Assembly (NCBI RefSeq): GCF_013343235.1
Contig: NZ_CP040094.1
Coordinates: 3,224,501-3,288,500 of the forward strand
Reading direction: 5' to 3'
From: Nostoc sp. TCL240-02
GTDB lineage: Bacteria > Cyanobacteriota > Cyanobacteriia > Cyanobacteriales > Nostocaceae
Length of the DNA stretch: 64,000 nucleotides
Position 1 is the stretch's first letter; every line of letters starts with the position of its first letter. This document shows, piece by piece, positions 1-64,000 of this stretch. A program made the position numbers and the translations under genes. The notes below the pieces were generated by a model that had not been told where the DNA came from, did no database searches, and worked only from the letters and a program-made list of their open reading frames with translations.

Positions 1-47
1 CGTTAATGGATGGACAACCAAATTACAAACCTTTGAAATTAAGACAA

Positions 48-82
48 CGCTGCTGGACTGGTACTCCAGCTAGCGTTTTTTT
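48..82 (+). terminator. probable intrinsic terminator of an upstream gene
   Basis: A hairpin with arms CGCTGCTGGA and TCCAGC-T-AGCG (one bulged base) around a 7-base loop is followed at once by seven T residues. This is the classic rho-independent layout on the plus strand, and probably ends a gene lying left of the window. I see no convincing gene in bases 1-206. Confidence 0.55.
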
Positions 83-206
83 CATGGTTTTATAATCTGG
101 TTGCGGATATTCTAGCAAGCTCTATGCTAGACTGCCAAGCAGTAAGTTTATTACTGCAATTGAAATAAGTAACTTACTGCTTATTAATAGATACTTTAGC
201 AGATTT

Positions 207-788
207 ATGTCTCATTCAGTTCTGCCTCTTCAGAAAATAGGGGAAATATTCCAAGGAATTACACTTAGCCGTTATGCAGACGATAACGGTAGACCAGAGC
301 GCGTTGTTAGTTTGTCTGATCTTGAGTACCTATACATTGAACGTAACCCAAATGTGGTTCATTTACGCTTATCTGACCTTGAGCGGTATCGAATAAAAAC
401 TGGCGATGTGGTGATTTCCAACCGAGGTACGCTCCTGAAAGCGTCAGTAGTTACAGATAAATTAGAAGGTAGCTTGGCGAGCAATAATGTGGCTGTTATT
501 CGCCCCATTGTAGAAATCGATCCTGTGTATTTGGCAGTTTTGATGCGTTCAAAATGGCTAGAACAGCAACTAGCCACTTTATATTTGCAATCTTCTACCA
601 TTCAGTTGATTCCAATTTCTCAATTACGTAGTCTCAAGATTCCATTACCTAATTTGGAGACTCAAAATAAATTAGCTCAACTATTTTTAGCTACTGAACG
701 AGCTAACCGTATTACCCTGGAAATTTTAGACACGCGAAATAATTTATCAGAATTTACTCTTTTTCAAACTTTGGAAGGACAGCAATGA
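207..788 (+). CDS. type I restriction-modification specificity subunit (HsdS-like), half-length
   Basis: This 193-residue protein looks like one half of a type I specificity subunit: a single target-recognition domain (about residues 1-145, with LKTGDV-like YRIKTGDVVISNRGT and the SSTIQLIPISQLRSLKIPLP segment) and one C-terminal helical conserved region (about 150-190). Full HsdS proteins have two such halves and about 400 residues, so this one would have to act as a dimer to give a bipartite site. Its stop overlaps the start of the methylase gene by 4 bases (ATGA), so the two are translationally coupled. In the family, S provides DNA sequence recognition for the M (and R) subunits. No restriction subunit gene is visible to the right; the left side is outside the window. 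Confidence 0.78.
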   Translation: MSHSVLPLQKIGEIFQGITLSRYADDNGRPERVVSLSDLEYLYIERNPNVVHLRLSDLERYRIKTGDVVISNRGTLLKASVVTDKLEGSLASNNVAVIRPIVEIDPVYLAVLMRSKWLEQQLATLYLQSSTIQLIPISQLRSLKIPLPNLETQNKLAQLFLATERANRITLEILDTRNNLSEFTLFQTLEGQQ

Positions 789-2251
789 TTACTTTAGAAT
801 ACTTAGAAGATAGACTTTGGACTGCTGCTAGTATCCTATGGGGGGTTTTTAGTAGTGATGATTATATTAACTATTTATTCAGGCTTCTGTTTCTAAAGCG
901 ATTATCTGATCTATTTGAGGAAGAATCTCACAAAGCCAAACCACGCTTTTTTATTCCTGCAATTTCACAGTGGAATTATTTACAGCAAATACCTGAAAAT
1001 ATTGGTCAGGCACTTAATGAAGCTGGTAGAGCTATTGAAAATTATAATCCAGGGATTAGAGAATTACAAAGAATTTTCATAAATTATAATTTTGAACATA
1101 GCCACAGTCAAGTTGATATTAAAAAGCAAGATCAAGTACTACGCCAATTAATATGGCATCTATCAGAGATTAAACTCCAAAATAAATATTTTGGTGAACC
1201 AGACCTATTAGGAAAAGCTTGTGAATACTTAATTTCACAATTCGCAGCTAATCTTGGTAAAAAATCTGGAGAGTTTTTTACTCCGCAGAAGGTAGCAGAA
1301 CTGTTAGTAAGTCTGCTTGAACCCCAACCAGGAATGAGTATTTGTGATCCTTTTTGTGGATTTGGAGGTATTTTGACTGAATGTATCAAGCAAATTAAAC
1401 ATTTGGAAAATAAGCCAAATGATTTACTGCTTTATGGACAAGATATAAACCAGAATACTTTTAGCCTTGCCAAAATTAATTTACTTTTGCATGACATTTT
1501 TGATTTTGACATCCGCTTAGGAGATACTATCCGTGAACCACAACTAGTTGAAAACGGTAATTTAATGCTTTTTGATAGGGTAATTTCCAATCCTCCATTT
1601 AGCATCCGTAATTGGGGTGATGAGCTAGCTAAATTTGATGTTTATGGCCGCTTTCGTTATGGAATTCCTCCTAAAGGAAGTGGTGACTTTGCTTTTATTC
1701 AGCACATACTCGCCACACTCAAAAACACTGGCAAAGCTGGGGTAATAGTTCCACTTGGAGTTTTATTTCGTGGAGGTGCAGAAAGTGAGATTCGCAGAAG
1801 GATTATTGAATCTGACTTAATTGAAGCAGTAATTGGTCTTGCAGCCAACCTATTTTATGGCACAGGTATCCCTACGGCTATTTTGATTTTTAATCAGGAT
1901 AAGGAAGAAGTCCGTAGAAATAAAATTTTGTTCATCAATGCTAGTAATGAATATCAAAAGAGCCGTAATCAAAATTATCTGCGTGAAGAAGATATCACTC
2001 ATATCATCACAGCTTACCAAGCCTTTCAAGATGAAGAGGGATATGCTAAGGTTGTGGCTGTAGAAGAACTAGCGGCTAATGAATATATTCTCAATATCAA
2101 CCGCTATGTCTTAACCCCCAAGGATGAAAAAGACAAAATTGATATTAAGGCGGAGATTCTCAAGCTGCGCGAATTAGAGTCTCAACGTGCTGAAGCAGAG
2201 AAGGATATAAATAAATACTTACGTCAACTAGGAATAAAATTAAGTGATTGA
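785..2251 (+). CDS. hsdM: type I DNA N6-adenine methyltransferase subunit (HsdM)
   Basis: A 488-residue N6-adenine methyltransferase. An N-terminal helical HsdM domain (about 1-150) precedes the catalytic domain, which opens with GEFFTPQKVAELL (around residue 164), SAM-binding motif DPFCGFGG (from residue 188) and catalytic NPPF (269-272). The family transfers a methyl group from S-adenosylmethionine to adenine within the site chosen by its S partner. It starts inside the last codons of the S gene. The S-before-M order differs from the common R-M-S or M-S order. The C-terminal 60 residues (coiled, charged) probably contact S. No nuclease gene follows; the next gene, an SLH protein, is 280 bases away. 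Whether the system restricts DNA or only methylates it cannot be told here. Confidence 0.88.
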   Translation: MITLEYLEDRLWTAASILWGVFSSDDYINYLFRLLFLKRLSDLFEEESHKAKPRFFIPAISQWNYLQQIPENIGQALNEAGRAIENYNPGIRELQRIFINYNFEHSHSQVDIKKQDQVLRQLIWHLSEIKLQNKYFGEPDLLGKACEYLISQFAANLGKKSGEFFTPQKVAELLVSLLEPQPGMSICDPFCGFGGILTECIKQIKHLENKPNDLLLYGQDINQNTFSLAKINLLLHDIFDFDIRLGDTIREPQLVENGNLMLFDRVISNPPFSIRNWGDELAKFDVYGRFRYGIPPKGSGDFAFIQHILATLKNTGKAGVIVPLGVLFRGGAESEIRRRIIESDLIEAVIGLAANLFYGTGIPTAILIFNQDKEEVRRNKILFINASNEYQKSRNQNYLREEDITHIITAYQAFQDEEGYAKVVAVEELAANEYILNINRYVLTPKDEKDKIDIKAEILKLRELESQRAEAEKDINKYLRQLGIKLSD

Positions 2252-2530
2252 TTAGAAGCGATCGCAAAATAAATTAGTTTGAAAAATAAGGGTTTCACCA
2301 TACTTACACCTACCTAAAAAGGGCTAGGATGCATACCCTACTCAAAACTTTTTCAAATCAGCCTCACGCTTCATTTGATACTAGCAATATAAATGTATTA
2401 CCTACAACAAGCAGATATGCAACATTGCCTAGCCGAAATTCGTCATTCATTAATTAACTGAGATTAAGTTTTGCGTTAACCTCAGTAACGTAGTTTTTTA
2501 AGTTCACATTAGCAGTTAAAAGTGCTTATC

Positions 2531-3208
2531 ATGATGCGTCAGCTTTCAGTTACTCTATCTTTAATGGCACTACTACAAAACTTGCCAGCAATTGCTCAAG
2601 TACCAGAATCTAATTCTGGAATCCCAGCTGATTCCATTCAACAAGTAACTGCTGTCAAATGGATGACAAACTTTCCCGATGGCAAATTTTATCCAGAAAG
2701 ATTGCTGAGTCGGGCAGAGTTAGCCTCGATTATGGTAAAAGCATTTCGCCTAGATAAAAGAGAAGCTGTTACCAAAGCAAATTTAACGATTCCAGATGTT
2801 CCTCGTTCTTATTGGGCATTTAATGATATACAGACAGTCTTAAAAACTGACATCATGAAAGGCTATCGGGGTAATGAGTTTTTCCCTAATCAAAAGGTGA
2901 CAAAGGCGGAGGCTCTTGCTATTTTCGCTCAAGCTTATGGTGTATTTCAGTTTCCTGATGAGGCTGTTAATGAGATTCTGGCTTCACATCCAGATGAAAA
3001 GTCTATCCCAACTTGGGCTAGAAAAGCGATCGCTACAGTAGCTACAGAAGGATTTCTCAATACAGATGCTCAAGGAAATATTTCTCCATTAAAACCCGTT
3101 ACCCGTGGAGATATGGCTTATGTATTGAGTAAATATTTACAACGACAACAGCGACAACCCGAAACACCAGAAGTTCCGATTATTCAAAATAGCCCACAAT
3201 CACCTTAG
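2531..3208 (+). CDS. SLH-domain envelope protein with signal peptide
   Basis: A secreted protein of about 225 residues. The first 23 residues form a signal peptide (MMRQ, hydrophobic stretch, ending near AIAQ). Two or three S-layer-homology modules follow: WMTNFPDGKFYPERLLSRAE, DVPRSYWAFNDIQ with GYRGNEFFPNQKVTKAEA, and TWARKAIATVATEGFLN with SPLKPVTRGDMAYVLSKYL. SLH modules bind cell-wall-linked polysaccharide, so the protein is probably anchored to the outer envelope or peptidoglycan. I chose ATG 2531; an in-frame GTG lies 9 bases upstream and a second ATG directly follows. The C-terminal tail is Gln/Pro rich. No partner gene is evident; the following gene runs in the opposite direction. 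Confidence 0.75.
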   Translation: MMRQLSVTLSLMALLQNLPAIAQVPESNSGIPADSIQQVTAVKWMTNFPDGKFYPERLLSRAELASIMVKAFRLDKREAVTKANLTIPDVPRSYWAFNDIQTVLKTDIMKGYRGNEFFPNQKVTKAEALAIFAQAYGVFQFPDEAVNEILASHPDEKSIPTWARKAIATVATEGFLNTDAQGNISPLKPVTRGDMAYVLSKYLQRQQRQPETPEVPIIQNSPQSP

Positions 3209-3242
3209 TTAGACTTTATCTAGTTAGACGACCTGCTGACAA

Positions 3243-4496
3243 TCAGTTTTGACCCGGACTTCTATACTTGTCTCGAAGCTGGCGAAGATATAAGGAATTA
3301 GATTGTGTTGGTTGCTGCTGCATATAATTCCCATAATTAGACTGTAATGGTTGCGTCGGCTGCTGCAAGCCATAATTTCCATAATTAGATTGTGGTGGTT
3401 GCGCCGACTGCTGTAAGCCATAATTCGCATATCCCATAGGGTTTGTGGGAGTGACAACACTTTGACTCGGAATCTGGCTAGAGTAAGGTGCAATATTAGT
3501 TGGTATGCCAGAGGTGGCTGGGGACGTTCCTGGTGCTACATTAGGCACTACCTGACCGTTATTTAAATTACTGTAGGGATTTTGCTGCAAGTTCGTATAA
3601 CCTGTACTAGTAGTTAACCCATTATTAGGCACTACCTGACCGTTATTTAAATTATTGTAGGGATTTTGTTGCAAGTTCCTACCCGTTGAGGTGTAGCCTG
3701 TCCCAGTAGTTAACCCAGTACTTGGTAGAGAATTCTGACTGGATAAACTATTCATGGGTGGCATTAACGTTGTTCCTGGCTCAGAGGCTCGGCCCAAAGC
3801 ATTTGTCTGAGTTGCAGTGGTACCATTAAAGCCAGACAGCTTCTGATTTGTCGATTGATTGAGTATTGCTTGCAGAGGGCTGACAGAGGCAGAATTTTGA
3901 TTCTTGTTAGTTTGATTCGTGAATCCAATTCCTAGGCTAGAGGATGTCTGTTCCCCGTCTGTTGGTTCAGATGCCCCAGTTAAAGTTTTGATACCTAGAA
4001 ACTGATTATTATTATCAACCGTCCCAGTCCGCAATAAATTTTCGGTTTGTACCACAAAAGGATTTTTGACGGCGGGGGGGGTGTCGCCATTAACGCTTAA
4101 AGTAGGATTTAATTTGGCATCACTTGCAGACTTTTGTTTGTTAATTGCATCCTCTAATAAGCTATTACTCTTTTTTGCCTCAGTTTTTTCCTTGGGAGTA
4201 TTTGCCGTTGATGAGAGAGTTGCTTGCTCAAAGTCATTAAATAAAACTGGCAGGTTATCAATATCGGCTGCAATGGCTCTGTTTTCTGCTGATAGTGAGG
4301 AATCAGTAGGGGTTTGTGAAGTAACTTTATTTTTTTGCTTATAAACGAAAATATCTGGATTTGACCAGTATTCCCAGGTTACTAGCCCCACTACAGATAA
4401 AAAAATTGCAGTTACCCAAAAACCAGGTCGCCCTAGATTCCATAACCTGGCTCTGAGATAGCGTAAGTAGGCGGGAGGATAATGACGATGTGGCAT
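3243..4496 (-). CDS. membrane-anchored Gln/Asn/Pro-rich protein of unknown function
   Basis: Not recognised as a named family. The 417-residue protein has a basic N-terminus, one transmembrane helix (about residues 25-43, FWVTAIFLSVVGLVTW) and a long, low-complexity periplasmic or external part rich in Q, N, S, T, P and G. Two internal repeat types are clear: a pair built on NLQQNP-Y-x-NLNNGQVVPN (about 280-320) and several SNYGNYGLQQPTQP-like units near the C-terminus (about 360-400). It ends in LRQLRDKYRSPGQN. The topology suggests a single-pass protein with a disordered extracytoplasmic tail. It is convergent with the SLH gene (34-base gap), which could place both in envelope biology, but that is only proximity. 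Confidence 0.65.
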   Translation of the reverse strand: MPHRHYPPAYLRYLRARLWNLGRPGFWVTAIFLSVVGLVTWEYWSNPDIFVYKQKNKVTSQTPTDSSLSAENRAIAADIDNLPVLFNDFEQATLSSTANTPKEKTEAKKSNSLLEDAINKQKSASDAKLNPTLSVNGDTPPAVKNPFVVQTENLLRTGTVDNNNQFLGIKTLTGASEPTDGEQTSSSLGIGFTNQTNKNQNSASVSPLQAILNQSTNQKLSGFNGTTATQTNALGRASEPGTTLMPPMNSLSSQNSLPSTGLTTGTGYTSTGRNLQQNPYNNLNNGQVVPNNGLTTSTGYTNLQQNPYSNLNNGQVVPNVAPGTSPATSGIPTNIAPYSSQIPSQSVVTPTNPMGYANYGLQQSAQPPQSNYGNYGLQQPTQPLQSNYGNYMQQQPTQSNSLYLRQLRDKYRSPGQN

Positions 4497-4929
4497 GGGA
4501 TTGGTAATTGAAATTTACTCGAAATCGGGAAAATTTGACGCGAACTGAAGGTGTTGCTGTTTAATGCTTTTACTTTCCTTAACAGAAAATATCTCAACTA
4601 AAGTTGGATCGTGATTTTATCCTAACTTCTCCATCAGTTATTAGTCATTACCAATAGATATGTAACAGTCAAAAATTTACTTTTTAGCGGCTGGAGTGGT
4701 TTGGCAAGATTTTCTAGAAAGTTATGGCAATTTATCGTTGGTTTTTGGGCATTGGTCACATTGGATAACATCACGAGTTGACAGTTGTTCTAAGTTTATT
4801 GTTGTAGCTGGACAAAGATTCGACTTTTTTCCTTTCTAGTTAGCAAACTGTACGCTGCAATGCTTCGTCGATATATAAGCCTCTGAGGGCGCTGTGCCGC
4901 ACCGTACTATTAACCAGGAGACTACAGCA
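4497..4929. other. intergenic region between divergent genes
   Basis: This 433-base, A+T-rich spacer separates two divergent genes and must hold both promoters. I see no gene, strong hairpin or named operator in it. A good ribosome binding site (CAGGAG, 4915-4920) sits 9 bases before ATG 4930. Confidence 0.5.
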
Positions 4930-5550
4930 ATGATGAAAGCTGAAGATATCATGACCAAAGATGTAGTTACCATTCGCGGTTCAGCAACAGTTGCTGAAGC
5001 AGTGGTGCTGATGAAGGAAAAAAAATTGCGGGCGCTAGTTGTAGATATTCGCCATGAGAATGATGCTTATGGCATTGTCACAGAAACAGATATTGTCTAT
5101 AAGGTAACAGCCTACGGTAAAGATCCAAAGCAAGTCTGGGTTTACGAGATTATGAGCAAGCCCTGCATTGTGGTAAATCCTGATTTGGGTGTGGAATATG
5201 TAGCACGGTTATTTGCTAACACTGGTATTCATCGCGCACCTGTGATTCAAGGCAAGCTGTTAGGCATTATCTCGATTACCGACATTTTAACCAAAAGCGA
5301 CTTTGTGGAAGCGCCAAAAGCACTACTGCTGGAGGAGAGAATTAAAAAAGCAATTGAACAGTCTCGCGCTATTTGCACTGAACAAGGTGCTTATTCTAAA
5401 GCCTGTGCAGCCGCTTGGGATGAGGTAGAAGAACTCCAGGCTGAAGCTGCTCATCAGAAAGCTGAGGGGATGGTATCAGCCAAAGTCTCTTTTGAAGAAT
5501 ATTGCAAGGAAAACCCAAATGCACCGGAATGCCGAAATTATCATCCTTAA
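4930..5550 (+). CDS. CBS-CP12 fusion protein
   Basis: A 206-residue protein with a Bateman module (two CBS domains, about residues 1-130: EDIMTKDVVTI..., MSKPCIVVNPD...GIISITDIL) joined to a complete CP12 domain at the C-terminus. The CP12 part has both cysteine pairs (C149/C159 and C192/C201), the core AWDEVEELQAEAAH (from residue 162) and the ending NPNAPECRNYHP. Stand-alone CP12 is an intrinsically disordered redox switch that links GAPDH and phosphoribulokinase into an inactive complex in the dark; CBS pairs bind adenine nucleotides. CP12-CBS fusions are known in cyanobacteria. I infer a link between energy charge and Calvin-cycle control. ATG 4930 is preferred over GTG 4894 because of the ribosome binding site at 4915-4920. 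Confidence 0.88.
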   Translation: MMKAEDIMTKDVVTIRGSATVAEAVVLMKEKKLRALVVDIRHENDAYGIVTETDIVYKVTAYGKDPKQVWVYEIMSKPCIVVNPDLGVEYVARLFANTGIHRAPVIQGKLLGIISITDILTKSDFVEAPKALLLEERIKKAIEQSRAICTEQGAYSKACAAAWDEVEELQAEAAHQKAEGMVSAKVSFEEYCKENPNAPECRNYHP

Positions 5551-5559
5551 TTGAAGTGT

Positions 5560-5690
5560 GGGAATGGGGAATTGGGCATTGGGAATTGGAAATTGGAAAG
5601 AGAGAAGGAAAACAAGGGAGAATTATTAAAATTAAGTCTCTCCCTTGTCTCCCCCCTCTTCCTTGTCTCCCTTGCCCCTGCTTTTTCAAT
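5560..5690. repeat. fold-back purine/pyrimidine low-complexity repeat
   Basis: A G/A-rich arm made of GGGAATTGG-like units (5565-5625) is followed by an A/T-rich centre and a C/T-rich arm (5636-5685, CTCCCTTGTC units). The arms are roughly complementary and can fold back. It lies between convergent genes, so it could serve as a bidirectional transcript end. Similar composites occur at 27167-27347 and 40525-40685. Confidence 0.6.
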
Positions 5691-6866
5691 TTAGCGTTTG
5701 GCAACTCGTATCAAGAGGAATAGACCTATTCCCAAGAAAATAAAATTGGGCAACCAAGCCCCCATAAAGGGAGAGAGGGCACCTGCTTGCGCGATCGCAC
5801 CACTAATAAAGAAAATTAAGTAGTACGAAAAAATAACTACAACGCTAATCCCAAAGCTGGTACCTCTTCCAGTTCGCTGGGGTATGCTTCCCATCGCTGC
5901 ACCTACCAAGCCAAAAACTACACATACAAAGGGCAAGGAGATTTTTTGTTGAATCCGCACTTCGAGTTTACGAATTTTTTGGCGATCGCCACCAAGATAT
6001 TCCACTTGTAGTTGATCTAGTGCTTCAGAAATATTCATCTCACCATAGTCTCGGCTTTTTTCTGCCAAACTTAATGGCGTGCGTGGTAGTTGCAGTTGTT
6101 GGTGTTCAAATCTAACAATGTTGCGGTATGAGCGATCGGCTGCAACAAAATAGATCGTACCGTTGTAAAAATCCCAAATATTTTGAGAAGGATTCCACTG
6201 GGCAGATTCTGATACTACAATTTGATTCAGATTTTTGGTGGAACGGTCTATAATCGTCAAACCTGTCATCCGCTTACCATCAAACTGGTCGGCGTAAAAC
6301 AAGCGTGTCAATATTCTATTCTTAGAGCCATCCGGTTGTGTAACATCCTGGTATTCAGGATAGAAAATATTTTGCTGTTTAAAAGCTGGCTTATCTGATT
6401 TCAGGGCTTTATCCAGAGTTACCCCCGCTTGGTAATTTGCTGCTGGTGCAATTTGTTCGTTGAATACAAATGTCATTCCTGTGACTACAAGACTCAACAT
6501 CACAGCAGTTAGCACTATACGATATACGCTTACCCCACAACCACGCAGGGCAATTAGTTCGCTCTCGCTAGAAAGACGACTGTAGGTCATCAAAGTAGCT
6601 AGTAACGTAGACATGGGAAAGGCTAAAACGATAAAGTTGGGAAACTTTAGCAAAAAAACCTGAATGGCAATGTCTATCGGTAGCCCAGATTCTACAATTT
6701 TTCTGACTAGATCGAATACAGCATCAATAGTGACACCAAGTGATGAAAAAGCTCCGACACCAAAGAAAAACGGCGCTATCAATTCGCTGGTAAGGTAACG
6801 ATCCATGATCGTAAAAGGTAGCAGCGAACCGAGGTTGTAGAAAGGCGTAAACTTCTTTGATATCAT
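5691..6866 (-). CDS. LptF/LptG family permease of the LPS export machinery
   Basis: A 391-residue YjgP/YjgQ-family membrane protein. Transmembrane helices lie near residues 28-50, 70-90 and 105-130 and a final group at 310-390 (FVCVVFGLVGAAMG, SVVVIFSYYLIFFISG, GAWLPNFIFLGIGLFLLIR), with a periplasmic jellyroll-type domain between. In the Lpt system these permeases, with the ATPase LptB, extract lipopolysaccharide from the inner membrane and pass it to LptA/LptC-like bridge proteins. Cyanobacteria usually have one such permease instead of an F/G pair. lptB and an lptA-like gene lie upstream on the same strand, 258 bases away. The family's conserved start region is MDRYLTSELI; an ATG there (6806) is an alternative start to 6866. 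Confidence 0.85.
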   Translation of the reverse strand: MISKKFTPFYNLGSLLPFTIMDRYLTSELIAPFFFGVGAFSSLGVTIDAVFDLVRKIVESGLPIDIAIQVFLLKFPNFIVLAFPMSTLLATLMTYSRLSSESELIALRGCGVSVYRIVLTAVMLSLVVTGMTFVFNEQIAPAANYQAGVTLDKALKSDKPAFKQQNIFYPEYQDVTQPDGSKNRILTRLFYADQFDGKRMTGLTIIDRSTKNLNQIVVSESAQWNPSQNIWDFYNGTIYFVAADRSYRNIVRFEHQQLQLPRTPLSLAEKSRDYGEMNISEALDQLQVEYLGGDRQKIRKLEVRIQQKISLPFVCVVFGLVGAAMGSIPQRTGRGTSFGISVVVIFSYYLIFFISGAIAQAGALSPFMGAWLPNFIFLGIGLFLLIRVAKR

Positions 6867-7124
6867 AAAAAATTTGAACAGTTAAATATTGAGAACCCTG
6901 GTGAAGGCATGAGGCAGGGGGCAGAATTAAAATAGTCTTCATAATTTGGTTTTGAAGTCTAAGTTCTTTACCTCTGTTAATTGCAAACTGCTGTATCTAC
7001 TGAATTTAGTATCAAAGTTTAATTCTCAATGGCCGATAAAGCAGAATCAAATAAATTGATAAATTTATAATTAAAATTAAATATAAAAATAGCTTTTGAA
7101 GCTATTAACTAAATAATTATGAAT

Positions 7125-7853
7125 TTAGGCTTGAAAATTATCCCCTAAATAATATTGCCGCACGAGGGGATTGCTGTAGAGTTCGTCAGCACCGCCAAAA
7201 GCGAGAATTTGTCCTTCGCGCATAATGTAGGCGCGATCTGTGATAGCAAGGGTTTCGCGGACATTATGATCTGTAATTAAGATTCCCATACCGCGATCGC
7301 GCAGTTGTGCGACAATGTGCTGAATTTCTGAGACTGCGATCGGATCAACACCTGCAAATGGTTCATCCAAAAGTAAAAATTTTGGCCCTTCTACTCCAGC
7401 AGCTAAAGACCTTGCTAATTCAGTCCGCCGTCGCTCACCACCAGAAAGTTGAATTCCTTTACTATTGGCTAATTTTTCTAACCGAAACTCCCGCAGTAAA
7501 GTTGTGAGTCGTCTTGACCATTCCCGCCGTGGCACATTCGTTTGCTCCAGCACCAATAGAATATTATCTTGTACCGAGAGTTGGCGGAAAACACTTGGTT
7601 CTTGCGCTAGATAGCCAACACCCAATCGTGCCCTTTTGTGCATTGGCATTCCTGTAACATCCAGATTACCCAGCCAAACTTTTCCTTGATTGGGTTTTTC
7701 TAAACCAGTGGCAATGTAAAAAGTCGTTGTTTTACCAGCCCCATTGGGGCCTAGTAAACCAACGATTTCGCCCTGACCAACAGAAAGATTGACACGATTG
7801 ACAATTACTCGCTTGCCGTAAGATTTGTGAATATTCTCTAAAACAATTTTCAC
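7125..7853 (-). CDS. lptB: LPS export ABC transporter ATP-binding protein
   Basis: A 242-residue ABC ATPase with Walker A GPNGAGKTT (about residues 35-43), Q-loop, signature LSGGERRR (about 139-146), Walker B FLLLDEPFAGVDP and switch His in ITDHNVRETL, a sequence typical of LptB. It powers extraction of lipopolysaccharide from the plasma membrane by the LptF/G-type permease encoded downstream. The lptA-like gene ends 30 bases upstream, so lptA-lptB are very probably co-transcribed. Length and motifs are normal for the family. Confidence 0.93.
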   Translation of the reverse strand: MKIVLENIHKSYGKRVIVNRVNLSVGQGEIVGLLGPNGAGKTTTFYIATGLEKPNQGKVWLGNLDVTGMPMHKRARLGVGYLAQEPSVFRQLSVQDNILLVLEQTNVPRREWSRRLTTLLREFRLEKLANSKGIQLSGGERRRTELARSLAAGVEGPKFLLLDEPFAGVDPIAVSEIQHIVAQLRDRGMGILITDHNVRETLAITDRAYIMREGQILAFGGADELYSNPLVRQYYLGDNFQA

Positions 7854-7883
7854 GCTAGAAGCACCCTTTCTTGGTGGTAAATG

Positions 7884-8390
7884 CTAATTAGAAGGCTTCA
7901 AAGGTCGTGTTTGTGGGACAGATGGGGCGGGTGTCGCAGTTTGTCCACCATTATCTGATTCCTCGATCATGTAGATAGACTCTACCTGACGGTTGGATTG
8001 AGGTAAAGCAACAAATCGCCCTTCATCAATTAAATACGTTACCTTCTCTGCCCGGATACTGTTACCGCCCTGTTGCAAAATATAGACGTTGCCACTGAAA
8101 TCAATTCGGCGTTCCTTACTAAAGTACTGTGCTTGGGCAGATGTTGCCTGAAGTTGACGAGAAGGATACAACATTTGCACGTTACCGCGAGCGGTGATTA
8201 CTTGATTTTTAGCATCATATTCTTGCACATCAGCGCGGATAGTCAGGGGGCGATTGTCTTTAGATGTTTGTGCAGTCGCGGTTTGCAGTTGGGTAGGGAA
8301 GGCAAAAGCGCCCAAGAGTACAACTGGCAGCATTAAAGCTAATCCAAAGCGACGGAACTGTGACATGGGCAATTGATAGCAGGGCATCAT
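7884..8390 (-). CDS. LptA/OstA-like periplasmic LPS transport protein
   Basis: A 168-residue exported protein with an N-terminal signal peptide (hydrophobic FGLALMLPVVLLGAFAF, cleavage near TATAQ) and an OstA/LptA beta-jellyroll segment (about 50-135: PLTIRADVQEYDAKNQVITA, ARGNVQMLYPSRQL, RRIDFSGNVYILQQGGNSIRA). LptA proteins form the periplasmic bridge that carries LPS to the outer membrane. It is the first gene of the lptA-lptB unit. Two starts are possible: ATG 8390 or ATG 8366 (MSQFRRFG), the second giving a more usual signal peptide length. The C-terminal 30 residues are Pro/Thr/Ser rich. Confidence 0.8.
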   Translation of the reverse strand: MMPCYQLPMSQFRRFGLALMLPVVLLGAFAFPTQLQTATAQTSKDNRPLTIRADVQEYDAKNQVITARGNVQMLYPSRQLQATSAQAQYFSKERRIDFSGNVYILQQGGNSIRAEKVTYLIDEGRFVALPQSNRQVESIYMIEESDNGGQTATPAPSVPQTRPLKPSN

Positions 8391-8559
8391 AGCAATTAGG
8401 GATTCAGGATTTCAGCTGGCATTCTAATTATCTCAAGTACTTTATCCAGATTATGAAATATACAATCTGGAGTGATTTCCGATAACTACTGGCTGAAATA
8501 GTGACGCTACCCCTAAGCTCAAGGTTTCAGGTAATTGACATCCGAGTGAAAATGACGCA

Positions 8560-8581
8560 GGCACAATTCATAAATTGTGCC
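8560..8581. repeat. short perfect palindromic repeat
   Basis: GGCACAATT and AATTGTGCC form a perfect 9-bp stem around the loop CATA. No T-run follows, so a terminator is less likely than one of the small palindromic repeats dispersed in Nostocales genomes. It lies 43 bases beyond the end of the DUF309 gene. Confidence 0.55.
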
Positions 8582-8623
8582 TACCAAGGATTTCGGACAA
8601 CGCATGATTAATTTACCAGATGT

Positions 8624-9016
8624 CTAATCAGTAGACAGCACAATTTTAGGCAAAGATAAGACCTTATCTTCATCGATATCGCCAGATGTAATCGAATCTT
8701 GCCCTATTTGTTGTAATGTCGTCAACAACGCTGCGCTCTGACTCAATAGTTCATCAACATCAACGCCGCCATAACTAGATGGGTAACGCCGGAGGCGATT
8801 GCCGCCTTCTCCCAATAGAATAACTGCACCTCGCCAGTTCCGATTTTCCAAATGATACAACGCTACAGAAATTTGCAGAATGCCTTGATAAAAGGTTTTT
8901 TCTGGTTCACTGGCTTCAATCCATAAAGCTTCTAAAGTGTCATGACAGGCATAGAACTGGCCAGAGTTGAACTGTTCTACGCCTTGCCAAAACTCTTGGG
9001 GGATGGTTTCGCTCAT
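8624..9016 (-). CDS. DUF309 family protein
   Basis: A 130-residue cytosolic helical protein of the DUF309 family. The characteristic block EFWQGVEQFNSGQFYACHDTLE (shown in part: QFNSGQFYACHDTLEALW) is near residues 13-32, and FYQGILQISVALYHLENRNWRGA near 42-64. The biochemical role is unknown. Its start codon overlaps the stop of ftrC (ATGA), so it is translationally coupled to the ferredoxin-thioredoxin reductase catalytic subunit. This suggests, without proving, a link to that redox enzyme. Confidence 0.85.
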   Translation of the reverse strand: MSETIPQEFWQGVEQFNSGQFYACHDTLEALWIEASEPEKTFYQGILQISVALYHLENRNWRGAVILLGEGGNRLRRYPSSYGGVDVDELLSQSAALLTTLQQIGQDSITSGDIDEDKVLSLPKIVLSTD

Positions 9017-9387
9017 CCCATACTGTCTCGGACTTCTTTAATTGTTTCTAGAGAAATGTCTTGTTTTTCTCCAGCAAACTCGTTGTCAGAGGTAAGGAAC
9101 AACATACAATGGCACTCTTTGCGTTCTCTCATTGGCACACAGGGACAATTCCAATAGGTGGCATGGACTTCAGCCTCTTTATCTTCATAATGGCGACAGG
9201 GACATAAAGGCGCACCTAGTTCGTCTTTATGTTTGGCTAGTCCTTCAATCACAACTGCGGTAACAGAAGGTTCAGAACAGAAGTATGTTCCAGTCCGCTT
9301 GGCGTATTGTTCGGAAAAATGCCGCATTGCCTCTAGGCTTCTATCGCTGGATTTTGTGTTATGTTCTGATGTGATCATGTCGCTCAT
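9013..9387 (-). CDS. ftrC: ferredoxin-thioredoxin reductase catalytic (beta) subunit
   Basis: A 124-residue protein with the complete FTR catalytic signature: an N-terminal Cys (TYFCSEPSVTAV), then CPC(RHYED), CPC(VPMRE) and CHC(MLFL). These cysteines bind the [4Fe-4S] cluster and form the redox-active disulfide that passes electrons from ferredoxin to thioredoxin, the light signal for Calvin-cycle enzymes. The variable subunit gene (ftrV) is not in the window. The gene leads a two-gene unit with the DUF309 gene. ATG 9387 or ATG 9378 could be the start. The CBS-CP12 gene at 4.9 kb belongs to the same redox-control theme. Confidence 0.95.
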   Translation of the reverse strand: MSDMITSEHNTKSSDRSLEAMRHFSEQYAKRTGTYFCSEPSVTAVVIEGLAKHKDELGAPLCPCRHYEDKEAEVHATYWNCPCVPMRERKECHCMLFLTSDNEFAGEKQDISLETIKEVRDSMG

Positions 9388-9530
9388 AATTTAAATATTT
9401 CTTTGCATTGTACCTCAGCCGCACTAAGGGATTACTGGGTGTATTTCCCCAACCTTAACCTTTCAAATTGTTTTACCTTTGTTCAAGGGCTGATATGTCC
9501 GGTGTGCTGGGATCAGATAAAAGTTTAACT

Positions 9531-9600
9531 TGAATGGGAATTGGGGATGGGGAATGGGAAAGAAGCAGGGTAGCAGGGAGCAGGGGAGACAAGATGATCT
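9531..9600. repeat. STRR1-like G+A-rich heptamer tract
   Basis: Degenerate heptanucleotide units (GGGAATT, GGGGAAT, and AGCAGGG-type) run along one strand. This resembles the STRR1 class (CCCCART) of heterocystous cyanobacteria. It is part of the 280-base spacer downstream of the DUF58 gene; nothing else is evident there. Confidence 0.55.
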
Positions 9601-9666
9601 GCGTGAGAACCTTGCAACAAGTCTTTCCATTGTCCGCAATTCCTAATTCACAATAATCCCTGCAAT

Positions 9667-10830
9667 TTATAATAGATGTAATGTTTTTTGCAGTTGGGGT
9701 TGTAGTGCGCGATCGCTTTGCAAAACTATACCAGGCTGTTCCCAATTGATTACCTCTGGTTCTGCTGGTGCGGAAACATTTGACCACAAAACCCAGCGAC
9801 TACCTTGAGGAAGAGTAGCAAGGCTCAGGGGGTTTTGAGTCAGCCAAATCAAGGGATAACTTTTAGGAACTACTGAACTGGCATCTTCTAGGGCTGTTGT
9901 TGCTGCTAAAGTTTCTAAAACAAAGCGATCGCCTTTGATTAAATTTGTTGATGCTGTCCATAGTTGTACCTCTAATTGCTGTTGCTGTGCGTAAAAATAT
10001 AGCGAAGCTGCGGCAATTACTGCTTGTTCAAAGTTTTCTTCTTCCCAATTGCTAGCACTGTCAAGGGCAATCACTATTTCTTGTCCACCTGTAACCATTT
10101 CTAACTCCCGCACCCTTAATTCCCCATAGCGGGCACTAGTCCGCCAGTGAATCAGGCGAGTAGGATCTCCAAGACGATATGGACGGAGCGATCGCACCAG
10201 CCCTGTTGTCGCTGTCTGCAAGGGCTTACCACGAGGATCGCCCCTTTTGCTCTCTTCTTGCCCCATTTCGTCTACTAAGGGGCAGGTAGCCAAGGGTAAC
10301 ACTGTGGGATAAACGATCGCTGTAGCAACACAATCACGCTGACGGCGACACCAGAACAATCCCAAAGGCGCACCAGAACCAAGTTCAATTGTGTGCCAGC
10401 GATAAACACCCCGGTGCTGAGTCGGGTGGTAATATACCCAACGGTAAATACCTTGGCTAGGAATTGTTTCGATTGCCTTTTGTACTGGTTTCCCTAAGAC
10501 GAAGGGTAATATATCTTCGACTTGTAATAAGCTGACAGGCTGTTGTGTCTGATTGCAGATTTCTAATTCCACCGTTAGATCGTCACCTGCTGACACAGGT
10601 TGCATGGGACGGCGGGTGATAGATAGACCTGTGAGCGATCGCGGCGGTAAGATAGCTGCTACACCCAAAAGGGCAAAACTGATGCCGCTAATGGCATACA
10701 GCCAACCAGCCATCGTATTAATACCTGCGCCAAAAAAACAAATAGCGGTTACTGCTAGCACCCAACCGCCATAAGTAGGGGCACAAGCGCGGGTTTCTAA
10801 CCAATTAGTGAGGGGTTTAATGATTTTCAT
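9667..10830 (-). CDS. DUF58 family membrane protein
   Basis: A 387-residue protein with two adjacent transmembrane helices near the N-terminus (about residues 20-60: GWVLAVTAICFFGAG, GWLYAISGISFALLGVAAIL) and a cytoplasmic DUF58 domain with the hallmark GDPTRLIHWRTSARYGELRV (about 218-237) and a vWA-like ending (EIVIALDSASNWEEENFEQ). DUF58 proteins usually work with MoxR-type AAA ATPases, often in neighbouring genes, in assembly or maturation of membrane complexes. Here the only MoxR gene lies 39 kb away (49629-50537), so any partnership would be between distant loci. Confidence 0.85.
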   Translation of the reverse strand: MKIIKPLTNWLETRACAPTYGGWVLAVTAICFFGAGINTMAGWLYAISGISFALLGVAAILPPRSLTGLSITRRPMQPVSAGDDLTVELEICNQTQQPVSLLQVEDILPFVLGKPVQKAIETIPSQGIYRWVYYHPTQHRGVYRWHTIELGSGAPLGLFWCRRQRDCVATAIVYPTVLPLATCPLVDEMGQEESKRGDPRGKPLQTATTGLVRSLRPYRLGDPTRLIHWRTSARYGELRVRELEMVTGGQEIVIALDSASNWEEENFEQAVIAAASLYFYAQQQQLEVQLWTASTNLIKGDRFVLETLAATTALEDASSVVPKSYPLIWLTQNPLSLATLPQGSRWVLWSNVSAPAEPEVINWEQPGIVLQSDRALQPQLQKTLHLL

Positions 10831-10894
10831 GTTTCTTTTTTAACCCAACACCACCCCAAATTCACAGTGTCTCAGGGGTTCGCCAAAAAAGCTT

Positions 10895-11194
10895 TTAGTT
10901 GGATTCCTCAAAAAGAGATGGAAAGTTACGGCGACCGCTTACAACCCGTAGAATTTCGATACCATTATCTAATACTCTGTAGAAAACGATATAGCCTTGC
11001 AAGGATATACCTCGGAGGTCTGGACGAATTTTTGCGTAACTTTTACCACTGTTTGGAAAGGCAACAAGCTGTTGGCACTTGCGGTTGAATTCACTGAAAA
11101 ATCGCTCTCCTGCTTCAACGCTAGTTTCAGCAAAGTAGTCGGCAATTTCATTGATATCTCGGCTGGCAAGAATGTTGATGACGTAGCGACTCAT
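10895..11194 (-). CDS. ParE/RelE-superfamily toxin
   Basis: A 99-residue small basic protein with the ParE fold signature: SRDINEIADYFAE (N-terminal helix), RFFSEFNRKCQQL, FPNSGKSY, LRGISLQGYIVFYRV and ILRVVSGRRNF. It matches the length and order of type II toxins. The start overlaps the end of the antitoxin gene by 4 bases (ATGA), the usual antitoxin-toxin coupling. ParE toxins poison DNA gyrase, RelE toxins cleave mRNA; the target here is not determined. The pair appears intact. Confidence 0.85.
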   Translation of the reverse strand: MSRYVINILASRDINEIADYFAETSVEAGERFFSEFNRKCQQLVAFPNSGKSYAKIRPDLRGISLQGYIVFYRVLDNGIEILRVVSGRRNFPSLFEESN

Positions 11195-11457
11195 GCTTGC
11201 GCCTGATGTCCTTGTCGAAACCGCTTTAGAATTTGGTTTACGAATGTCTCGCCATCAATAGGTGGCGTTTTGTCTGAAGCTAAAATCGCCGCATCAATTT
11301 TTTCTCGCACATCCTCAACCCATTCAGCATCGGCGCGATCGTATTCATCAAGCAACCGTAAGGCGATTTCAAGGGCTTCTTCTGCGGAGCGATATTTCCC
11401 AGCCTGGAGCTTGGTTTGAATAAAGCGTTCTTGATCGGGTGTGAGACTTATGCTCAT
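11191..11457 (-). CDS. ParD-like type II antitoxin
   Basis: An 88-residue protein upstream of, and overlapping, the ParE-like toxin gene. The N-terminal SISLTPDQERFIQTKLQAGK fits a ribbon-helix-helix DNA-binding fold, with SAEEALEIALRLLDEYDRADAEW typical of ParD-type antitoxins. The C-terminal tail probably wraps the toxin. The pair is expected to autoregulate its promoter in 11458-11595; no operator palindrome was obvious there. Confidence 0.82.
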   Translation of the reverse strand: MSISLTPDQERFIQTKLQAGKYRSAEEALEIALRLLDEYDRADAEWVEDVREKIDAAILASDKTPPIDGETFVNQILKRFRQGHQAQA

Positions 11458-11595
11458 AGAAAACCTCTATTCAGATTATTCACCATTTTAAGTTAAAAAA
11501 CTCACTCTACTTTTTCGTTCAGTTAAGGTTTATTCAGGAAATACAGTAAGTTATATTCACACAAGATGCAGATTTTTGATTATTGCGAGTTACTG

Positions 11596-12183
11596 TCAAA
11601 CTTTACGCTGTAACCAAGCAAATACTTCATTAACAGAGAGCGTCAAATTCAAATTTTCTAACACTGGTAATATATCCTGTCCTGCTAACAAATCTGGTAA
11701 AGAATTAGGCTGATAAACTAAAATACAGCGTTCACTTGGATCAACCAACCATCCTAGCTGACTGCCATTTCTCAAATAGTGTAAAATATTGCCAGTTACT
11801 TTCGTTTGACTTTGAGCAGGGGAAAGAATTTCGATGATCCAAGGGGGTGCAAAATCAATCCCACTGCTAATAATGTCACCGCTCTCATCCAGTGGTATTT
11901 GATTGGTAGAGATCACAACCACATCAGGAACTACTGAACGATTACCGCAGGTACAGCGTAATTCAGGAAAAGCTTTGTAGTTACTGCCCAACGCATCAAT
12001 TACTGCAACCAAACGTTTTTGCAATAAACTGTGTTTAGCCCCTCCCATAGGTTTCTGAATTGCCTCTCCGTTGATATATTCCCAAGCTGGTGACTCTTCA
12101 ATATATGGAAGTTTTAAGAACTCTTTTAAAGTCGCGCTTTCTGGAACTGTAATTTTTCCTTGCGTCAACCCAATATTTTTCAT
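11596..12183 (-). CDS. Uma2 family (DUF820) putative endonuclease
   Basis: A 195-residue Uma2/DUF820 protein of the PD-(D/E)XK superfamily fold, a family greatly expanded in cyanobacteria. Visible family marks are LKEFLKLPYIEESPAWEYING (start, substrate-like loop), VVPDVVVIST (catalytic Asp region), PPWIIEILSPAQS (Glu before Ser-Pro) and LGWLVDPSERCILVY. Function is not established for most members. It lies between a toxin-antitoxin pair and a broken antitoxin gene in the accessory island. A second Uma2 gene is at 57712-58287. Confidence 0.85.
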   Translation of the reverse strand: MKNIGLTQGKITVPESATLKEFLKLPYIEESPAWEYINGEAIQKPMGGAKHSLLQKRLVAVIDALGSNYKAFPELRCTCGNRSVVPDVVVISTNQIPLDESGDIISSGIDFAPPWIIEILSPAQSQTKVTGNILHYLRNGSQLGWLVDPSERCILVYQPNSLPDLLAGQDILPVLENLNLTLSVNEVFAWLQRKV

Positions 12184-12248
12184 AATTCGGTTACAAGCGG
12201 AAGTGGGTCAGTTGTTGAAACCAATGGCATTTTGAGATCAAGATTGTT

Positions 12249-12371
12249 CTAGTCTTCCCTTTTTAGTATTGTCCCATCATTACGCATGATGATGACTTCT
12301 TCTCCAGCAGCCGCCTCTTCAATTAATTCTGCTAGGCGAGTCTCAGCTTATTTCAAATTAACTTGGTGCAT
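12249..12371 (-). pseudogene. Phd/YefM-type antitoxin relic with a nonsense codon
   Basis: Reading the minus strand from ATG 12371 gives MHQVNLK, a TAA stop, then AETRLAELIEEAAAGEE, VIIMRNDGTILKRED and a final stop. This matches the start of Phd/YefM antitoxins, which normally read VNLHEAKTRLSELIEEAA, with the stop in place of an expected residue such as Glu. Only 40 codons remain, shorter than the usual 70-80, and no toxin gene follows. I see it as the remains of a type II toxin-antitoxin module. Confidence 0.6.
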
Positions 12372-12562
12372 TGATAGTCTTTACCAAAACCCGATATTTT
12401 GAATATAACTTCTTCGTCAGTTATTGACTCAAGGATCTTTTCATGTGGACAATGGCGATCGCAGTTTCGCGAATAGTCATGATAATTGCCTTTTTCAGTC
12501 CTTTTCATTGTTACTCAAAGATTTGACTAAATCCACTGCAAGAGCGATCGCTTCCCACACGT

Positions 12563-12960
12563 TCACACCAAGCCTTCACGCTCAAGAACCATACGAACAT
12601 CCTCAAAACAAGCTTTAATGTTCCCGCATGGAAAGTTAATATAACCAAGTCCATCAACATTGGAAAAGTTTTCACAGCCTTCTTCTAAAAGGAGAATTGC
12701 GCGTGTGAAACCCAAGCGTCCTTGAAAAAGACCTGCTTCATGTATAACATTCATTCTTGCACGGAGCTTCAGATCACTTTGTTCATCTTCACCAGTCATT
12801 ATCAAAAATGCGATCGCTGCACTATCCAGCATCTGGGATAAGCGCACAGTATTATTGATTCCAGCAATTGGAAGCCGATTGAATTCATCCCAAGGTAGTT
12901 TTAATCGCTCACTGATAAAGTCTTTGAGATCCCTCCATAACGGTGAGTGCCCGTGTCCAA
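12563..12960 (-). pseudogene. 3' part of a split TIR-like nucleotide-binding protein gene
   Basis: This minus-strand frame encodes the TIR-like domain of a predicted nucleotide-binding protein (the family also used as TIR effector domain in CBASS Cap12/Pycsar proteins). It runs IGHGHSPLWRDL, ISERLKLPWDEFNRLPIAG, MLDSAAIAFLIMTGEDEQ, LRARMNVIHEAGLFQGRLGF and ends VLEREGLV. The block LRARxNVIxExGLFxGxLG is the family hallmark. The frame enters directly from the IS630-type element at 12961. Joining base 12960 to 16969 gives ...GTHVFIGHGHSP... in frame, so this is the C-terminal third of a 372-residue protein whose 5' part is at 16969-17689. Confidence 0.82.
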
Positions 12961-13993
12961 TATAGCGGTTATCAGTCTTGTGAGGTACAGTAGCAGCAGT
13001 GAGTAAACCAACCCAGCAAATTCTCTATTGTCACTTCTGCGAATGCCGTATCTAATGCCTGGAGTAAATCAGGGTATGTCCTTGCACCGATGCGACGGAG
13101 AATGTTCTTAATCTTGGACCAACAATTCTCAATCGGTGAAAAATCGGGAGAATAGGGGGGGAGATAAATGAGATGAGCGCCAGCAGCGATGAGCAAAGCT
13201 TCAAGTTCATCACTTTTATGGATTGAGCAGTTATCCATGATCACCACTGCACCAGGCCAAAGTTTGGGTACGAGCTTTTGGGCGATGAAGGCATCAAAAG
13301 TCAAAGCATCGATAGAACCTAAGCCACTCCATTGGGTGAGCAGTCCTTTCAAGCTAATTGCACCAATTACCGAGACATTTTTCCCTTTGCGGTTGGGCTT
13401 TTGAGCATAGCCTGAAGGCCAGGCAAGGCGCGGGCACATTTGCGGATGAAGGACAGATTAACTCCCGATTCATCTAAGAAAATCAGCTCTTCGACGGGTA
13501 TCCCCCTCAAGAGTTTCCAGTACTCAAATCGGGCTAGTTGGACTTCATCACTACCTTTTTTTGTGAGGTGGAGACTTTTTTTTTGAGGTTGAGGTGAAGT
13601 TTCCAGCGAACCATCCGATTCACCGTAGCTACCCCAATTAAGACCTCTGTTTTCTCGTAAAGTCGTTCCCGCAATTCGCTTAACGTCGCATCGGGCTGTG
13701 CTATGACGAGTTGGCGCAGGATTTCTAACTGTTCAGCATTCAACTTTGTTGCTGTCTGCTCAGTCCGCACCTTGGGGCCTATCATCCCCAATTCTCGATG
13801 GCGTTTGAGTAAATTTTGCACAAAACTTAAGGTGACACCAAAGTTTTTAGCCAGTTTTCGTTGGGAAATGTCACCGCAGGCATAAGCATCAACTATTTTT
13901 TGACGCAAGTCGAGAGAGTAGGCTTTCATCACCACCAATTATCAGTAGAATTGCTCTCTCCTACTGTACTGAAGTAGACTGATAACCACTATA
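12961..13993 (-). mobile_element. IS630-type insertion sequence
   Basis: A 1.03-kb element bounded by imperfect inverted repeats: left TAGCGGTTATCAGTCTTG, right (read inward) TAGTGGTTATCAGTCTAC. TA dinucleotides stand on both outer sides, as expected from the TA target of the IS630/Tc1-mariner group. It interrupts the TIR-like gene. Its right end touches the 4-bp target duplication of the IS701-type element, so which of the two arrived first cannot be decided from the junctions. Confidence 0.85.
12972..13938 (-). pseudogene. IS630-type transposase, frameshifted
   Basis: The N-terminal part (13938 to about 13570) carries the helix-turn-helix half (KAYSLDLRQKIVDAYACGD, SQRKLAKNFGVTLSFVQNLL). 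The C-terminal part has the DDE domain (VVIMDNCSIHKSDELE, LPPYSPDFSPIENCWSKIK). The frame changes at an A9 run near 13572-13580, where a programmed shift is conceivable since many IS630 elements use one. It changes again near 13415-13440 (around FIRKCARAL/AWPSGYAQKP), which is not expected. The copy is probably inactive. Confidence 0.75.
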
Positions 13994-14994
13994 ACCCTCT
14001 TCTGTCACTTTCCGAGTATTCTGAATAAAAGGATTAAAAGAAAAAACTCTCTTCAGGTAAGCAGGGCAATGGATGTAGAATTACAAATCCTAAAACATTT
14101 GGCAAGAGATGCCCAGCCAACAGTTGCGATCATAGATGAATATTGTGCAGAGTATAAAGACCTGTTCAAAGAAGTAAGAAATTATGAATGCTTCAAATAT
14201 TTACATTTAGGGATAATTGCACCAATAAAAAGAAAATCATTACCAGAAATAGCCAAAGTAGTAAGTATAAACTCGGCACAGTCATTACATCATTTCATAG
14301 CCTATTCAGATTGGTCAGCAAATAAATTAAAGAGCCGAAGATTAGATAAATTAAAGAAAGCATTAAATAGTCAGGCGATAACCGTAGTAATAGATGAAAC
14401 TGGAGATAGGAAAAAAGGTAAAAAGACAGATTATGTTGCAAGACAATATCTAGGGAGTGTAGGAAAAATAGATAATGGAATAGTATCAGTCAATGCTTAT
14501 GGAGTTTATGAAAATGTAACATTTCCATTAAGTTTCAAAGTATTTAAACCGAAAGGGACGCTCAAATCAGGAGATAAATATAAAACCAAAATAGAGTTAG
14601 CGTCAGAAATTATTACAGAATTAATAAATGAGGGGTTTAATATTGAATTAGTATTAGCCGATAGTTTATATGGTGAAAGTAGCAAATTCATCAAAAAGCT
14701 CAATGAATATGAATTAGCTTATGTTGTAGCAATTAGAAGTAATCACGGAGTCTGGCTACCAGCTAATCAGAGCGTTAGAGCTAACAAGTGGTGCAAATTT
14801 GAGAGAACATTTAGTAATAAAAAATCCGAAATCAGATATATCCGAGAAATAATTTATGGTAAAAAAAGAGCCATAACTTACTGGGAAATAACTACTGATC
14901 CAGAAACAATGCCGGATAATTCCACTTCATTTGTCATGACGAATCTTCAAGGAAATCTCAAAAAAACTTTAGGCGATTTATATGGATTAAGAAC

Positions 14995-16499
14995 CTGACT
15001 TTTCCCGTTAAGTCTCTTTTGCAAGCTGCCAACCCTCACAGAGGTCGTGTAATTTTAACCAACCTCGCCACAGTACCTGGATACCAATAGGTGTTTTACT
15101 TCGATGTTCTAAGTAGCCGCCAAGACGAGCTACAGCTTCAACAGCCCAGCTAACTGTTAGCACTTTGGGGAGTTTGGGAGACTTAGCTTTTAAAATCTTG
15201 AGTTCAAGGGGATTAAGAATTTCAATGGCAGGGGCTAAGGGCTGAGTGCGGTGGAGATAAGTTAAGCGCAAAAGCTCAACAGCTATTACGCTAAAAAAAC
15301 CAATGAGGGTCTTCATCCCATCAGCAGCAAGCCTATATTTTTCTACCTGACATCCAGACTTAAAAATTTTATGGTATTCTTCAACACGCCAACGATAAGT
15401 ATACCAGCGTAAAACTGTAGAAGCCATCTGGACATCTGCAATAACTTCCGTAGTCAACAACATCCACTCCACAAGTGTTTCACCATCTGGGCAATCAATC
15501 TCAGTGGCATAAACAGCATATACGGGTAGAGGCTCACGGTTATCAAAACGATAGGGAGTACGGAGATTGACCGGACAAAATCGCACAGCCAGCTTGGTTT
15601 TACGGGCAGAACGCTGTCCAGTCTGGGGTAATTCGATTTCCTGTTCAAAACTGGTAGGTTGTGCAAGGAGTTTTGACCAAAGACGCTCGCTCTCGGAATC
15701 TAAACTGCGGTTATGAGCCGCGCGAATAAGAACTCCGGTGTGCTGGAGTTGGCGAACTTTATCGAAAACTTCTGTGATATCACCTTCTCGGTCGAAAACA
15801 TGAATCACTTGCGTGTGCTTACTCACAAGGTTTTCTATAGTGGTGAGCGCTTCTACCCACCTGTAAGATTCTTTCTGTTCAAAGGGACGGTTTCGGGCTT
15901 CTTTACGTGCTGCTGCTTGCCGTTTTTTCTTCTGTGTTGGAGTTTCATCTTTTGGCGGTTTCTGTTTTGCTTCTCGATTCCAAAGTTTTTGCCACAACAG
16001 ACCAAGGGACTGGCGCTTTGTCCGATTCTATGGCTAAAGCACTGTGTAATATTAAACCGTTACCTCCCTTACCAATTGGGCCGTAACCTTCTTTTTTAGC
16101 CTCAATACTGCCATAATCAAAAAAAGTCGTGTCTCCAACACACAGCACTACGTCGCACTCTGCAACAGTTTCCGCAGTCATTTGGCAATGCGGCTCAATC
16201 ACGCTGGGAAATTGCACTTTTGGATTAGCAAAAACTCATAAGCCCTTTTAAGTACGGTTCCATTACTGAAAACTTCCGACAGCGCTTTGCCGAATCCCAA
16301 ACTTAGAGCATACCCGATTGACATTGCACGCTCATTCAATCGGCGATCGCCTAGAGATATGGTTGCAAAATTCTTTTCCCACCAGTCCAGCATTGCTTGT
16401 TACCTTTAGCACCCAATTTCAATTACTGTACCGTATTTGCTGTGCTGTTTCTTAAACCCTTTGCCAGCAAGTCTTTCAAGACTTAACGGGAAAAGTCAG
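14995..16499 (-). mobile_element. IS4-family (IS50/Tn5-like) insertion sequence, copy 1
   Basis: A 1505-bp element with perfect terminal repeats beginning CTGACTTTTCCCGTTAAG at both ends and a 9-bp target duplication ATTAAGAAC (14986-14994 and 16500-16508). The terminal CTGACT and the 9-bp duplication agree with the IS50/Tn5 branch of IS4. The same element, of identical length, is at 55940-57444 in the opposite orientation. Confidence 0.95.
15008..16393 (-). pseudogene. IS4-family transposase, copy 1, frameshifted twice
   Basis: The Tn5-like transposase begins MLDWWEKNFATISLGDRRLN (DNA-binding region), contains the DDE residues (CVGDTTFFDYGS; HVFDREGD) and the Y-R-E-K motif YRWRVEEYHKIFKSGCQVEK. 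The frame breaks in the T5 run of GAGTTTTTGCTAATCC (about 16227-16240), a change shared with copy 2, and again near 16012-16018 where copy 1 has GACAAAGCGCC against GACAAAGGCC in copy 2. The last 330 codons are open. Confidence 0.85.
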
Positions 16500-16968
16500 A
16501 TTAAGAACCTGGGTAGAATATGGGTTTCGACAATGTAAACAGGAACTCGGCTGGACAGATTATCGCTTGACAAATTTTCAACATATAGAGAGATGGTGGG
16601 AAATTATTTTTTGTGTTTACACAATGATTAGTCTAAATTCCCCAGCCTTTTTAGCCTTAAATCAATCTCTTCAAATTGAAACTGAGGTGATAGGTACTAG
16701 TTATGTTAATTGTGTAGATTTTTCTCATCATCAACAATGGAATCATAATTCTGGATGGAAGAATACTCTTAATAATCTTCGTTTAATTGTCCAACCTCTT
16801 TTACTATTTTGGCTGATTTATCCCTGGTTAGATATTTTTCCAAATTCTCATTTATTGCTAGGATTTAATCATTTAATTTGTGCCATGAACCAATTTAAAC
16901 CCTTTTTTGCTTCTGGATGATTTCACTTATTTACTACTTGCTTATCTCGGAGAGTGACAGAAGAGGGA

Positions 16969-17689
16969 TAAAGACATGTGTTCCTGGTTGAGATGAGTAC
17001 ATATAAATGCGAGATTTATTGGTTAAGTGTAATGCTAGCCGATTTGCTATTTTCTTTAAACTTTCTGCTACTGTAACAGGCGATTGAACAGACAATAACT
17101 GTGCCTGAAGATAAATATGCGGCGGGGTTTGAAGTCCAGACTGAAAAGCAAGCATGTCAAGTGAAAAAAACTGTTTTGGTCGAAGATAATCAACAAACTG
17201 CTGTACAGATGATGTTTGACATTGCTCAACTTCTTTTTTTAGCCGATCCAGGTATGCGTCTTCTCCGCTAGCAAGGCAAGAAAAAATTATCGATATTAAT
17301 TCTTCTCGTAAATCAGAAATCTCTTCTTTTGCATAATTGGCAAGTTCGTTTAGTTGCTCTAATGAGAGGCTAGCTGTGTTTGATTTTAAAGTCTTATACA
17401 AAGAATCGAAGTCATATTCACACCACTCACCCTTAGTATCGTTGGAAAATCTGTTTTGGAGTCCCCATTCTTGACTAAATCGTGCACCGGGCGGAACTGG
17501 TTGAAGTTGGTTGTAATAGACACGGGAATGATATCCAAGCCATGAGCCAGACCAGGATTTTGCTGCCTGGTTTGCTGCTTCTTGCAATGCTTTTATTGAC
17601 TCAGCTACCTCAGAAGATTCAAATTGTGCAACGATTGTAGAACAAATGGATTTGATACGATCAAGAGAATCACGGAAGTCATCCATCAA
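16969..17689 (-). pseudogene. 5' part of a split TIR-like nucleotide-binding protein gene
   Basis: The N-terminal 240 residues of the interrupted protein, from ATG 17689 (MMDDFRDSLDRIKSICSTIV). This part is mostly helical with long acidic stretches (SLEQLNELANYAKEEISDLREE) and has no family I can name. It ends NKSRIYMYSSQPGTHVFI, where the TIR-like domain should begin. The present frame runs a further ten codons into the IS701-type end (PLLSLSEISK, stop at 16934), so a truncated 251-residue protein lacking the TIR-like domain could still be made. The 12563-12960 piece is the missing C-terminus. Confidence 0.8.
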
Positions 17690-17763
17690 AATCTATACTT
17701 AATCTATGTTTACTATATAAAATGTAGTTTAAAAATTGAAAAACGCTGTAACTAACAAAATAA

Positions 17764-17785
17764 AAAGCCCGCAGATGCGGGCTTT
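17764..17785 (-). terminator. intrinsic terminator of typA
   Basis: A perfect 9-bp stem, AAAGCCCGC/GCGGGCTTT with loop AGAT, lies 24 bases past the typA stop. In the direction of typA it is followed by TTTTATTTTG. Confidence 0.9.
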
Positions 17786-17808
17786 CTAAATCAATTAATA
17801 ATTCTTAC

Positions 17809-19599
17809 TTACCGTTTCGCCAACTTCTTCGACATCTTCCGCAGGCGAATAGATTGGGGTGTAACTTCCACTAATTCATCGGGGCCAATGTATTCCAAAG
17901 CACGCTCTAGGCTCATGTCTATCGGTGCTTGCAGTTGCACTAGTTCATCGCCACCAGCAGCGCGGTGGTTGGTTAACTGCTTGGTCTTACAGATATTTAG
18001 TTCCAAATCTTGGGGACGATTGTGTTCGCCGACAATCATGCCTCTGTAAACCTTTGTACCAGGAACAATAAAGAATGCTCCTCTATCTTCGGCGTTTCTC
18101 ATGGCGTAGAAGGTAGAAACACCTTCTTCAAATGAGATTAAAACGCCTTTGTTACGGGCTTCAATATCACCACTGAGTTGACGGTAATCTAAAAAGCTGT
18201 GGTTCATGATGCCTTCACCACGAGTCATCCGCATGAATTCACCCCGGAAACCAATCAAACCACGGGCAGGAATGACAAACTCTAACTGGGTGCGATCGCC
18301 ACTACCTGGTTGCATATCTTGCATTTCGCCTTTGCGTTGTCCCAGGCGTTCGATGCAGCTACCCACAGCATCAACAGGAATGTCTAACACCAAAAGTTCA
18401 TAAGGTTCGCAAGGATGTCCATTGACTTCGCGGTAAATTACCTGTGGCTGAGATACCTGAAACTCGAAGCCTTCCCGGCGCATGGTTTCAATTAAGATAC
18501 CCAGGTGGAGTTCTCCACGACCGGAAACGAGGAATTTATCGGGAGAATCGGTTTCTTCGACACGCAAAGCAACGTTGGTTTCGAGTTCGCGGAATAGGCG
18601 ATCGCGCACTTGTCTTGATGTCACCAACTTACCTTCTTGACCAGCAAAGGGCGAATCATTCACCCAGAAGGTCATTTGCAAGGTTGGTTCATCCACTTTA
18701 ATTAGTGGTAAAGCTTGGGGTTCGTTGGGGTCAGTAATCGTTTCCCCAATGTAAGCATCAGCGAAACCAGCCACCGCCACAATATAACCTGCGGTTGCTT
18801 CTTCCAGGTCTACGCGCTTGAGTCCTTCAAAGCCCATCAGCTTGGTAATTTTACCTTTGACAATGGTGCCGTTTTCTGTAACCAAAGCTGCTTGTTGTCC
18901 TGAACGGATAGTACCGTTGTGAATTCTACCAATCACAATCCGTCCCAGATATTCCGAATAATCTAGGGTTGTGACTTGTAATTGCAGAGGCTTGTTGCGA
19001 TCGCCTACTGGCGATGGAACGTGTTTCAAAATCGCATTAAACAAAGGTTGCATGTCTACCGATTCTGCTTCTAAAGTTTCCTTAGCAAAACCTCCCATCC
19101 CGGAAGCAAACAGATAAGGAAAATCACACTGGTCTTCATCTGCCCCTAATTCCAAGAACAGATCCAATACTTTATCAACAGCAACGTGGGGGTCAGCTTG
19201 TCCGCGATCGATTTTGTTGATTACAACGATGGGGCGTAGCCCTTTTTCTAAAGCTTTTTTCAGAACAAAGCGTGTTTGGGGCATGGGGCCTTCATTGGCA
19301 TCGACAATCAGAAGACATCCATCAACCATGCCGAGTACACGTTCAACTTCGCCACCAAAGTCAGCGTGTCCAGGAGTATCAACAATATTAATTAGTGTTT
19401 CTTTGTAGCGAACTGCTGTATTTTTGGACAGGATAGTAATACCCCGTTCCCGTTCTAGGGCGTTGGAGTCCATAACGCAATCCGGAACGTCTTCGCCTTC
19501 GCGGAAAATGCCGGATTGTTTGAGGAGTGCGTCAACCAGCGTGGTTTTGCCGTGGTCAACGTGGGCGATAATGGCGACGTTGCGAATTGGGAGCGTCAT
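17809..19599 (-). CDS. typA: translational GTPase TypA/BipA
   Basis: A 596-residue ribosome-associated GTPase of the EF-G family. G motifs are clear: [15 protein letters not shown] (P-loop, near residue 12), [13 protein letters not shown] (switch I), [17 protein letters not shown] (about 73-89), [10 protein letters not shown]. Domain II, an EF-G domain V-like region and the TypA-specific C-terminal domain ([15 protein letters not shown]) follow in normal order and length. TypA acts in ribosome assembly and stress adaptation. It is a single gene with its own terminator, next to the end of the accessory island. Confidence 0.97.
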
Positions 19600-20402
19600 A
19601 GAAGCTTTTGGTGAACTCTAGAGGGGGTTTTTAGATTTACATTTGAATGCTAGGCTGTTTTAACAGAATTGGGGATGATCAGCAATTTCTGTAAAGAACC
19701 TTTAACAATTCTAGCGTAATCGTCACAATTGCGGTGAGGTTTGTCAAGGTTGCATAAGAGAGAAAGTTAGGCAGGGTGAATATTTACTTAGCGTTGAATT
19801 ATTTACCCGATTTTATTAGAAGATTTAACCGAATGTAGTTTAACAGTGGGTAAATGTCTGTTTAAAACTTCTAAGTACAGATTTGCATCAATTCGTAGCG
19901 ATTTTAAACGCAGATGCACTTTGCTTTCGCACAGGGTAGGGACGCTGAGGAAAGGTACGCAGAGTTTTTTCAAGAGGATTCGCTATGAACTTATAAAATT
20001 ATGTACATTAAGATATATTTTCTTCTGTAAATTAGTCTACTCTGTGCGACAGTTGACACCAGTATTTTGGGCTTTTGAATAATAGCTTGGTTATTAGGAC
20101 AGCAATTACAGAGTGATAAATATACAATTAAAAATAATCACGTGAAGGTGGCTTTAGTATTACGTATCTTGCAAGAGATGATTATGGGCATTACCTTGTC
20201 ATAAAAAGTTGAATGATAAAGTTCAATGCCACCCCGATTTTGCTAAGTTTCAACAAGATTTTTTGAATGAGGCGATAAAACTAGTCAAAATGTTACACCA
20301 ATTACAACAAATGTCCATGTAGAAACGTTGCATTACAGAGTTTATACTGAACTAGATGTATAATTTAAAAATTAATAAACTGACAGCAATAAAATAATTA
20401 TT
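19600..20402. other. long A+T-rich intergenic region
   Basis: About 800 bases upstream of both typA and the kinase gene. It holds a fragment of a dispersed G+A-rich repeat (around 19910-19965, ACGCAGATGC/ACGCTGAGG/ACGCAGAG) and, at 20178-20322, a 47-codon open stretch that reads like protein (KFQQDFLNEAIKLVKMLH, ending QQMSM) but has no start codon or recognisable family. I take it as a possible gene relic. The rest shows nothing. Confidence 0.4.
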
Positions 20403-21773
20403 ATGAACTGCTGCCTAAATCCTAATTGCGAGAATCCCCAAAATCCTGATGGGACAAATTACTGCCTCAGTTGCGGGACACAGTTGCGATCGCTACTCAG
20501 AAATCGTTACCGCATAATCGCACCATTAGGGAGAGGAGGGTTTGCACGCACATACGTAGCAGAGGATATAGACAAGCTAAATGAACGATGTGTTGTTAAG
20601 CAACTGGTTCTCAGTCAATTTTATGGCAGTCAAGGTACTCACGCACATCAAAAAGCAATTCAATTGTTTGAACGGGAGGCCAAACGTCTACAAGAATTAG
20701 GGGAACATCTACAAATTCCCAATTTGTATGGATATTTTAAGGAAGGTGAATATCTGTATTTAGTACAGCAGTTTATCGAAGGTCAAAATCTGTTGCAGGA
20801 GTTAAAAAAACACGGTTTTTTTGATGAAGCTAAGATTCGATCTTTTTTGAATGATTTATTATCTGTGCTGGTTGCCATACATCAACAGCAAATAATTCAT
20901 CGAGATATTAAGCCAGAAAATATTATTCGCCGTCAGAGTGATAATAAGTTAGTACTAATTGATTTTGGGGTTTCAAAGCAAAAGGCAGAAACTACAACCA
21001 CTGCAATTGGGACAATTATTGGTTCATTAGGTTACGCACCAATTGAGCAAATGCAATTTGGGAAAGTTTTTCCTTCCAGTGATATGTATAGTTTAGGCAT
21101 AACTTGCTTTCATCTACTAACAAATATTTCTCCCTCGAATTTCTGGCTAAAACAAGGCTATGGTTGGACTTCTAGTTGGCGAAAGCATTTAACACAACCC
21201 ATAAGTCAAGAATTAGAATTGATTCTGGATAAATTACTCCAAGAAAATCATGAGCAGCGTTATCAGTCTGCACAGGCCGTCTTACAAGACTTGAATAATC
21301 TACCACCGCTAAGGCATACATTACCTCCTACAGTTATTTCACCTTCTAAACTATTAGAATCAGAAACACAAGCTCAACAAAAAACAATTGGATATCTACC
21401 ACAATTCTCTAATAGTAAACTACTCCCTGGAGCAATAATTACAGGTTCAGGTAGTTCATTGTTAGCGATCGCACTGATTAGTTTTTTAGGCACTACTTGG
21501 ATTAGCTCTGGATTGTGGTTGCTAATTTTAGGTGGGGTAATCTTAATTCAATCTCGTTCGCTTTTGGAAAAAAGTTATTTAATTGTGATTGCTATCATAG
21601 CAAATTCACTAATTGTCTTGACTTTCAAAAATTTGCTCACAAATAATCTTCTCCAATCTGGAGTTAATGGACTTTTGCTTGTAGTATTGCTAGTTTTTCT
21701 TGCAGGTCTTTTAACGCTGATTATTGTGGGTATGTCAGAAATAATAAACAAACTTATTTCTAAATATTTTTAA
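20403..21773 (+). CDS. Ser/Thr protein kinase with N-terminal zinc ribbon and C-terminal membrane helices
   Basis: A 456-residue Hanks-type kinase. Residues 1-30 form a zinc ribbon (CCLNPNCENP...YCLSCGTQL). The kinase domain (about 37-300) has the glycine loop LGRGGFARTYVAED, Lys in ERCVVKQLVL, HRDIKPENII (catalytic Asp) and LIDFGVSKQ. Hydrophobic helices from about residue 340 (AIITGSGSSLLAIALISFLG, LIVIAIIANSLIVLTF, LLLVVLLVFLAGLLTLIIVG) put the C-terminus in the membrane. A periplasmic-binding-protein-like receptor gene follows after 72 bases on the same strand. I infer that the two form one unit, perhaps a receptor-linked kinase. A related kinase is at 27348-29108. Confidence 0.92.
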   Translation: MNCCLNPNCENPQNPDGTNYCLSCGTQLRSLLRNRYRIIAPLGRGGFARTYVAEDIDKLNERCVVKQLVLSQFYGSQGTHAHQKAIQLFEREAKRLQELGEHLQIPNLYGYFKEGEYLYLVQQFIEGQNLLQELKKHGFFDEAKIRSFLNDLLSVLVAIHQQQIIHRDIKPENIIRRQSDNKLVLIDFGVSKQKAETTTTAIGTIIGSLGYAPIEQMQFGKVFPSSDMYSLGITCFHLLTNISPSNFWLKQGYGWTSSWRKHLTQPISQELELILDKLLQENHEQRYQSAQAVLQDLNNLPPLRHTLPPTVISPSKLLESETQAQQKTIGYLPQFSNSKLLPGAIITGSGSSLLAIALISFLGTTWISSGLWLLILGGVILIQSRSLLEKSYLIVIAIIANSLIVLTFKNLLTNNLLQSGVNGLLLVVLLVFLAGLLTLIIVGMSEIINKLISKYF

Positions 21774-21845
21774 AATTTAAATATAAGCTAATTTTCCACT
21801 GTATATTGATTTTTAATAAGCTTTCTATAATTTGGAGTATTATTC

Positions 21846-23312
21846 ATGACAAATAAAAAAGAGAACCTGAAGTTGCTTATTTCTTTGGGGCTGGCTGGAG
21901 TAATGGTAGCAGCTATTTTGTGGGTAATTAGGCAACTTTCTTCTAGTATCGTAATAACATCATTAAACAACCCCACATCTAGTTCAAGTGAAGTTAAGAA
22001 TAAGCCTCCATTGATGAATTTGGGTACAAGAATTTTGTTGAAAGTGCAAACATACCCTGATAAAGCAGATGGAGTTAAAGCTTTTGAGCAAAAAGATTTT
22101 ACCACTGCTGTTCAAAAGTTTAGCGCTTCCTTAAAAAATAATCCTAATGACCCAGAAACTCTAATTTATTTAAATAACGCTAAAATTGCACGAGATAAGT
22201 ATAGCGCTCTAAAAGTTGCTGTGATAGCATCAATTAATTTTGACTCTAACTTATCAGAAGAAATTTTGCGTGGTGTAGCTCAAGCTCAAAATGAAATTAA
22301 TAACCAAGGAGGAATTGATGGTAAGAAGCTGCAAATTGTGATTGCCAGTGCTGAGAATAGAGAAGATTTTGCACGATTAGATAATGAATTATTTCAAGAC
22401 AAGAGCATTGTGGCAGCAGTGGGAGTTAGACGTAATGCTGCAATTTATAATGAAAAGCACTTGGTGTTAGTCTTTCCTGTCGAGCGCCCAACTCAAGCCG
22501 AAAATCAAGAAAAGTTAGATAATAATGCAGTAAGTAGTGAGCCAAATAGTTCCACAACTAACTACTTATTTCATGTAAATCCGCTATATGATAATTTAGT
22601 AGATACTCATGCTCGCTACATTGCTCGACAAGGAAGAAATGTTGCTATTTGTGGCGATATTCGTAGCTCAAGAGATAATTCAGGTTCATCATCTAATCAG
22701 ATACTTGTAGAACAGTACACTCAAGCTCTCCAAAAATATGGAAGTAAGGTTATTAGTACACCTTGCAATTTGGCAGATAAAGATTTGGACTATAGAGCTT
22801 TTGTAGATAAAGTTATAGAAACAGAAAACGCCAGTGGCTTTTTACTATTACCTTCAGTCAGAAATATATATTTTGCCACCAAAGTAGCACAAGAGGTTAA
22901 AGGCAGGAAACCTCTCTTTGCTTCCGAAACTATGTACAGTTCAACAACTTTGCAAAATGGCACCGATCTCGAAGGAATGGTACTACCTGTGTATTGGCAT
23001 CGTGATGCTAATAAAGATAATCCATTTGCAGAAAATGCCTTTAAGCTTTGGAATGCACGGGTAAATCAGAGAACAGCCGGAGCTTATGATGCACTCCAAG
23101 TAATTATCACTGGACTGAAACAAGATAACACTCGCGAAGGGTTGCAAAAGGTATTGTCTAATCGTGATTTTTCAACTTCTGGAGCCACAGGAATGATTAA
23201 GTTTTCGCCTTCAGGTGAGCGCCAAGGAGAAGCTTTACTAGTCAAAATCGCGCGTTGTGAGCGTTGTTCTTCTGGAACTGATTATGATTTTGCCCTCTTG
23301 AATAAGAAGTAA
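21846..23312 (+). CDS. membrane-anchored periplasmic ligand-binding (type 1 PBP-like) protein
   Basis: A 488-residue protein with one N-terminal transmembrane anchor (LISLGLAGVMVAAILWVI, about residues 10-27), a short TPR-like segment (AFEQKDFTTAVQKFSASL, NPNDPETLIYLNNAKI, about 78-115) and a large type 1 periplasmic-binding fold (about 120-480) of the branched-chain amino acid/receptor ligand-binding kind: LKVAVIASINFDSNLSEEIL, AQNEINNQGGIDGKKLQIVI, AAVGVRRNAA, SETMYSSTTLQNGTDLEGM. No ABC permease or ATPase genes are near, so it probably senses rather than transports. The upstream zinc-ribbon kinase is the obvious candidate partner. Confidence 0.82.
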   Translation: MTNKKENLKLLISLGLAGVMVAAILWVIRQLSSSIVITSLNNPTSSSSEVKNKPPLMNLGTRILLKVQTYPDKADGVKAFEQKDFTTAVQKFSASLKNNPNDPETLIYLNNAKIARDKYSALKVAVIASINFDSNLSEEILRGVAQAQNEINNQGGIDGKKLQIVIASAENREDFARLDNELFQDKSIVAAVGVRRNAAIYNEKHLVLVFPVERPTQAENQEKLDNNAVSSEPNSSTTNYLFHVNPLYDNLVDTHARYIARQGRNVAICGDIRSSRDNSGSSSNQILVEQYTQALQKYGSKVISTPCNLADKDLDYRAFVDKVIETENASGFLLLPSVRNIYFATKVAQEVKGRKPLFASETMYSSTTLQNGTDLEGMVLPVYWHRDANKDNPFAENAFKLWNARVNQRTAGAYDALQVIITGLKQDNTREGLQKVLSNRDFSTSGATGMIKFSPSGERQGEALLVKIARCERCSSGTDYDFALLNKK

Positions 23313-23518
23313 TTTTTTGACATTAATTTTCATTCTAGAGATATAGATGTCTTCAAAATTAGGTAATCTGTTTATCTGTTCAATTTGGATGTAATACAGA
23401 ATATCTGTTCCTAATTTAGAACTAAACCTCGTCTACCTTGATAACCTACATAAATATATCTTTTAAAAAACTCTAGGTTTCAACATAGATGAGGTTTATA
23501 AATCGGGGCGATCGCTTA
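23313..23518. other. intergenic region left of the MITE
   Basis: No gene or clear terminator is seen. Together with the MITE and the 150 bases after it this makes a 530-base spacer between the receptor gene and the hemerythrin gene. Confidence 0.4.
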
Positions 23519-23690
23519 GAGGTTGTTTGAAAAGTGTTTCGCTGTAACTTTAGGTACTTTTAGATTCCCCCTATTCCCCTTTTAAAGGGGGGAATAGAAT
23601 CAAAGTCCAAAGTCCCCTTTAAAAGAAAGGGGAATTTAGGGATGATATAAAACTATTTGATACCGATAAGAGTAATTTTCAAACATCCTC
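23519..23690. mobile_element. 172-bp MITE-like element
   Basis: Terminal inverted repeats GAGGTTGTTTGAAAAGT and (inward from 23690) GAGGATGTTTGAAAATT match at 15 of 17 positions and are flanked by TTA on both sides (23516-23518, 23691-23693). The inside contains further short palindromic blocks (CCCCTTTTAAAGGGG and CCCCTTTAAAAG) and no coding capacity. A 3-bp T-N-A duplication is typical of IS5-group elements, so a relative of that group may have moved it. Confidence 0.75.
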
Positions 23691-23841
23691 TTAAATTTAT
23701 ATTTATATTGTGTAACGCTAAACTTTTTTTCTACCCACCGTTGCGAAAGCTATCACTCAAAAGAAAGAGGGAATCTCCCTAAGCTGTGTGTCAAGGTTAT
23801 ATCAGTAATAACTACGAACACTTTGCCGAGGAGAACTACGG

Positions 23842-24894
23842 ATGGTAGCTACTTTAGATGATACGAAACGCAATGCTATTGCTGTGAAATTGGCAAGTAT
23901 TAAAGCACTTCAACAATTGGTGATCGAAAATGAGCAATCGCTTTTGAGAGAAGGACTCGATGCCGAAATTGCCGATCGCATCCGAAATTTTCTCAAAGAT
24001 GATGAAAAAAATATTGGCGTTCTGGAAACTGTAATTGGTCAGTATGGCATTCAGGCTGAACCAAAAAAAAATGTTACACAATTCATTGAAAAAGCTCGTG
24101 AATTGTTCAAAAGTTCTGAGTTGAGCCTGTATGAAAAAGTATCTCAGCATGAATTGCTGAAACATCAACTAGTAATGAGTGGTTTGATAGTTCACAAGGC
24201 TGCTCAAAAAGTTGGTGCTGACGTTTTGCTAGCGATCGCACCTTTGAACACCATTAACTTTGAAAATCGCGCTCACCAAGAGCAACTCAAAGGTATTTTA
24301 GAAATTTTGGGTGTCCGTGAACTAACTGGACAAGATGCAGATCAAGGAATTTGGGCACGTGTTCAAGACGCTATGGCCGCAGTCAGTGGTGTGGTAGGTA
24401 GTGCTGTAACCCAAAGTAGTGACAAAAAGGATCTGAATATTCAAGATGCCATCCGCCTCGATCACAACAAGGTAAACACCCTGTTCACCGAATTGCTACA
24501 AAGCAACAATCCCCAGAAGATCCAAGAGTACTTCGGTCAAATTTATAAGGATCTAACTGCTCACGCGGAAGCTGAAGAGGAAGTAGTCTATCCAAGAGTA
24601 CGTCCTTTCTACGGTCAAGATAACACCCAAGAATTGTTTGACGAGCAAGCTCATACAAAGCAGGCGTTAGAAGAAATTAAGGCTCTTAGCCCATCTTTAC
24701 CCCTATTTAAAGAGAAAGTCAAACAGCTGATGGATGCTCTTGGCGATCATATTCGTCAAGAAGAAAGCACGATGTTTGCTGCCATTCGCAACAATTTAAG
24801 CACTGAGCAAAGTGAGCAACTGGCTACTGAGTTCAAAGCTGCTAAGACCCGAATTCAAAAAAAGCTAGGTGTTGTTAACGAAGCGAATGCATAG
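23842..24894 (+). CDS. hemerythrin HHE domain protein
   Basis: A 350-residue soluble helical protein. The C-terminal part (about residues 205-335) is a hemerythrin-like di-iron bundle with the expected ligands: RLDHNKVNTLFTELL, HAEAEEEVVYPRVRP, DEQAHTKQALEEI and HIRQEESTMFAAI. The N-terminal 180 residues form another helical bundle with ferritin-like spacing (ALQQLVIENEQSLL, HQLVMSGLIVHKAAQ), resembling a family seen in cyanobacterial stress proteins. Likely roles are oxygen, NO or iron handling. A strong ribosome binding site (GAGGAG, 23828-23833) precedes ATG 23842. Confidence 0.85.
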   Translation: MVATLDDTKRNAIAVKLASIKALQQLVIENEQSLLREGLDAEIADRIRNFLKDDEKNIGVLETVIGQYGIQAEPKKNVTQFIEKARELFKSSELSLYEKVSQHELLKHQLVMSGLIVHKAAQKVGADVLLAIAPLNTINFENRAHQEQLKGILEILGVRELTGQDADQGIWARVQDAMAAVSGVVGSAVTQSSDKKDLNIQDAIRLDHNKVNTLFTELLQSNNPQKIQEYFGQIYKDLTAHAEAEEEVVYPRVRPFYGQDNTQELFDEQAHTKQALEEIKALSPSLPLFKEKVKQLMDALGDHIRQEESTMFAAIRNNLSTEQSEQLATEFKAAKTRIQKKLGVVNEANA

Positions 24895-24937
24895 GATGTT
24901 TTTGGGCTTTCTATATCCGCTAAAAAACTTTAGTTAA

Positions 24938-24975
24938 ACAAAAACTCCCAGCACATCAGCGCTGGGAGTTTTTGT
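24938..24975. terminator. bidirectional intrinsic terminator
   Basis: A perfect 15-bp stem (ACAAAAACTCCCAGC pairing with GCTGGGAGTTTTTGT) with an 8-base loop sits between two convergent genes. Both arms carry the A/T run needed to end transcription from either side. Confidence 0.92.
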
Positions 24976-26160
24976 TTAAACATCTTGTTGACAATATTTA
25001 TAAGCGGCATAAGCCATAGTTACAACCCCGGTGATAATGGCAGCTTCATCAACTTCAAATTGGGGATGGTGTAATGGGTGGTTAATGATTCTTTCTTTGT
25101 AGCCTACACCCAAGCGAAACATGGAACCAGGGGCATGTTCCAAATACATAGAAAAATCTTCAGCACCAAGGGAAGGTTCGGGTAAAACTTGAACGCGATC
25201 GCTACTCCAAGCTTCTTCTGCGGCTGATTGTAATAATTGCGTCAAGGCATAATCATTTTGAACGCTGGGTACGCCCTGGCGATAATTCACTTGATAGTTT
25301 GCTCCGTAGGTCTGGCAAACATTAGATACAATGTTTTCAATCCAGTTAGGGAGATGAGCGCGAGTTTCGGGATGGAGCGATCGCACGGTTCCCAATAACT
25401 GCACTTTATCCGCAATTATATTGGGCGCTCTGCCACCGTTAATTTTCCCTATGCTTAATACTACAGGACGCAAGGGGTTCTGCGTTCGGCTGATGGCTTG
25501 TTGCAATGCAGTAATGACTTGGCAAGCAATCCAAATTGCATCAATGGCCTCATGAGGACGCGCCCCATGTCCAGATTCTCCCATAATTAGAATTTCTAAA
25601 TCATCTGCGGCGGCTGTCAATGCCCCGTAACGCACGCCAATAGATCCTGCGGGTATAGAAGGAAAAACATGAACCCCTAATACAGCCGAGACGTTTTCCA
25701 TTGCCCCATCTTTCACCATCCAGCTTGCACCTTGAGCAATTTCCTCGGCTGGCTGAAATAAAAACCGCATTTTCCCACCCAACTCCTCTGCCATTTGTGA
25801 CAGCACCATTGCTGTTCCTAATCCCACTGTGGTATGGACATCGTGACCACAAGCGTGCATAACACCCTCGGCGCGAGAGGCGTATTCTAAATTTGTCCCT
25901 TCTTGAATTGGCAAGGCATCCATATCTGTGCGAATTGCCAATAAACGGTCATTTTGACCAGTGCCTTGGAGTTCTCCAACTACGCCCGTTTTGCCAACTC
26001 CCTCTTGTACATGCAGACCACTGGAAGACAAAACACCCGCTACGAAGGCTGCTGTTTGGTACTCCTGACCACTGAGTTCTGGGTGAGAGTGGATGTGGCG
26101 GCGAATTTCAATCAAGCGAGGCGCTAGTTTTGTTGCTAAGTCTTTAATATGGGTAAGCAT
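24976..26160 (-). CDS. M20 family amidohydrolase (hippurate/N-acyl-amino-acid hydrolase type)
   Basis: A 394-residue metallo-hydrolase of peptidase family M20D. Metal-site motifs are visible: IRTDMDALPIQE, MHACGHDVHTTVGLG (Cys and His ligands), FQPAEEIAQGASWMV (catalytic and ligand Glu), HVFPSIPAGSIGVRYG and the C-terminal SLGAEDFSMYLEHAPG with HHPQFEVDE. Relatives hydrolyse N-acyl amino acids, hippurate or auxin-amino acid conjugates. The substrate here is unknown. I start at ATG 26160 (MLTHIKDLATKLAPRLIEI), where homology begins; the longer upstream frame is only translation of a repeat tract. Part of the coding region codes for family-typical length with no odd residues. Confidence 0.9.
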   Translation of the reverse strand: MLTHIKDLATKLAPRLIEIRRHIHSHPELSGQEYQTAAFVAGVLSSSGLHVQEGVGKTGVVGELQGTGQNDRLLAIRTDMDALPIQEGTNLEYASRAEGVMHACGHDVHTTVGLGTAMVLSQMAEELGGKMRFLFQPAEEIAQGASWMVKDGAMENVSAVLGVHVFPSIPAGSIGVRYGALTAAADDLEILIMGESGHGARPHEAIDAIWIACQVITALQQAISRTQNPLRPVVLSIGKINGGRAPNIIADKVQLLGTVRSLHPETRAHLPNWIENIVSNVCQTYGANYQVNYRQGVPSVQNDYALTQLLQSAAEEAWSSDRVQVLPEPSLGAEDFSMYLEHAPGSMFRLGVGYKERIINHPLHHPQFEVDEAAIITGVVTMAYAAYKYCQQDV

Positions 26161-26234
26161 CAATTCAATTAATCTACAAGCTTTTTTCCCATGATAAAGA
26201 ACTGTTAACAAACAAAATGCTTTTGCTATACAAG

Positions 26235-26341
26235 GATAGGTGAAGGTGGAAGGGGGCAAGGGGGCAGGGAGCAGGGGGCAAGGGAGAAGAGGGAGATTAA
26301 TTAATAACCAATGCCCCATTCCCCATTCCCCATTCCCCAGT
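26235..26341. repeat. STRR1-like heptamer tract
   Basis: Degenerate GGGGGCA/AGGGGGC-type units are followed by the pyrimidine-rich series CCCCATTCCCCATT. Heptamers of this kind (STRR1, CCCCART) are typical of heterocystous cyanobacteria. It fills the gap upstream of the amidohydrolase gene. Confidence 0.65.
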
Positions 26342-26905
26342 TTATTTGGAATAACAGGTTGTACCTGGAGTATTTTCGGGTTTGAACTTGTTACATTCTC
26401 TGGTCTTTTGACGTTCTAACGACCATTCATAAGGCATATCTGAGGTGACTACACCATTAGACATTGTTGTTAGTCGGAAGTTAGCCCCCCGAAAATTGGT
26501 AAACTGCAATTTAGCATCTTTTAAGTTTGCTGCTTCCAAATTGGCGCTGATGAAACCGGCATAAGATAAATCAGCGTTTTCCAGGGATGCTGATTTCAAA
26601 TTTGCTCCGGTTAAGGAAGCACCCATAAGATTGACAGAATTCAGGATCGCACCTTCTAAATTTGCACCGGTGAGATCGGCATTGGTAAGATTAGCTTTAG
26701 ATAATGTTGCACCACTCAAGTCAGCCCCTCGCAAATTTGCTCCAGTTAAATTCAGTTGAGTTAGGTCAGCACCATTCAAACTACACCTTGGACAGGCATT
26801 TGTTGCCTTCAACTGATCCAAATCTAGTTGATTTAACGCCAGGGCCTGCTCTGCAAACCCAAAACAAGCTAACAAAACGACGGTAGCAACAATCTTAAAT
26901 TTCAT
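26342..26905 (-). CDS. secreted pentapeptide-repeat protein
   Basis: A 187-residue protein with a signal peptide (KIVATVVLLACFGFAEQALA) followed by about 20 pentapeptide repeats of A(D/N)LXX type (about residues 45-145: NGADLTQLNLTGANLRGADL and onward), which form a right-handed quadrilateral beta helix. The C-terminal tail has two Cys (TRECNK, TTCYSK). Export points to the periplasm or thylakoid lumen. The function of most cyanobacterial members is unknown. Confidence 0.88.
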   Translation of the reverse strand: MKFKIVATVVLLACFGFAEQALALNQLDLDQLKATNACPRCSLNGADLTQLNLTGANLRGADLSGATLSKANLTNADLTGANLEGAILNSVNLMGASLTGANLKSASLENADLSYAGFISANLEAANLKDAKLQFTNFRGANFRLTTMSNGVVTSDMPYEWSLERQKTRECNKFKPENTPGTTCYSK

Positions 26906-27124
26906 ATTTTTTACAGATATCTACAAAAATGACAAGTTACGCACATTGCGTACTGTCATACTTACATATACCGCTTCTCTAGGGAAGAACAGGGATGAAG
27001 CATTCATTAAGAAGCTGTAAAAATACTATAAATTCTAATGGTAATACTACCCAAACTGAAATATAGGCTATAGAATCGATTCGTAAGGAACTATACCGAA
27101 CGTCTTATAGACTACCATATATGT

Positions 27125-27171
27125 GATCCCCCTAGCTCGATGAAAAATACGACTAGGGGGATCTTGTTTTT
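27125..27171. terminator. strong hairpin beyond the kinase gene, terminator-like
   Basis: GATCCCCCTAG (27125-27135) pairs perfectly with CTAGGGGGATC (27153-27163), followed on the plus strand by TTGTTTTT. It lies downstream of the minus-strand kinase gene, but the T-run is on the plus strand. It may end plus-strand transcription or simply be a palindromic repeat. Confidence 0.5.
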
Positions 27172-27347
27172 GGGAATGGGGAATGGGGAGTTGGGAATTG
27201 GGCATCGATAAGAGATAGGGGGGACAAGGAAGAGGGGGGAGACTTGGGAGAGACTGTTGAATAATTCTCCCTTTATCCTCCCTGTCCTCCTTGTCCCCCT
27301 TGTCCTCCTAATCTCCCCTACCCCCTGCCCCTTGCCTCCTTCCTCTT
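27172..27347. repeat. fold-back purine/pyrimidine low-complexity repeat
   Basis: A purine-rich arm (GGGAATGGGG, GGGGGGACAAGGAAGAGGGG) is followed by an A/T-rich centre near 27255-27270 and a pyrimidine-rich arm (CCTCCCTGTCCTCCTTGTCC). Arms are roughly complementary, as in the composites at 5560 and 40525. Confidence 0.6.
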
Positions 27348-29108
27348 TCATCGCCATCCTAAAAAGCGCAATCCAGGGACAATTAGGTAGTAACTTACTG
27401 CTAACCAGAAGCTGATAAAGAAGCCTACAGAACCAAAAAAAATCAGAGGTAACTGTAACTCTGACCAAGCTGGTTGACTAGTAAATTGGAAGATCGGTGG
27501 TGCCAACCTCAAAAGAATCAAAAATGCGTAGGCGATCGCACTACCAAAGGCAGCGAATACAGCGTACACTACATGATGGCTGCGAAGACCTAAGCTCAAG
27601 GTGAGTAGGCAAGCTGCTACTAAAATCACTGCTACTAAGCCCTCGCCACTGTCTTTTGGTGTGATTAATTGCAAAATGAACCAGCCGAAGCCATAGCTAA
27701 TCATGCCCATCAGCGATGCTACTAAAAAGCGCCGCCGTTGACCAAAACACCCGGATACTGTCAGTCCCCAAGCGGTTCCCCAGCCTGCGGCGATGAATAC
27801 CAAAATATCTGCCCCGAAGACGGGTTGAGTATTTGGGACTAATTGGTTTAGCTGACTCGAAATAAATTCCACAACCCAACGCCCCAAGTTGGTGTGATAT
27901 GCCAAAATAAAACCAGCGATCGCACCAAAACAAGCACCAACATAAGCCAAAATCATCGCCCAAATGGTCGCCAAACAAGCTTGGAAAATTTTGATGATTG
28001 TCTGAGCGATAAAAATTACGGTTTTAGTAACAGCTTGGCTAAAGTTCGCTAAAACTTGTTCAATAGCTTGGATTAGCAGTGTAAATCTCTGGGAAACTTG
28101 GGTTGAAGCTTGCTTAAGCTGATCTCGCAGTTGGGCAAATAATCCCGGTGGCGGTAATGGTTGAGAAATCTTCGCCAACCGTTTTTGAATCATAGCTGCA
28201 TTTGCTGGACGCGATCGCACATCCTCTTGCACCATCTCATCTAGTAAATCTGCTAGTTGGGGGTTGACATTCACCGCAATGCGCCAGCGCAATTTCCCAG
28301 TTTGTTGATCTTCCAATTCTAGTGGGTATTTGCCTGTTAGCAGTTCAATTACCGTTCGACCAAGGGCATAAAAATCGGCACTTGGCCCGACAATACTTCC
28401 ACTCACTTGTTCTGGTGGACTGTAGCCAGAAGAAAATAATCGGGTGGAACTAGACTGAGAACGCAGCTTAGAGGGGCTAAATTGCTTTGCCCCACCAAAA
28501 TCAATTAGTACCAGGCGATCGCCTTCTATTTGTCCTTGAGGTAGGCTGACAGTGGGCGAAGATGTGCCCAGCATTAAATTAGAAGGTTTAATATCCCGAT
28601 GAATAATCTGACGTTTATGTAATTCTTGTAAAATCTCTACAGTTTGGGCAAACCAGTTGACAACCAACTTCTCTGGACACCCTTGGGGAAACTTTTTTAA
28701 TATCTCCTCTAAAGTCCGTCCATTGATTTTTTCCATTACTAGACAAGGTAGTTGGTGCGGCTTGGGGTTAAACAGTTGTACCTGAAAATACCCTTCAGCA
28801 TCGACTGCGGGGACACCTGGATGCTGCAAACTAGATAAAACTGCCGCTTCTTGGGTAAATAATTCCAGTGCTTTTGGTGACTCTTCTACCAACACTTTCA
28901 GCACTTTCTCGGTTTGAGTTTTTTCATCCCAAACCGTGTAAATTTGAGCAAATCCTCCCGAACCTAATGGCTGAAGTGGAACATAGCGGTCTAACAACTC
29001 TAGCGGTGCGCCACAGCTGTTGCAGAATTTGTTTCCCCAAGGTTGGGGATAAGGACGTTGACAATCAGGATTTATGCAGTGAACCGCACTCTGAGTGATG
29101 TGGGACAC
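27348..29108 (-). CDS. Ser/Thr protein kinase with zinc ribbon and multi-pass C-terminal domain
   Basis: A 586-residue Hanks-type kinase. The N-terminal zinc ribbon is CINPDCQRPY...FCNSCGAPL (residues 12-37). Kinase motifs: LGSGGFAQIYTVWDE, Lys in EKVLKVLVEE, HRDIKPSNLML, LIDFGGAKQ and an APE-like SPPEQVSG. From about residue 345 come amphipathic helices, then five or more transmembrane segments (TIWAMILAYVGACFGAIAGF, LVAVILVAACLLTLSLGL, LIFFGSVGFFISFWLAVSYY). Architecture parallels the kinase at 20403-21773. The signal it reads is unknown. Confidence 0.92.
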   Translation of the reverse strand: MSHITQSAVHCINPDCQRPYPQPWGNKFCNSCGAPLELLDRYVPLQPLGSGGFAQIYTVWDEKTQTEKVLKVLVEESPKALELFTQEAAVLSSLQHPGVPAVDAEGYFQVQLFNPKPHQLPCLVMEKINGRTLEEILKKFPQGCPEKLVVNWFAQTVEILQELHKRQIIHRDIKPSNLMLGTSSPTVSLPQGQIEGDRLVLIDFGGAKQFSPSKLRSQSSSTRLFSSGYSPPEQVSGSIVGPSADFYALGRTVIELLTGKYPLELEDQQTGKLRWRIAVNVNPQLADLLDEMVQEDVRSRPANAAMIQKRLAKISQPLPPPGLFAQLRDQLKQASTQVSQRFTLLIQAIEQVLANFSQAVTKTVIFIAQTIIKIFQACLATIWAMILAYVGACFGAIAGFILAYHTNLGRWVVEFISSQLNQLVPNTQPVFGADILVFIAAGWGTAWGLTVSGCFGQRRRFLVASLMGMISYGFGWFILQLITPKDSGEGLVAVILVAACLLTLSLGLRSHHVVYAVFAAFGSAIAYAFLILLRLAPPIFQFTSQPAWSELQLPLIFFGSVGFFISFWLAVSYYLIVPGLRFLGWR

Positions 29109-29170
29109 AACCGCTACAATACAAAGGCTGACTTGATTTTAACGTTTCTTGAGGTTTCCTGATTTTTAAA

Positions 29171-29222
29171 TAGCTAAAAGGAAAACCCTCATAGAATCTA
29201 TGAAGGTTTTCTTTTATAGCTA
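29171..29222 (-). terminator. terminator of rpsU
   Basis: A long near-perfect hairpin (TAGCTAAAAGGAAAACC.. with ..GGTTTTCTTTTATAGCTA, two or three mismatches) begins 10 bases beyond the rpsU stop. In the rpsU direction, U-rich sequence follows the GGGTTTTCCTTTT arm. Confidence 0.8.
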
Positions 29223-29231
29223 TGTCAGCCC

Positions 29232-29420
29232 TTAATTACGAAAACTTCTCTTACTCTGTCTGTGCTTGGCGACTTCTTTGCGCTTGCGTTTTTCTAAGGG
29301 TGTTTCAAAATGACGATGCTTTCTCATATCTGGAAAAATTCCAGCCTTGGAAACTTCTCGCTTAAATCGTCGTAAGGCTGATTCAATGTGTTCATTGTCA
29401 CCGACAATTACTTGGGTCAT
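29232..29420 (-). CDS. rpsU: 30S ribosomal protein S21
   Basis: A 62-residue, strongly basic protein with the S21 pattern: [46 protein letters not shown]. It joins the 30S platform near the 3' end of 16S rRNA. It lies 109 bases downstream of an RRM RNA-binding protein gene on the same strand, a common pairing in cyanobacteria, where both genes are cold-responsive. A terminator lies between them (29463-29490), so read-through may be partial. Confidence 0.95.
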
Positions 29421-29462
29421 TATTTCTCCTACTAAGTTGACTTAATCAGGCGGGAACATTAC

Positions 29463-29490
29463 AAAAAAAAGACAGACTGTTGTTTGTCTG
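29463..29490 (-). terminator. terminator of the RRM protein gene
   Basis: In the minus direction CAGAC-AAACAACA-GTCTG is followed by TCTTTTTTTT. It lies 39 bases past the stop of the RNA-binding protein gene. Confidence 0.75.
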
Positions 29491-29528
29491 ACCTTAAGAC
29501 TATTGGTAAATTTTTTTGTTTCCAAAGT

Positions 29529-29849
29529 TTAGTAGCGTCCGCCGCGTCCGCCGCCGCCACCGTATCCTCCTCGGTTTCCACCAAAGGAACCTCTATCACC
29601 TCTATCTTCCTTGGGTTTAGCCTTATTTACTTTTAGGTCACGACCCATCCACTCAGCACCATCGAGAGCTTCAATGGCAGCTGTTTCTTCCGCTTCAGTT
29701 CCCATTTCCACAAAAGCAAAGCCTCGCGGACGACCTGTTTCACGGTCAGTAGGTACTTGAACTCGCTTTACAGTACCATATTCTGCAAAAATACCACTTA
29801 AATCTTCTTGTGTAACGTCATAAGAGAGGTTACCTACGTAAATTGACAT
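29529..29849 (-). CDS. glycine-rich RRM RNA-binding protein (Rbp type)
   Basis: A 106-residue protein with one RRM: RNP2 [10 protein letters not shown] (residues 3-12) and RNP1 RGFAFVEM (about 43-50), followed by a linker [12 protein letters not shown] and a Gly/Arg-rich tail ([13 protein letters not shown]). This is the cyanobacterial Rbp family, induced by cold in several species and thought to bind mRNA. The spacer upstream (from 29850) must hold its promoter and leader. rpsU follows downstream. Confidence 0.93.
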
Positions 29850-30436
29850 CGATTCGCTCCAAAATCATCACTGTGTAGAGATTTTAATTTCTCTGAGAAG
29901 TCTGTAAATACTAAAAGGAAAAGCCTTTCAATACTAAAATCAAAGACGTCACTGAATTAACTCTCCTAAATCTAGGATGACATAGGAGCCATCTCTCTGC
30001 ATCAAGTAGATAGTTAACCAGTGATACGATCGCATTTACGCGATCGTCTGCCCCAGCTACCCTAAGTACGGCCCAACACAAAAAAGGGTTGGAAATGGAA
30101 GAAGATCAATTCTGTAGGGTGATAAAGGAAATCAGACATACAGGGGCACATCTTTAGAATATCCGAATTGAATGTTTGACTGCATTAACCATGAAGCATT
30201 ACTTCAAAATTTTAATACGAAAGCCAAAGTCAGGCAACAAGTTTGAAGGAGGTAGGGGGCAGGAGAGGCAGGGGGAGAGAAATAAATAAGTATATTCAAG
30301 GCTATAAGAATCATAAAAATTACTAGAAATTTCTCTTTACTCTTCCTGCTCAAGAAAGCTCTTTTCACGATGAGCTCACTTTTTCGCATCGCTTTCAGCA
30401 TAGCTTTGGCAGTATGGGGTTCTTCGGGTTTAATAG
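29850..30436. other. intergenic region upstream of the RRM gene
   Basis: About 585 bases. It contains a perfect 8-bp HIP1-based hairpin (ACGATCGC, loop ATTTAC, GCGATCGT; 30026-30047), and a short purine-rich tract at 30245-30282. The minus-strand 112-codon frame through 30204-30542 has no family features and crosses into the IS end, so I do not call it a gene. The leader of the RRM gene lies at the left side. Confidence 0.45.
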
Positions 30437-31385
30437 ACCTCTTGCAAAAATATTTTATGGTATGATGTTGGATTTTGTCGCTTGAATCAATACTACTTAT
30501 GCGATATGAGCAAACAAAAAAGTTATCGAATCGGCAGTTCAAACGTTTGGTCGGGGTGCAACGACGTACTTTCGATGAGATGGTTAAGGTGTTAGAACAT
30601 ACAACCAGTTTTAAGCAAACACGAGGTTATCCGAACAAGCTAGGCTTGGAAGACCAAGCTTTGGTTTGCCTACAGTATTGGAGAGAATATCGGACTTACT
30701 TCCAGATTGCTAGTGACTGGCAAGTATCCTAAATCTTCGGTTTGCCGCATAGTACATTGGGTTGAAAGCACATTAATCAGTTCTGGAAAATTCCGTTTAG
30801 AAGGAAAAAAGTCCTTGTTGATCTCATCACAGAAACCAAAAACAGCTGTGATGGATGTAACAGAGAGTCAAATTGAACGTCCGAAACACGGGCAAAAACG
30901 CTTTTATAGTGGTAAACAAAAACGGCATACTCTCAAATCTCAATTGATAATTGACCTAACAACCCAAGAAATTCGTTGTATTGTAAACGGTTCTGGTCGC
31001 AAACATGACTACAAACTATTTCTATTTATAGAGAGTAAGGTTCGTTTTCACTCCGAAACCGAAAGCTTAGAAGACAGTGGCTACCAAGGAATTTCTAAAC
31101 TACACACTAATAGTCACTTACCTCAAAAGAAACCTAAAGGAGGTAAGTTAACCAAGGAACAAAAGCGATCCAACCGCGCTTTAGCGAGTCGTCGAGTAGT
31201 GATTGAACTTGTTTAAAAGTTTTTCTGATTTTAAGTCAGCGCTACCGCAATCGTCGGAAACGTAATGGAAGAGCGCTGTCATTTAATTGCTGGGATTTAT
31301 AATTACGAAATTCAAAAAGAAGCCTAAATTTCTTTTGGATTTAGTCAACCCTCTACCATACCACAAAACTTTTTTGCAAGAGGTC
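30437..31385 (+). mobile_element. IS5-family insertion sequence, degraded
   Basis: Terminal inverted repeats GACCTCTTGCAAAAA-TATTTTATGG (left) and GACCTCTTGCAAAAAAGTTTT (inward from the right) enclose about 950 bp. The flanks share TAATA (30432-30436, 31386-31390), which I read as the target duplication; a 3-bp AAT reading with the ends moved by one base is also possible. The right end forms part of the stop codon of the TPR gene. Confidence 0.8.
30499..31327 (+). pseudogene. IS5-family transposase with at least two frameshifts
   Basis: The N-terminal part (MRYEQTKKLSNRQFKRLVG, helix-turn-helix to FQIASDWQVS) stops at 30730. A second frame carries SSVCRIVHWVES, AVMDVTESQIERPKHGQK (first DDE Asp) and SGRKHDYKLF (second Asp) to SRRVVIELV at 31216. 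Remnants RYRNRRKRNG and GIYNYEIQKEA follow in other frames. It cannot make a whole transposase. Confidence 0.82.
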
Positions 31386-33019
31386 TAATAAGTAACCCAA
31401 GTTGCTAAATCAAGTTGCCGAGCATCACCTTTCCAAGCTGTTTGCAAGTCGGCTTTGACAACTTGAGCAGCGTCTTTTTTGCCCAGTGCCTGCAAAGTTG
31501 CCTGTAAGCCAAATAGCGAACGCCCATTATGGGGATACTTTTCTAGATCAACGCGAAAGACTTTCTCCGCCTCTCTATAATCACCCTTAGCCAAAAGTAC
31601 AGCGCCCAAAGATTCCCACGTGGGAAAGTACCAGTCAGGTGGTTCTACGTAATCAAGCGCATCTTCTGCTACTGTCGCTTTTTCTAATAATTGAATGGCA
31701 TATTCATAATCATTATTTTTTATAGCAATTTTGGCATCAAGAACTTTTGAGGCAATGTCTAAAATGCGACTGGCTGGGCTGAATCCGATAGTTGCTTCGG
31801 TAGAAATTTCCTGTTTGGCGGCAAGTAATGCCAGACTTTCACTTGTTGCCTCTTCAAGTTTGCCTGTGGCAGCCATAGCCATACCGCGAGCAAAATGCCA
31901 AAGTGCTATGGTAGTAGGCAATTTAACATCGGGAGCAGGAGTTTTTAAGATGGCATCCCAATCACTAAAGCGTGTCTGAATCAGTATTTTGCTGCCCAGG
32001 AATCCCTCAAGCATTGGTATATATGGGTTTATAGCAGTAGCATTTGCGACTAATTTATCTGCGGCTTGGAGAGCATCTTCATATTTTCCTGCCATGCTGC
32101 TAGCCACCATGAGGAAATGTACGTTGTGGTTGTAGTACATCATGGGGTAAGTGCCCTGGACTTGATATTTTTTGATGTAAATATCATCTTGAGCGATCGC
32201 CTGCTCGTTAGCCTGCATTGCCCCTTCATAATCTCCTACGCGAAAGTAAATATGCGAAGGCATGTGTACCAAGTGTCCTGCTGCTGGCGCTAGGATTCCT
32301 AGTCTTTTGGCACTGACAAGGGCCCTTTCTGGGGAAGGCGAGGCTTCCACCGCATGGATATAGTAATGATTGGCCCCCGTATGATTCGGATTACGCTTGA
32401 GAACAGATTCTAAAATAGCCACAATTTTTTCTGTATCTGGCTGTGGTTTGCCATCTTTAGTCCAGTGCTGCCACGGATGCAGATCCATCAAGCTTTCAGC
32501 ATAAAGCGTTGCTGCATCCAAATCATCAGGATAGCACTCAACTAGGGTTGCCATTGCTTTTGCGTACTCTACCGCTAATTGATACAAGTCTGCACCAGGA
32601 TCTTGGGAGTAACGTTTTGCTAAGGCGGTAATGTAGTCTCGTTCCTGGTTAGATGCTTTGGTAGAAAGTGCTAAAGCTTGCTGTACCGCTTGGTAAGCAG
32701 CTAATTCTCGATTGGGATCGATTTCTAAGTTAATATTGGGGCCTAGAGCCAGAGCAATACCCCAATATGTGATCGCTAAATGCGGATCGAGTTTGGCAGC
32801 GTGTTGAAAAGAACGCACCGCCTCATCATGATTGAAAGCGTAAATTAAATTTAATCCCTGATCGAAAAACTCTTGCGCGTGAGCATTAGTAGTGGAAACT
32901 GGATGGTGGATTGCGCCAAGTCCAGATATTAAGCTGTAGGGTTGTCTTGCTTGAGCGATCGCCGCATTAGGAGCGATTAAAGAGAGTATAAGCACCCAAA
33001 TTATAAATAAGTACTTCAT
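31385..33019 (-). CDS. exported TPR-repeat protein
   Basis: A 544-residue protein with a signal peptide (MKYLFIIWVLILSLIAPNAAIAQ) followed by tetratricopeptide-like helices throughout: FDQGLNLIYAFNHDEAVRSF, AAKLDPHLAITYWGIALALG, YEDALQAADKLV, DYREAEKVFRVDLEKYPHN. The conserved HMPSHIYFRVGDYEGAMQAN block is characteristic of a widespread family of unknown function. Location is probably periplasmic. The last codon before the stop is Tyr; the TAG stop is created by the end of the IS5 element, and the sequence before insertion would have read TAA at the same codon, so the protein is unchanged. A small membrane-protein gene lies 18 bases upstream. Confidence 0.85.
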   Translation of the reverse strand: MKYLFIIWVLILSLIAPNAAIAQARQPYSLISGLGAIHHPVSTTNAHAQEFFDQGLNLIYAFNHDEAVRSFQHAAKLDPHLAITYWGIALALGPNINLEIDPNRELAAYQAVQQALALSTKASNQERDYITALAKRYSQDPGADLYQLAVEYAKAMATLVECYPDDLDAATLYAESLMDLHPWQHWTKDGKPQPDTEKIVAILESVLKRNPNHTGANHYYIHAVEASPSPERALVSAKRLGILAPAAGHLVHMPSHIYFRVGDYEGAMQANEQAIAQDDIYIKKYQVQGTYPMMYYNHNVHFLMVASSMAGKYEDALQAADKLVANATAINPYIPMLEGFLGSKILIQTRFSDWDAILKTPAPDVKLPTTIALWHFARGMAMAATGKLEEATSESLALLAAKQEISTEATIGFSPASRILDIASKVLDAKIAIKNNDYEYAIQLLEKATVAEDALDYVEPPDWYFPTWESLGAVLLAKGDYREAEKVFRVDLEKYPHNGRSLFGLQATLQALGKKDAAQVVKADLQTAWKGDARQLDLATWVTY

Positions 33020-33037
33020 TGTCTATATTGTTTTTAT

Positions 33038-33265
33038 TCAAGCTCTTTTTTTCTTAATATTCAAAAGCCACAGTTTTTCTAATGAAGCAATTTGCTGACT
33101 GAGAACAGCCGCACGGTGTTTCTTATAGATATTAAATCCTACAAACACACTCATTAGAATCAAAATAGAAAATCCGATGAAAATGTTAACAGATACATCA
33201 CCTTGCATCGTAGAATCTACATATTGAAAATTAGGAGTTACTTGCGTAGTAGAATTTGAGCGCAT
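33038..33265 (-). CDS. small single-pass membrane protein
   Basis: A 75-residue protein with one transmembrane helix (NIFIGFSILILMSVFVGFNIY, about residues 27-47) and a basic cytoplasmic tail (LLNIKKKRA). No family recognised. It ends 18 bases before the TPR gene on the same strand, so the two are probably co-transcribed. Another frame overlaps its start but lacks coding character. The ISAs1 element lies 105 bases upstream and may have displaced the promoter. Confidence 0.6.
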   Translation of the reverse strand: MRSNSTTQVTPNFQYVDSTMQGDVSVNIFIGFSILILMSVFVGFNIYKKHRAAVLSQQIASLEKLWLLNIKKKRA

Positions 33266-33520
33266 AAATACCTTGATAAATAGAAATAAACGTAAATACT
33301 TGTTCTTGTTGTCTTTGGTGAAAAATTAGTCACAAGCTTTACTAGTGGGGCATGGAAGAAACAACTATCCAGGGTAAGCTCATCTAATTTGGTATAAAGA
33401 GAACTTGACAAATCAAAGAAGATCAGCATAAACGACTCTGTAAAAAATGGACTTGACAACTGAGCAAGATCAATGAGATGAATTCAATTGCTCGATTGAA
33501 AATCGCCTGGAGTCAATTTG

Positions 33521-34810
33521 ATGTCAGAAGGCTTTGAAATTAAATCTGCTGATACTCTAGAAAATTCTCCTCATCAGCGAAAGCCAGCAGAAGTGGCAGA
33601 TATCGTCCGTATTCAACAGAATCTAGTGGAGCATTTTGCTCTTATTAAAGACCCAAGAGTAGAGCGAACCAAAAAACATCAACTTAGGGACATTTTAGTA
33701 ATTGCAATTCTGGCAGTCATAGCAGGAGCGCAGGGATGGGAAGATATCGAGAATTACGGCATAAGTAAGCGACAGTGGTTAGAAGAATTTTTGGCATTAC
33801 CAAATGGAATTCCCTCCGATAGCGTAGCGTTAGCGAGTCTTCGAGCGTCTGATACCTTCCGACGAGTGTTTGAGTTCATTAACCCAGAAGAATTGAATCG
33901 TTGTTTTCTAAGATGGATAGAAACCCTGGTGACAAAGATGGGAGGAGAGATAATCCCCATAGATGGAAAGACAATTAGGGGTTCTTACGACCGCAATCAA
34001 GGGAAATCAGCACTGCACGTAATTAGTGCTTGGGCAAGCGAACAAAATTTGGTGTTGGCACAGATGAAAGTGGAAGATAAATCTAATGAAATTACTGCTA
34101 TTCCCGCATTACTAGAATTACTAGATATCACAGGAGCTATCATCACCATTGATGCAATGGGGACACAAACAGAAATTGCCAAAAAGATTATTGATAAGAA
34201 AGCAGATTATGTTCTGGCACTTAAGGCTAATCACCCGACTCTCTACCGTCAGGTAGAACAATGGTTTGAACAAGCTTCTGCACAGGATTTTCAAGGTATT
34301 GATGTCAGTTATGAGCAACGCATTGAGAAAGGACATTATCGCACGGAAATCCGTCAAGTTTGGTCTGTTCCAGTTTCTGCCATTGGTGAACTTTACCAGC
34401 CCCGACTATGGGCAGGACTTCAAAGTGTGGTTATGGTTGTCCGAGTGCGTCGTCTTTGGAATCAAACTACTCGTGAAATTCAGTTTTATCTGACTTCTTT
34501 ACATAGTGACGCTCAACTTTTAGGTCGAGCTATCCGAAAACATTGGGGTATTGAAAACCAGGCTCACTGGACACTTGATTGTACTTTTGCAGAAGATTCT
34601 TGCCGCATTCGCTCTTTCCATAGTCCGCGTAATTTTGCCCTTTTACGACGCATTGCTCTCAATGCCCTTAATCGCGAACATACTTACAAACGTAGTCTTC
34701 GTCAAAAAATGAAGCGCACGGCTATGGACAACGATTATATGATTCGCGTTCTCAGTTTTTGTTTTCTTGACTCTACATTAAATTCCTCTGAATCCTTCTG
34801 TCAAGCCTGA
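33521..34810 (+). CDS. ISAs1-family transposase
   Basis: A 429-residue DDE transposase with an N-terminal ISAs1-associated domain (HFALIKDPRVERTKKHQLRD) and catalytic region: IIPIDGKTIRGSYDRNQGK (first Asp), IITIDAMGTQTEIAKKII (second Asp), and the C-terminal HWGIENQAHWTLDCTFAEDS (Glu). The frame is open throughout. Residues 100-110 (DSVALASLRAS, nucleotides 33818-33850) are an extra in-frame insertion between GIPS and DTFRRVFEF and come from a dispersed palindromic repeat. ATG 33521 is preferred to the TTG just before it. Confidence 0.93.
   Translation: MSEGFEIKSADTLENSPHQRKPAEVADIVRIQQNLVEHFALIKDPRVERTKKHQLRDILVIAILAVIAGAQGWEDIENYGISKRQWLEEFLALPNGIPSDSVALASLRASDTFRRVFEFINPEELNRCFLRWIETLVTKMGGEIIPIDGKTIRGSYDRNQGKSALHVISAWASEQNLVLAQMKVEDKSNEITAIPALLELLDITGAIITIDAMGTQTEIAKKIIDKKADYVLALKANHPTLYRQVEQWFEQASAQDFQGIDVSYEQRIEKGHYRTEIRQVWSVPVSAIGELYQPRLWAGLQSVVMVVRVRRLWNQTTREIQFYLTSLHSDAQLLGRAIRKHWGIENQAHWTLDCTFAEDSCRIRSFHSPRNFALLRRIALNALNREHTYKRSLRQKMKRTAMDNDYMIRVLSFCFLDSTLNSSESFCQA
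33818..33850. repeat. dispersed palindromic repeat inside the transposase gene
   Basis: A 33-bp block (starting GATAGCGTAGCGTTAGCGAG) inserts exactly 11 codons into the ISAs1 transposase. Related G+C-rich blocks occur at 36132-36175, 49085-49107 and 52049-52076. Confidence 0.65.
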
Positions 34811-34839
34811 TTGAGATGCTCTTACCCTGAACAACTATC

Positions 34840-35493
34840 CAGTTTAAAAAGGTAACAAAAGCTTAATTTACAAGCTTTCTTCCCTGCTGTCTGTTTGAAG
34901 TTCCCTACCCTGCAAAAAGGCGCAGAAAAACCTACATACTTTTCTCTGCTTTCTTGCACTAGCTAAACTACTTTTCAGTTCAAACTTGAAAAATTATGTT
35001 TCTTTCCGCCTAAGATTTGTGACAACACTCTTTTTCTGGAACTAAGAATATTCAAAGATTTTCTTATATCTCAACTATTTTGTTATGCCAGATGTTTCTA
35101 ACTGCGGCTTAAGTAATTTTTATAAAAAGTATAATAAACTACTTTTGGGTACTGAGATTGGTAACTCAAGTTGCAGTTGATCGCATTTTGAGTATTTCTT
35201 AACGGCTAATTCAGGCTAGGCATTTGCACTCTTGTCTAGCTGAGGGGGGAAATGATTTTTTCTCAAGATAGAACAATAGAATCATTCCTTTCTATCTTTT
35301 GGATATTATATGAATCCTTGAAGATGAATTGAACCTTTAAATAATTATGTACAACGGACATAATTATTCTTCATAAAAACATCGTCAGATAGAAGAATTA
35401 AAACTTGTCTAAAAGTAATCTATAGATATTGCAACGCTTTCCTAGCAAGCAACAAGTAATCACCAACTAACATAAATTAGGAGCTAAACTATT
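34840..35493. other. intergenic region, nothing recognised
   Basis: About 650 A+T-rich bases between the ISAs1 element and the CsbD gene. No gene, terminator or palindrome stands out. The CsbD promoter must be here, and a ribosome binding site (TAGGAG, 35479-35484) precedes ATG 35494. Confidence 0.4.
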
Positions 35494-35676
35494 ATGAGTA
35501 TCGAAGATAGAGCTAAAGCTTTTGCTAAGAACGTCGAAGGAAAAGTCCAAGAAGTGGTTGGCGAAGTAACTGGCAACCCCAACGATAAAGCTGAAGGTAA
35601 AGCTAAACAAGCTGAAGCCCAAGTTCGTCATACTGCTGAAAATATCAAAGATGAAGTAAAAAAGACTTTAGAATAG
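35494..35676 (+). CDS. CsbD-family stress protein
   Basis: A 60-residue, very hydrophilic protein of the CsbD family: SIEDRAKAFAKNVEGKVQEV, GEVTGNPNDKAEGKAKQAEA. CsbD proteins are abundant small proteins induced in general stress; biochemical function is unknown. It has its own ribosome binding site (TAGGAG) and terminator. A small membrane-protein gene follows. Confidence 0.93.
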   Translation: MSIEDRAKAFAKNVEGKVQEVVGEVTGNPNDKAEGKAKQAEAQVRHTAENIKDEVKKTLE

Positions 35677-35690
35677 GCTGAACTTGATTT

Positions 35691-35736
35691 AGGAAGAAGG
35701 TGTAGGCTAAATAATTATTTACTAAACCTTCTTCCT
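35691..35736 (+). terminator. terminator of the CsbD gene
   Basis: AGGAAGAAGGT pairs with ACCTTCTTCCT across a 24-base A/T-rich loop, followed by TTCTT. Confidence 0.65.
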
Positions 35737-35816
35737 TTCTTAAATCTTTGTTTTAACTTGGTTTTGGGCTTTTTGAAAATACAGATTCCAAAATATTTTT
35801 GCAAAGGTGTAGATTC

Positions 35817-36026
35817 ATGATTAATCTTTTATTTACCTATCTTTTAACAGACATCCCTTTAACATCACAAGGTAACTCTACTTATTCTATTGTGCTAACA
35901 GCGTTATTAGGATTGGGCTTTATCGCTGCTATTACTATAGGGTCAATTGCTTGGTACAATTCCAAACGTCCTTTAGGTTGGGATGATAAAGAGCGTCCCG
36001 ACATTATTCCAGAAATTGATAAGTAA
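35817..36026 (+). CDS. small single-pass membrane protein of unknown function
   Basis: A 69-residue protein with an N-terminal hydrophobic stretch (INLLFTYLLTDIPL), a clear transmembrane helix (IVLTALLGLGFIAAITIGSI) and a conserved-looking cytoplasmic tail (WYNSKRPLGWDDKERPDIIP). I do not recognise the family, but size and style are those of small thylakoid or plasma-membrane proteins of cyanobacteria. ATG 35817 is preferred; a TTG 18 bases upstream is possible. It has a strong terminator 30 bases downstream. Confidence 0.65.
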   Translation: MINLLFTYLLTDIPLTSQGNSTYSIVLTALLGLGFIAAITIGSIAWYNSKRPLGWDDKERPDIIPEIDK

Positions 36027-36056
36027 TAGTTTTTTGCCTGACTCCTCCCATTTTTT

Positions 36057-36085
36057 AGTGTTCACGGATTTTGTCTGTGAACACT
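36057..36085 (+). terminator. intrinsic terminator
   Basis: AGTGTTCACGGA pairs with TCTGTGAACACT (one G-T pair), followed by ATTTTTTA and preceded by TTTTTT on the other side, so it could work in both directions. Confidence 0.88.
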
Positions 36086-36100
36086 ATTTTTTATCAAACA

Positions 36101-36260
36101 GAATTCAGGAGTCAGAATTCTGTTGGGTATTCTGTACGAGTGGTGGATAGCGCCGGCGGCAAGCGAGTCCGCGTTCGCTTTTAGCGTCTAGTAGAGAGCG
36201 TCAAGATTGCTCTCCTGTTAGCGGTAGCGGGGCGTTTAGCCGATTCTGACTTCTGAATTC
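36101..36260. repeat. 160-bp inverted-repeat-bounded repeat
   Basis: GAATTCAGGAGTCAGAATTC at the left matches, inverted, GATTCTGACTTCTGAATTC at the right. The inside is G+C-rich (GCGCCGGCGGCAAGCGAG, GTTAGCGGTAGCGGGGCG) and resembles composite dispersed repeats of Nostocales. It has no coding capacity. Confidence 0.7.
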
Positions 36261-36286
36261 TTCTTCAATCTAAAATTTCTTCACTT

Positions 36287-37381
36287 TTAATTGTCGGCTG
36301 CTACAGGTAGACGGATAGTAAATGTACTACCCTGTCCTGGCTCAGATGTCACACCAATTGTGCCTTGATGTGCTTCGATAATACACCGAGACAGATATAG
36401 TCCCAAACCACTACCAGAACGCTGGTGTTTACCTTGGCGAAATCGCTCAAATAATATTGCCTGATCTTGTTTAGAAATTCCCGGCCCTGTATCTTGGATA
36501 TCAATAGTCACATCTGCTGGAGTGAAATGGCAGTGAATATCTACAGAACCTTTGTCTGTAAATTTGATAGCATTGCCGATAATATTTGTTAAAACTCGCC
36601 GCAGTTCTACGCGATCGCCCATGACGGTGCTTGTAGTTTCACCTCGATCGATATTTACAGCTAACCCTTTTTCTTCAGCTAAGGGAGTTAATTCTTGGGT
36701 AACTTCACTAACTAGTTCCTGAATATTGCAGGGAGAAATTTTTAAGGTTTTACAGCCCGCTTCATGACGATAAACTTCTAGTAAGGTATTTACCATTTCC
36801 AGCAGGTCTTGATTACTGCCAATCATGGTGTCAATGATTTCTTGCAATTGTGGCGAAACTTCGCAAAACCTGCCTTCCAGCAATAATTTTAAGACGCGGT
36901 TGGAGGCTACTAATGGTATACGTAAATCGTGAGTAAAACGCGAGACAAAATCTGCCCGCAGGTTAGCCATCTGATCTCGTTCGTCTATGCTGTGTTTGAG
37001 GCGCAAGAGCGATCGCACTCGTGCATGTAGTTCATCAGGATCGAATGGTTTACGAATAAAGTCATCTGCACCAGCATCGAGTCCTTCCACAACGCTAGAC
37101 TGATAGTGAGCCGTTAGCAGCAGAATAGGGATAAATGGCAACGCCGGATTCTGTCGGATGCGTCGAGTAAATTCATAGCCATCTATCTCTGGCATCATCA
37201 CATCTAAGAGAATGATGTCTGGTGGTGACTCCTCAACCATAGCCAGAGCAATTTTGCTATCTTCCACCAAGCTAATTTCATAGCCCTCATCTTCTAGGAC
37301 TGCTTCTAAGACCAGTAGATTGTCAAAAACATCATCGACAGCGAGAATTTTATCTTTTTTGACACTTTTAGTTAAAGACAT
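36287..37381 (-). CDS. response regulator-histidine kinase hybrid
   Basis: A 364-residue cytosolic signalling protein with an N-terminal receiver domain (about 10-125; phospho-acceptor Asp in PDIILLDVMMPEIDGYEF, Lys in DDFIRKPFDP) joined by a short coiled linker to a histidine kinase. The H-box is DFVSRFTHDLRIPLVASN; the ATPase has NIIGNAIKFTDKG (N box), DTGPGISKQDQ (G1) and GSGLGLYLSRCIIEAHQG (G2). No sensory domain or membrane helix is present, so it is likely driven by another kinase through its receiver. It is divergent from the NarL-type regulator gene at 37969, with which it could form a relay. Confidence 0.92.
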   Translation of the reverse strand: MSLTKSVKKDKILAVDDVFDNLLVLEAVLEDEGYEISLVEDSKIALAMVEESPPDIILLDVMMPEIDGYEFTRRIRQNPALPFIPILLLTAHYQSSVVEGLDAGADDFIRKPFDPDELHARVRSLLRLKHSIDERDQMANLRADFVSRFTHDLRIPLVASNRVLKLLLEGRFCEVSPQLQEIIDTMIGSNQDLLEMVNTLLEVYRHEAGCKTLKISPCNIQELVSEVTQELTPLAEEKGLAVNIDRGETTSTVMGDRVELRRVLTNIIGNAIKFTDKGSVDIHCHFTPADVTIDIQDTGPGISKQDQAILFERFRQGKHQRSGSGLGLYLSRCIIEAHQGTIGVTSEPGQGSTFTIRLPVAADN

Positions 37382-37968
37382 GGCTGAATAAAAAAAAGAA
37401 GTGCTTGGCTATCCCTAGCAAATCTAGTAATAGCTTACTTTACCAGCGCTGAGATTATTAAGGATTCACATTTTCCTTTAAAGTTTCCTGAATTAAGCAT
37501 CTTGTTTTGTACGTAATATTACGTACTTTAAATAGATGATAGTATCAAATACTTTAATATGTTAGTTTTTTACAATTATTTTAGCCGTCTCATTATCCAA
37601 GCAATATCTGTGTCTGGGTCTTAGGTTAAGGTCGCTTAGTCCCTTGTATTTAGCCTATCATAACCACTGCAAGGGTAATTATTTAATAGTTACCGACTCT
37701 TGCTTGCTAGCTGATTTTCAGTGAAAAATTGTCCACCATAAAACATCTATCATCAGGTGAATGTATAAAAATATTTTTTGATTGGATTATATTGCTAGAT
37801 GGAAACTCTTGCCTGAGAAAAACTTCCAAGATAAGGTTATTTATGTCTAATGGTAGATGAAGTTCAGGAAAAATACCAAAAGCATTGCTTTTTGTATAAG
37901 ATACCGAATAGAAGAACGAGATTATTTTAATCTGTACTTTAGATAGATAACAGTAAAATTAAGCAACT
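37382..37968. other. divergent promoter region of two signalling genes
   Basis: About 590 A+T-rich bases between the divergent hybrid kinase and NarL-type regulator genes. It holds an 18-bp perfect palindrome (listed separately). No gene is seen. Confidence 0.5.
37509..37526. promoter_or_regulatory. 18-bp perfect palindrome, possible operator
   Basis: GTACGTAATATTACGTAC is a perfect inverted repeat 127 bases upstream of the hybrid kinase gene. Its size and place suit a dimeric regulator. It has no T-run, so it is not a terminator. Which protein binds is unknown. Confidence 0.4.
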
Positions 37969-38688
37969 ATGAGTGAAATCAAGATCCTCGTGATCGAAGA
38001 TCACAACCTTACGAGAATCGGCTTACGGTCTGCCTTACAAACCCAGCCAGAGTTTAACATTGTTGGTGAAGCAGCCAATGCAGCCGACGGCATCAAGCTT
38101 CTGAAAACTCTCAAGCCGGATGTTGCCACTATTGACATCGGTTTGCCTGACATGGATGGTATTGAGCTAACACGTACATTTAGGCAATATCAAGCAGAGA
38201 ATGAAGATTACACCACAAAGCTGCTAATTTTAACGATGCAAAATAGCGAGCAGGCAGTTTTAGCAGCATTTGCAGCAGGTGCAGATTCTTATTGCATGAA
38301 GGATATCGAAACTGAGAAACTAGTTGAGGCTGTGCAAACGACTTATGCAGGTAGCTCATGGATCGATCCTGCGATCGCAGATCTTGTATTACAACAAATA
38401 CGTCAAGATTTCCCTGATGGTAGCAGAGGCGCATCTGGAAAAAGAGTCTTGATTGAAGGTATTGATCCCGATGTTGAGAAAAGTATAGTCAGCTATCCTT
38501 TAACTCACCGGGAAATGGATGTTTTAGAGTTGATCGTCGCTGGGTGTGACAATGCAGAAATTGCTAAAAGACTCTATTTAACAGTCGGTACTGTAAAAAC
38601 TCATGTTCGAGGTATTCTCAATAAACTCTGTGTTGCTGACCGTACACAGGCTGCCGTCCGGGCTTTACGGGCTGGATTAGTACCGTAA
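37969..38688 (+). CDS. NarL/LuxR-family response regulator
   Basis: A 239-residue regulator with a receiver domain (about 4-125; Asp in KPDVATIDIGLPDMDGIEL, Lys-like CMKDIETEKL) and a C-terminal LuxR-type helix-turn-helix (LTHREMDVLELIVAGCDNAE, IAKRLYLTVGTVKTHVRGIL). It should bind DNA as a phosphorylation-controlled dimer. The divergent hybrid kinase is a candidate partner. ndhD follows 125 bases downstream on the same strand; a functional link is not shown. Confidence 0.93.
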   Translation: MSEIKILVIEDHNLTRIGLRSALQTQPEFNIVGEAANAADGIKLLKTLKPDVATIDIGLPDMDGIELTRTFRQYQAENEDYTTKLLILTMQNSEQAVLAAFAAGADSYCMKDIETEKLVEAVQTTYAGSSWIDPAIADLVLQQIRQDFPDGSRGASGKRVLIEGIDPDVEKSIVSYPLTHREMDVLELIVAGCDNAEIAKRLYLTVGTVKTHVRGILNKLCVADRTQAAVRALRAGLVP

Positions 38689-38813
38689 ATATGCTGATCA
38701 ATAATTGTTTTTTAGTCAAAACGATTACCTCTAAGAAGATTTATTAAGAAATTGTTACACAGTTTAGTAAAATGACATAATTGACGAACAAATAAGTATT
38801 TTTCCTCATATAC

Positions 38814-40502
38814 ATGATAGCGGATCAATTTCCCTGGCTTACCGCGATTGTCTTGCTGCCACTCGTTGCTTCCCTGCTCATCCCTGTGCTGCCTGATAAA
38901 GATGGCAAGCTCGTACGGTGGTATGCACTGGGTGTAGGTATTGCAGACTTTGCCTTGATGTGCTACGCCTTTTGGAAGCATTACGATGCCAACGATGCTA
39001 GTTTTCAACTTGTAGAAAGTTATGCCTGGATGTCTCAGTTAGGCTTGAACTGGGCATTATCAGTTGATGGACTTTCAGTGCCACTTGTGCTTCTAGCAGG
39101 ATTTGTCACCACACTCTCGATTTTTTCAGCTTGGCAAGTCGATCACCGCCCCCGCCTCTTCTATTTTTTAATGCTAGTGCTGTATTTTGCACAGGTTGGG
39201 GTGTTCGTTGCCAAAGACTTGCTGCTATTTTTCATTATGTGGGAAGTAGAACTAATTCCCGTCTACCTACTAGTCTGCATTTGGGGTGGACAAAGACGGC
39301 GTTATGCGGCTACGAAATTTTTGTTGTATACCGCAGCCGCTTCTATATTTATTTTGGTCGCAGCCTTAGCAATGGGGTTATACGGCGGCGGTGATATGAC
39401 ATTTGACATAACTGCCCTCGCAAATAAGGAATATCCCCTTGGTCTACAACTGCTACTTTATGCAGGGTTATTAATTGCATTTGGTGTCAAACTTGCTGTT
39501 TTCCCGATGCACACCTGGTTGCCTGATGCCCACGGTGAAGCATCCTCTCCTGTATCGATGATTTTGGCTGGTGTGCTGCTAAAGATGGGTGGATATGGAC
39601 TAATTCGCCTGAATCTTGAGCTACTCCCCGATGCACACATTTACTTTGCGCCAGTTTTAGCCATTCTGGGTGTTGTCAACATTATTTATGGTGCATTAAA
39701 CTCCTTTGCTCAGACGAATATGAAGCGGCGTTTAGCTTATTCGTCGATTTCCCACATGGGGTTTGTGCTGCTTGGGATTGCCTCATTCACTGATTTGGGA
39801 ATCAACGGTGCAATGTTGCAAATGATCTCGCATGGTTTGATTGCCTCAGTGCTGTTCTTCTTGGCTGGAGTTACTTACGATCGCACCCACACAATGGTAA
39901 TGAAAGATATGGGCGGTATTGGTCAAGCCATGCCCAAAGTCTTTGCCTTGTTTACAATCGGAGCAATGGCATCCTTAGCACTTCCCGGTATGAGCGGTTT
40001 TGCTGGCGAACTATCGGTATTTGTTGGGATGACAAGCAGTGACGTTTACAGTTCAACTTTCTGCACTGTCACAGTTTTTCTCGCCGCAGTTGGAGTTATC
40101 CTCACACCCATTTATTTACTTTCCATGCTGCGAGAGGTATTTTATGGTCAGGGTGCAGCACTGATATGCGATATCAATAATGCAGGCTCAGAAAATCAAG
40201 AAGATGAGGGAACAGTTTGTTTTGGTACAGATTGCTTCGTGCCAGAAGATGCAGTCTACGACGATGCTAGACCTCGTGAAGTGTTTATCGCTGCCTGTTT
40301 TTTGCTGATGATTATTGGTATTGGTTTCTATCCCAAGATGGCGATGCAGATGTACGACGTGAAGACTGTGGCAGTGAATGCTAATCTTCGCCAGTCTTAT
40401 GCCATAGTCTCGCAAACAAATCCTCAGATTTATGCTAATCGATTATTGGTTCCGCAAATTTCAGAGGTTGAGGTAGCGCCCGTTTTGGGAACTTTGAAGT
40501 AA
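38814..40502 (+). CDS. ndhD: NAD(P)H-quinone oxidoreductase (NDH-1) subunit 4
   Basis: A 562-residue antiporter-like membrane subunit of NDH-1 with about 14 transmembrane helices. Family marks include [40 protein letters not shown] (Lys and His of the proton channel), [14 protein letters not shown] and [16 protein letters not shown]. It belongs to complex I of the thylakoid membrane, in respiration and cyclic electron flow. It stands alone, not in an ndhF3-ndhD3-cup cluster, which fits the NdhD1/D2 group over the CO2-uptake D3/D4 forms. The loop before the last helices has two Cys ([14 protein letters not shown]). Normal length, no defect. Confidence 0.95.
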
Positions 40503-40524
40503 GCTTTTTGACCAATAGACTTGT

Positions 40525-40685
40525 TGAGGAAGAGGCAGGAGGAAAAGGCAGGGGGAAGGGGAGCAGGGGGACAAGGGGACAAGGGGGAATTTTATCAAAC
40601 AAGTCTCTCCGTCTCCCACCTCTTCCTAGTCTCTTCTTTATGCCCTTTCCCCTCTGCTCCCCTGCTCCCCTGCCTCTTTTTCAGC
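40525..40685. repeat. fold-back purine/pyrimidine low-complexity repeat
   Basis: A purine arm (GGCAGGGGGAAGGGGAGCAG, GACAAGGGGACAAGGGGG) is followed by ATTTTATCAAACAA and a pyrimidine arm (CTCTGCTCCCCTGCTCCCCT). The arms are about 60 bases each and largely complementary, so a transcript of ndhD would form a long hairpin here. Confidence 0.65.
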
Positions 40686-40793
40686 TAGCCAACTTGTTTA
40701 GAGAAGTTTCCCCAGAATTTTGTGGGCATTAAATTAATATTGCTCGCTCTACTGTAATATCAACGTTGTAACATCGCGTGATTTCACTAAACA

Positions 40794-43337
40794 ATGCCAC
40801 TGCAAGCCCAAATAAAAAACTTCAGGAAACGTTGGTTTCCTCGGATTCTCAAAAGAATTTTAATTGTGCTGTTAGTGCTGGGGCTATTGTTAGTGGAATT
40901 CGCCACCTACACTGTGCGCCAATCATTTCCGCAAGAGAGTGGCACAATTCAACTACCTCAACTCAAAGCTGAAGTAACCGTCCAGCGCGATAAATGGGGA
41001 ATTCCCCACATTTATGCTGCCAACTCTCACGATTTATTTATGGCGCAAGGTTATATTCACGCCCAAGACCGTTTTTGGCAAATGGATTTTTGGCGACACA
41101 TCGGTTCTGGGCGACTCTCAGAAATGTTTGGTTCCTCTCAGGTTGACACTGATAGATATCTGCGGACAATGGGTTGGGCGAGGGTGGCGCAGCAAGAAAT
41201 TCAGGAAATTAATGCAGAGATGAAGGCATACCTGGAAGCATACTCAGATGGTGTTAATGCTTATCTGAAAGAGCATCAAGGTAACGCCCTGAGTCTAGAA
41301 TACACTGTGCTAAAATTCCTCAATCCTGGGTATAAGCCAGAACCTTGGCAAATATTGCATTCTCTGACTTGGGGGAAAGTGATGGCTTACGATTTGGGTA
41401 CAAATTTCCAGAGTGAAGTTGAACGTGCCATACTACTTAAAACCCTTATCCCCACTCAAGTAGAGGAACTTTATCCACCTTATCCTCAAGACTTGCCAGC
41501 GATTTTACCTGAGTTCCAAAAAGGGAAAACAGGAGAGGATGAAAATTATGACGAGACACAATTCACCGCCTTTGGTATTGAGGAAGTAATAGAGTCAATT
41601 ACCAAGCCGATGATAGCTTTGGAACAACTCATAGGGCCTACGGGGATAGGCATTGGTTCTAATAACTGGGTGATATCCGGTGAGCTTACAGATACAGGTA
41701 AGCCAATTTTGGCAAATGACCCCCACTTAGGTGTGCAAATACCCTCTATATGGTACGAGGTTGGTTTGCACTGTGTATCTAAGAGTGCAGAATGTCCATA
41801 CAATGTTACTGGCTTTTCCTTTGCGGGAATGATTGGGGTAATTATCGGTCATAGCGATCGCATTGCCTGGGGTGTAACTAATGTACTATCTGATGTGATG
41901 GATTTATATATCGAGAAAATCAATCCCAAAAACCCCAATCAGTATGAGGTAAATGGCAAATGGGTTGATATGAAACTCGTGCAAGAAACGATTCAAGTTG
42001 CGGGGAATCAGCCGATTGTGCAAACGGTACGCTATACCCGACATGGGCCGATTCTCTCTGATGTTTCACCCAATCTTAAGAAGTTCCAGCCAAAGCCCTT
42101 AGAAATACCGCAAAACTATGCCGTAGCCTTGCGCTGGACAGCCCTAGAACCTTCGAAATTAGGATATGCGATTCCCCAAATCAATCGCGCCCAAAACTGG
42201 CAAGAATTCCGCACTGCTGCGAGTAATTATGATGTCCCGGCTCAAAATTTGGTCTACGCTGACGTTGATGGCAATATTGGCTACCAAATGCCTGGTAAAT
42301 TCCCCATTCGTGCCAAGGGAAATGGACGTTATCCCGTTCCTGGTTGGACGGATGAATATGAGTGGCAAGGCTATATTGACTTTGAGAAGTTACCCAAAAG
42401 TTTCAATCCGTCTCAAGGCTATATTGCTACTGCCAATAATTTAGTGATGCGTAAATATCCTTATTTAATTACCACAGATTGGGTTTATGGCTATCGGGCA
42501 CAGCGCATCGTTGAGATGATTTCACAAAAAACCGAACCGATTTCCCTAGAAGATGTGCAGCAGATACAGGGTGACGATCGCAATCTCAATGCACAAACAT
42601 TAGTACCCCTACTGCAATCTATCACTGTTGATACTCCCCGCTCGCAAGCAGCCCAAAAACTTTTGCAAGATTGGAATTTACAGTTGGGAATGACATCATC
42701 GGCTGCTGCCTTGTTTGAAGTATTCTGGAAACACTTGCTAGCAGATACGTTTCACGATCAGTTGCCTGAGAGATACTTTCCCAATGGAGGCGATCGCTGG
42801 TATGCTGTGGTAGCAAATTTAGTAAAACAGCCCAATAGTTCCTGGTGGGATAATCGCAACACCCCAAAAGTTGAGAACCGCGACGAAATCCTGCGGCAAT
42901 CCTTTACAAAAGCTGTGGATGAACTAGAAGGGATTCAAAGCAAAGATCCGAAAAACTGGAATTGGGGCAAACTACATACTGTTACTTTCCGTAATGCCAC
43001 CTTAGGTAAATCTGGAGTTGCACCGATTGAAGGTTTATTTAATCGTGGTGCATTTGCGACGGCTGGTAACGGCGAAACAGTCAATGCTAACCGATGGAGA
43101 GCAAATAAATCCTTTGAGGTGACAGATATTCCTTCCCTGCGGATGATCGTAGATTTGGGAAATTTGGATAACTCAGTTGCAATTCATACACCTGGACAAT
43201 CAGGCCATGCTTTCCATACCCACTACAACGATATGGTTGACTCTTGGCGCAATATTGAATATCACCAGATGTTGTCGCAACCAAAGAACGTCACAGATAA
43301 CACTGCTGCGACATTGAAGTTAATTCCCAAATTGTGA
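40794..43337 (+). CDS. penicillin acylase-family Ntn hydrolase (AHL acylase-like)
   Basis: An 847-residue precursor of the N-terminal-nucleophile acylase family. An N-terminal membrane or signal segment (ILIVLLVLGLLLVEFATYTV) is followed by the alpha part (VTVQRDKWGIPHIYAANSHD, AQGYIHAQDRFWQMDFWRHI) and the beta part, which starts at the catalytic Ser289 (GIGSNNWVISG). Autocleavage before Ser289 would make the mature enzyme. Other marks are PILANDPHLGVQIPSIWYEV and GHSGHAFHTHYNDMVDSW-like end (PGQSGHAFHTHYNDM). Relatives cleave acyl-homoserine lactones; AiiC of Anabaena PCC 7120 is a known cyanobacterial example of the family. The substrate here is inferred only from family membership. Confidence 0.9.
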   Translation: MPLQAQIKNFRKRWFPRILKRILIVLLVLGLLLVEFATYTVRQSFPQESGTIQLPQLKAEVTVQRDKWGIPHIYAANSHDLFMAQGYIHAQDRFWQMDFWRHIGSGRLSEMFGSSQVDTDRYLRTMGWARVAQQEIQEINAEMKAYLEAYSDGVNAYLKEHQGNALSLEYTVLKFLNPGYKPEPWQILHSLTWGKVMAYDLGTNFQSEVERAILLKTLIPTQVEELYPPYPQDLPAILPEFQKGKTGEDENYDETQFTAFGIEEVIESITKPMIALEQLIGPTGIGIGSNNWVISGELTDTGKPILANDPHLGVQIPSIWYEVGLHCVSKSAECPYNVTGFSFAGMIGVIIGHSDRIAWGVTNVLSDVMDLYIEKINPKNPNQYEVNGKWVDMKLVQETIQVAGNQPIVQTVRYTRHGPILSDVSPNLKKFQPKPLEIPQNYAVALRWTALEPSKLGYAIPQINRAQNWQEFRTAASNYDVPAQNLVYADVDGNIGYQMPGKFPIRAKGNGRYPVPGWTDEYEWQGYIDFEKLPKSFNPSQGYIATANNLVMRKYPYLITTDWVYGYRAQRIVEMISQKTEPISLEDVQQIQGDDRNLNAQTLVPLLQSITVDTPRSQAAQKLLQDWNLQLGMTSSAAALFEVFWKHLLADTFHDQLPERYFPNGGDRWYAVVANLVKQPNSSWWDNRNTPKVENRDEILRQSFTKAVDELEGIQSKDPKNWNWGKLHTVTFRNATLGKSGVAPIEGLFNRGAFATAGNGETVNANRWRANKSFEVTDIPSLRMIVDLGNLDNSVAIHTPGQSGHAFHTHYNDMVDSWRNIEYHQMLSQPKNVTDNTAATLKLIPKL

Positions 43338-43531
43338 CAATAAACTGCAACCCGAATAGAGAATGTTAAATTTTAATACTTAAGTGTAATTACATACACG
43401 TTATCGAAAAAATGAAGTATAAAGTAACAGGGCAACAGAAATCAAGATTATTTTTAGAAAAAAGTATTTTCGCTGGCCATCTATTTCTGCTGCCCAACTT
43501 TCCCAAAACCTAGTTGGAGATAATAGGATTT

Positions 43532-43975
43532 ATGCAACGCGTATTTAAACAAAGTTTTATGCTTTCAGTCACTACTGCGATCGCATTATTATTTACAGGG
43601 TGTGGAGAAAGCAAAGTTGCTCAATGTAACAAAGTGATCAAGGTTGCTAATCAAGCATCTACTCTAGGTCAGGAATTTGGTAAAAATCCCAATCCAGCAA
43701 AAGGTTCTAAAGCTTTAACTGAACTTGCTGGTAAGATAGATCCACTTGCCCAAGAGATGAAAACCCTCGAAATTAAAGATGAAAAGTTACAAGGTTTTCA
43801 AGGACGCTTTATCACACTCTATCAAAACATCAGCAAGGAATTGAATAATGCCGCAGGAGCTATAGATAAAAAGAATCTACCAGCAGCAAAGGGCTTTTTG
43901 GTATCTTTGAAACAAAGTAGTACCGAAGAAAGTTCAATAGTTAACGAAATTAATAGCTACTGTTCTGCTAAATAA
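43532..43975 (+). CDS. putative lipoprotein of unknown function
   Basis: A 147-residue exported protein with a lipoprotein signal peptide (QSFMLSVTTAIALLFTGCGE; lipobox LFTGC, Cys 26-27). The mature part is helical and charged with two further Cys (AQCNKV, SYCSAK) and no recognised domain. ATG 43532 gives a normal signal peptide; the longer TTG start does not. It stands alone between two convergently placed genes. Confidence 0.72.
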   Translation: MQRVFKQSFMLSVTTAIALLFTGCGESKVAQCNKVIKVANQASTLGQEFGKNPNPAKGSKALTELAGKIDPLAQEMKTLEIKDEKLQGFQGRFITLYQNISKELNNAAGAIDKKNLPAAKGFLVSLKQSSTEESSIVNEINSYCSAK

Positions 43976-44012
43976 TCAATTCTGCATGGAATCTTGATTA
44001 CAAAAATAGTGC

Positions 44013-44696
44013 TTAAATAGTCGGTCGATAACCACCAAAAACCGCAAAGCTAAAATTTTTGTACCAGCAATCCACATTTTGAAACCCAGCCGCTTCTAAC
44101 CAGTGAAGTTGAATCTCAAGGGTTGCCATGCGATCGTATTCCATGCGTTTTTGTGCAGCTTTAAGATCCTCTTTTGAGATACCCTTAGCATGGATAGAAT
44201 CTAACCAGTGTTGACGATAAAGTTCTTCTAAATCAGGGGTTTTGCCGAGAACTTGGTCAGCGTTGACAAATATCCCTCCAGGATTGAGGACATCATAAAT
44301 TCGTTGATAAAGAAGTTCTTTGTCAAAATCAGAAAGATGATGAATAGATAGGGCAGAGATTATCAGGTCGTAGGAATCACCCAAATCAGTCTCAATGTAG
44401 TCACCAATTAAGATTTTGGGAGATTTACCCATTTTGCTAAATCTCAACTTAGCTTTCTCTAACATCTCAGGGGCTAAGTCTAGTAAGGTGAACTCTGCAT
44501 TTGGGAAAACAGATTGCACCATACCTGAGTAAAGTCCAGTACCAGCACCCAAATCTAAAACCTTTATCGGTGCGCTATGAGCGCCTGGTATAATTTCAAC
44601 AGCTGTTTTGTAAAATTCATCAAAACAGGGAATTAGAATACGACGTAAGTTATCGTAATCTACTGCGGCAGCATTAAAAGCTTCTTGAATATTCAT
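44013..44696 (-). CDS. class I SAM-dependent methyltransferase
   Basis: A 227-residue Rossmann-fold methyltransferase. Motif I is KVLDLGAGTGLYSGMVQSVF (about 44-63), the acidic end of strand 2 is EFTLLDLAPEMLEKAK, and motif IV-like is DLIISALSIHHLSDFDKELL, then VLNPGGIFVNADQVLG. The sequence resembles ubiquinone/menaquinone-type or small-molecule methyltransferases, but the substrate cannot be named. No partner gene is adjacent. Confidence 0.88.
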   Translation of the reverse strand: MNIQEAFNAAAVDYDNLRRILIPCFDEFYKTAVEIIPGAHSAPIKVLDLGAGTGLYSGMVQSVFPNAEFTLLDLAPEMLEKAKLRFSKMGKSPKILIGDYIETDLGDSYDLIISALSIHHLSDFDKELLYQRIYDVLNPGGIFVNADQVLGKTPDLEELYRQHWLDSIHAKGISKEDLKAAQKRMEYDRMATLEIQLHWLEAAGFQNVDCWYKNFSFAVFGGYRPTI

Positions 44697-44872
44697 TTTT
44701 TAATTTTTAATAAAAGCTTTTTCATCCATTAATTTACTATTTCTTTTATTAGTTTCATGAATTCTGTCCTCCCCTGATTATCTGAGGTCTTTCTAATCCT
44801 ATAAAGTGTTTGTCCAGCCAATGCCAAACCTGAAAACTGAGTACCTGCTTTCAGCATAAAATATACGATCGC

Positions 44873-45331
44873 TTACAATACACTCAAATAAGTTTGCTCA
44901 GAATTCATCGGCAAAATCCGCAACTTCCGATTTTTAAGGTCTGGTTCTAATCCTAAAACTTCCATTGGCGTTACACCCAAAAGGGCATAAGGTACTTCTG
45001 TGAGTTCCAGACAATCAAAGGTTCCTTGACGTTCTCCAATACTTAGTTCTACATCTCGAAAAATTTGCCCCTGCTGCACTCCAGCAGCAGTCTCTACCTG
45101 GGCTTCTCCACCTTGGACTAAACCTAGTTGACTAATAATGCTAGCAGGTAAACACAGCAAAGTTGCACCCTTATCAACTAAAACATTATCCAGAGTATAA
45201 GAGCGAACTTCCCCCGAAGAAATAAAGCCTCGTTGAGCCAAAACTTGATCAATTCTATTCGTGACAGTGAGGGTAACTATTACTTGCCCCATTTGCTTAC
45301 CCAGAAGATTTGGTAGTATCAGCTTACCCAT
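44873..45331 (-). CDS. retropepsin-like aspartyl protease family protein with altered active-site triad
   Basis: A protein of about 152 residues of the clan AA (retropepsin-like) group common in cyanobacteria. The region VLVDKGATLLCLPASIISQL is the active-site segment, and ALLGVTPMEVLGLEPDLKNR the second conserved segment. The usual triad Asp-Thr/Ser-Gly reads Asp-Lys-Gly here, so catalysis is doubtful. Starts at ATG 45331 (MGKLILPN) or ATG 45292 (MGQVIVTL) are both reasonable; the second fits the conserved domain start. It lies just downstream of secA on the same strand (about 105-140 bases). Confidence 0.7.
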   Translation of the reverse strand: MGKLILPNLLGKQMGQVIVTLTVTNRIDQVLAQRGFISSGEVRSYTLDNVLVDKGATLLCLPASIISQLGLVQGGEAQVETAAGVQQGQIFRDVELSIGERQGTFDCLELTEVPYALLGVTPMEVLGLEPDLKNRKLRILPMNSEQTYLSVL

Positions 45332-45435
45332 TTCAGCAAACTCCTGAAAACAAAATATTTTTGAGAGATGCCTTAAAATACAAAGACGCAAAAACGCCTC
45401 CGCGCCTCTGCGTCTCTGCATGAGATATTCTCTAC

Positions 45436-48228
45436 TTACACCATCTCTGATGATGCCTGCATCATCTGCTGCGGCTGCGGCTGGAACATAAACAACGAGT
45501 AAACTACATCTCGGCGGATGTTGACCATCATATCCAAGAAGAGTTCGTAACCCTCGCTCTTATACTCAATTAGTGGATCTTTTTGCCCGTAACCGCGTAA
45601 TCCCACTGATTCGCGTAAGGCATCCATTTGTTGCAAGTGTTCCCGCCACAGGGTATCAATGCGTTGCAAGATAAAGAAACGTTCAGCTTGGCGCATGAGT
45701 CCGGGTTGAACTTGGTCAATTTGCGCTTCTTTGAGATCGTAAGCAATCCGCACCTGTTCGTGGAGGAAGGCTTTAATCTCGCCGACTGTCATATCTTCTA
45801 ATTGATTTGGCTGCAAGTCTGCTAGTAGATAGACGAATTCTTTGACTTTCTCAACCAACTTTTCTAACTCCCACTCTTCGGAGGGTAAGTCTATGTTGAT
45901 GTAGTAATCAACGATATCATCCATCGTTTTTTCAGCGTACTTGATTACCTGTTCTTTCAAATCTTGACCTTCTAAAACCCGGCGGCGTTCAGCATAAATA
46001 GCACGACGTTGATTGTTCATCACCTCGTCATACTCAAATACCTGCTTACGGATGTCGTAGTAGTAGGTTTCGACTTTTTTCTGTGCGCCTTCCAAACTGC
46101 GGGTAAGCATCCCAGACTCGATGGGCATATCTTCTTCCACTTGGAAGGCGTTCATTAACCCAGCAACGCGATCGCCACCAAAAATCCGCAGTAGGTTATC
46201 CTCTAAGCTGAGGAAGAATCTCGTGGTTCCAGGGTCGCCTTGTCTACCTGCACGTCCCCGCAACTGGTTATCAATCCGCCGCGATTCGTGGCGTTCTGTA
46301 CCAATTACGTGCAAACCACCGATTCCCACTACCTCATCATGTTCGCGGGTAGTAAATTGTTCGTATTCCTGTTTAACGCGGTTGTAAGCTTCCCGCAATT
46401 TCAGAATCACAGGGTCGTCGATGGGAGCTTTTTCGGCAGCTACAGCTACCTTGTCTTCTGCTTCTAGTTCCGGTAAACTGCGATCGCCATACTCACGTAC
46501 TGCAATTTCTACTGCATCTTTGAGTAGTTTCTCTGTTTCTTTTGTTAACTGGGTGGGGAAAATTTCTGGTGAAGCCCGCCAAGTTTTGACTTTTTTGCCA
46601 GGGACAAAGCCTTGGCCACCACCATGTCCTGTAGGCAATCCGGCTGGTCTTTGAACCCCAAAGCTATCTTCATCTTCTGGCATGACGATGCGGGGCATGA
46701 AGTATTCCCGCAGCTTCAAACGTGCCATATATTCGGAGTTACCACCCAAAATGATGTCTGTACCTCTACCAGCCATGTTAGTAGCAATGGTAACAGCACC
46801 TTTACGTCCAGCTTGGGCGACGATTTCCGCTTCACGCTCGACATTCTCCGGTCTGGCGTTGAGTAATTCATGGGGAATCTCTAGCTGCTTCAGCAATCGG
46901 CTGAGAAGTTCGGATTTTTCTACACTAGTGGTTCCCACTAACACAGGTCTACCGAGTTCGTGCATTTCCGCACATTCTTTGGCGATCGCACCCCACTTGC
47001 CCGGTTCTGTCTTAAAGACCATATCAGACAAGTCTTCGCGTCTTCTGTCACGGTTGGTAGGAATTACCGCAACTTCTAGTTTGTAAATTTTTTCAAATTC
47101 TGGTTCTTCCGTTTTTGCTGTTCCGGTCATTCCACCGAGTTTTGGATACAGCAAAAATAGATTTTGATAAGTAATTGTCGCTAGAGTTTGAGTTTCTGGC
47201 TGAATCTCCTCGTGTTCTTTAGCTTCAATAGCCTGGTGTAGTCCATCACTCCAACGCCGTCCAGGTAGCACTCGACCAGTAAATTCATCTACAATTACTA
47301 CTTCCCCATTGCGGACGATGTAATTTACATCTTTGAGGAAAAGTTCTTTAGCTTTAATCGCATTGAAAACGAAGTGTGCCCAAGGATCTTCTGGGTCAAA
47401 TAAATCTGTGACTCCCAAAAGATTTTCGGCTTCTGCAAAGCCTTCATCTGTCAATAGCACGTTACGAGCTTTTTCATCCACATCATAATGCTCGTCTTTT
47501 TTGAGTGTGAATGCTATTTCAGCTGCTTGCAGATACTTTTCTGTAGGTCTTTCCACCTGCCCAGAAATAATCAGAGGTGTCCGCGCCTCATCAATTAAAA
47601 TCGAGTCTACTTCGTCAATTACGCAATAATTGAATGGGCGTTGCACCACATCTGCCATTGATGTGGCCATGTTATCCCGCAGGTAGTCAAAGCCGACTTC
47701 GCTGTTGGTGACATAAGTGATATCGCAATCGTAGTTTTTCTGGCGTTCACTGGGAGTCATGCTTGACTGGATTAGCCCCACACTCAACCCCAAAAACCGA
47801 TGCACCTGTCCCATCCATTCGGCATCCCGACGGGCTAGGTAATCGTTCACGGTAATCACATGTACACCTTTACCAGTCAGGGCATTTAAGTAACTTGGCA
47901 AGGTTGCTACGAGCGTTTTACCCTCACCAGTTTTCATTTCGGCAATTTGCCCTATGTGCAAAATGATACCGCCAAGGAGTTGGACATCAAAGTGCCGCAA
48001 GCCTAACACTCGCCGTCCTGCTTCCCGAACAACGGCGTAAGCTTCTGGCAAAAGGTCATCCAGGGCTTCACCTTTGGCGAGTCGTTGTTTAAATTCGACA
48101 GTTTTACCTTTTAGCTCCTCATCGGAAAGAACCTTAATTTCTTCCTCTAAAAGGTTAATTTCAGTAACAGAAGGTTGGTATTTTTTAAGCTTACGAGCGT
48201 TGGGGTCGCCCAACAAAAGTTTTAGCAT
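45436..48228 (-). CDS. secA: preprotein translocase ATPase SecA
   Basis: A 930-residue SecA. It has Walker [15 protein letters not shown] (around residue 100), DEAD-type [20 protein letters not shown], the helicase motif [35 protein letters not shown] and the SecA C-terminal scaffold ([20 protein letters not shown]). It drives export through SecYEG in plasma and thylakoid membranes. Length and start ([19 protein letters not shown]) are normal for cyanobacteria, and the C-terminal zinc finger of proteobacterial SecA is absent, as usual in this group. Confidence 0.97.
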
Positions 48229-48516
48229 GGCAGATTATAGAGCTGAATCAAGGGGGATGGGGATTAAAGGTTCGGCATTGATTATAAACATTTAACCCAA
48301 CCCAACCGTCTTGGTTGTGGATGGGTGTCAAATGAGAATTACCTCAAAAACAGGAGAAAAACTAGCCAATCATTTAGTAAACTGATTGGTTTTAACTCTT
48401 ATCTTATATTTAGTCTTTCTTCATAGTATCATTTTGCCCCCAGATGGGGCCAGAGAAGGAGTGGGGGAATAGAGTTATGAGTTATGAGTTATGAATTTTT
48501 TCAACTCCTAACTCCT
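48229..48516. other. intergenic region upstream of secA
   Basis: About 290 bases with the secA promoter. It includes short GAGTTATGAGTTATGA tandem heptamers near 48472-48492. No gene is seen. Confidence 0.4.
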
Positions 48517-48544
48517 GTACAGACACGATTAATCGCGTCTGTAC
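48517..48544. repeat. 28-bp palindrome next to the cytochrome gene
   Basis: GTACAGACACGATT/AATCGCGTCTGTAC is palindromic at all but one pair and lies 3 bases past the cytochrome stop. It could also act as a 3' transcript-stabilising hairpin. Similar palindromes are dispersed in Nostocales. Confidence 0.6.
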
Positions 48545-48547
48545 TCC

Positions 48548-49135
48548 TCACTTCCATTCTGCTGACAGGCGGCGAAAATTGTAGTCACTAGCGCTAGGAT
48601 GACAGCTGACACAGCTGCCAAGCTGGACGGGACGTGGTAACTTAACTCCTGGATGTAAAGCTTTGAAATAACGTGAGTTACTGAGGCGATAGGGTGTTTC
48701 TTCGTCGTCTCGCTGCACACGCGAGAAAGTCGAAAGATATTTCCACACCAAAATGCGCGGTGGATCGACTAAAGGCTGTAGTTGTGCGCCGTAGTGCTGC
48801 GAGTCTTGCAGGAGATTTTTCCAAGTTTGGGTGGGTAAAACGGCTGGTGGTAAGGCAATGTGGCAGGTGGAGCAGTTTTCCAAATACAGTTCTTGCCCAA
48901 GTTGGTACTGTGCAGGTACTACGTCAACAGTGCCAATTTCGACGGGGGGAGTAGCACTGTGGGCATTAGTTGCCAAGGCTAGAAGCCAGCCCATAGATAG
49001 GCTCCACGTTACAATTACCAGAAGTAAACCGAAAAATTGGCGTTTGAATTGGCGTTCGGCATTTTGCTGTAACGCTTGGCGTTGGCGTAGCCCGCCGTAG
49101 GCATCGCGGGTTTTGCGCTTAACAAAAATTGACAT
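48548..49135 (-). CDS. membrane-anchored diheme c-type cytochrome
   Basis: A 195-residue protein with a basic N-terminus, a membrane anchor or signal (FGLLLVIVTWSLSMGWLLAL, about 35-55) and two heme-binding motifs: CSTCH (about 88-92) and CVSCH (about 174-178). The heme domains face the lumen or periplasm. Conserved blocks are QELYLENCSTCHIALPPAVL, PLVDPPRILVWKYLSTFSR and KLPRPVQLGSCVSCHP. The family is a cyanobacterial diheme cytochrome of unknown partner. The N-terminal TRDAYGGLRQRQ is encoded by a dispersed palindromic repeat (49085-49107). Confidence 0.85.
   Translation of the reverse strand: MSIFVKRKTRDAYGGLRQRQALQQNAERQFKRQFFGLLLVIVTWSLSMGWLLALATNAHSATPPVEIGTVDVVPAQYQLGQELYLENCSTCHIALPPAVLPTQTWKNLLQDSQHYGAQLQPLVDPPRILVWKYLSTFSRVQRDDEETPYRLSNSRYFKALHPGVKLPRPVQLGSCVSCHPSASDYNFRRLSAEWK
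49085..49107. repeat. dispersed palindromic repeat in the cytochrome reading frame
   Basis: The block GCGTAGCCCGCCGTAGGCAT (23 bases in all) is a repeat type common in Nostoc intergenic DNA, here encoding residues about 10-17 of the cytochrome N-terminus. Confidence 0.55.
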
Positions 49136-49628
49136 TCCTCACATTCCCAGATATTTAAAAGTGGCGCTTGTGCTAATCATAGGACTTACGCAGTATTGGT
49201 AGTGTTTCAAATTTTGTGTAAGTAGTTTTAGTAATGGCAAGCAGCTCTGCGTTTATACATCTCTTAAGATTAATTACAGTGGCACACCCCTGGCTATGTA
49301 ACGAAAAATATCTTGGTAGTTTTAACCTGACTTAATAGAAAAATTAGCCAAAATATCTTAGATTTAATTTGTACTAATATCTCTTCAATCCGTCAATAGC
49401 AAAATACTTGTAGTTTCTGCATCAATCCTGTTTCATAACTCACTAATTTGTTTTCTATCTTATTTTGTAAGAGATCCTAACATTTGAAATCCAAGCAAAA
49501 TAAGGAAATTCAAGTCTATCCCTTCCTTTTATACAGGGTTGCATTGGATTTCAGATTCTGTTAGTAGTATTTAAAGCGAAAGCAATTAGACCAAGATTGA
49601 AAAATAACCGTTATCTACCTTTTTTACC
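49136..49628. other. intergenic region, nothing recognised
   Basis: About 490 A+T-rich bases between the cytochrome start and the MoxR stop. I see no gene or strong hairpin. The cytochrome promoter must be at its left side. Confidence 0.4.
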
Positions 49629-50537
49629 TTAAGGAATAGAAACCGATCGCAATAATCGCTCAACAACAGTTCTTGCATTCCGTCCTCCTCTGGGAATAAG
49701 GCGATGGCAAAGAACGTGAGGTACGAGAAATTTAACATCATCGGGAATGGCATAATCACGCCCTAATAAAAAAGCAAGCGCTTGGGCAGCCCTTTGTAAT
49801 GCTAATGTGCCACGCGGACTTACACCAAGGGCGATTTCCTCATCTTGGCGTGTTGCCCGCACCAATTCGAGGATGTACTGTTGCAAGGAAGTTGTCACTT
49901 TTACTTGAGAACAGATGTAACGCAATTCCTGTACTTCTGCCAAGGTAATACAAGGCTGCAAATCAGCAACCTTCACACCATTTTGGAGATTTTGCAGCAT
50001 CAGGAGTTCTTCTGCTTCAGAAGGATAGCCCAAACTCAGCGACAACATGAACCGATCCATTTGCGCTTCCGGCAGGGGAAAAGTACCTTGATACTCGATA
50101 GGGTTTTGAGTAGCGATGACGAAGAAGGGCTGGGGAACTCGACGAGAGACACCATCAACTGTTACCTGATGTTCTTCCATAACTTCCAGCAAAGCTGACT
50201 GAGTGCGAGGTGTAGCGCGGTTAATTTCGTCAGCTAAGAGAATATTGGTAAAGACTGGCCCAGGAAGAAAAGTAAATTCGCCGCTTTTTGGGTTCCAGAT
50301 GTTAGTGCCAGTAATATCAGTTGGCAGTAAATCGGGGGTACATTGTAGGCGTTGAAACTTACCATCCAGTGAACGAGCTAGAGATTTAGCGAGTAGGGTT
50401 TTACCAACACCAGGAACATCTTCTAGCAGGGCATGACCACCACCTAGCAAGGCTACTAGCACTAAGCGTATTGCCTCAGCTTTGCCAACAATGGTAAGAG
50501 CCAGATTTTGTGTTAAAGCGTCAATTTTTTCTCTCAT
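49629..50537 (-). CDS. MoxR-family AAA+ ATPase
   Basis: A 302-residue AAA+ protein. Walker A is LLEDVPGVGKTLLAKSLARS (about 37-56), Walker B ILLADEINRATPRTQSALLE (about 98-117), sensor 1 FVIATQNPIEYQGTFPLPEA, and Arg finger/sensor 2 ASPRGTLALQRAAQALAFL-like (VSPRGTLALQRAAQAL). MoxR ATPases are chaperone-like and remodel or mature protein complexes, typically with DUF58/vWA partners. The DUF58 gene of this window is at 9667-10830, not adjacent. A heptamer repeat tract and ribF lie upstream. Confidence 0.92.
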   Translation of the reverse strand: MREKIDALTQNLALTIVGKAEAIRLVLVALLGGGHALLEDVPGVGKTLLAKSLARSLDGKFQRLQCTPDLLPTDITGTNIWNPKSGEFTFLPGPVFTNILLADEINRATPRTQSALLEVMEEHQVTVDGVSRRVPQPFFVIATQNPIEYQGTFPLPEAQMDRFMLSLSLGYPSEAEELLMLQNLQNGVKVADLQPCITLAEVQELRYICSQVKVTTSLQQYILELVRATRQDEEIALGVSPRGTLALQRAAQALAFLLGRDYAIPDDVKFLVPHVLCHRLIPRGGRNARTVVERLLRSVSIP

Positions 50538-50539
50538 GC

Positions 50540-50640
50540 AGTGTGGGGAATTAGGAATGGGGAATGGGGAATGGGGAATGGGGAATGGGAGTTATAAGAA
50601 TTCTTTCCTCAATTCCCAATTCCCAATGCCCAATTTCCCT
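50540..50640. repeat. STRR1-like heptamer tract
   Basis: Four or more GGGGAAT units (GGGGAATGGGGAATGGGGAA) followed by an inverted CCCAATTCCCAATGCCC series. It separates ribF from the MoxR gene and fills the MoxR promoter region. Confidence 0.75.
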
Positions 50641-50664
50641 AAATACATTGTTCCCACTCAGCAT

Positions 50665-51738
50665 TCAGCACTCAACACTCAAAACTTCTTTAGCAACAAC
50701 GCAGTCAAGTTGAATTTGGGTTTTCAGGGCTTCGAGAGAAGGAAATTTTTGTTCAGGGCGCAAAAATTTAATTAGTTCCACAGCCAGTTTTTTGCCATAC
50801 AAATCACCAGACCAATCAAATAAATGTACTTCCGCAGATGAATAAGTACCATTTACAGTTGGGCGGTTGCCGATGTTCATTACGCCCAAGCTTTCACTTG
50901 AAGCAGCATCTGATGTTTCACTAAGAGTAAAAACACGGACAGCGTAAACTCCTTGGCGGGGCAAAAACTTTTCTTTTGGGAGTTGGAGATTGGCGGTGGG
51001 AAAGCCAATTGTTCTCCCCAATTGTTGACCTTGAACCACAACACCAAAGAGAGTATAGGGGCGACCTAGGAGTAAATTTGCGTTTTCGATGTCGCCTTGC
51101 TCAAGGGTTTGGCGGATCAATGAAGTGCTAATGCGGGCATCTTGAGTTGGAGTAGTACTGACACAACTGCTTTGAGTAGGTGAGTCACCTGTATAAGTTT
51201 GTAAGGGAACGATGGTAACGGGGATATTGTGTTTGGCGGCGATTAATTGCAAATCTTTAGCAGTGCCACTGCGCTTTTCGCCAAAACAAAAATCCTGCCC
51301 GATGCTAATTTGCTGGCATCGCAGTTGTTGCACAAGAATTTTTTCGACGAATTCTTCGGGGGTTAAAGCAGATAATTCTTTGTCAAAGGGTAGTAATACT
51401 AGTTGTTCTACCCCAAGCGATCGCAATTGTTGGACTTTTTCATCCAGTGGCGTTAACAATGTCCGGGGTTGCCCCGTAAAAAACTCCTGTGGATGGGGGT
51501 CAAAGGTGACAACTGTTGAGTAGGTATATTCTTGATTTGTTAGTTGTTGATTTTCCTTTGGCTGTGGACTACTGGCTACTGACAAGTGATCGCCAGGGTG
51601 CAAGACTGGTTGAATTACCCTTTGATGACCAAGATGAACACCGTCAAACTTGCCAAGGGCAACAGCAGTCGGCGTTAGCAGCCCAACGCTAGAAGAAGCA
51701 ACCCACACAGAACACCCATTTTGAGACAAATTTAGCAC
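50665..51738 (-). CDS. ribF: bifunctional riboflavin kinase/FAD synthetase
   Basis: A 357-residue RibF. The N-terminal FMN adenylyltransferase domain has ALGKFDGVHLGHQRVIQPV and VVTFDPHPQEFF; the C-terminal riboflavin kinase has GRPYTLFGVVVQGQQLGRTI, GFPTANLQLP and GVMNIGNRPTVNGTYSSAEV. It makes FMN, then FAD. Two regions look inserted relative to the family: about residues 50-72 (SVASSPQPKENQQLTNQ) and about 165-182 (TGDSPTQSSCVSTTPTQ). The DNA of the first is built from degenerate heptamers, and 21-base multiples keep frame. Both lie where loops are expected. Confidence 0.93.
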   Translation of the reverse strand: MLNLSQNGCSVWVASSSVGLLTPTAVALGKFDGVHLGHQRVIQPVLHPGDHLSVASSPQPKENQQLTNQEYTYSTVVTFDPHPQEFFTGQPRTLLTPLDEKVQQLRSLGVEQLVLLPFDKELSALTPEEFVEKILVQQLRCQQISIGQDFCFGEKRSGTAKDLQLIAAKHNIPVTIVPLQTYTGDSPTQSSCVSTTPTQDARISTSLIRQTLEQGDIENANLLLGRPYTLFGVVVQGQQLGRTIGFPTANLQLPKEKFLPRQGVYAVRVFTLSETSDAASSESLGVMNIGNRPTVNGTYSSAEVHLFDWSGDLYGKKLAVELIKFLRPEQKFPSLEALKTQIQLDCVVAKEVLSVEC

Positions 51739-52409
51739 GTGGATTCTGAGATTTTAGGTTTATTTTAGCTATCAGCAGGAAGCTACCTTATGGTAAACCG
51801 CCTTGAGGAGGATATTCACCAACTGCCCATGAGGTTTTGTGCAATCAGCCAGGGTGTTGATGCCACCCCTTTTAGCTATCAGCCAAAAGCTCTTAACCCA
51901 CGGGAAGTAGCCCCAGATGGGATCTCATGCCATCAGCTTGACTACTAATTTTAGATTTTAGATTTTTATTTTTTGGTTCATCCCCCGCTCCTATATAGGC
52001 AGAACAAATCCAAAATCTTCAAAACTAAGTACCCGAACTTTGTAACGGGGCGTTCGCGGAGCGTCTCGCAGAGAAGACTGTTGTCTGTTTCAATCTAAAA
52101 TCCAAAATTGGTTGACAGCTAATTGCTAATTCCAGATACCCCAAATACCGAGCTAAAAAGGCTCTAATTCCTTGTTGAGACTGCAACGAGGTTTTACCCT
52201 AATTCAACTGCAAGAGAGGTCTTGTGGGTGCCTGGGCTGTGTTGGTGAATCTATTAAAGTCTATCCTCCTGTTGTCGCCCTTATCCTATGGTTGGCGTGA
52301 CAACTCTGGGCAGCGTTGTCTCACCTTGCAGCCAACAGGTACGCTCTGGCGCTGAAAGCTTCTGATCACCAATCTAATCTAAAATCTCCAATTCCTGCGA
52401 TCGCAATCT
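51739..52409. other. 670-base intergenic region with repeats and a structured segment
   Basis: It holds two copies of TTTAGCTATCAGC (around 51764 and 51870), a dispersed repeat at 52049-52076 (GGCGTTCGCGGAGCGTCTCG), and a structured segment at 52268-52339 described separately. I see no protein-coding gene. Confidence 0.5.
52268..52339. ncRNA. candidate structured RNA or hairpin element
   Basis: GTTGGC-GTGACAAC (52291-52304) pairs with GTTGTC-TCAC and GCCAAC (52315-52336), a long stem with small bulges. CCTGTTG (52268-52274) can instead pair with CAACAGG (52333-52339), giving two mutually exclusive folds. The segment is more G+C rich than its surroundings. I cannot name an RNA family or say which strand is transcribed. 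Confidence 0.3.
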
Positions 52410-53306
52410 TTAGGTAGAAAACTTACTAATAGGAAAAGATTCTGATAAGGCTACTGAGATAGGAATCTGAAGTACCATTCCTTCCCGTGCCATAATAGCA
52501 CCGGGAAATTTCTCAGAGGCTTGTTGCCCTACACAATCCAAAAAGTCGTCATTGTGGGCGGGGTCGTGGTGGTAAATTACCAAAGTTTTGACGTTAGCAG
52601 CTTGTGCTACTTTCACCGCTTCTTGCCAAGTAGAATGTCCCCAGCCAATTTTTGGGGTTTTTGGGGAGTGGTATTCTTCATCTGTGTAGGTAGAATCGTA
52701 AATTAGAATGTCGGCATTACGAGCTAGCCACAGCACATTGTCATCGAGTCGGTCAGGAAAATGTTCGGTATCGGTAATATAAGCAGCAGCACCACCACGC
52801 CAGTTGACACGGTATCCTACGGCTTCTCCTGGATGGTTTAAAGGTGCTGTTTCTACGGTAACGTCATCAATGTGGATTGGTTGCCCCGGTCGAATGTCGT
52901 AGAACTTCAAATTGGCTTGCATAATCTGCAAGGGTACGGGAAAGTTTGGGTGTAACATTTGATCGTTGAGGCGCTGTTCTATGGTCGAGCCATCAGGTGC
53001 GATCGCGCCGTAGATATGAAAGTCATTCCCTTTCACAAATCCTGGGGTAAAGAAGGGAAAACCCTGCATGTGATCCCAGTGAGAGTGAGTAAAAAATATG
53101 TGACCTTCTAACGGCATTTGGCGCAACCAAGATTGCCCCAAAACATGTAGTCCCGTGCCAGCATCGAAAACTAAGCGTTTATCGCCCGCTTGCATTGATA
53201 TGCAAGGGGTATTACCACCGTAACGAACGGTGTGTGGTCCTGGACTGGGGATGCTGCCGCGAACGCCCCAAAATTGTACGGTAAATTGATTCTCTATCCT
53301 AGACAT
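52410..53306 (-). CDS. MBL-fold metallo-hydrolase
   Basis: A 298-residue metallo-beta-lactamase-fold protein with the metal motif FFTHSHWDHMQGFPFF (HxHxDH, about 73-88), AAYITDTEHFPDRLD (Asp/His ligands) and IYHHDPAHNDDFL (final His). The N-terminal FWGVRGSIPSPGPHTVRYGG and GNTPC are typical of a subfamily related to phosphodiesterases and RNase Z-like hydrolases, with unknown substrate. No partner gene is adjacent. A cyclic nucleotide phosphodiesterase role is possible but not shown. Confidence 0.87.
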   Translation of the reverse strand: MSRIENQFTVQFWGVRGSIPSPGPHTVRYGGNTPCISMQAGDKRLVFDAGTGLHVLGQSWLRQMPLEGHIFFTHSHWDHMQGFPFFTPGFVKGNDFHIYGAIAPDGSTIEQRLNDQMLHPNFPVPLQIMQANLKFYDIRPGQPIHIDDVTVETAPLNHPGEAVGYRVNWRGGAAAYITDTEHFPDRLDDNVLWLARNADILIYDSTYTDEEYHSPKTPKIGWGHSTWQEAVKVAQAANVKTLVIYHHDPAHNDDFLDCVGQQASEKFPGAIMAREGMVLQIPISVALSESFPISKFST

Positions 53307-53593
53307 GGGTATTGCTTGCTGGACTGAGCGGGCGATAATTGGAAAAATTGCTACTTAAATGGTCTAAGTTTATGCTGTCTCAACGATTGTATTAAAGGGA
53401 GGATTTCTTGGTAAAACAGCATACCCTGTTTCTGGCTGATTGTGTAAATGTGGATGAAATACTGTCAGGGAGAATTTTCTAGATTTTGGGGTGGATGTGT
53501 ATCGGTTATTTCAAGAGTGCCCCTACGTTATAGCTTACATTTTTCTCTGATGCATTTAAATAACTCCAGTTTTGTCCTGATAAATCAAATAAT

Positions 53594-54391
53594 TCAGGGA
53601 AAATTGAATTCCCAATCAGACAATTTATCTAGTCCAGTTGCGTAAGTTAGATTGTATTGTAACGGGGTTATACTGATGTAGTTTTTACGTACAACCTGCA
53701 CGTCTGTCGGTACATTTTGAGGCAGATTTAATCCAGTTGGAGGTTCCACCTCCTCAACTACTTCTCCGGTTAACCAATAGTACGTTTTTCCACGAGGATC
53801 AACTCGTTTATCAAACACATCAATGTAACGCCGTACTCCTTGACGAGTAAGTGTCACTCCAGCAATTTCTTCCCACTTCACAGCAGGAATATTAACGTTG
53901 AGCAACATTAAATCTGGTAGAGGTTTTTGAGCTAACTGGTCTACAAGAATTTTGGCAAACTTAGCAGCAGGTTGAAAATCTTTAGATGTATGACTAATAA
54001 GACTTAGGGCAATGCTGGGAATACCTTCAATTAGACCTTCCATTGCCGCCGAAACAGTACCAGAATACAAAATTTCAGTTCCTAAATTTGCACCTTGATT
54101 AATGCCGGAGAGAACCAAATCGGGAGGCGTATCTAGCAAAGCCCACAGCGCTAATTTGACGCAATCTGAAGGCGTACCATCGCAAGCCCAAGCTTTGACA
54201 GCAGGATGAAAAATTGACTCTACAATTTCGGCGCGAATGGGTTGGTGGAGAGTTAATCCATGTCCAGTTGCTGATCGCTCTCGATCTGGGCAAACTACAC
54301 TAACATCATGACCTGCTTCTGCCAAGTAGTTGGCTAGGGTACGAATCCCCAAAGCAGAAACGCCGTCGTCGTTGCTAATTAGTAATTTCAT
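53594..54391 (-). CDS. surE: 5'/3'-nucleotidase SurE
   Basis: A 265-residue SurE with the metal-binding start [52 protein letters not shown] and [20 protein letters not shown]. It dephosphorylates nucleoside monophosphates (and may act on exopolyphosphate) with a divalent metal. ATG 54391 is the conserved family start; an ATG two codons upstream is possible. It is divergent from pheS, with heptamer repeats filling the gap. Confidence 0.95.
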
Positions 54392-54393
54392 AG

Positions 54394-54604
54394 TCATTGG
54401 TCATTAGTCATTGGTCATTAGTTATTAGGTATTTGTTATTAGCGATTTGTCAATGTCTGAGGTCACAAACAGCAAAAAAACATTTATACTCATTAGTAAA
54501 CTGTGGCAAAATTTTGCCTCTTGGCTGTAAGTTGATTTATCGAACAGTTCACAGCTTTTGACTATAGACTAATGACTAATGACCAATGACTAATAACTAA
54601 TGAC
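54394..54604. repeat. paired STRR2-type heptamer arrays
   Basis: Next to surE the series TCATTGGTCATTAGTCATTG is made of TTGGTCA/TTAGTCA heptamers (54394-54447). Next to pheS the inverted series CTAATGACTAATGACCAATG runs from 54568 to 54604. TTGGTCA is the STRR2 unit of heterocystous cyanobacteria. The two arrays are opposite in orientation and could pair across the 120-base centre. Confidence 0.8.
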
Positions 54605-55592
54605 TAGCAATTTAGAAGCTCAACTTTTAGCACTGCGGCAAGAAGGAGAAAAAGCGATCGCAGCCGCCGACACCTTAGAACGTCTGGAGGAACTCAGAGT
54701 TAACTATCTGGGTAAAAAAGGGGAACTGGGGGCGCTGTTGCGAAGTATGGGGCAAATGAGTGCAGAGGAACGACCGAAAATTGGAGCGATCGCCAATACA
54801 GTCAAAGAATCCCTGCAAACTAGTCTAGACCAGCAACGCGTCGCCCTCGAAGCTGCACAAATTCAGGTACAGCTAGAGGCGGAAACTCTGGATGTAACTA
54901 TGCCGGGAATTTACAGCCCCCAAGGTCGCATTCATCCCCTCAATGGTATTATCGACCGGGCGCTGGATATCTTTGTTGGTATGGGCTACACCGTGGCTCA
55001 AGGGCCAGAAATGGAAACAGATTATTATAATTTCGAGGCTCTCAACACCCCCCCTGACCACCCCGCCCGTGATATGCAGGATACCTTCTATCTGCCAGAT
55101 GGGAATCTTTTACGCACTCATACCTCGTCAGTGCAAATTCGTTACATGGAAAGAGAAGAACCACCGATTCGGGTTGTGGCTCCAGGGCGAGTTTATCGGC
55201 GAGATAATGTAGACGCGACTCACTCAGCAGTTTTTCATCAAATAGAACTTTTAGCCATTGACGAGGGACTAACTTTTACAGACCTCAAGGGTACAATTAA
55301 AGTATTTTTACAAGCAATATTTGGTGATTTACCTATTCGCTTCCGCGCCAGTTATTTCCCCTTTACTGAACCTTCGGCTGAAGTAGATTTGCAGTGGAAT
55401 GGTCGCTGGTTAGAGGTGATGGGCTGCGGTATGGTCGATCCAAATGTACTTAAGTCTGTGGGTTATGACCCAGAAGTTTATACAGGGTTTGCTGCCGGTT
55501 TTGGTGTAGAACGCTTTGCAATGGTGTTACACCAAATCGATGATATTCGTCGCTTGTATGCCAGCGATTTGCGGTTTTTGCAGCAGTTTTAG
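54600..55592 (+). CDS. pheS: phenylalanyl-tRNA synthetase alpha subunit
   Basis: A 330-residue class II synthetase subunit. The N-terminal coiled coil ([20 protein letters not shown]) leads to the catalytic core: [20 protein letters not shown] (motif 1 region), [33 protein letters not shown] (motif 2) and [20 protein letters not shown] (motif 3). It charges tRNA-Phe together with PheT, which is not in the window. The start ATG is the last unit of an STRR2 array and no Shine-Dalgarno sequence precedes it. Confidence 0.96.
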
Positions 55593-55637
55593 GACTTATG
55601 TAATAGTTATGTACTGCAAGCAAGGTAACAATAAATA

Positions 55638-55853
55638 ATGACCTCAGTTTCCAGGTTAGATCAAGTTCTAGAAAGCATTGAAGACTTATCAGTAGATGAA
55701 CAAGAAACATTAATTGATCTGATAAGTCATCGGTTGGCAGAACGGCGGCGTTCTGAAATTGCTGCTAATATCGCTCAAGCACAAGTAGAATACCAGACGG
55801 GTAAAGTGTTCCGTGGAACTGTTACTCAAATAATGGATGAGTTAAGCAAGTGA
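55638..55853 (+). CDS. type II antitoxin of a broken toxin-antitoxin pair
   Basis: A 71-residue acidic helical protein (RLDQVLESIEDLSVDEQETL, HRLAERRRSEIAANIAQ, FRGTVTQIMDELSK). Size, composition and a 4-base overlap with the downstream toxin frame mark it as an antitoxin. The family name is uncertain. Its toxin gene is interrupted by an IS4-type element and a stop codon, so the antitoxin is now without a functional partner at this locus. Confidence 0.7.
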   Translation: MTSVSRLDQVLESIEDLSVDEQETLIDLISHRLAERRRSEIAANIAQAQVEYQTGKVFRGTVTQIMDELSK

Positions 55854-55939
55854 TAACTGTAGTTTTGGCATCATCGTTTAAACGAGCATTTAAGCGATTG
55901 GTACGACGACAGCCAGAATTACAAGAGCGGATTGGAGAG

Positions 55940-57444
55940 CTGACTTTTCCCGTTAAGTCTTGAAAGACTTGCTGGCAAAGGGTTTAAGAAACAGCACAGC
56001 AAATACGGTACAGTAATTGAAATTGGGTGCTAAAGGTAACAAGCAATGCTGGACTGGTGGGAAAAGAATTTTGCAACCATATCTCTAGGCGATCGCCGAT
56101 TGAATGAGCGTGCAATGTCAATCGGGTATGCTCTAAGTTTGGGATTCGGCAAAGCGCTGTCGGAAGTTTTCAGTAATGGAACCGTACTTAAAAGGGCTTA
56201 TGAGTTTTTGCTAATCCAAAAGTGCAATTTCCCAGCGTGATTGAGCCGCATTGCCAAATGACTGCGGAAACTGTTGCAGAGTGCGACGTAGTGCTGTGTG
56301 TTGGAGACACGACTTTTTTTGATTATGGCAGTATTGAGGCTAAAAAAGAAGGTTACGGCCCAATTGGTAAGGGAGGTAACGGTTTAATATTACACAGTGC
56401 TTTAGCCATAGAATCGGACAAAGGCCAGTCCCTTGGTCTGTTGTGGCAAAAACTTTGGAATCGAGAAGCAAAACAGAAACCGCCAAAAGATGAAACTCCA
56501 ACACAGAAGAAAAAACGGCAAGCAGCAGCACGTAAAGAAGCCCGAAACCGTCCCTTTGAACAGAAAGAATCTTACAGGTGGGTAGAAGCGCTCACCACTA
56601 TAGAAAACCTTGTGAGTAAGCACACGCAAGTGATTCATGTTTTCGACCGAGAAGGTGATATCACAGAAGTTTTCGATAAAGTTCGCCAACTCCAGCACAC
56701 CGGAGTTCTTATTCGCGCGGCTCATAACCGCAGTTTAGATTCCGAGAGCCGAGCGTCTTTGGTCAAAACTCCTTGCACAACCTACCAGTTTTGAACAGGA
56801 AATCGAATTACCCCAGACTGGACAGCGTTCTGCCCGTAAAACCAAGCTGGCTGTGCGATTTTGTCCGGTCAATCTCCGTACTCCCTATCGTTTTGATAAC
56901 CGTGAGCCTCTACCCGTATATGCTGTTTATGCCACTGAGATTGATTGCCCAGATGGTGAAACACTTGTGGAGTGGATGTTGTTGACTACGGAAGTTATTG
57001 CAGATGTCCAGATGGCTTCTACAGTTTTACGCTGGTATACTTATCGTTGGCGTGTTGAAGAATACCATAAAATTTTTAAGTCTGGATGTCAGGTAGAAAA
57101 ATATAGGCTTGCTGCTGATGGGATGAAGACCCTCATTGGTTTTTTTAGCGTAATAGCTGTTGAGCTTTTGCGCTTAACTTATCTCCACCGCACTCAGCCC
57201 TTAGCCCCTGCCATTGAAATTCTTAATCCCCTTGAACTCAAGATTTTAAAAGCTAAGTCTCCCAAACTCCCCAAAGTGCTAACAGTTAGCTGGGCTGTTG
57301 AAGCTGTAGCTCGTCTTGGCGGCTACTTAGAACATCGAAGTAAAACACCTATTGGTATCCAGGTACTGTGGCGAGGTTGGTTAAAATTACACGACCTCTG
57401 TGAGGGTTGGCAGCTTGCAAAAGAGACTTAACGGGAAAAGTCAG
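55940..57444 (+). mobile_element. IS4-family (IS50/Tn5-like) insertion sequence, copy 2
   Basis: Same 1505-bp element as at 14995-16499, in opposite orientation, with ends CTGACTTTTCCCGTTAAG and a 9-bp target duplication ATTGGAGAG (55931-55939 and 57445-57453). It sits inside the toxin gene. Translations of the two copies agree apart from two one-base differences. Confidence 0.96.
56046..57431 (+). pseudogene. IS4-family transposase, copy 2, frameshifted twice
   Basis: Same Tn5-like transposase as copy 1. It carries the shared shift in GAGTTTTTGCTAATCC (about 56198-56213) and a private one-base insertion at 56749-56750 (GAGAGCCGAGCG against GAGAGCGAGCG). In copy 2 the region damaged in copy 1 is intact (SDKGQSLGLLWQKLWNREAK), and the reverse holds for the 56750 site. 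Confidence 0.87.
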
Positions 57445-57711
57445 ATTGGAGAGCTGTTAGCACTACTAACCGCCGATCCATTTGATCCATTATTGCAGAC
57501 TCATAAACTTAAAGGCAAACTGTCTGGAGCTTGGGCGTGTTCAGTCGACTATGATTGTCGCATTGTCTTTAACTTCGTGCAAAATATAGAATCTGGGTAA
57601 GAGGAAATTTTGCTAATTGATATCGGCACTCATGAAGAAGTTTACTGAATTGTAGGTGCTGTTTTAAAATTTTCCTACTGATTAATTTTGGATTTAGGAT
57701 TGAATAATTCA

Positions 57712-58287
57712 ATGACTGCGATCGCTGGCAAACGTCTAACACTTGAGGAATATTTGAAGTATGACGATGGCATGGATAACCAGTATGAACTGGTGGCAGG
57801 TGAGTTAATTTTCATGCCACCTGAAAGCCCAAAAAATGTCCAAATATCTCTATTTTTGCTGGTTGATTTTCTCAAGTTCGTTCCCGTTAATCGGTTAAGT
57901 AATAAAGTTGAAATTGTTGTTGCTGGTTCTCGTGCGACAACTCGCATTCCTGACTTAGTTGTACTGACGGATGAACTTGTAACAGCCTTAGAAGGTGCAA
58001 CGCTATCTACAATCACCTTGGATATGCCTCCTCCAGCATTAGTTGTCGAAGTTGTTTCTCCTGGCAAAGCTAACGAAGATCGGGACTATCGCTACAAACG
58101 TTCCGAGTATGCAGCCAGAGGAATTGCTGAATATTGGATTGTCGATCCACAAATAAATACAGTTACCGTACTGATATTAGTTGACGGGTTTTATGAAGAA
58201 ACCAAATTTACAGTAAACAGTGCGATCGCTTCTACTATTTTCCCAGAATTACAGCTAACCACAGAGCAAGTACTCAAAGCTGGATAA
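57712..58287 (+). CDS. Uma2 family (DUF820) putative endonuclease
   Basis: A 191-residue Uma2 protein: RLTLEEYLKYDDGMDNQYEL, VAGELIFMPPESP, TRIPDLVVLTDEL (catalytic Asp region), PPALVVEVVSPGKANEDRDY (Glu), YAARGIAEYWIVDPQINTVT. The fold is PD-(D/E)XK; function of these expanded cyanobacterial proteins is not established. ATG 57712 is preferred; the longer TTG start adds residues that do not fit the family. Neighbours are a broken toxin gene and a DUF4926 gene. Confidence 0.87.
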   Translation: MTAIAGKRLTLEEYLKYDDGMDNQYELVAGELIFMPPESPKNVQISLFLLVDFLKFVPVNRLSNKVEIVVAGSRATTRIPDLVVLTDELVTALEGATLSTITLDMPPPALVVEVVSPGKANEDRDYRYKRSEYAARGIAEYWIVDPQINTVTVLILVDGFYEETKFTVNSAIASTIFPELQLTTEQVLKAG

Positions 58288-58337
58288 AGCAATTTGGTTA
58301 AAAAGCAGACGAAAGCGCCAGATCAAGGAGCCAACTC

Positions 58338-58679
58338 ATGAAGGTACAACACCCTCTATTCTCCCAAGTTGCTTTAGCGCAGGACTTACCAGAATACAAC
58401 CTGAAACGCGGGAATGTTGCAACAATTGTGGAACATTACCCCATGCCTGAAGGGAAAGAGGACGGGTATAGTCTGGAAGGGTTTGATTTGCCCCATGTGA
58501 CGATCGAAGTACCAGCATCTCAAATTATTTCCATTGCCGAGTGGCAGCAAGAAGAAATAATATTAGCCAAGTTACGCCAGCTATCTGGAGCGAGGCTATT
58601 ACAATTACAAGATTATCTCGATTTTCTCTTGCAAAAAGAAGAGTCTGAACATCAAAGTAGGTTACAATCTCCCATCTAA
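58338..58679 (+). CDS. DUF4926-type small protein with antitoxin-like tail
   Basis: A 113-residue protein. The first 70 residues resemble DUF4926 (LFSQVALAQDLPEYNLKRGN, VATIVEHYPMPEGKEDGYSL, PHVTIEVPASQI). The C-terminus (EEIILAKLRQLSGARLLQLQ, DYLDFLLQKEE) looks like a DUF2281-type helical antitoxin tail. Such genes are usually found in small accessory cassettes next to Uma2 or toxin genes, as here. Its last few codons are shared with a repeat derived from the S9 peptidase gene (58660-58747). Confidence 0.7.
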   Translation: MKVQHPLFSQVALAQDLPEYNLKRGNVATIVEHYPMPEGKEDGYSLEGFDLPHVTIEVPASQIISIAEWQQEEIILAKLRQLSGARLLQLQDYLDFLLQKEESEHQSRLQSPI

Positions 58680-58747
58680 GTATTTGGCGAGAAAGTTTTT
58701 TGCGATCGCATCCCTCAATTAAGCGATTTTCTAGTCTGGCAAACCAT
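58660..58747 (-). pseudogene. degraded duplicate of the 3' end of the S9 peptidase gene
   Basis: About 88 bases match 59827-59915, inside the 3' end of the S9 peptidase gene, at roughly 80% (shared blocks CTAAGTATTTGGCGAGAAA, TGCGATCGCA, AAGCGATTTTCT). The relic reads ARLENRLIEG where the gene reads ARPENRLHFF. It is in the same orientation as the peptidase gene and ends the DUF4926 gene. Confidence 0.7.
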
Positions 58748-58800
58748 TCTGCTGCTGACCAGAACTGTTGGTAAACTAGAGACAATGCCAGTTATGATGT

Positions 58801-59760
58801 GTGATTTTACCCCAAATGAACGTATCAGAAGACTTTCGCCGAAATCTTCTCAGATGCTTGGGAGGCGAGTGGCCCGAACCTTGTCCGCTCGATCCCCGGT
58901 TGGAAGACTCAATAGCTCGTGAGGGATATCGAATTGACAAAGTAACATATCAGGTCGAACCCGGAGAGCGTGTACCTGCATTTGTTCTTGTACCGGATAG
59001 TGTGACTCCCAAATCACCTGCTCCAGCGATCGCTGTCTGGCATCAGCATAATAATAATTGGGCGCTCGGTAAGAGTGAGCCTGCCGGTCTTATAGGCGAC
59101 CCGACACAATTCACAGGTGTTGCTCTGGCACGCGAAGGGTATGTTGTGCTTTGTCCAGACGCCCTGTGCTTTGAGGAACGACAGGACTCGATTCTTCGAG
59201 GAGGTGATTTTGAGCGCTTTGCCTTCTTGCAATATCTCGTTAACGGCAAGTGCCTTGCATGGAAATACATACTCGATATGCACAGAGCTATCGACTACTT
59301 GTGTTCGCGACCCGATGTGAATGCTGACGCGATCGGTTGCTATGGTCATTCCCTTGGCTCGATTTTCACATGGCTTGTCGGCCCTTGGGAAACACGGCTC
59401 AAGTGTCTTGTGGGAAACTGCGCTCTACCAACCTACTCTGCCATTCATAGCACTCGTCGTCTTGCTGGATTTGGTATCTTTATTCCTGGTTTGAACCAAT
59501 ACAGTGATACACCGGACATTGCGGCACTGATTGCTCCTCGTCCTCTACACCTCAATTTTGGCAGCGAGGATAAACACAGTCCGGTTATTGAGGTCAGGAA
59601 GGCTATGGAGAAGATTGAGAAGGCTTATTATAAGTGTAAGGCTGAAGACAGTTTTACCTACTTCATTGAGGAAAACCAGGGGCACGTATTGTCTGAGCAG
59701 ATGTGGGAGCGTGCGAAATCTAAGTTTCTCAAATATTTGCCGCCAAAAGGTGGTTGGTGA
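58801..59760 (+). CDS. alpha/beta hydrolase (dienelactone-hydrolase/acetyl-xylan-esterase-like)
   Basis: A 319-residue alpha/beta hydrolase with nucleophile elbow CYGHSLGSIF (Ser about 184), acid in NFGSEDKHSPVIEV and His in ENQGHVLSEQMWERA. The cap or substrate region has HQHNNNWALGKSEPAGL. The family hydrolyses esters or lactones; substrate unknown. GTG 58801 or ATG 58816 may start it. Codon use is richer in G and C at third positions than its neighbours, which fits horizontal gain, and it is bracketed by the peptidase gene and its relic. It is convergent with the peptidase gene (26-base gap). Confidence 0.82.
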   Translation: MILPQMNVSEDFRRNLLRCLGGEWPEPCPLDPRLEDSIAREGYRIDKVTYQVEPGERVPAFVLVPDSVTPKSPAPAIAVWHQHNNNWALGKSEPAGLIGDPTQFTGVALAREGYVVLCPDALCFEERQDSILRGGDFERFAFLQYLVNGKCLAWKYILDMHRAIDYLCSRPDVNADAIGCYGHSLGSIFTWLVGPWETRLKCLVGNCALPTYSAIHSTRRLAGFGIFIPGLNQYSDTPDIAALIAPRPLHLNFGSEDKHSPVIEVRKAMEKIEKAYYKCKAEDSFTYFIEENQGHVLSEQMWERAKSKFLKYLPPKGGW

Positions 59761-59786
59761 ATGACACTAACCACCATTTTGAAACT

Positions 59787-61673
59787 TTATTTAACTATTC
59801 CCGAATGACCTTGAATATCTCCCAAAGGTTCAAATCTACCACCTAAGTATTTGGCGAGAAACTCTTCTGCGATCGCAAAGAAATGCAAGCGATTTTCTGG
59901 TCTAGCAAAACCATGTCCTTCATCTGTGTAAAGTGCATATTGCACAGGTAAACCAGCTTGCTGCATGGCGTTGACAATTTGATCGCTTTCTGATTGTTTC
60001 ACTCGTGGATCGTTTGCACCTTGACCGATGAGTAAAGGTTTTTGAATCCGGTCAGCAAAAAATAAAGGCGATCGCGATTTCAGAAACTCCTCTTCTGTCT
60101 CTAAATTACCAACGCGATGATAAAGCATTGCCTTCAATGGTTCCCAATAGGGCGGTATAGTTTCTATCAAAGTTATTAGGTTACTCGGCCCGACAATATC
60201 CACACCAGCTGCAAAGAGTTCTGGTGTAAAAGTTAATCCTACCAGAGTGGCGTAACCTCCATAAGAACCGCCCATAATCGCAATCTTTTGCGGATCGGAA
60301 ATGCCTTGTTCCACCAGCCAGTTAACGCTGTCAATCAAGTCATCGTGCATTTTGCCAGCCCATTCCCGATTCCCAGCATTCAAAAATGCTTTACCGTAGC
60401 CAGTGGAACCGCGAAAGTTCACTTGCAGAACGGCATAACCCCGGTTAGCGAGCCATTGCGTTGTGGGAGAGAAACCCCAAGTATCTCGCGCCCAAGGGCC
60501 GCCGTGAACCAGCAGTACTGTTGGGAGATTCTGCGTAGGTATTCCTACAGGGGTTGTCAGGTAACTGTGGATAGTTAAGCCATCCCGCGCTTCGTAAGAA
60601 ATCGGTTGCATTGAAGCTAACTGCAACGTTTCGAGTTTGGGTTGGTTACTAAAGAGGAAAGTGCTAGTTTTGGACTCTCGGTTGTAGGCATAGTAATAAA
60701 CTGGGCCATCGTCAGTTCTATAAGCTAAAGCCCAAGTTTTATCTTCCAAGTCACGGCTAATTATAGAGAATTCTCCAGGACGCACCTTAGCGATTTCCTC
60801 AAAATCTGCGGCGATACTGCGATCGATTACCTGCCATTCCTGTTTATCTTTGTAGAAAGAAACTGCTTGGATAACTCGCGTCAATGGGTGAATAATTATC
60901 CCCACAACATCATACTGTTCATCTTCAGCAATGACAGTTTCTTGACGGCTATCTAAGTCAACAGCTAGCAGACGTTTGGCATTAGTATCGTGATTCCCTT
61001 GAATATAAAGGGTTTTACCATCATCTGAGAAGCTAACAGAATTCCCTTCTTCTTCAGCTCCCCAGTGGCGAAGAATTTCCCACTGTTTATCTGGTTTCTG
61101 CAATAACAAATCGTAACCACCATCGGGTGTGCTAGCTGTCGCTGCACGTATTTGAAAATCAGCGTCAGATGTCCAGCTGATAATATTACCGGGGTTATCG
61201 GTGTCAAACTCAACCGCACCATTTTTAAGGTTGATGCGGTAAACGTCAAACTTTTGAGGATTGTTCAAGTTCAACGCTACCAGCACTTGATCTGGAAATT
61301 TCGGTTCCAGTTCCACAAGTTCTGCTTTTACACCCTGGAATGGCGTTAAGTCACGCACAATTTTGGAGTGAATATTAACCAAGTGTAGGTGAAAGTTCTC
61401 GTCGCCATCCGAGTCTTGCATATAAATCAACTGGTCGGCGTTATAAGTCCAGAAAAAAATGCGGATACCGCGCTTTTTGTCGGCAGTTAGTATCTGATCG
61501 TCTTCTTGTCCTATAGTTCGCAACCATACCTGCAAGACATTTTTTTCATCGGGGGCGATATATGCCAAGTACTTGCCATCAGGGGAGAGTTGTGGGCTAG
61601 TTTTTTCGGGATTCCCAAACAGAATTTCGCGCGGAATCAACGGTGGTAGGGAGGGCGCTTGAGCAGATGACAT
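59787..61673 (-). CDS. S9 family peptidase (acylaminoacyl-peptidase-like)
   Basis: A 628-residue serine peptidase of family S9. An N-terminal beta-propeller (about 20-340; repeats such as SPDGKYLAYIAPDEKN, SFSDDGKTLYIQGNHD) precedes the catalytic alpha/beta domain with HGGPWARDTWGFSPTTQWLA, the nucleophile GGSYGGYATLVGLTF, Asp in GANDPRVKQSESDQ and His in DEGHGFARPENRL. It probably trims small peptides in the cytosol. Length and motifs are normal. A degraded copy of its 3' end lies 1.1 kb to the left. Confidence 0.93.
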   Translation of the reverse strand: MSSAQAPSLPPLIPREILFGNPEKTSPQLSPDGKYLAYIAPDEKNVLQVWLRTIGQEDDQILTADKKRGIRIFFWTYNADQLIYMQDSDGDENFHLHLVNIHSKIVRDLTPFQGVKAELVELEPKFPDQVLVALNLNNPQKFDVYRINLKNGAVEFDTDNPGNIISWTSDADFQIRAATASTPDGGYDLLLQKPDKQWEILRHWGAEEEGNSVSFSDDGKTLYIQGNHDTNAKRLLAVDLDSRQETVIAEDEQYDVVGIIIHPLTRVIQAVSFYKDKQEWQVIDRSIAADFEEIAKVRPGEFSIISRDLEDKTWALAYRTDDGPVYYYAYNRESKTSTFLFSNQPKLETLQLASMQPISYEARDGLTIHSYLTTPVGIPTQNLPTVLLVHGGPWARDTWGFSPTTQWLANRGYAVLQVNFRGSTGYGKAFLNAGNREWAGKMHDDLIDSVNWLVEQGISDPQKIAIMGGSYGGYATLVGLTFTPELFAAGVDIVGPSNLITLIETIPPYWEPLKAMLYHRVGNLETEEEFLKSRSPLFFADRIQKPLLIGQGANDPRVKQSESDQIVNAMQQAGLPVQYALYTDEGHGFARPENRLHFFAIAEEFLAKYLGGRFEPLGDIQGHSGIVK

Positions 61674-61930
61674 ATTTTTATCCTCTACTTGACTACCCTA
61701 TTGTCACTTGGTGGTGAAAATGACAATTCATCCTATTGGATGAACCTAGCTGGAGAATATGTAGCAGAGCAGGGCAAAGATAAAAAGTTTTAACTTACTC
61801 CCTGTCCCGCTATAAAATTATTTATCTTTTCTTTTGCATCTTTCTCTAACAAGACGCTGCGCGATCGCAGTTATTAAAAAAAATCCACGTATTCTAGCGG
61901 GAACACCTGACGGCGAACAAGCAGCAAAGG

Positions 61931-62070
61931 AGTAATACTCGTAAATGAGTCTTTTATATTCGGCGATGAGTCTTTGATACTCGTGAATGAGTCTTTTATA
62001 CTCGACGACGAGTCCTTGATACTCGTGAATGAGTCTTTTATACTCGGCGATGAGTCTTTGATACTCATTG
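61931..62070. repeat. 21-bp tandem repeat array at the 3' end of recQ
   Basis: Six complete 21-bp units (61945-62070) plus a partial one. Two unit types alternate on the plus strand: ATGAGTCTTTTATACTCGRCG and ATGAGTCTTTGATACTCGTG, giving a 42-bp higher-order period. Each unit has an internal GAGT..ACTC inverted repeat. The recQ stop (62065-62067) is inside the last unit. On the minus strand two frames stay open, one reading EYQRLIAEYKRLIHEYQGL heptads. Confidence 0.9.
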
Positions 62071-63510
62071 ACGGCAATTGTCGCAATGTCCGCAACGCAG
62101 GTTAGCTGCTTCTTTGTCAAAACCAAAGGCATTTAACAAAAACTGCCAACGACACTGCTTAGTTGTTAGATATTGCTGCATCTGTTTTGCAGCGTGTAAT
62201 TGCGTCGGTGGCTGATTCCCCGCTTTTTGCCCAATACTGTAATGGAAAGGATCAAGCCAGTTTAGCTGACCGTTGCTATGGAGTAAAGCTAGCGCCGTTG
62301 CACCTTCGGGAAATTGTCGAGTTACTGCATTCACTTCTCCCTGCTTTGGTAATTTTTTCACAAGTTGCTGCGCTATTTGTTGTTGCGATCGCATTTGTTC
62401 TTGAAAAAACTCCTGTCTTTGCTTATCCCCTGAATCTAACCACCCCGTAGGTTCACTTACCAATGTCAACGCTTTGGCTGGTTTGCCATCCCTTCCAGCG
62501 CGGCCAATTTCTTGCACATATTCAGATAACAAATGTGGCGCGTGAAAGTGGGCCACCCAGCGAACGTCACTTTTATTTATCCCCATACCAAACGCACAGG
62601 TACACACAACAAAGGGGATTTTGCCACTTAACCAGCTTGCTTCTACTTCACGGCGTTCTGTTGCACCCAATCCCGCATGATAACTAGCTGTAGCGTAACC
62701 CATCTCTGCTAACCATTGGGCTAAATCTTCGCTATCTCTCCGAGTGCGAACATAAACTAACCCCGATTGTTGCGGTCTATTTTGAATAAACTTTAATAAT
62801 TGTTGTTTCCTACCCCGTGGTGTCCAAGCGATGCGAACGCTGGGATGCAAGTTCGGACGGTAAGGATTCAAGCGGAAAATCTCTGGTTGCTGTAATTGTA
62901 AAACTGTTTGAATAATTTTTTGGGCTGAGGGGTCGGCAGTAGCAGTAAAAGCGGCGATGCTAATTTTTGTTCCTGCTGGTTTTGATTTGAGCAATGCCGG
63001 ACGCACCGCCCCTAATCTGCGATAAGCTGGGCGAAAAGTATCACCCCACTGCACTAAACAATGAGCTTCATCTAAAATCAAACCATTAATTTGCAATTGC
63101 GGGTGGCATAATCTTTCCCACACTGGGACACTTAGCAAAGTTTCGGGCGATAAATAAAGTAATCTTAGCTGTTGACGTTCTAAAGCTTGCAGAGTTGCAC
63201 GGCGTTGAGATGAAGATAATTCACTATGCAAAAGTGCTGCTTTTTGGTGGCTTTCTCGTAGTTCCTGTACTTGGTTTTCCATCAACGCCACCAAGGGCGA
63301 AACTACCAAAGTTAATCCTGTTTGTAGCAGTGCGGGAAGTTGAAAACAAATCGACTTACCGCCACCTGTGGGCATAATAATCAGCGCATCTTTCTGTGCC
63401 AATAAACTGCTGACAATTTCTCCCTGTGGTGGACGGAAATCTTCATAACCCCAGATTTTTTTAAAAGCAGTGAGGACTTCTTGCCAAGATTTGGTTGTAG
63501 ACTGATTCAT
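62065..63510 (-). CDS. recQ: RecQ-family ATP-dependent DNA helicase
   Basis: A 481-residue superfamily 2 helicase. It has motif I MPTGGGKSICFQLPALLQ, Ia VVSPLVALMENQV, DEAHCLVQWGDTFRPAYRRL (motif II and the RecQ aromatic-loop region), IAAFTATADP (III), VYVRTRRDSEDLAQWL (IV), CTCAFGMGINKSDVRWVAHF and QEIGRAGRDGKPAKAL (VI). The zinc-binding C-terminus ends CGHCDNCRQ; winged-helix and HRDC domains are absent, as in short cyanobacterial forms. ATG 63510 is preferred to GTG 63528. The stop lies in the tandem repeat array. Confidence 0.92.
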   Translation of the reverse strand: MNQSTTKSWQEVLTAFKKIWGYEDFRPPQGEIVSSLLAQKDALIIMPTGGGKSICFQLPALLQTGLTLVVSPLVALMENQVQELRESHQKAALLHSELSSSQRRATLQALERQQLRLLYLSPETLLSVPVWERLCHPQLQINGLILDEAHCLVQWGDTFRPAYRRLGAVRPALLKSKPAGTKISIAAFTATADPSAQKIIQTVLQLQQPEIFRLNPYRPNLHPSVRIAWTPRGRKQQLLKFIQNRPQQSGLVYVRTRRDSEDLAQWLAEMGYATASYHAGLGATERREVEASWLSGKIPFVVCTCAFGMGINKSDVRWVAHFHAPHLLSEYVQEIGRAGRDGKPAKALTLVSEPTGWLDSGDKQRQEFFQEQMRSQQQIAQQLVKKLPKQGEVNAVTRQFPEGATALALLHSNGQLNWLDPFHYSIGQKAGNQPPTQLHAAKQMQQYLTTKQCRWQFLLNAFGFDKEAANLRCGHCDNCRQ

Positions 63511-63648
63511 AATCAATGATAGATGCACCCATATCCTTGAATGCTGAATATAGCCTCTGTTATCCTGCTAATGGTTCAGTAATTTCATCATTTTAACTGA
63601 ACTGTATTGAGGTAGAAAGCGGGTTTTTCCTGCCTCCTGAACTATTTA

Positions 63649-64000
63649 TTAAATTTCCACTGATAATCCGGGATTAAAGTAATTATTTGGTTCATCTGGA
63701 TAACCACGCGGATTACAAATAACGCGAGTCAAACCTATTTGATAATCTAATTGATTGTGAATGTGGCCATGAATCCATAATAATGCTCCAGATTCCTCAA
63801 CTAAGGTATCAAGATTTGAAGCATAAGCAGCACTTAAAATATCTTCTTTATATTGAAAAGGTATAGACTTTACACTAGGAGCATGATGACTGATAATTAC
63901 AGTTTTACCAGACAAGCCAGATAATGTATTTTTTAACCAATTAACTGATTTTTTACAAATTAGCGCTGTGTCAATAGTTCTTAACTTTGAGTATTGAGGA
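63649..64000 (-). CDS. metallophosphoesterase, partial at the window edge
   Basis: The last 116 codons of a calcineurin-type phosphoesterase. Visible metal motifs are VIISHHAPSV (His-His) and WIHGHIHNQLDY (GHxH). The frame stays open to base 64000 (upstream reading QYSKLRTIDTALICKKSVNW), so the N-terminal half with the DxH and GNH(D/E) motifs lies outside. Substrate is unknown. Confidence 0.85.
   Translation of the reverse strand, partial: PQYSKLRTIDTALICKKSVNWLKNTLSGLSGKTVIISHHAPSVKSIPFQYKEDILSAAYASNLDTLVEESGALLWIHGHIHNQLDYQIGLTRVICNPRGYPDEPNNYFNPGLSVEI

Follow-up and report, generated by a model that had tools for sequence, protein, structure and literature searches.

What gene did three insertion sequences (IS) break apart beside bipA in Nostoc sp. 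TCL240-02, and what did its product do while it was whole? We addressed this question within a 64,000-nucleotide stretch of the genome, here called the window. We put the probability at roughly three in four that the broken locus is a single-gene defence system, inactivated by IS, whose protein would have had two domains, an N-terminal sensor joined to a TIR effector. The relevant features, in window coordinates, are as follows.

12563..12959, minus strand: C-terminal piece with most of the TIR-like domain (PF10137; profile match), aligned R, N and catalytic E present
12563..12847, minus strand: surviving C-terminal ORF (ORF list), 94 aa from a GTG start, without the first part of the TIR fold
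12963..13991, minus strand: IS630-family element (transposase family match), TA repeats at 12961-12962 and 13992-13993
13995..16967, plus strand: IS701-family element, interrupted by IS4 (NF033540, 202 bits, cut-off 150)
14995..16499, minus strand: IS4-family element nested in IS701 (NF033590, 270 bits, cut-off 160)
16968..17686, minus strand: N-terminal piece (sequence and model), full helical N-domain (residues 1 to about 235) and the first TIR-like strand (GTHVFI)
16934..17689, minus strand: surviving N-terminal ORF (ORF list), N-domain plus a nine-residue tail from the IS701 end
17809..19599, minus strand: bipA/typA GTPase gene, whose conserved position upstream identifies the locus for both intact orthologues (neighbour comparison)

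When base 12959 is joined to base 16968 on the minus strand and a single ATAA is kept, a stop-free frame of 371 residues (372 codons with the stop counted) runs from the ATG at 17686 and reads GTHVFIGHGHSPLWRDL across the junction. The original prediction had claimed a single stop-free 372-codon frame over a TA/ATAA junction; it was reproduced with the same junction, and the coordinates given for the two pieces were correct to within a few bases. A chance origin of the joined frame is excluded by two intact orthologues of 372 aa, from Desmonostoc muscorum FACHB-395 (L002) and the Nostoc desertorum CM1-VF14 MAG (L003), both of which lie directly after bipA, as at the Nostoc sp. TCL240-02 locus, with the insertion site uninterrupted. 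The N-terminal piece is 80% identical to P0002, the intact D. muscorum protein. The surviving N-terminal ORF encodes 251 aa from the TTG at 17689, or 250 aa from the ATG at 17686, and stops nine codons into IS sequence. The catalytic Glu is on the detached C-terminal piece, which was the sole place found when the whole source genome was searched with PF10137. Neither remnant holds a complete effector; therefore this copy is dead as a killer, which fits the earlier proposal that the gene is dead or reduced to its N-terminal 240 residues.

The three-IS block said to split the gene is real, and consists of an IS630 next to an IS701-family element that itself contains an IS4. The IS630 transposase is split over two frames (13534-13938 and 12972-13439), and at least 35 copies of the element, 99-100% identical, are present in the source genome. 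The IS701-family element has inverted ends (CCCTCTTCTGTCAC), ATAA flanks at 13991-13994 and 16968-16971, and the N part of its transposase at 14069-14998; an IS630 edge adjoins 15 of the 16 IS701 copies in the source genome. The nested IS4, with an ORF at 15008-15997, is flanked by 9-bp ATTAAGAAC repeats at 14986-14994 and 16500-16508. Other genomic copies, rather than the one in the window, indicate that IS630 came first and that the IS701 element then landed on its edge. Because the IS copies are 99-100% identical, the gene break appears to be recent, leaving little time for decay.

The C-terminal half is, by its sequence, a CAP12/Pycsar-type TIR domain with predicted NADase activity. In the joined protein, the TIR-like C-terminus named in the original prediction was matched by PF10137 (CAP12/Pycsar TIR) at 66.4 bits (E 3e-18; Pfam gathering cut-off 24.7), a cut-off also passed by all eight TIR-variant relatives scanned. 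Residues R309, N311 and E315 (P0002 numbering) align with R78, N80 and E84 of SfSTING, which PMC9402430 describes as NADase residues, E84 being catalytic and D110 from the partner protomer completing the pocket. The three aligned residues are invariant in 112 of 112 sequences, their equivalents are kept in 80/80 fetched genome loci (the best 80 of 205), and the C-terminal piece in the window retains them all. The position aligned with D110, its place counted off the alignment, is Asn in 111/112 and 80/80, so the NADase chemistry may differ. A Foldseek search with the full model returned seven matches at E<=0.001, every one a TIR-STING chain; confidence in the TIR half of that model is moderate (blocks of 55-86; pTM 0.61).

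The N-terminal half had been described as helical and impossible to name, and both points held: its approximately 235 residues match no Pfam family above cut-off, and structure prediction, as had been proposed, gave a helical bundle with a pLDDT of 90.7. An insert in this domain carries S48, W88, D178 and H191, which are kept in 80/80 fetched loci, and the domain's signature is approximately SWSG-W...Y-Y/F...PP...G-W...G...PPH. In one alphaproteobacterial TIR protein (L096) the N-half is degenerate and lacks the insert.

New here is that the N-domain of the TIR proteins also heads proteins that end in a PD-(D/E)XK nuclease (PF18742). The N-domains of the two groups aligned by hhalign over 215 columns (99.0%, E 3e-18), and a nuclease-variant profile found 38/38 TIR-variant N-domains at E<1e-3. 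With the motif block removed from this comparison 26/38 were still found at that threshold and 12/38 failed; the best of 1900 shuffled controls reached 8.9 bits, as compared to a median of 21.4. The nuclease variants keep catalytic D302, E313 and K315 in 17/17. One of them shares an island with DrmA and lies approximately 2.2 kb from the class II Argonaute and the Cas4-like nuclease of that island. The neighbours of another, from Cyanosarcina (L103), are metabolic genes and a single PIN-type toxin-like ORF (recognized by eye; no PADLOC match), and Argonaute and DrmA are absent from its neighbourhood. No third effector on the N-domain was seen in combined-profile searches of 243, 119 and 235 genomes or in TIR-variant-profile searches of 386, 289, 274 and 199 genomes, where each match inspected was a TIR, PF18742 or N-only case or came from a seed genome. 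Less frequent architectures may have escaped notice, since 120 of the 693 homologue matches were listed.

Intact proteins that join the N-terminal and TIR-like parts, for which the original prediction had proposed a search, proved to be common: PF10137 is carried by 112 of the 120 matches listed (of 693 homologues), and both halves lie within one ORF, never apart, in all 80 fetched loci, which had been chosen with TIR-half patterns. The gene had also been called stand-alone, and its surroundings agree. No neighbour cluster recurs in more than 4/80 loci, and no Pfam or PADLOC family exceeds 3/144 scanned neighbours (36 loci, out of 244 neighbours from 61 eligible loci among the 80; for PADLOC, 25 of 198 families listed); BipA_C, for example, was found in 2/144. 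Clear enrichment of defence genes was not found among these neighbours by raw counts on crude ORF calls, the PADLOC matches being scattered and including general families such as kinases.

This pattern bears on the possibility that the protein is an orphan CBASS or Pycsar effector, whose N-domain would bind a nucleotide signal from a cyclase encoded at another locus. In CBASS and Pycsar the effector comes with a cyclase partner, and the sparse recurrence of neighbours described above is unlike such pairs. Membership of the TIR in the CAP12/Pycsar Pfam family speaks for this possibility, as do weak matches to PADLOC PycTIR and TIR-effector profiles (in the joined protein the PycTIR match is limited to the TIR part, E 3.9e-7), and the near-invariant polar and aromatic residues of the insert could form a ligand pocket. 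However, the nuclease variants do not retain D178, as read by eye from the profile alignment, Pfam shows no known signal-binding domain, and the joined protein scores 30.0 and 21.6 bits against the NCBIfam Cap12 equivalog models, far below their cut-offs of 450. We consider an orphan effector of this kind unlikely.

The distribution of the family is rare and patchy (3/217 Nostocaceae-level relatives; 4/386 in the phylum), and members are carried on mobile elements. The N-domain joined to TIR occurs in 7/17 viral-contig loci, and the five examined adjoin integrase, RecT, portal, terminase, DnaB, NinG, endolysin or replication genes. A single copy was found among 5,426 E. coli genomes, with filamentous-phage genes beside it; in all, carriage includes plasmids and several prophages, one of them filamentous. 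Viral scans by the N-domain alone gave zero confirmed carriers, and their patterns were evidently too narrow because the other viral search had found N-domain carriers. A housekeeping or stress NAD-handling protein that travels on mobile elements, rather than a defence gene, would suit the many neighbours that are ordinary metabolic genes, and the defence role is itself deduced; but a housekeeping enzyme would not be expected to occur so patchily, to ride on prophages and plasmids, or to have its effector half swapped for a restriction-type nuclease, which makes such a protein a quite improbable answer. It is more doubtful still that the surviving 250-residue ORF is a kept product (a free sensor or decoy) rather than a relic: its N-domain is open and well modelled alone, its dN/dS of 0.38 against the D. 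muscorum orthologue is near the 0.32 between the intact pair, and a Synechocystis salina record also has an N-only ORF (272 aa), but that ORF ends 156 bases from a contig end and may be a broken or cut copy, the break in Nostoc sp. TCL240-02 is recent, and R177, at least 90% conserved in relatives, has become Leu in the broken copy.

We return to a sensor joined to an effector, and read the family as a putative single-gene abortive-infection protein with one sensor and exchangeable effectors, its defence role and NADase activity predicted from sequence. The helical N-domain (about 235 residues) would serve as the infection sensor and the C-terminal CAP12/Pycsar-type TIR as the effector. Binding of a phage component (probably a protein) to the N-domain of intact relatives would, by analogy with SpbK, for which such a course has been shown, cluster the TIRs, which would then consume NAD+ and abort the infection. 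The sensor would be modular, since a related protein has the same N-domain with a PD-(D/E)XK nuclease replacing the TIR. When intact, the cyanobacterial gene probably made infected cells shut themselves down, as would its intact relatives in many bacteria and prophages. In Nostoc sp. TCL240-02, IS630 would have broken the gene first; the killer half is dead. A bolder proposal, on which we are evenly divided, is that the N-domain represents a new type of immune sensor that works alone and can be combined with any of at least two killers (TIR NADase and PD-(D/E)XK nuclease), that it has moved from phylum to phylum, and that tailed and filamentous prophages exchange it as cargo against competitors; the feature detected would be conserved among phages and the same for either killer.

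The TIR effectors of bacterial immune systems are generally interpreted by way of activators already described, such as cyclic nucleotides, Thoeris and Argonautes. As this TIR family has no recurrent partner, the unnamed N-domain must hold the answer to how it is switched on. The natural swap of TIR and nuclease on one N-domain offers a clean test; a phage trigger common to both would identify the N-domain as the sensor. The test is a small one, as a single gene encodes the protein and some cultured cyanobacteria carry it intact. In the window the gene has been knocked out naturally at a fixed locus, and two sister genomes preserve it whole for comparison. No description of the two-domain family was found in full-text literature searches, whose scope left most subscription journals outside.

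Among known systems, TIR-STING/Cap12 (SfSTING, PDB 7un8 and 9lmq) shares the Pfam TIR family and the three invariant aligned NAD-pocket residues, and supplies the best Foldseek matches; unlike in that system, the TIR here is C-terminal, a STING domain was not found, there is no recurrent partner gene, and the D110 position is Asn. Judged by neighbour recurrence alone, no Thoeris ThsA-type partner recurs either. The PADLOC candidate defence family PDC-S35, a name not found in the literature searched, matches the last stretch of the N half together with the TIR half (joined protein E 6e-13), with the joined protein covering positions 170-237 of 264 in the best profile and P0040 covering positions 11-246 of 265; its profiles are 231-278 long and start at approximately residue 105 of P0040, and so lack the conserved insert. 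PADLOC Aga_Helical-REase, which is associated with class II Argonaute, matches the nuclease half of a nuclease variant (E 1e-30) and is similar in layout and length, but the match is confined to residues 237-374, any likeness of the N-half lying outside it, and the TIR variants are without the class II Argonaute link. The PF18742 nucleases of IncX4 plasmids, annotated as malate dehydrogenase, have the same nuclease domain as the nuclease variant, but are 265 aa long with a different N-terminus and zero N-domain matches. In SpbK of Bacillus subtilis ICEBs1, according to PMC12847820, the N-domain binds to the portal of the phage and brings the TIRs together in clusters. SpbK differs in size (266 aa, of which the N part takes up about 110), but would resemble the present family, in mechanism only, as a single mobile-element gene that joins an N-terminal recognition domain, here a predicted one, to a C-terminal TIR.

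Two minus-strand pieces on either side of a block of insertion sequences were held in the original prediction to be one gene, and this was borne out: joined at ATAA, they give a stop-free 371-residue frame from an ATG at 17686. The features, with N and C denoting the helical N half (about 235 residues) and the TIR-like C half, are as follows.

17686-16968, minus strand: N piece; its surviving ORF runs 9 codons into the IS701 end, then stops
12959-12563, minus strand: C piece; its surviving ORF is 94 aa
12961-16971: interrupting block of IS630, IS701-family and IS4 elements
12963-13991: IS630 element, with TA on both flanks
13995-16967: IS701-family element, directly adjoining IS630, with ATAA on either side
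14995-16499: IS4 element nested within IS701, with 9-bp repeats

Neither surviving ORF contains a complete TIR domain. The gene is present in 3 of 217 family-level genomes, namely that of the window and two of the same genus, and intact 372-aa versions lie directly after bipA, the same position as in the window, in Desmonostoc muscorum FACHB-395 (L002) and the Nostoc desertorum CM1-VF14 MAG (L003). Over its 371 codons the joined frame shows 106 base differences from L002, at a dN/dS of 0.34; the intact pair (L002/L003) gives 0.33, so the broken copy was under normal constraint until recently. Against L003, its N half is far more diverged (dS 0.31) than its C half (dS 0.06), and the N half also holds 39 of the 41 residues changed in the broken copy alone; this suggests a mosaic history, faster change of a sensor half, or both.

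Beside the broken gene lie a toxin-antitoxin pair of the ParDE type and a gene of the Uma2 family (10895-11457 and 11596-12183), the Uma2 gene matching PADLOC PDC-S03 (E 9e-13), and toxin-antitoxin-like genes occupy the equivalent gap before a conserved flank in L002. Elsewhere in the window, type I restriction specificity and methyltransferase genes are present at 207-2251.

The contact between IS701 and IS630 recurs across the window's genome, where 15 of 16 IS701 copies adjoin an IS630 copy (the exception being L119); the contacts involve either end of IS630 and both orientations. A matching 4-bp repeat is found on both sides in 13 of these 15 (mismatched in L107 and L108), and in those 13 it overlaps the IS630 boundary, including the IS630 terminal base and its TA. 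IS630 inserted first and IS701 second in all nine order-informative copies (L105, L109, L111-L117), while the window's copy is compatible with either order. The IS701-family element appears to home onto the edges of IS630, of which the genome holds at least 35 copies (40 of 100 candidates scored); a literature search gave no obvious report of such homing.

Intact homologues uniting the N-domain with a TIR domain, as had been anticipated, were readily found. Searching proteins with the N half as query returned 693 matches; of the 120 listed, 112 carry PF10137 and eight are N-only pieces, the window's own included. A second N-only copy, in Synechocystis salina (L091 1501-2319, P0007), ends 156 bases short of the contig end; an unrelated tail comes after its N-domain, and it is possibly also broken by an insertion. 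Of 205 places confirmed among GTDB contigs, the best 80 were retained as loci, and both halves share a single ORF in all 80, partly due to this selection. Thirteen named phyla are represented in the tree of these 80 proteins (4 rows unnamed), which requires 21 changes of phylum, where the minimum is 12 and shuffled labels average 26.6; the labels remain more clustered than in the shuffles, and transfer between phyla is indicated, though not proved. The family is rare in random genome samples, occurring in 4 of 386 from the cyanobacterial phylum and in 2/289, 1/274, 1/199, 1/119 and 2/235 from other groups, the seed genome counted in each.

Seven of 17 viral-contig loci have the N-domain with TIR (one cut by the contig end) and 10 have the TIR half alone; in the five viral loci examined, the gene adjoins phage genes (integrase and RecT; portal and terminase; integrase; DnaB, NinG and endolysin; replication protein). 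A DNA search of 5,426 E. coli genomes with one relative found a single place, in O55:H7 strain DEC5E, where the gene for a full-length protein with PF10137 adjoins filamentous-phage genes, one of the Zot family and one for II/X replication. Seven plasmid records match, five at a coverage of at least 80%; the member on Rhizobium leguminosarum plasmid pRLb1 (L084 9998-11127) is apparently broken, its match falling into three pieces and its annotation showing two ORFs. Separately, in Microcystis phage vB_MaeS-yong1 (L085 2360-4282), a DDE transposase gene seems to interrupt a TIR-like gene whose N-part is different; the C fragment bears the annotation 'CMP/hydroxymethyl hydrolase'.

The C half of the joined protein matches PF10137 (E 3e-18). 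In a profile alignment, R78, N80 and E84 of the TIR-STING reference SfSTING, whose functional roles are given in PMC9402430 (chain numbering equals that paper's plus 8 at these positions), align with R309, N311 and E315 of the L002 protein, P0002. These residues are invariant in 112/112 proteins and 80/80 loci, and all seven structural matches of the full-protein model at E<=0.001 are TIR-STING. NADase activity is therefore likely on sequence and model, and its exact chemistry may differ from that of SfSTING, as the D110 position is Asn in 111/112 proteins and 80/80 loci.

A Pfam scan of the N half gave nothing above a family cut-off, and its predicted model (pLDDT 90.7), with four long helices (2-23, 25-44, 109-139, 189-231) and two inserts, had no standout match among solved and viral folds. 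One insert contains the motif SWSGSWLGYHSRVYY...PPGARFS.EWG, and S48, W88, D178 and H191 are invariant in 80/80 loci. An N-domain profile search of cyanobacterial genomes found a 386-aa protein (E 1.1e-14) whose C half is not TIR but REase_DpnII-MboI (PF18742, E 1.9e-56). All 22 matches to its N part in a protein search carry PF18742, as do 22 of 25 in a profile search, the other three being short pieces; those of known origin are all cyanobacterial, and the D...ExK motif is retained in 17/17. The N-domains of the two variants align profile to profile at 99.0% (E 3e-18, 215 columns, 18% identity). The nuclease-variant N profile matches 38/38 TIR-variant N-domains at E<1e-3, 26/38 once the motif block is removed (best of 1900 shuffles 8.9 bits, real median 21.4), and 7 of the 8 N-bearing ORFs among the viral-contig and E. 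coli loci; the N-domain is absent from 12 viral loci matched by the nuclease query. One nuclease variant shares a cyanobacterial island (L102 424-11255) with DrmA, a class II Argonaute and a Cas4-like nuclease, all four within 11 kb, and another (L103) is without DrmA/Argonaute neighbors. Plasmid PF18742 nucleases (H11-H18, L149, L150; IncX4 included) carry the annotation 'malate dehydrogenase', which is probably an error passed on between records.

The protein is solitary, its N half varies and its enzymatic C half can be swapped, and it is best read as a sensor joined to a killer, in which the N half would sense and the C half, exchangeable for a nuclease, would kill. We put the probability that intact members act by abortive infection at roughly three in four. 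The data do not support assigning the family to CBASS or Pycsar, there being no recurrent partner among gene neighbors of the 80 loci (ORFs from a crude caller) and Cap12 models scoring far below cut-off. Among known systems, the PADLOC Aga_Helical-REase profile matches solely the nuclease half of the nuclease variant. The nearest demonstrated mechanism to this two-domain family would, by analogy, be that of SpbK, in which, according to PMC12847820, docking of a phage portal with the N-domain clusters the TIRs.
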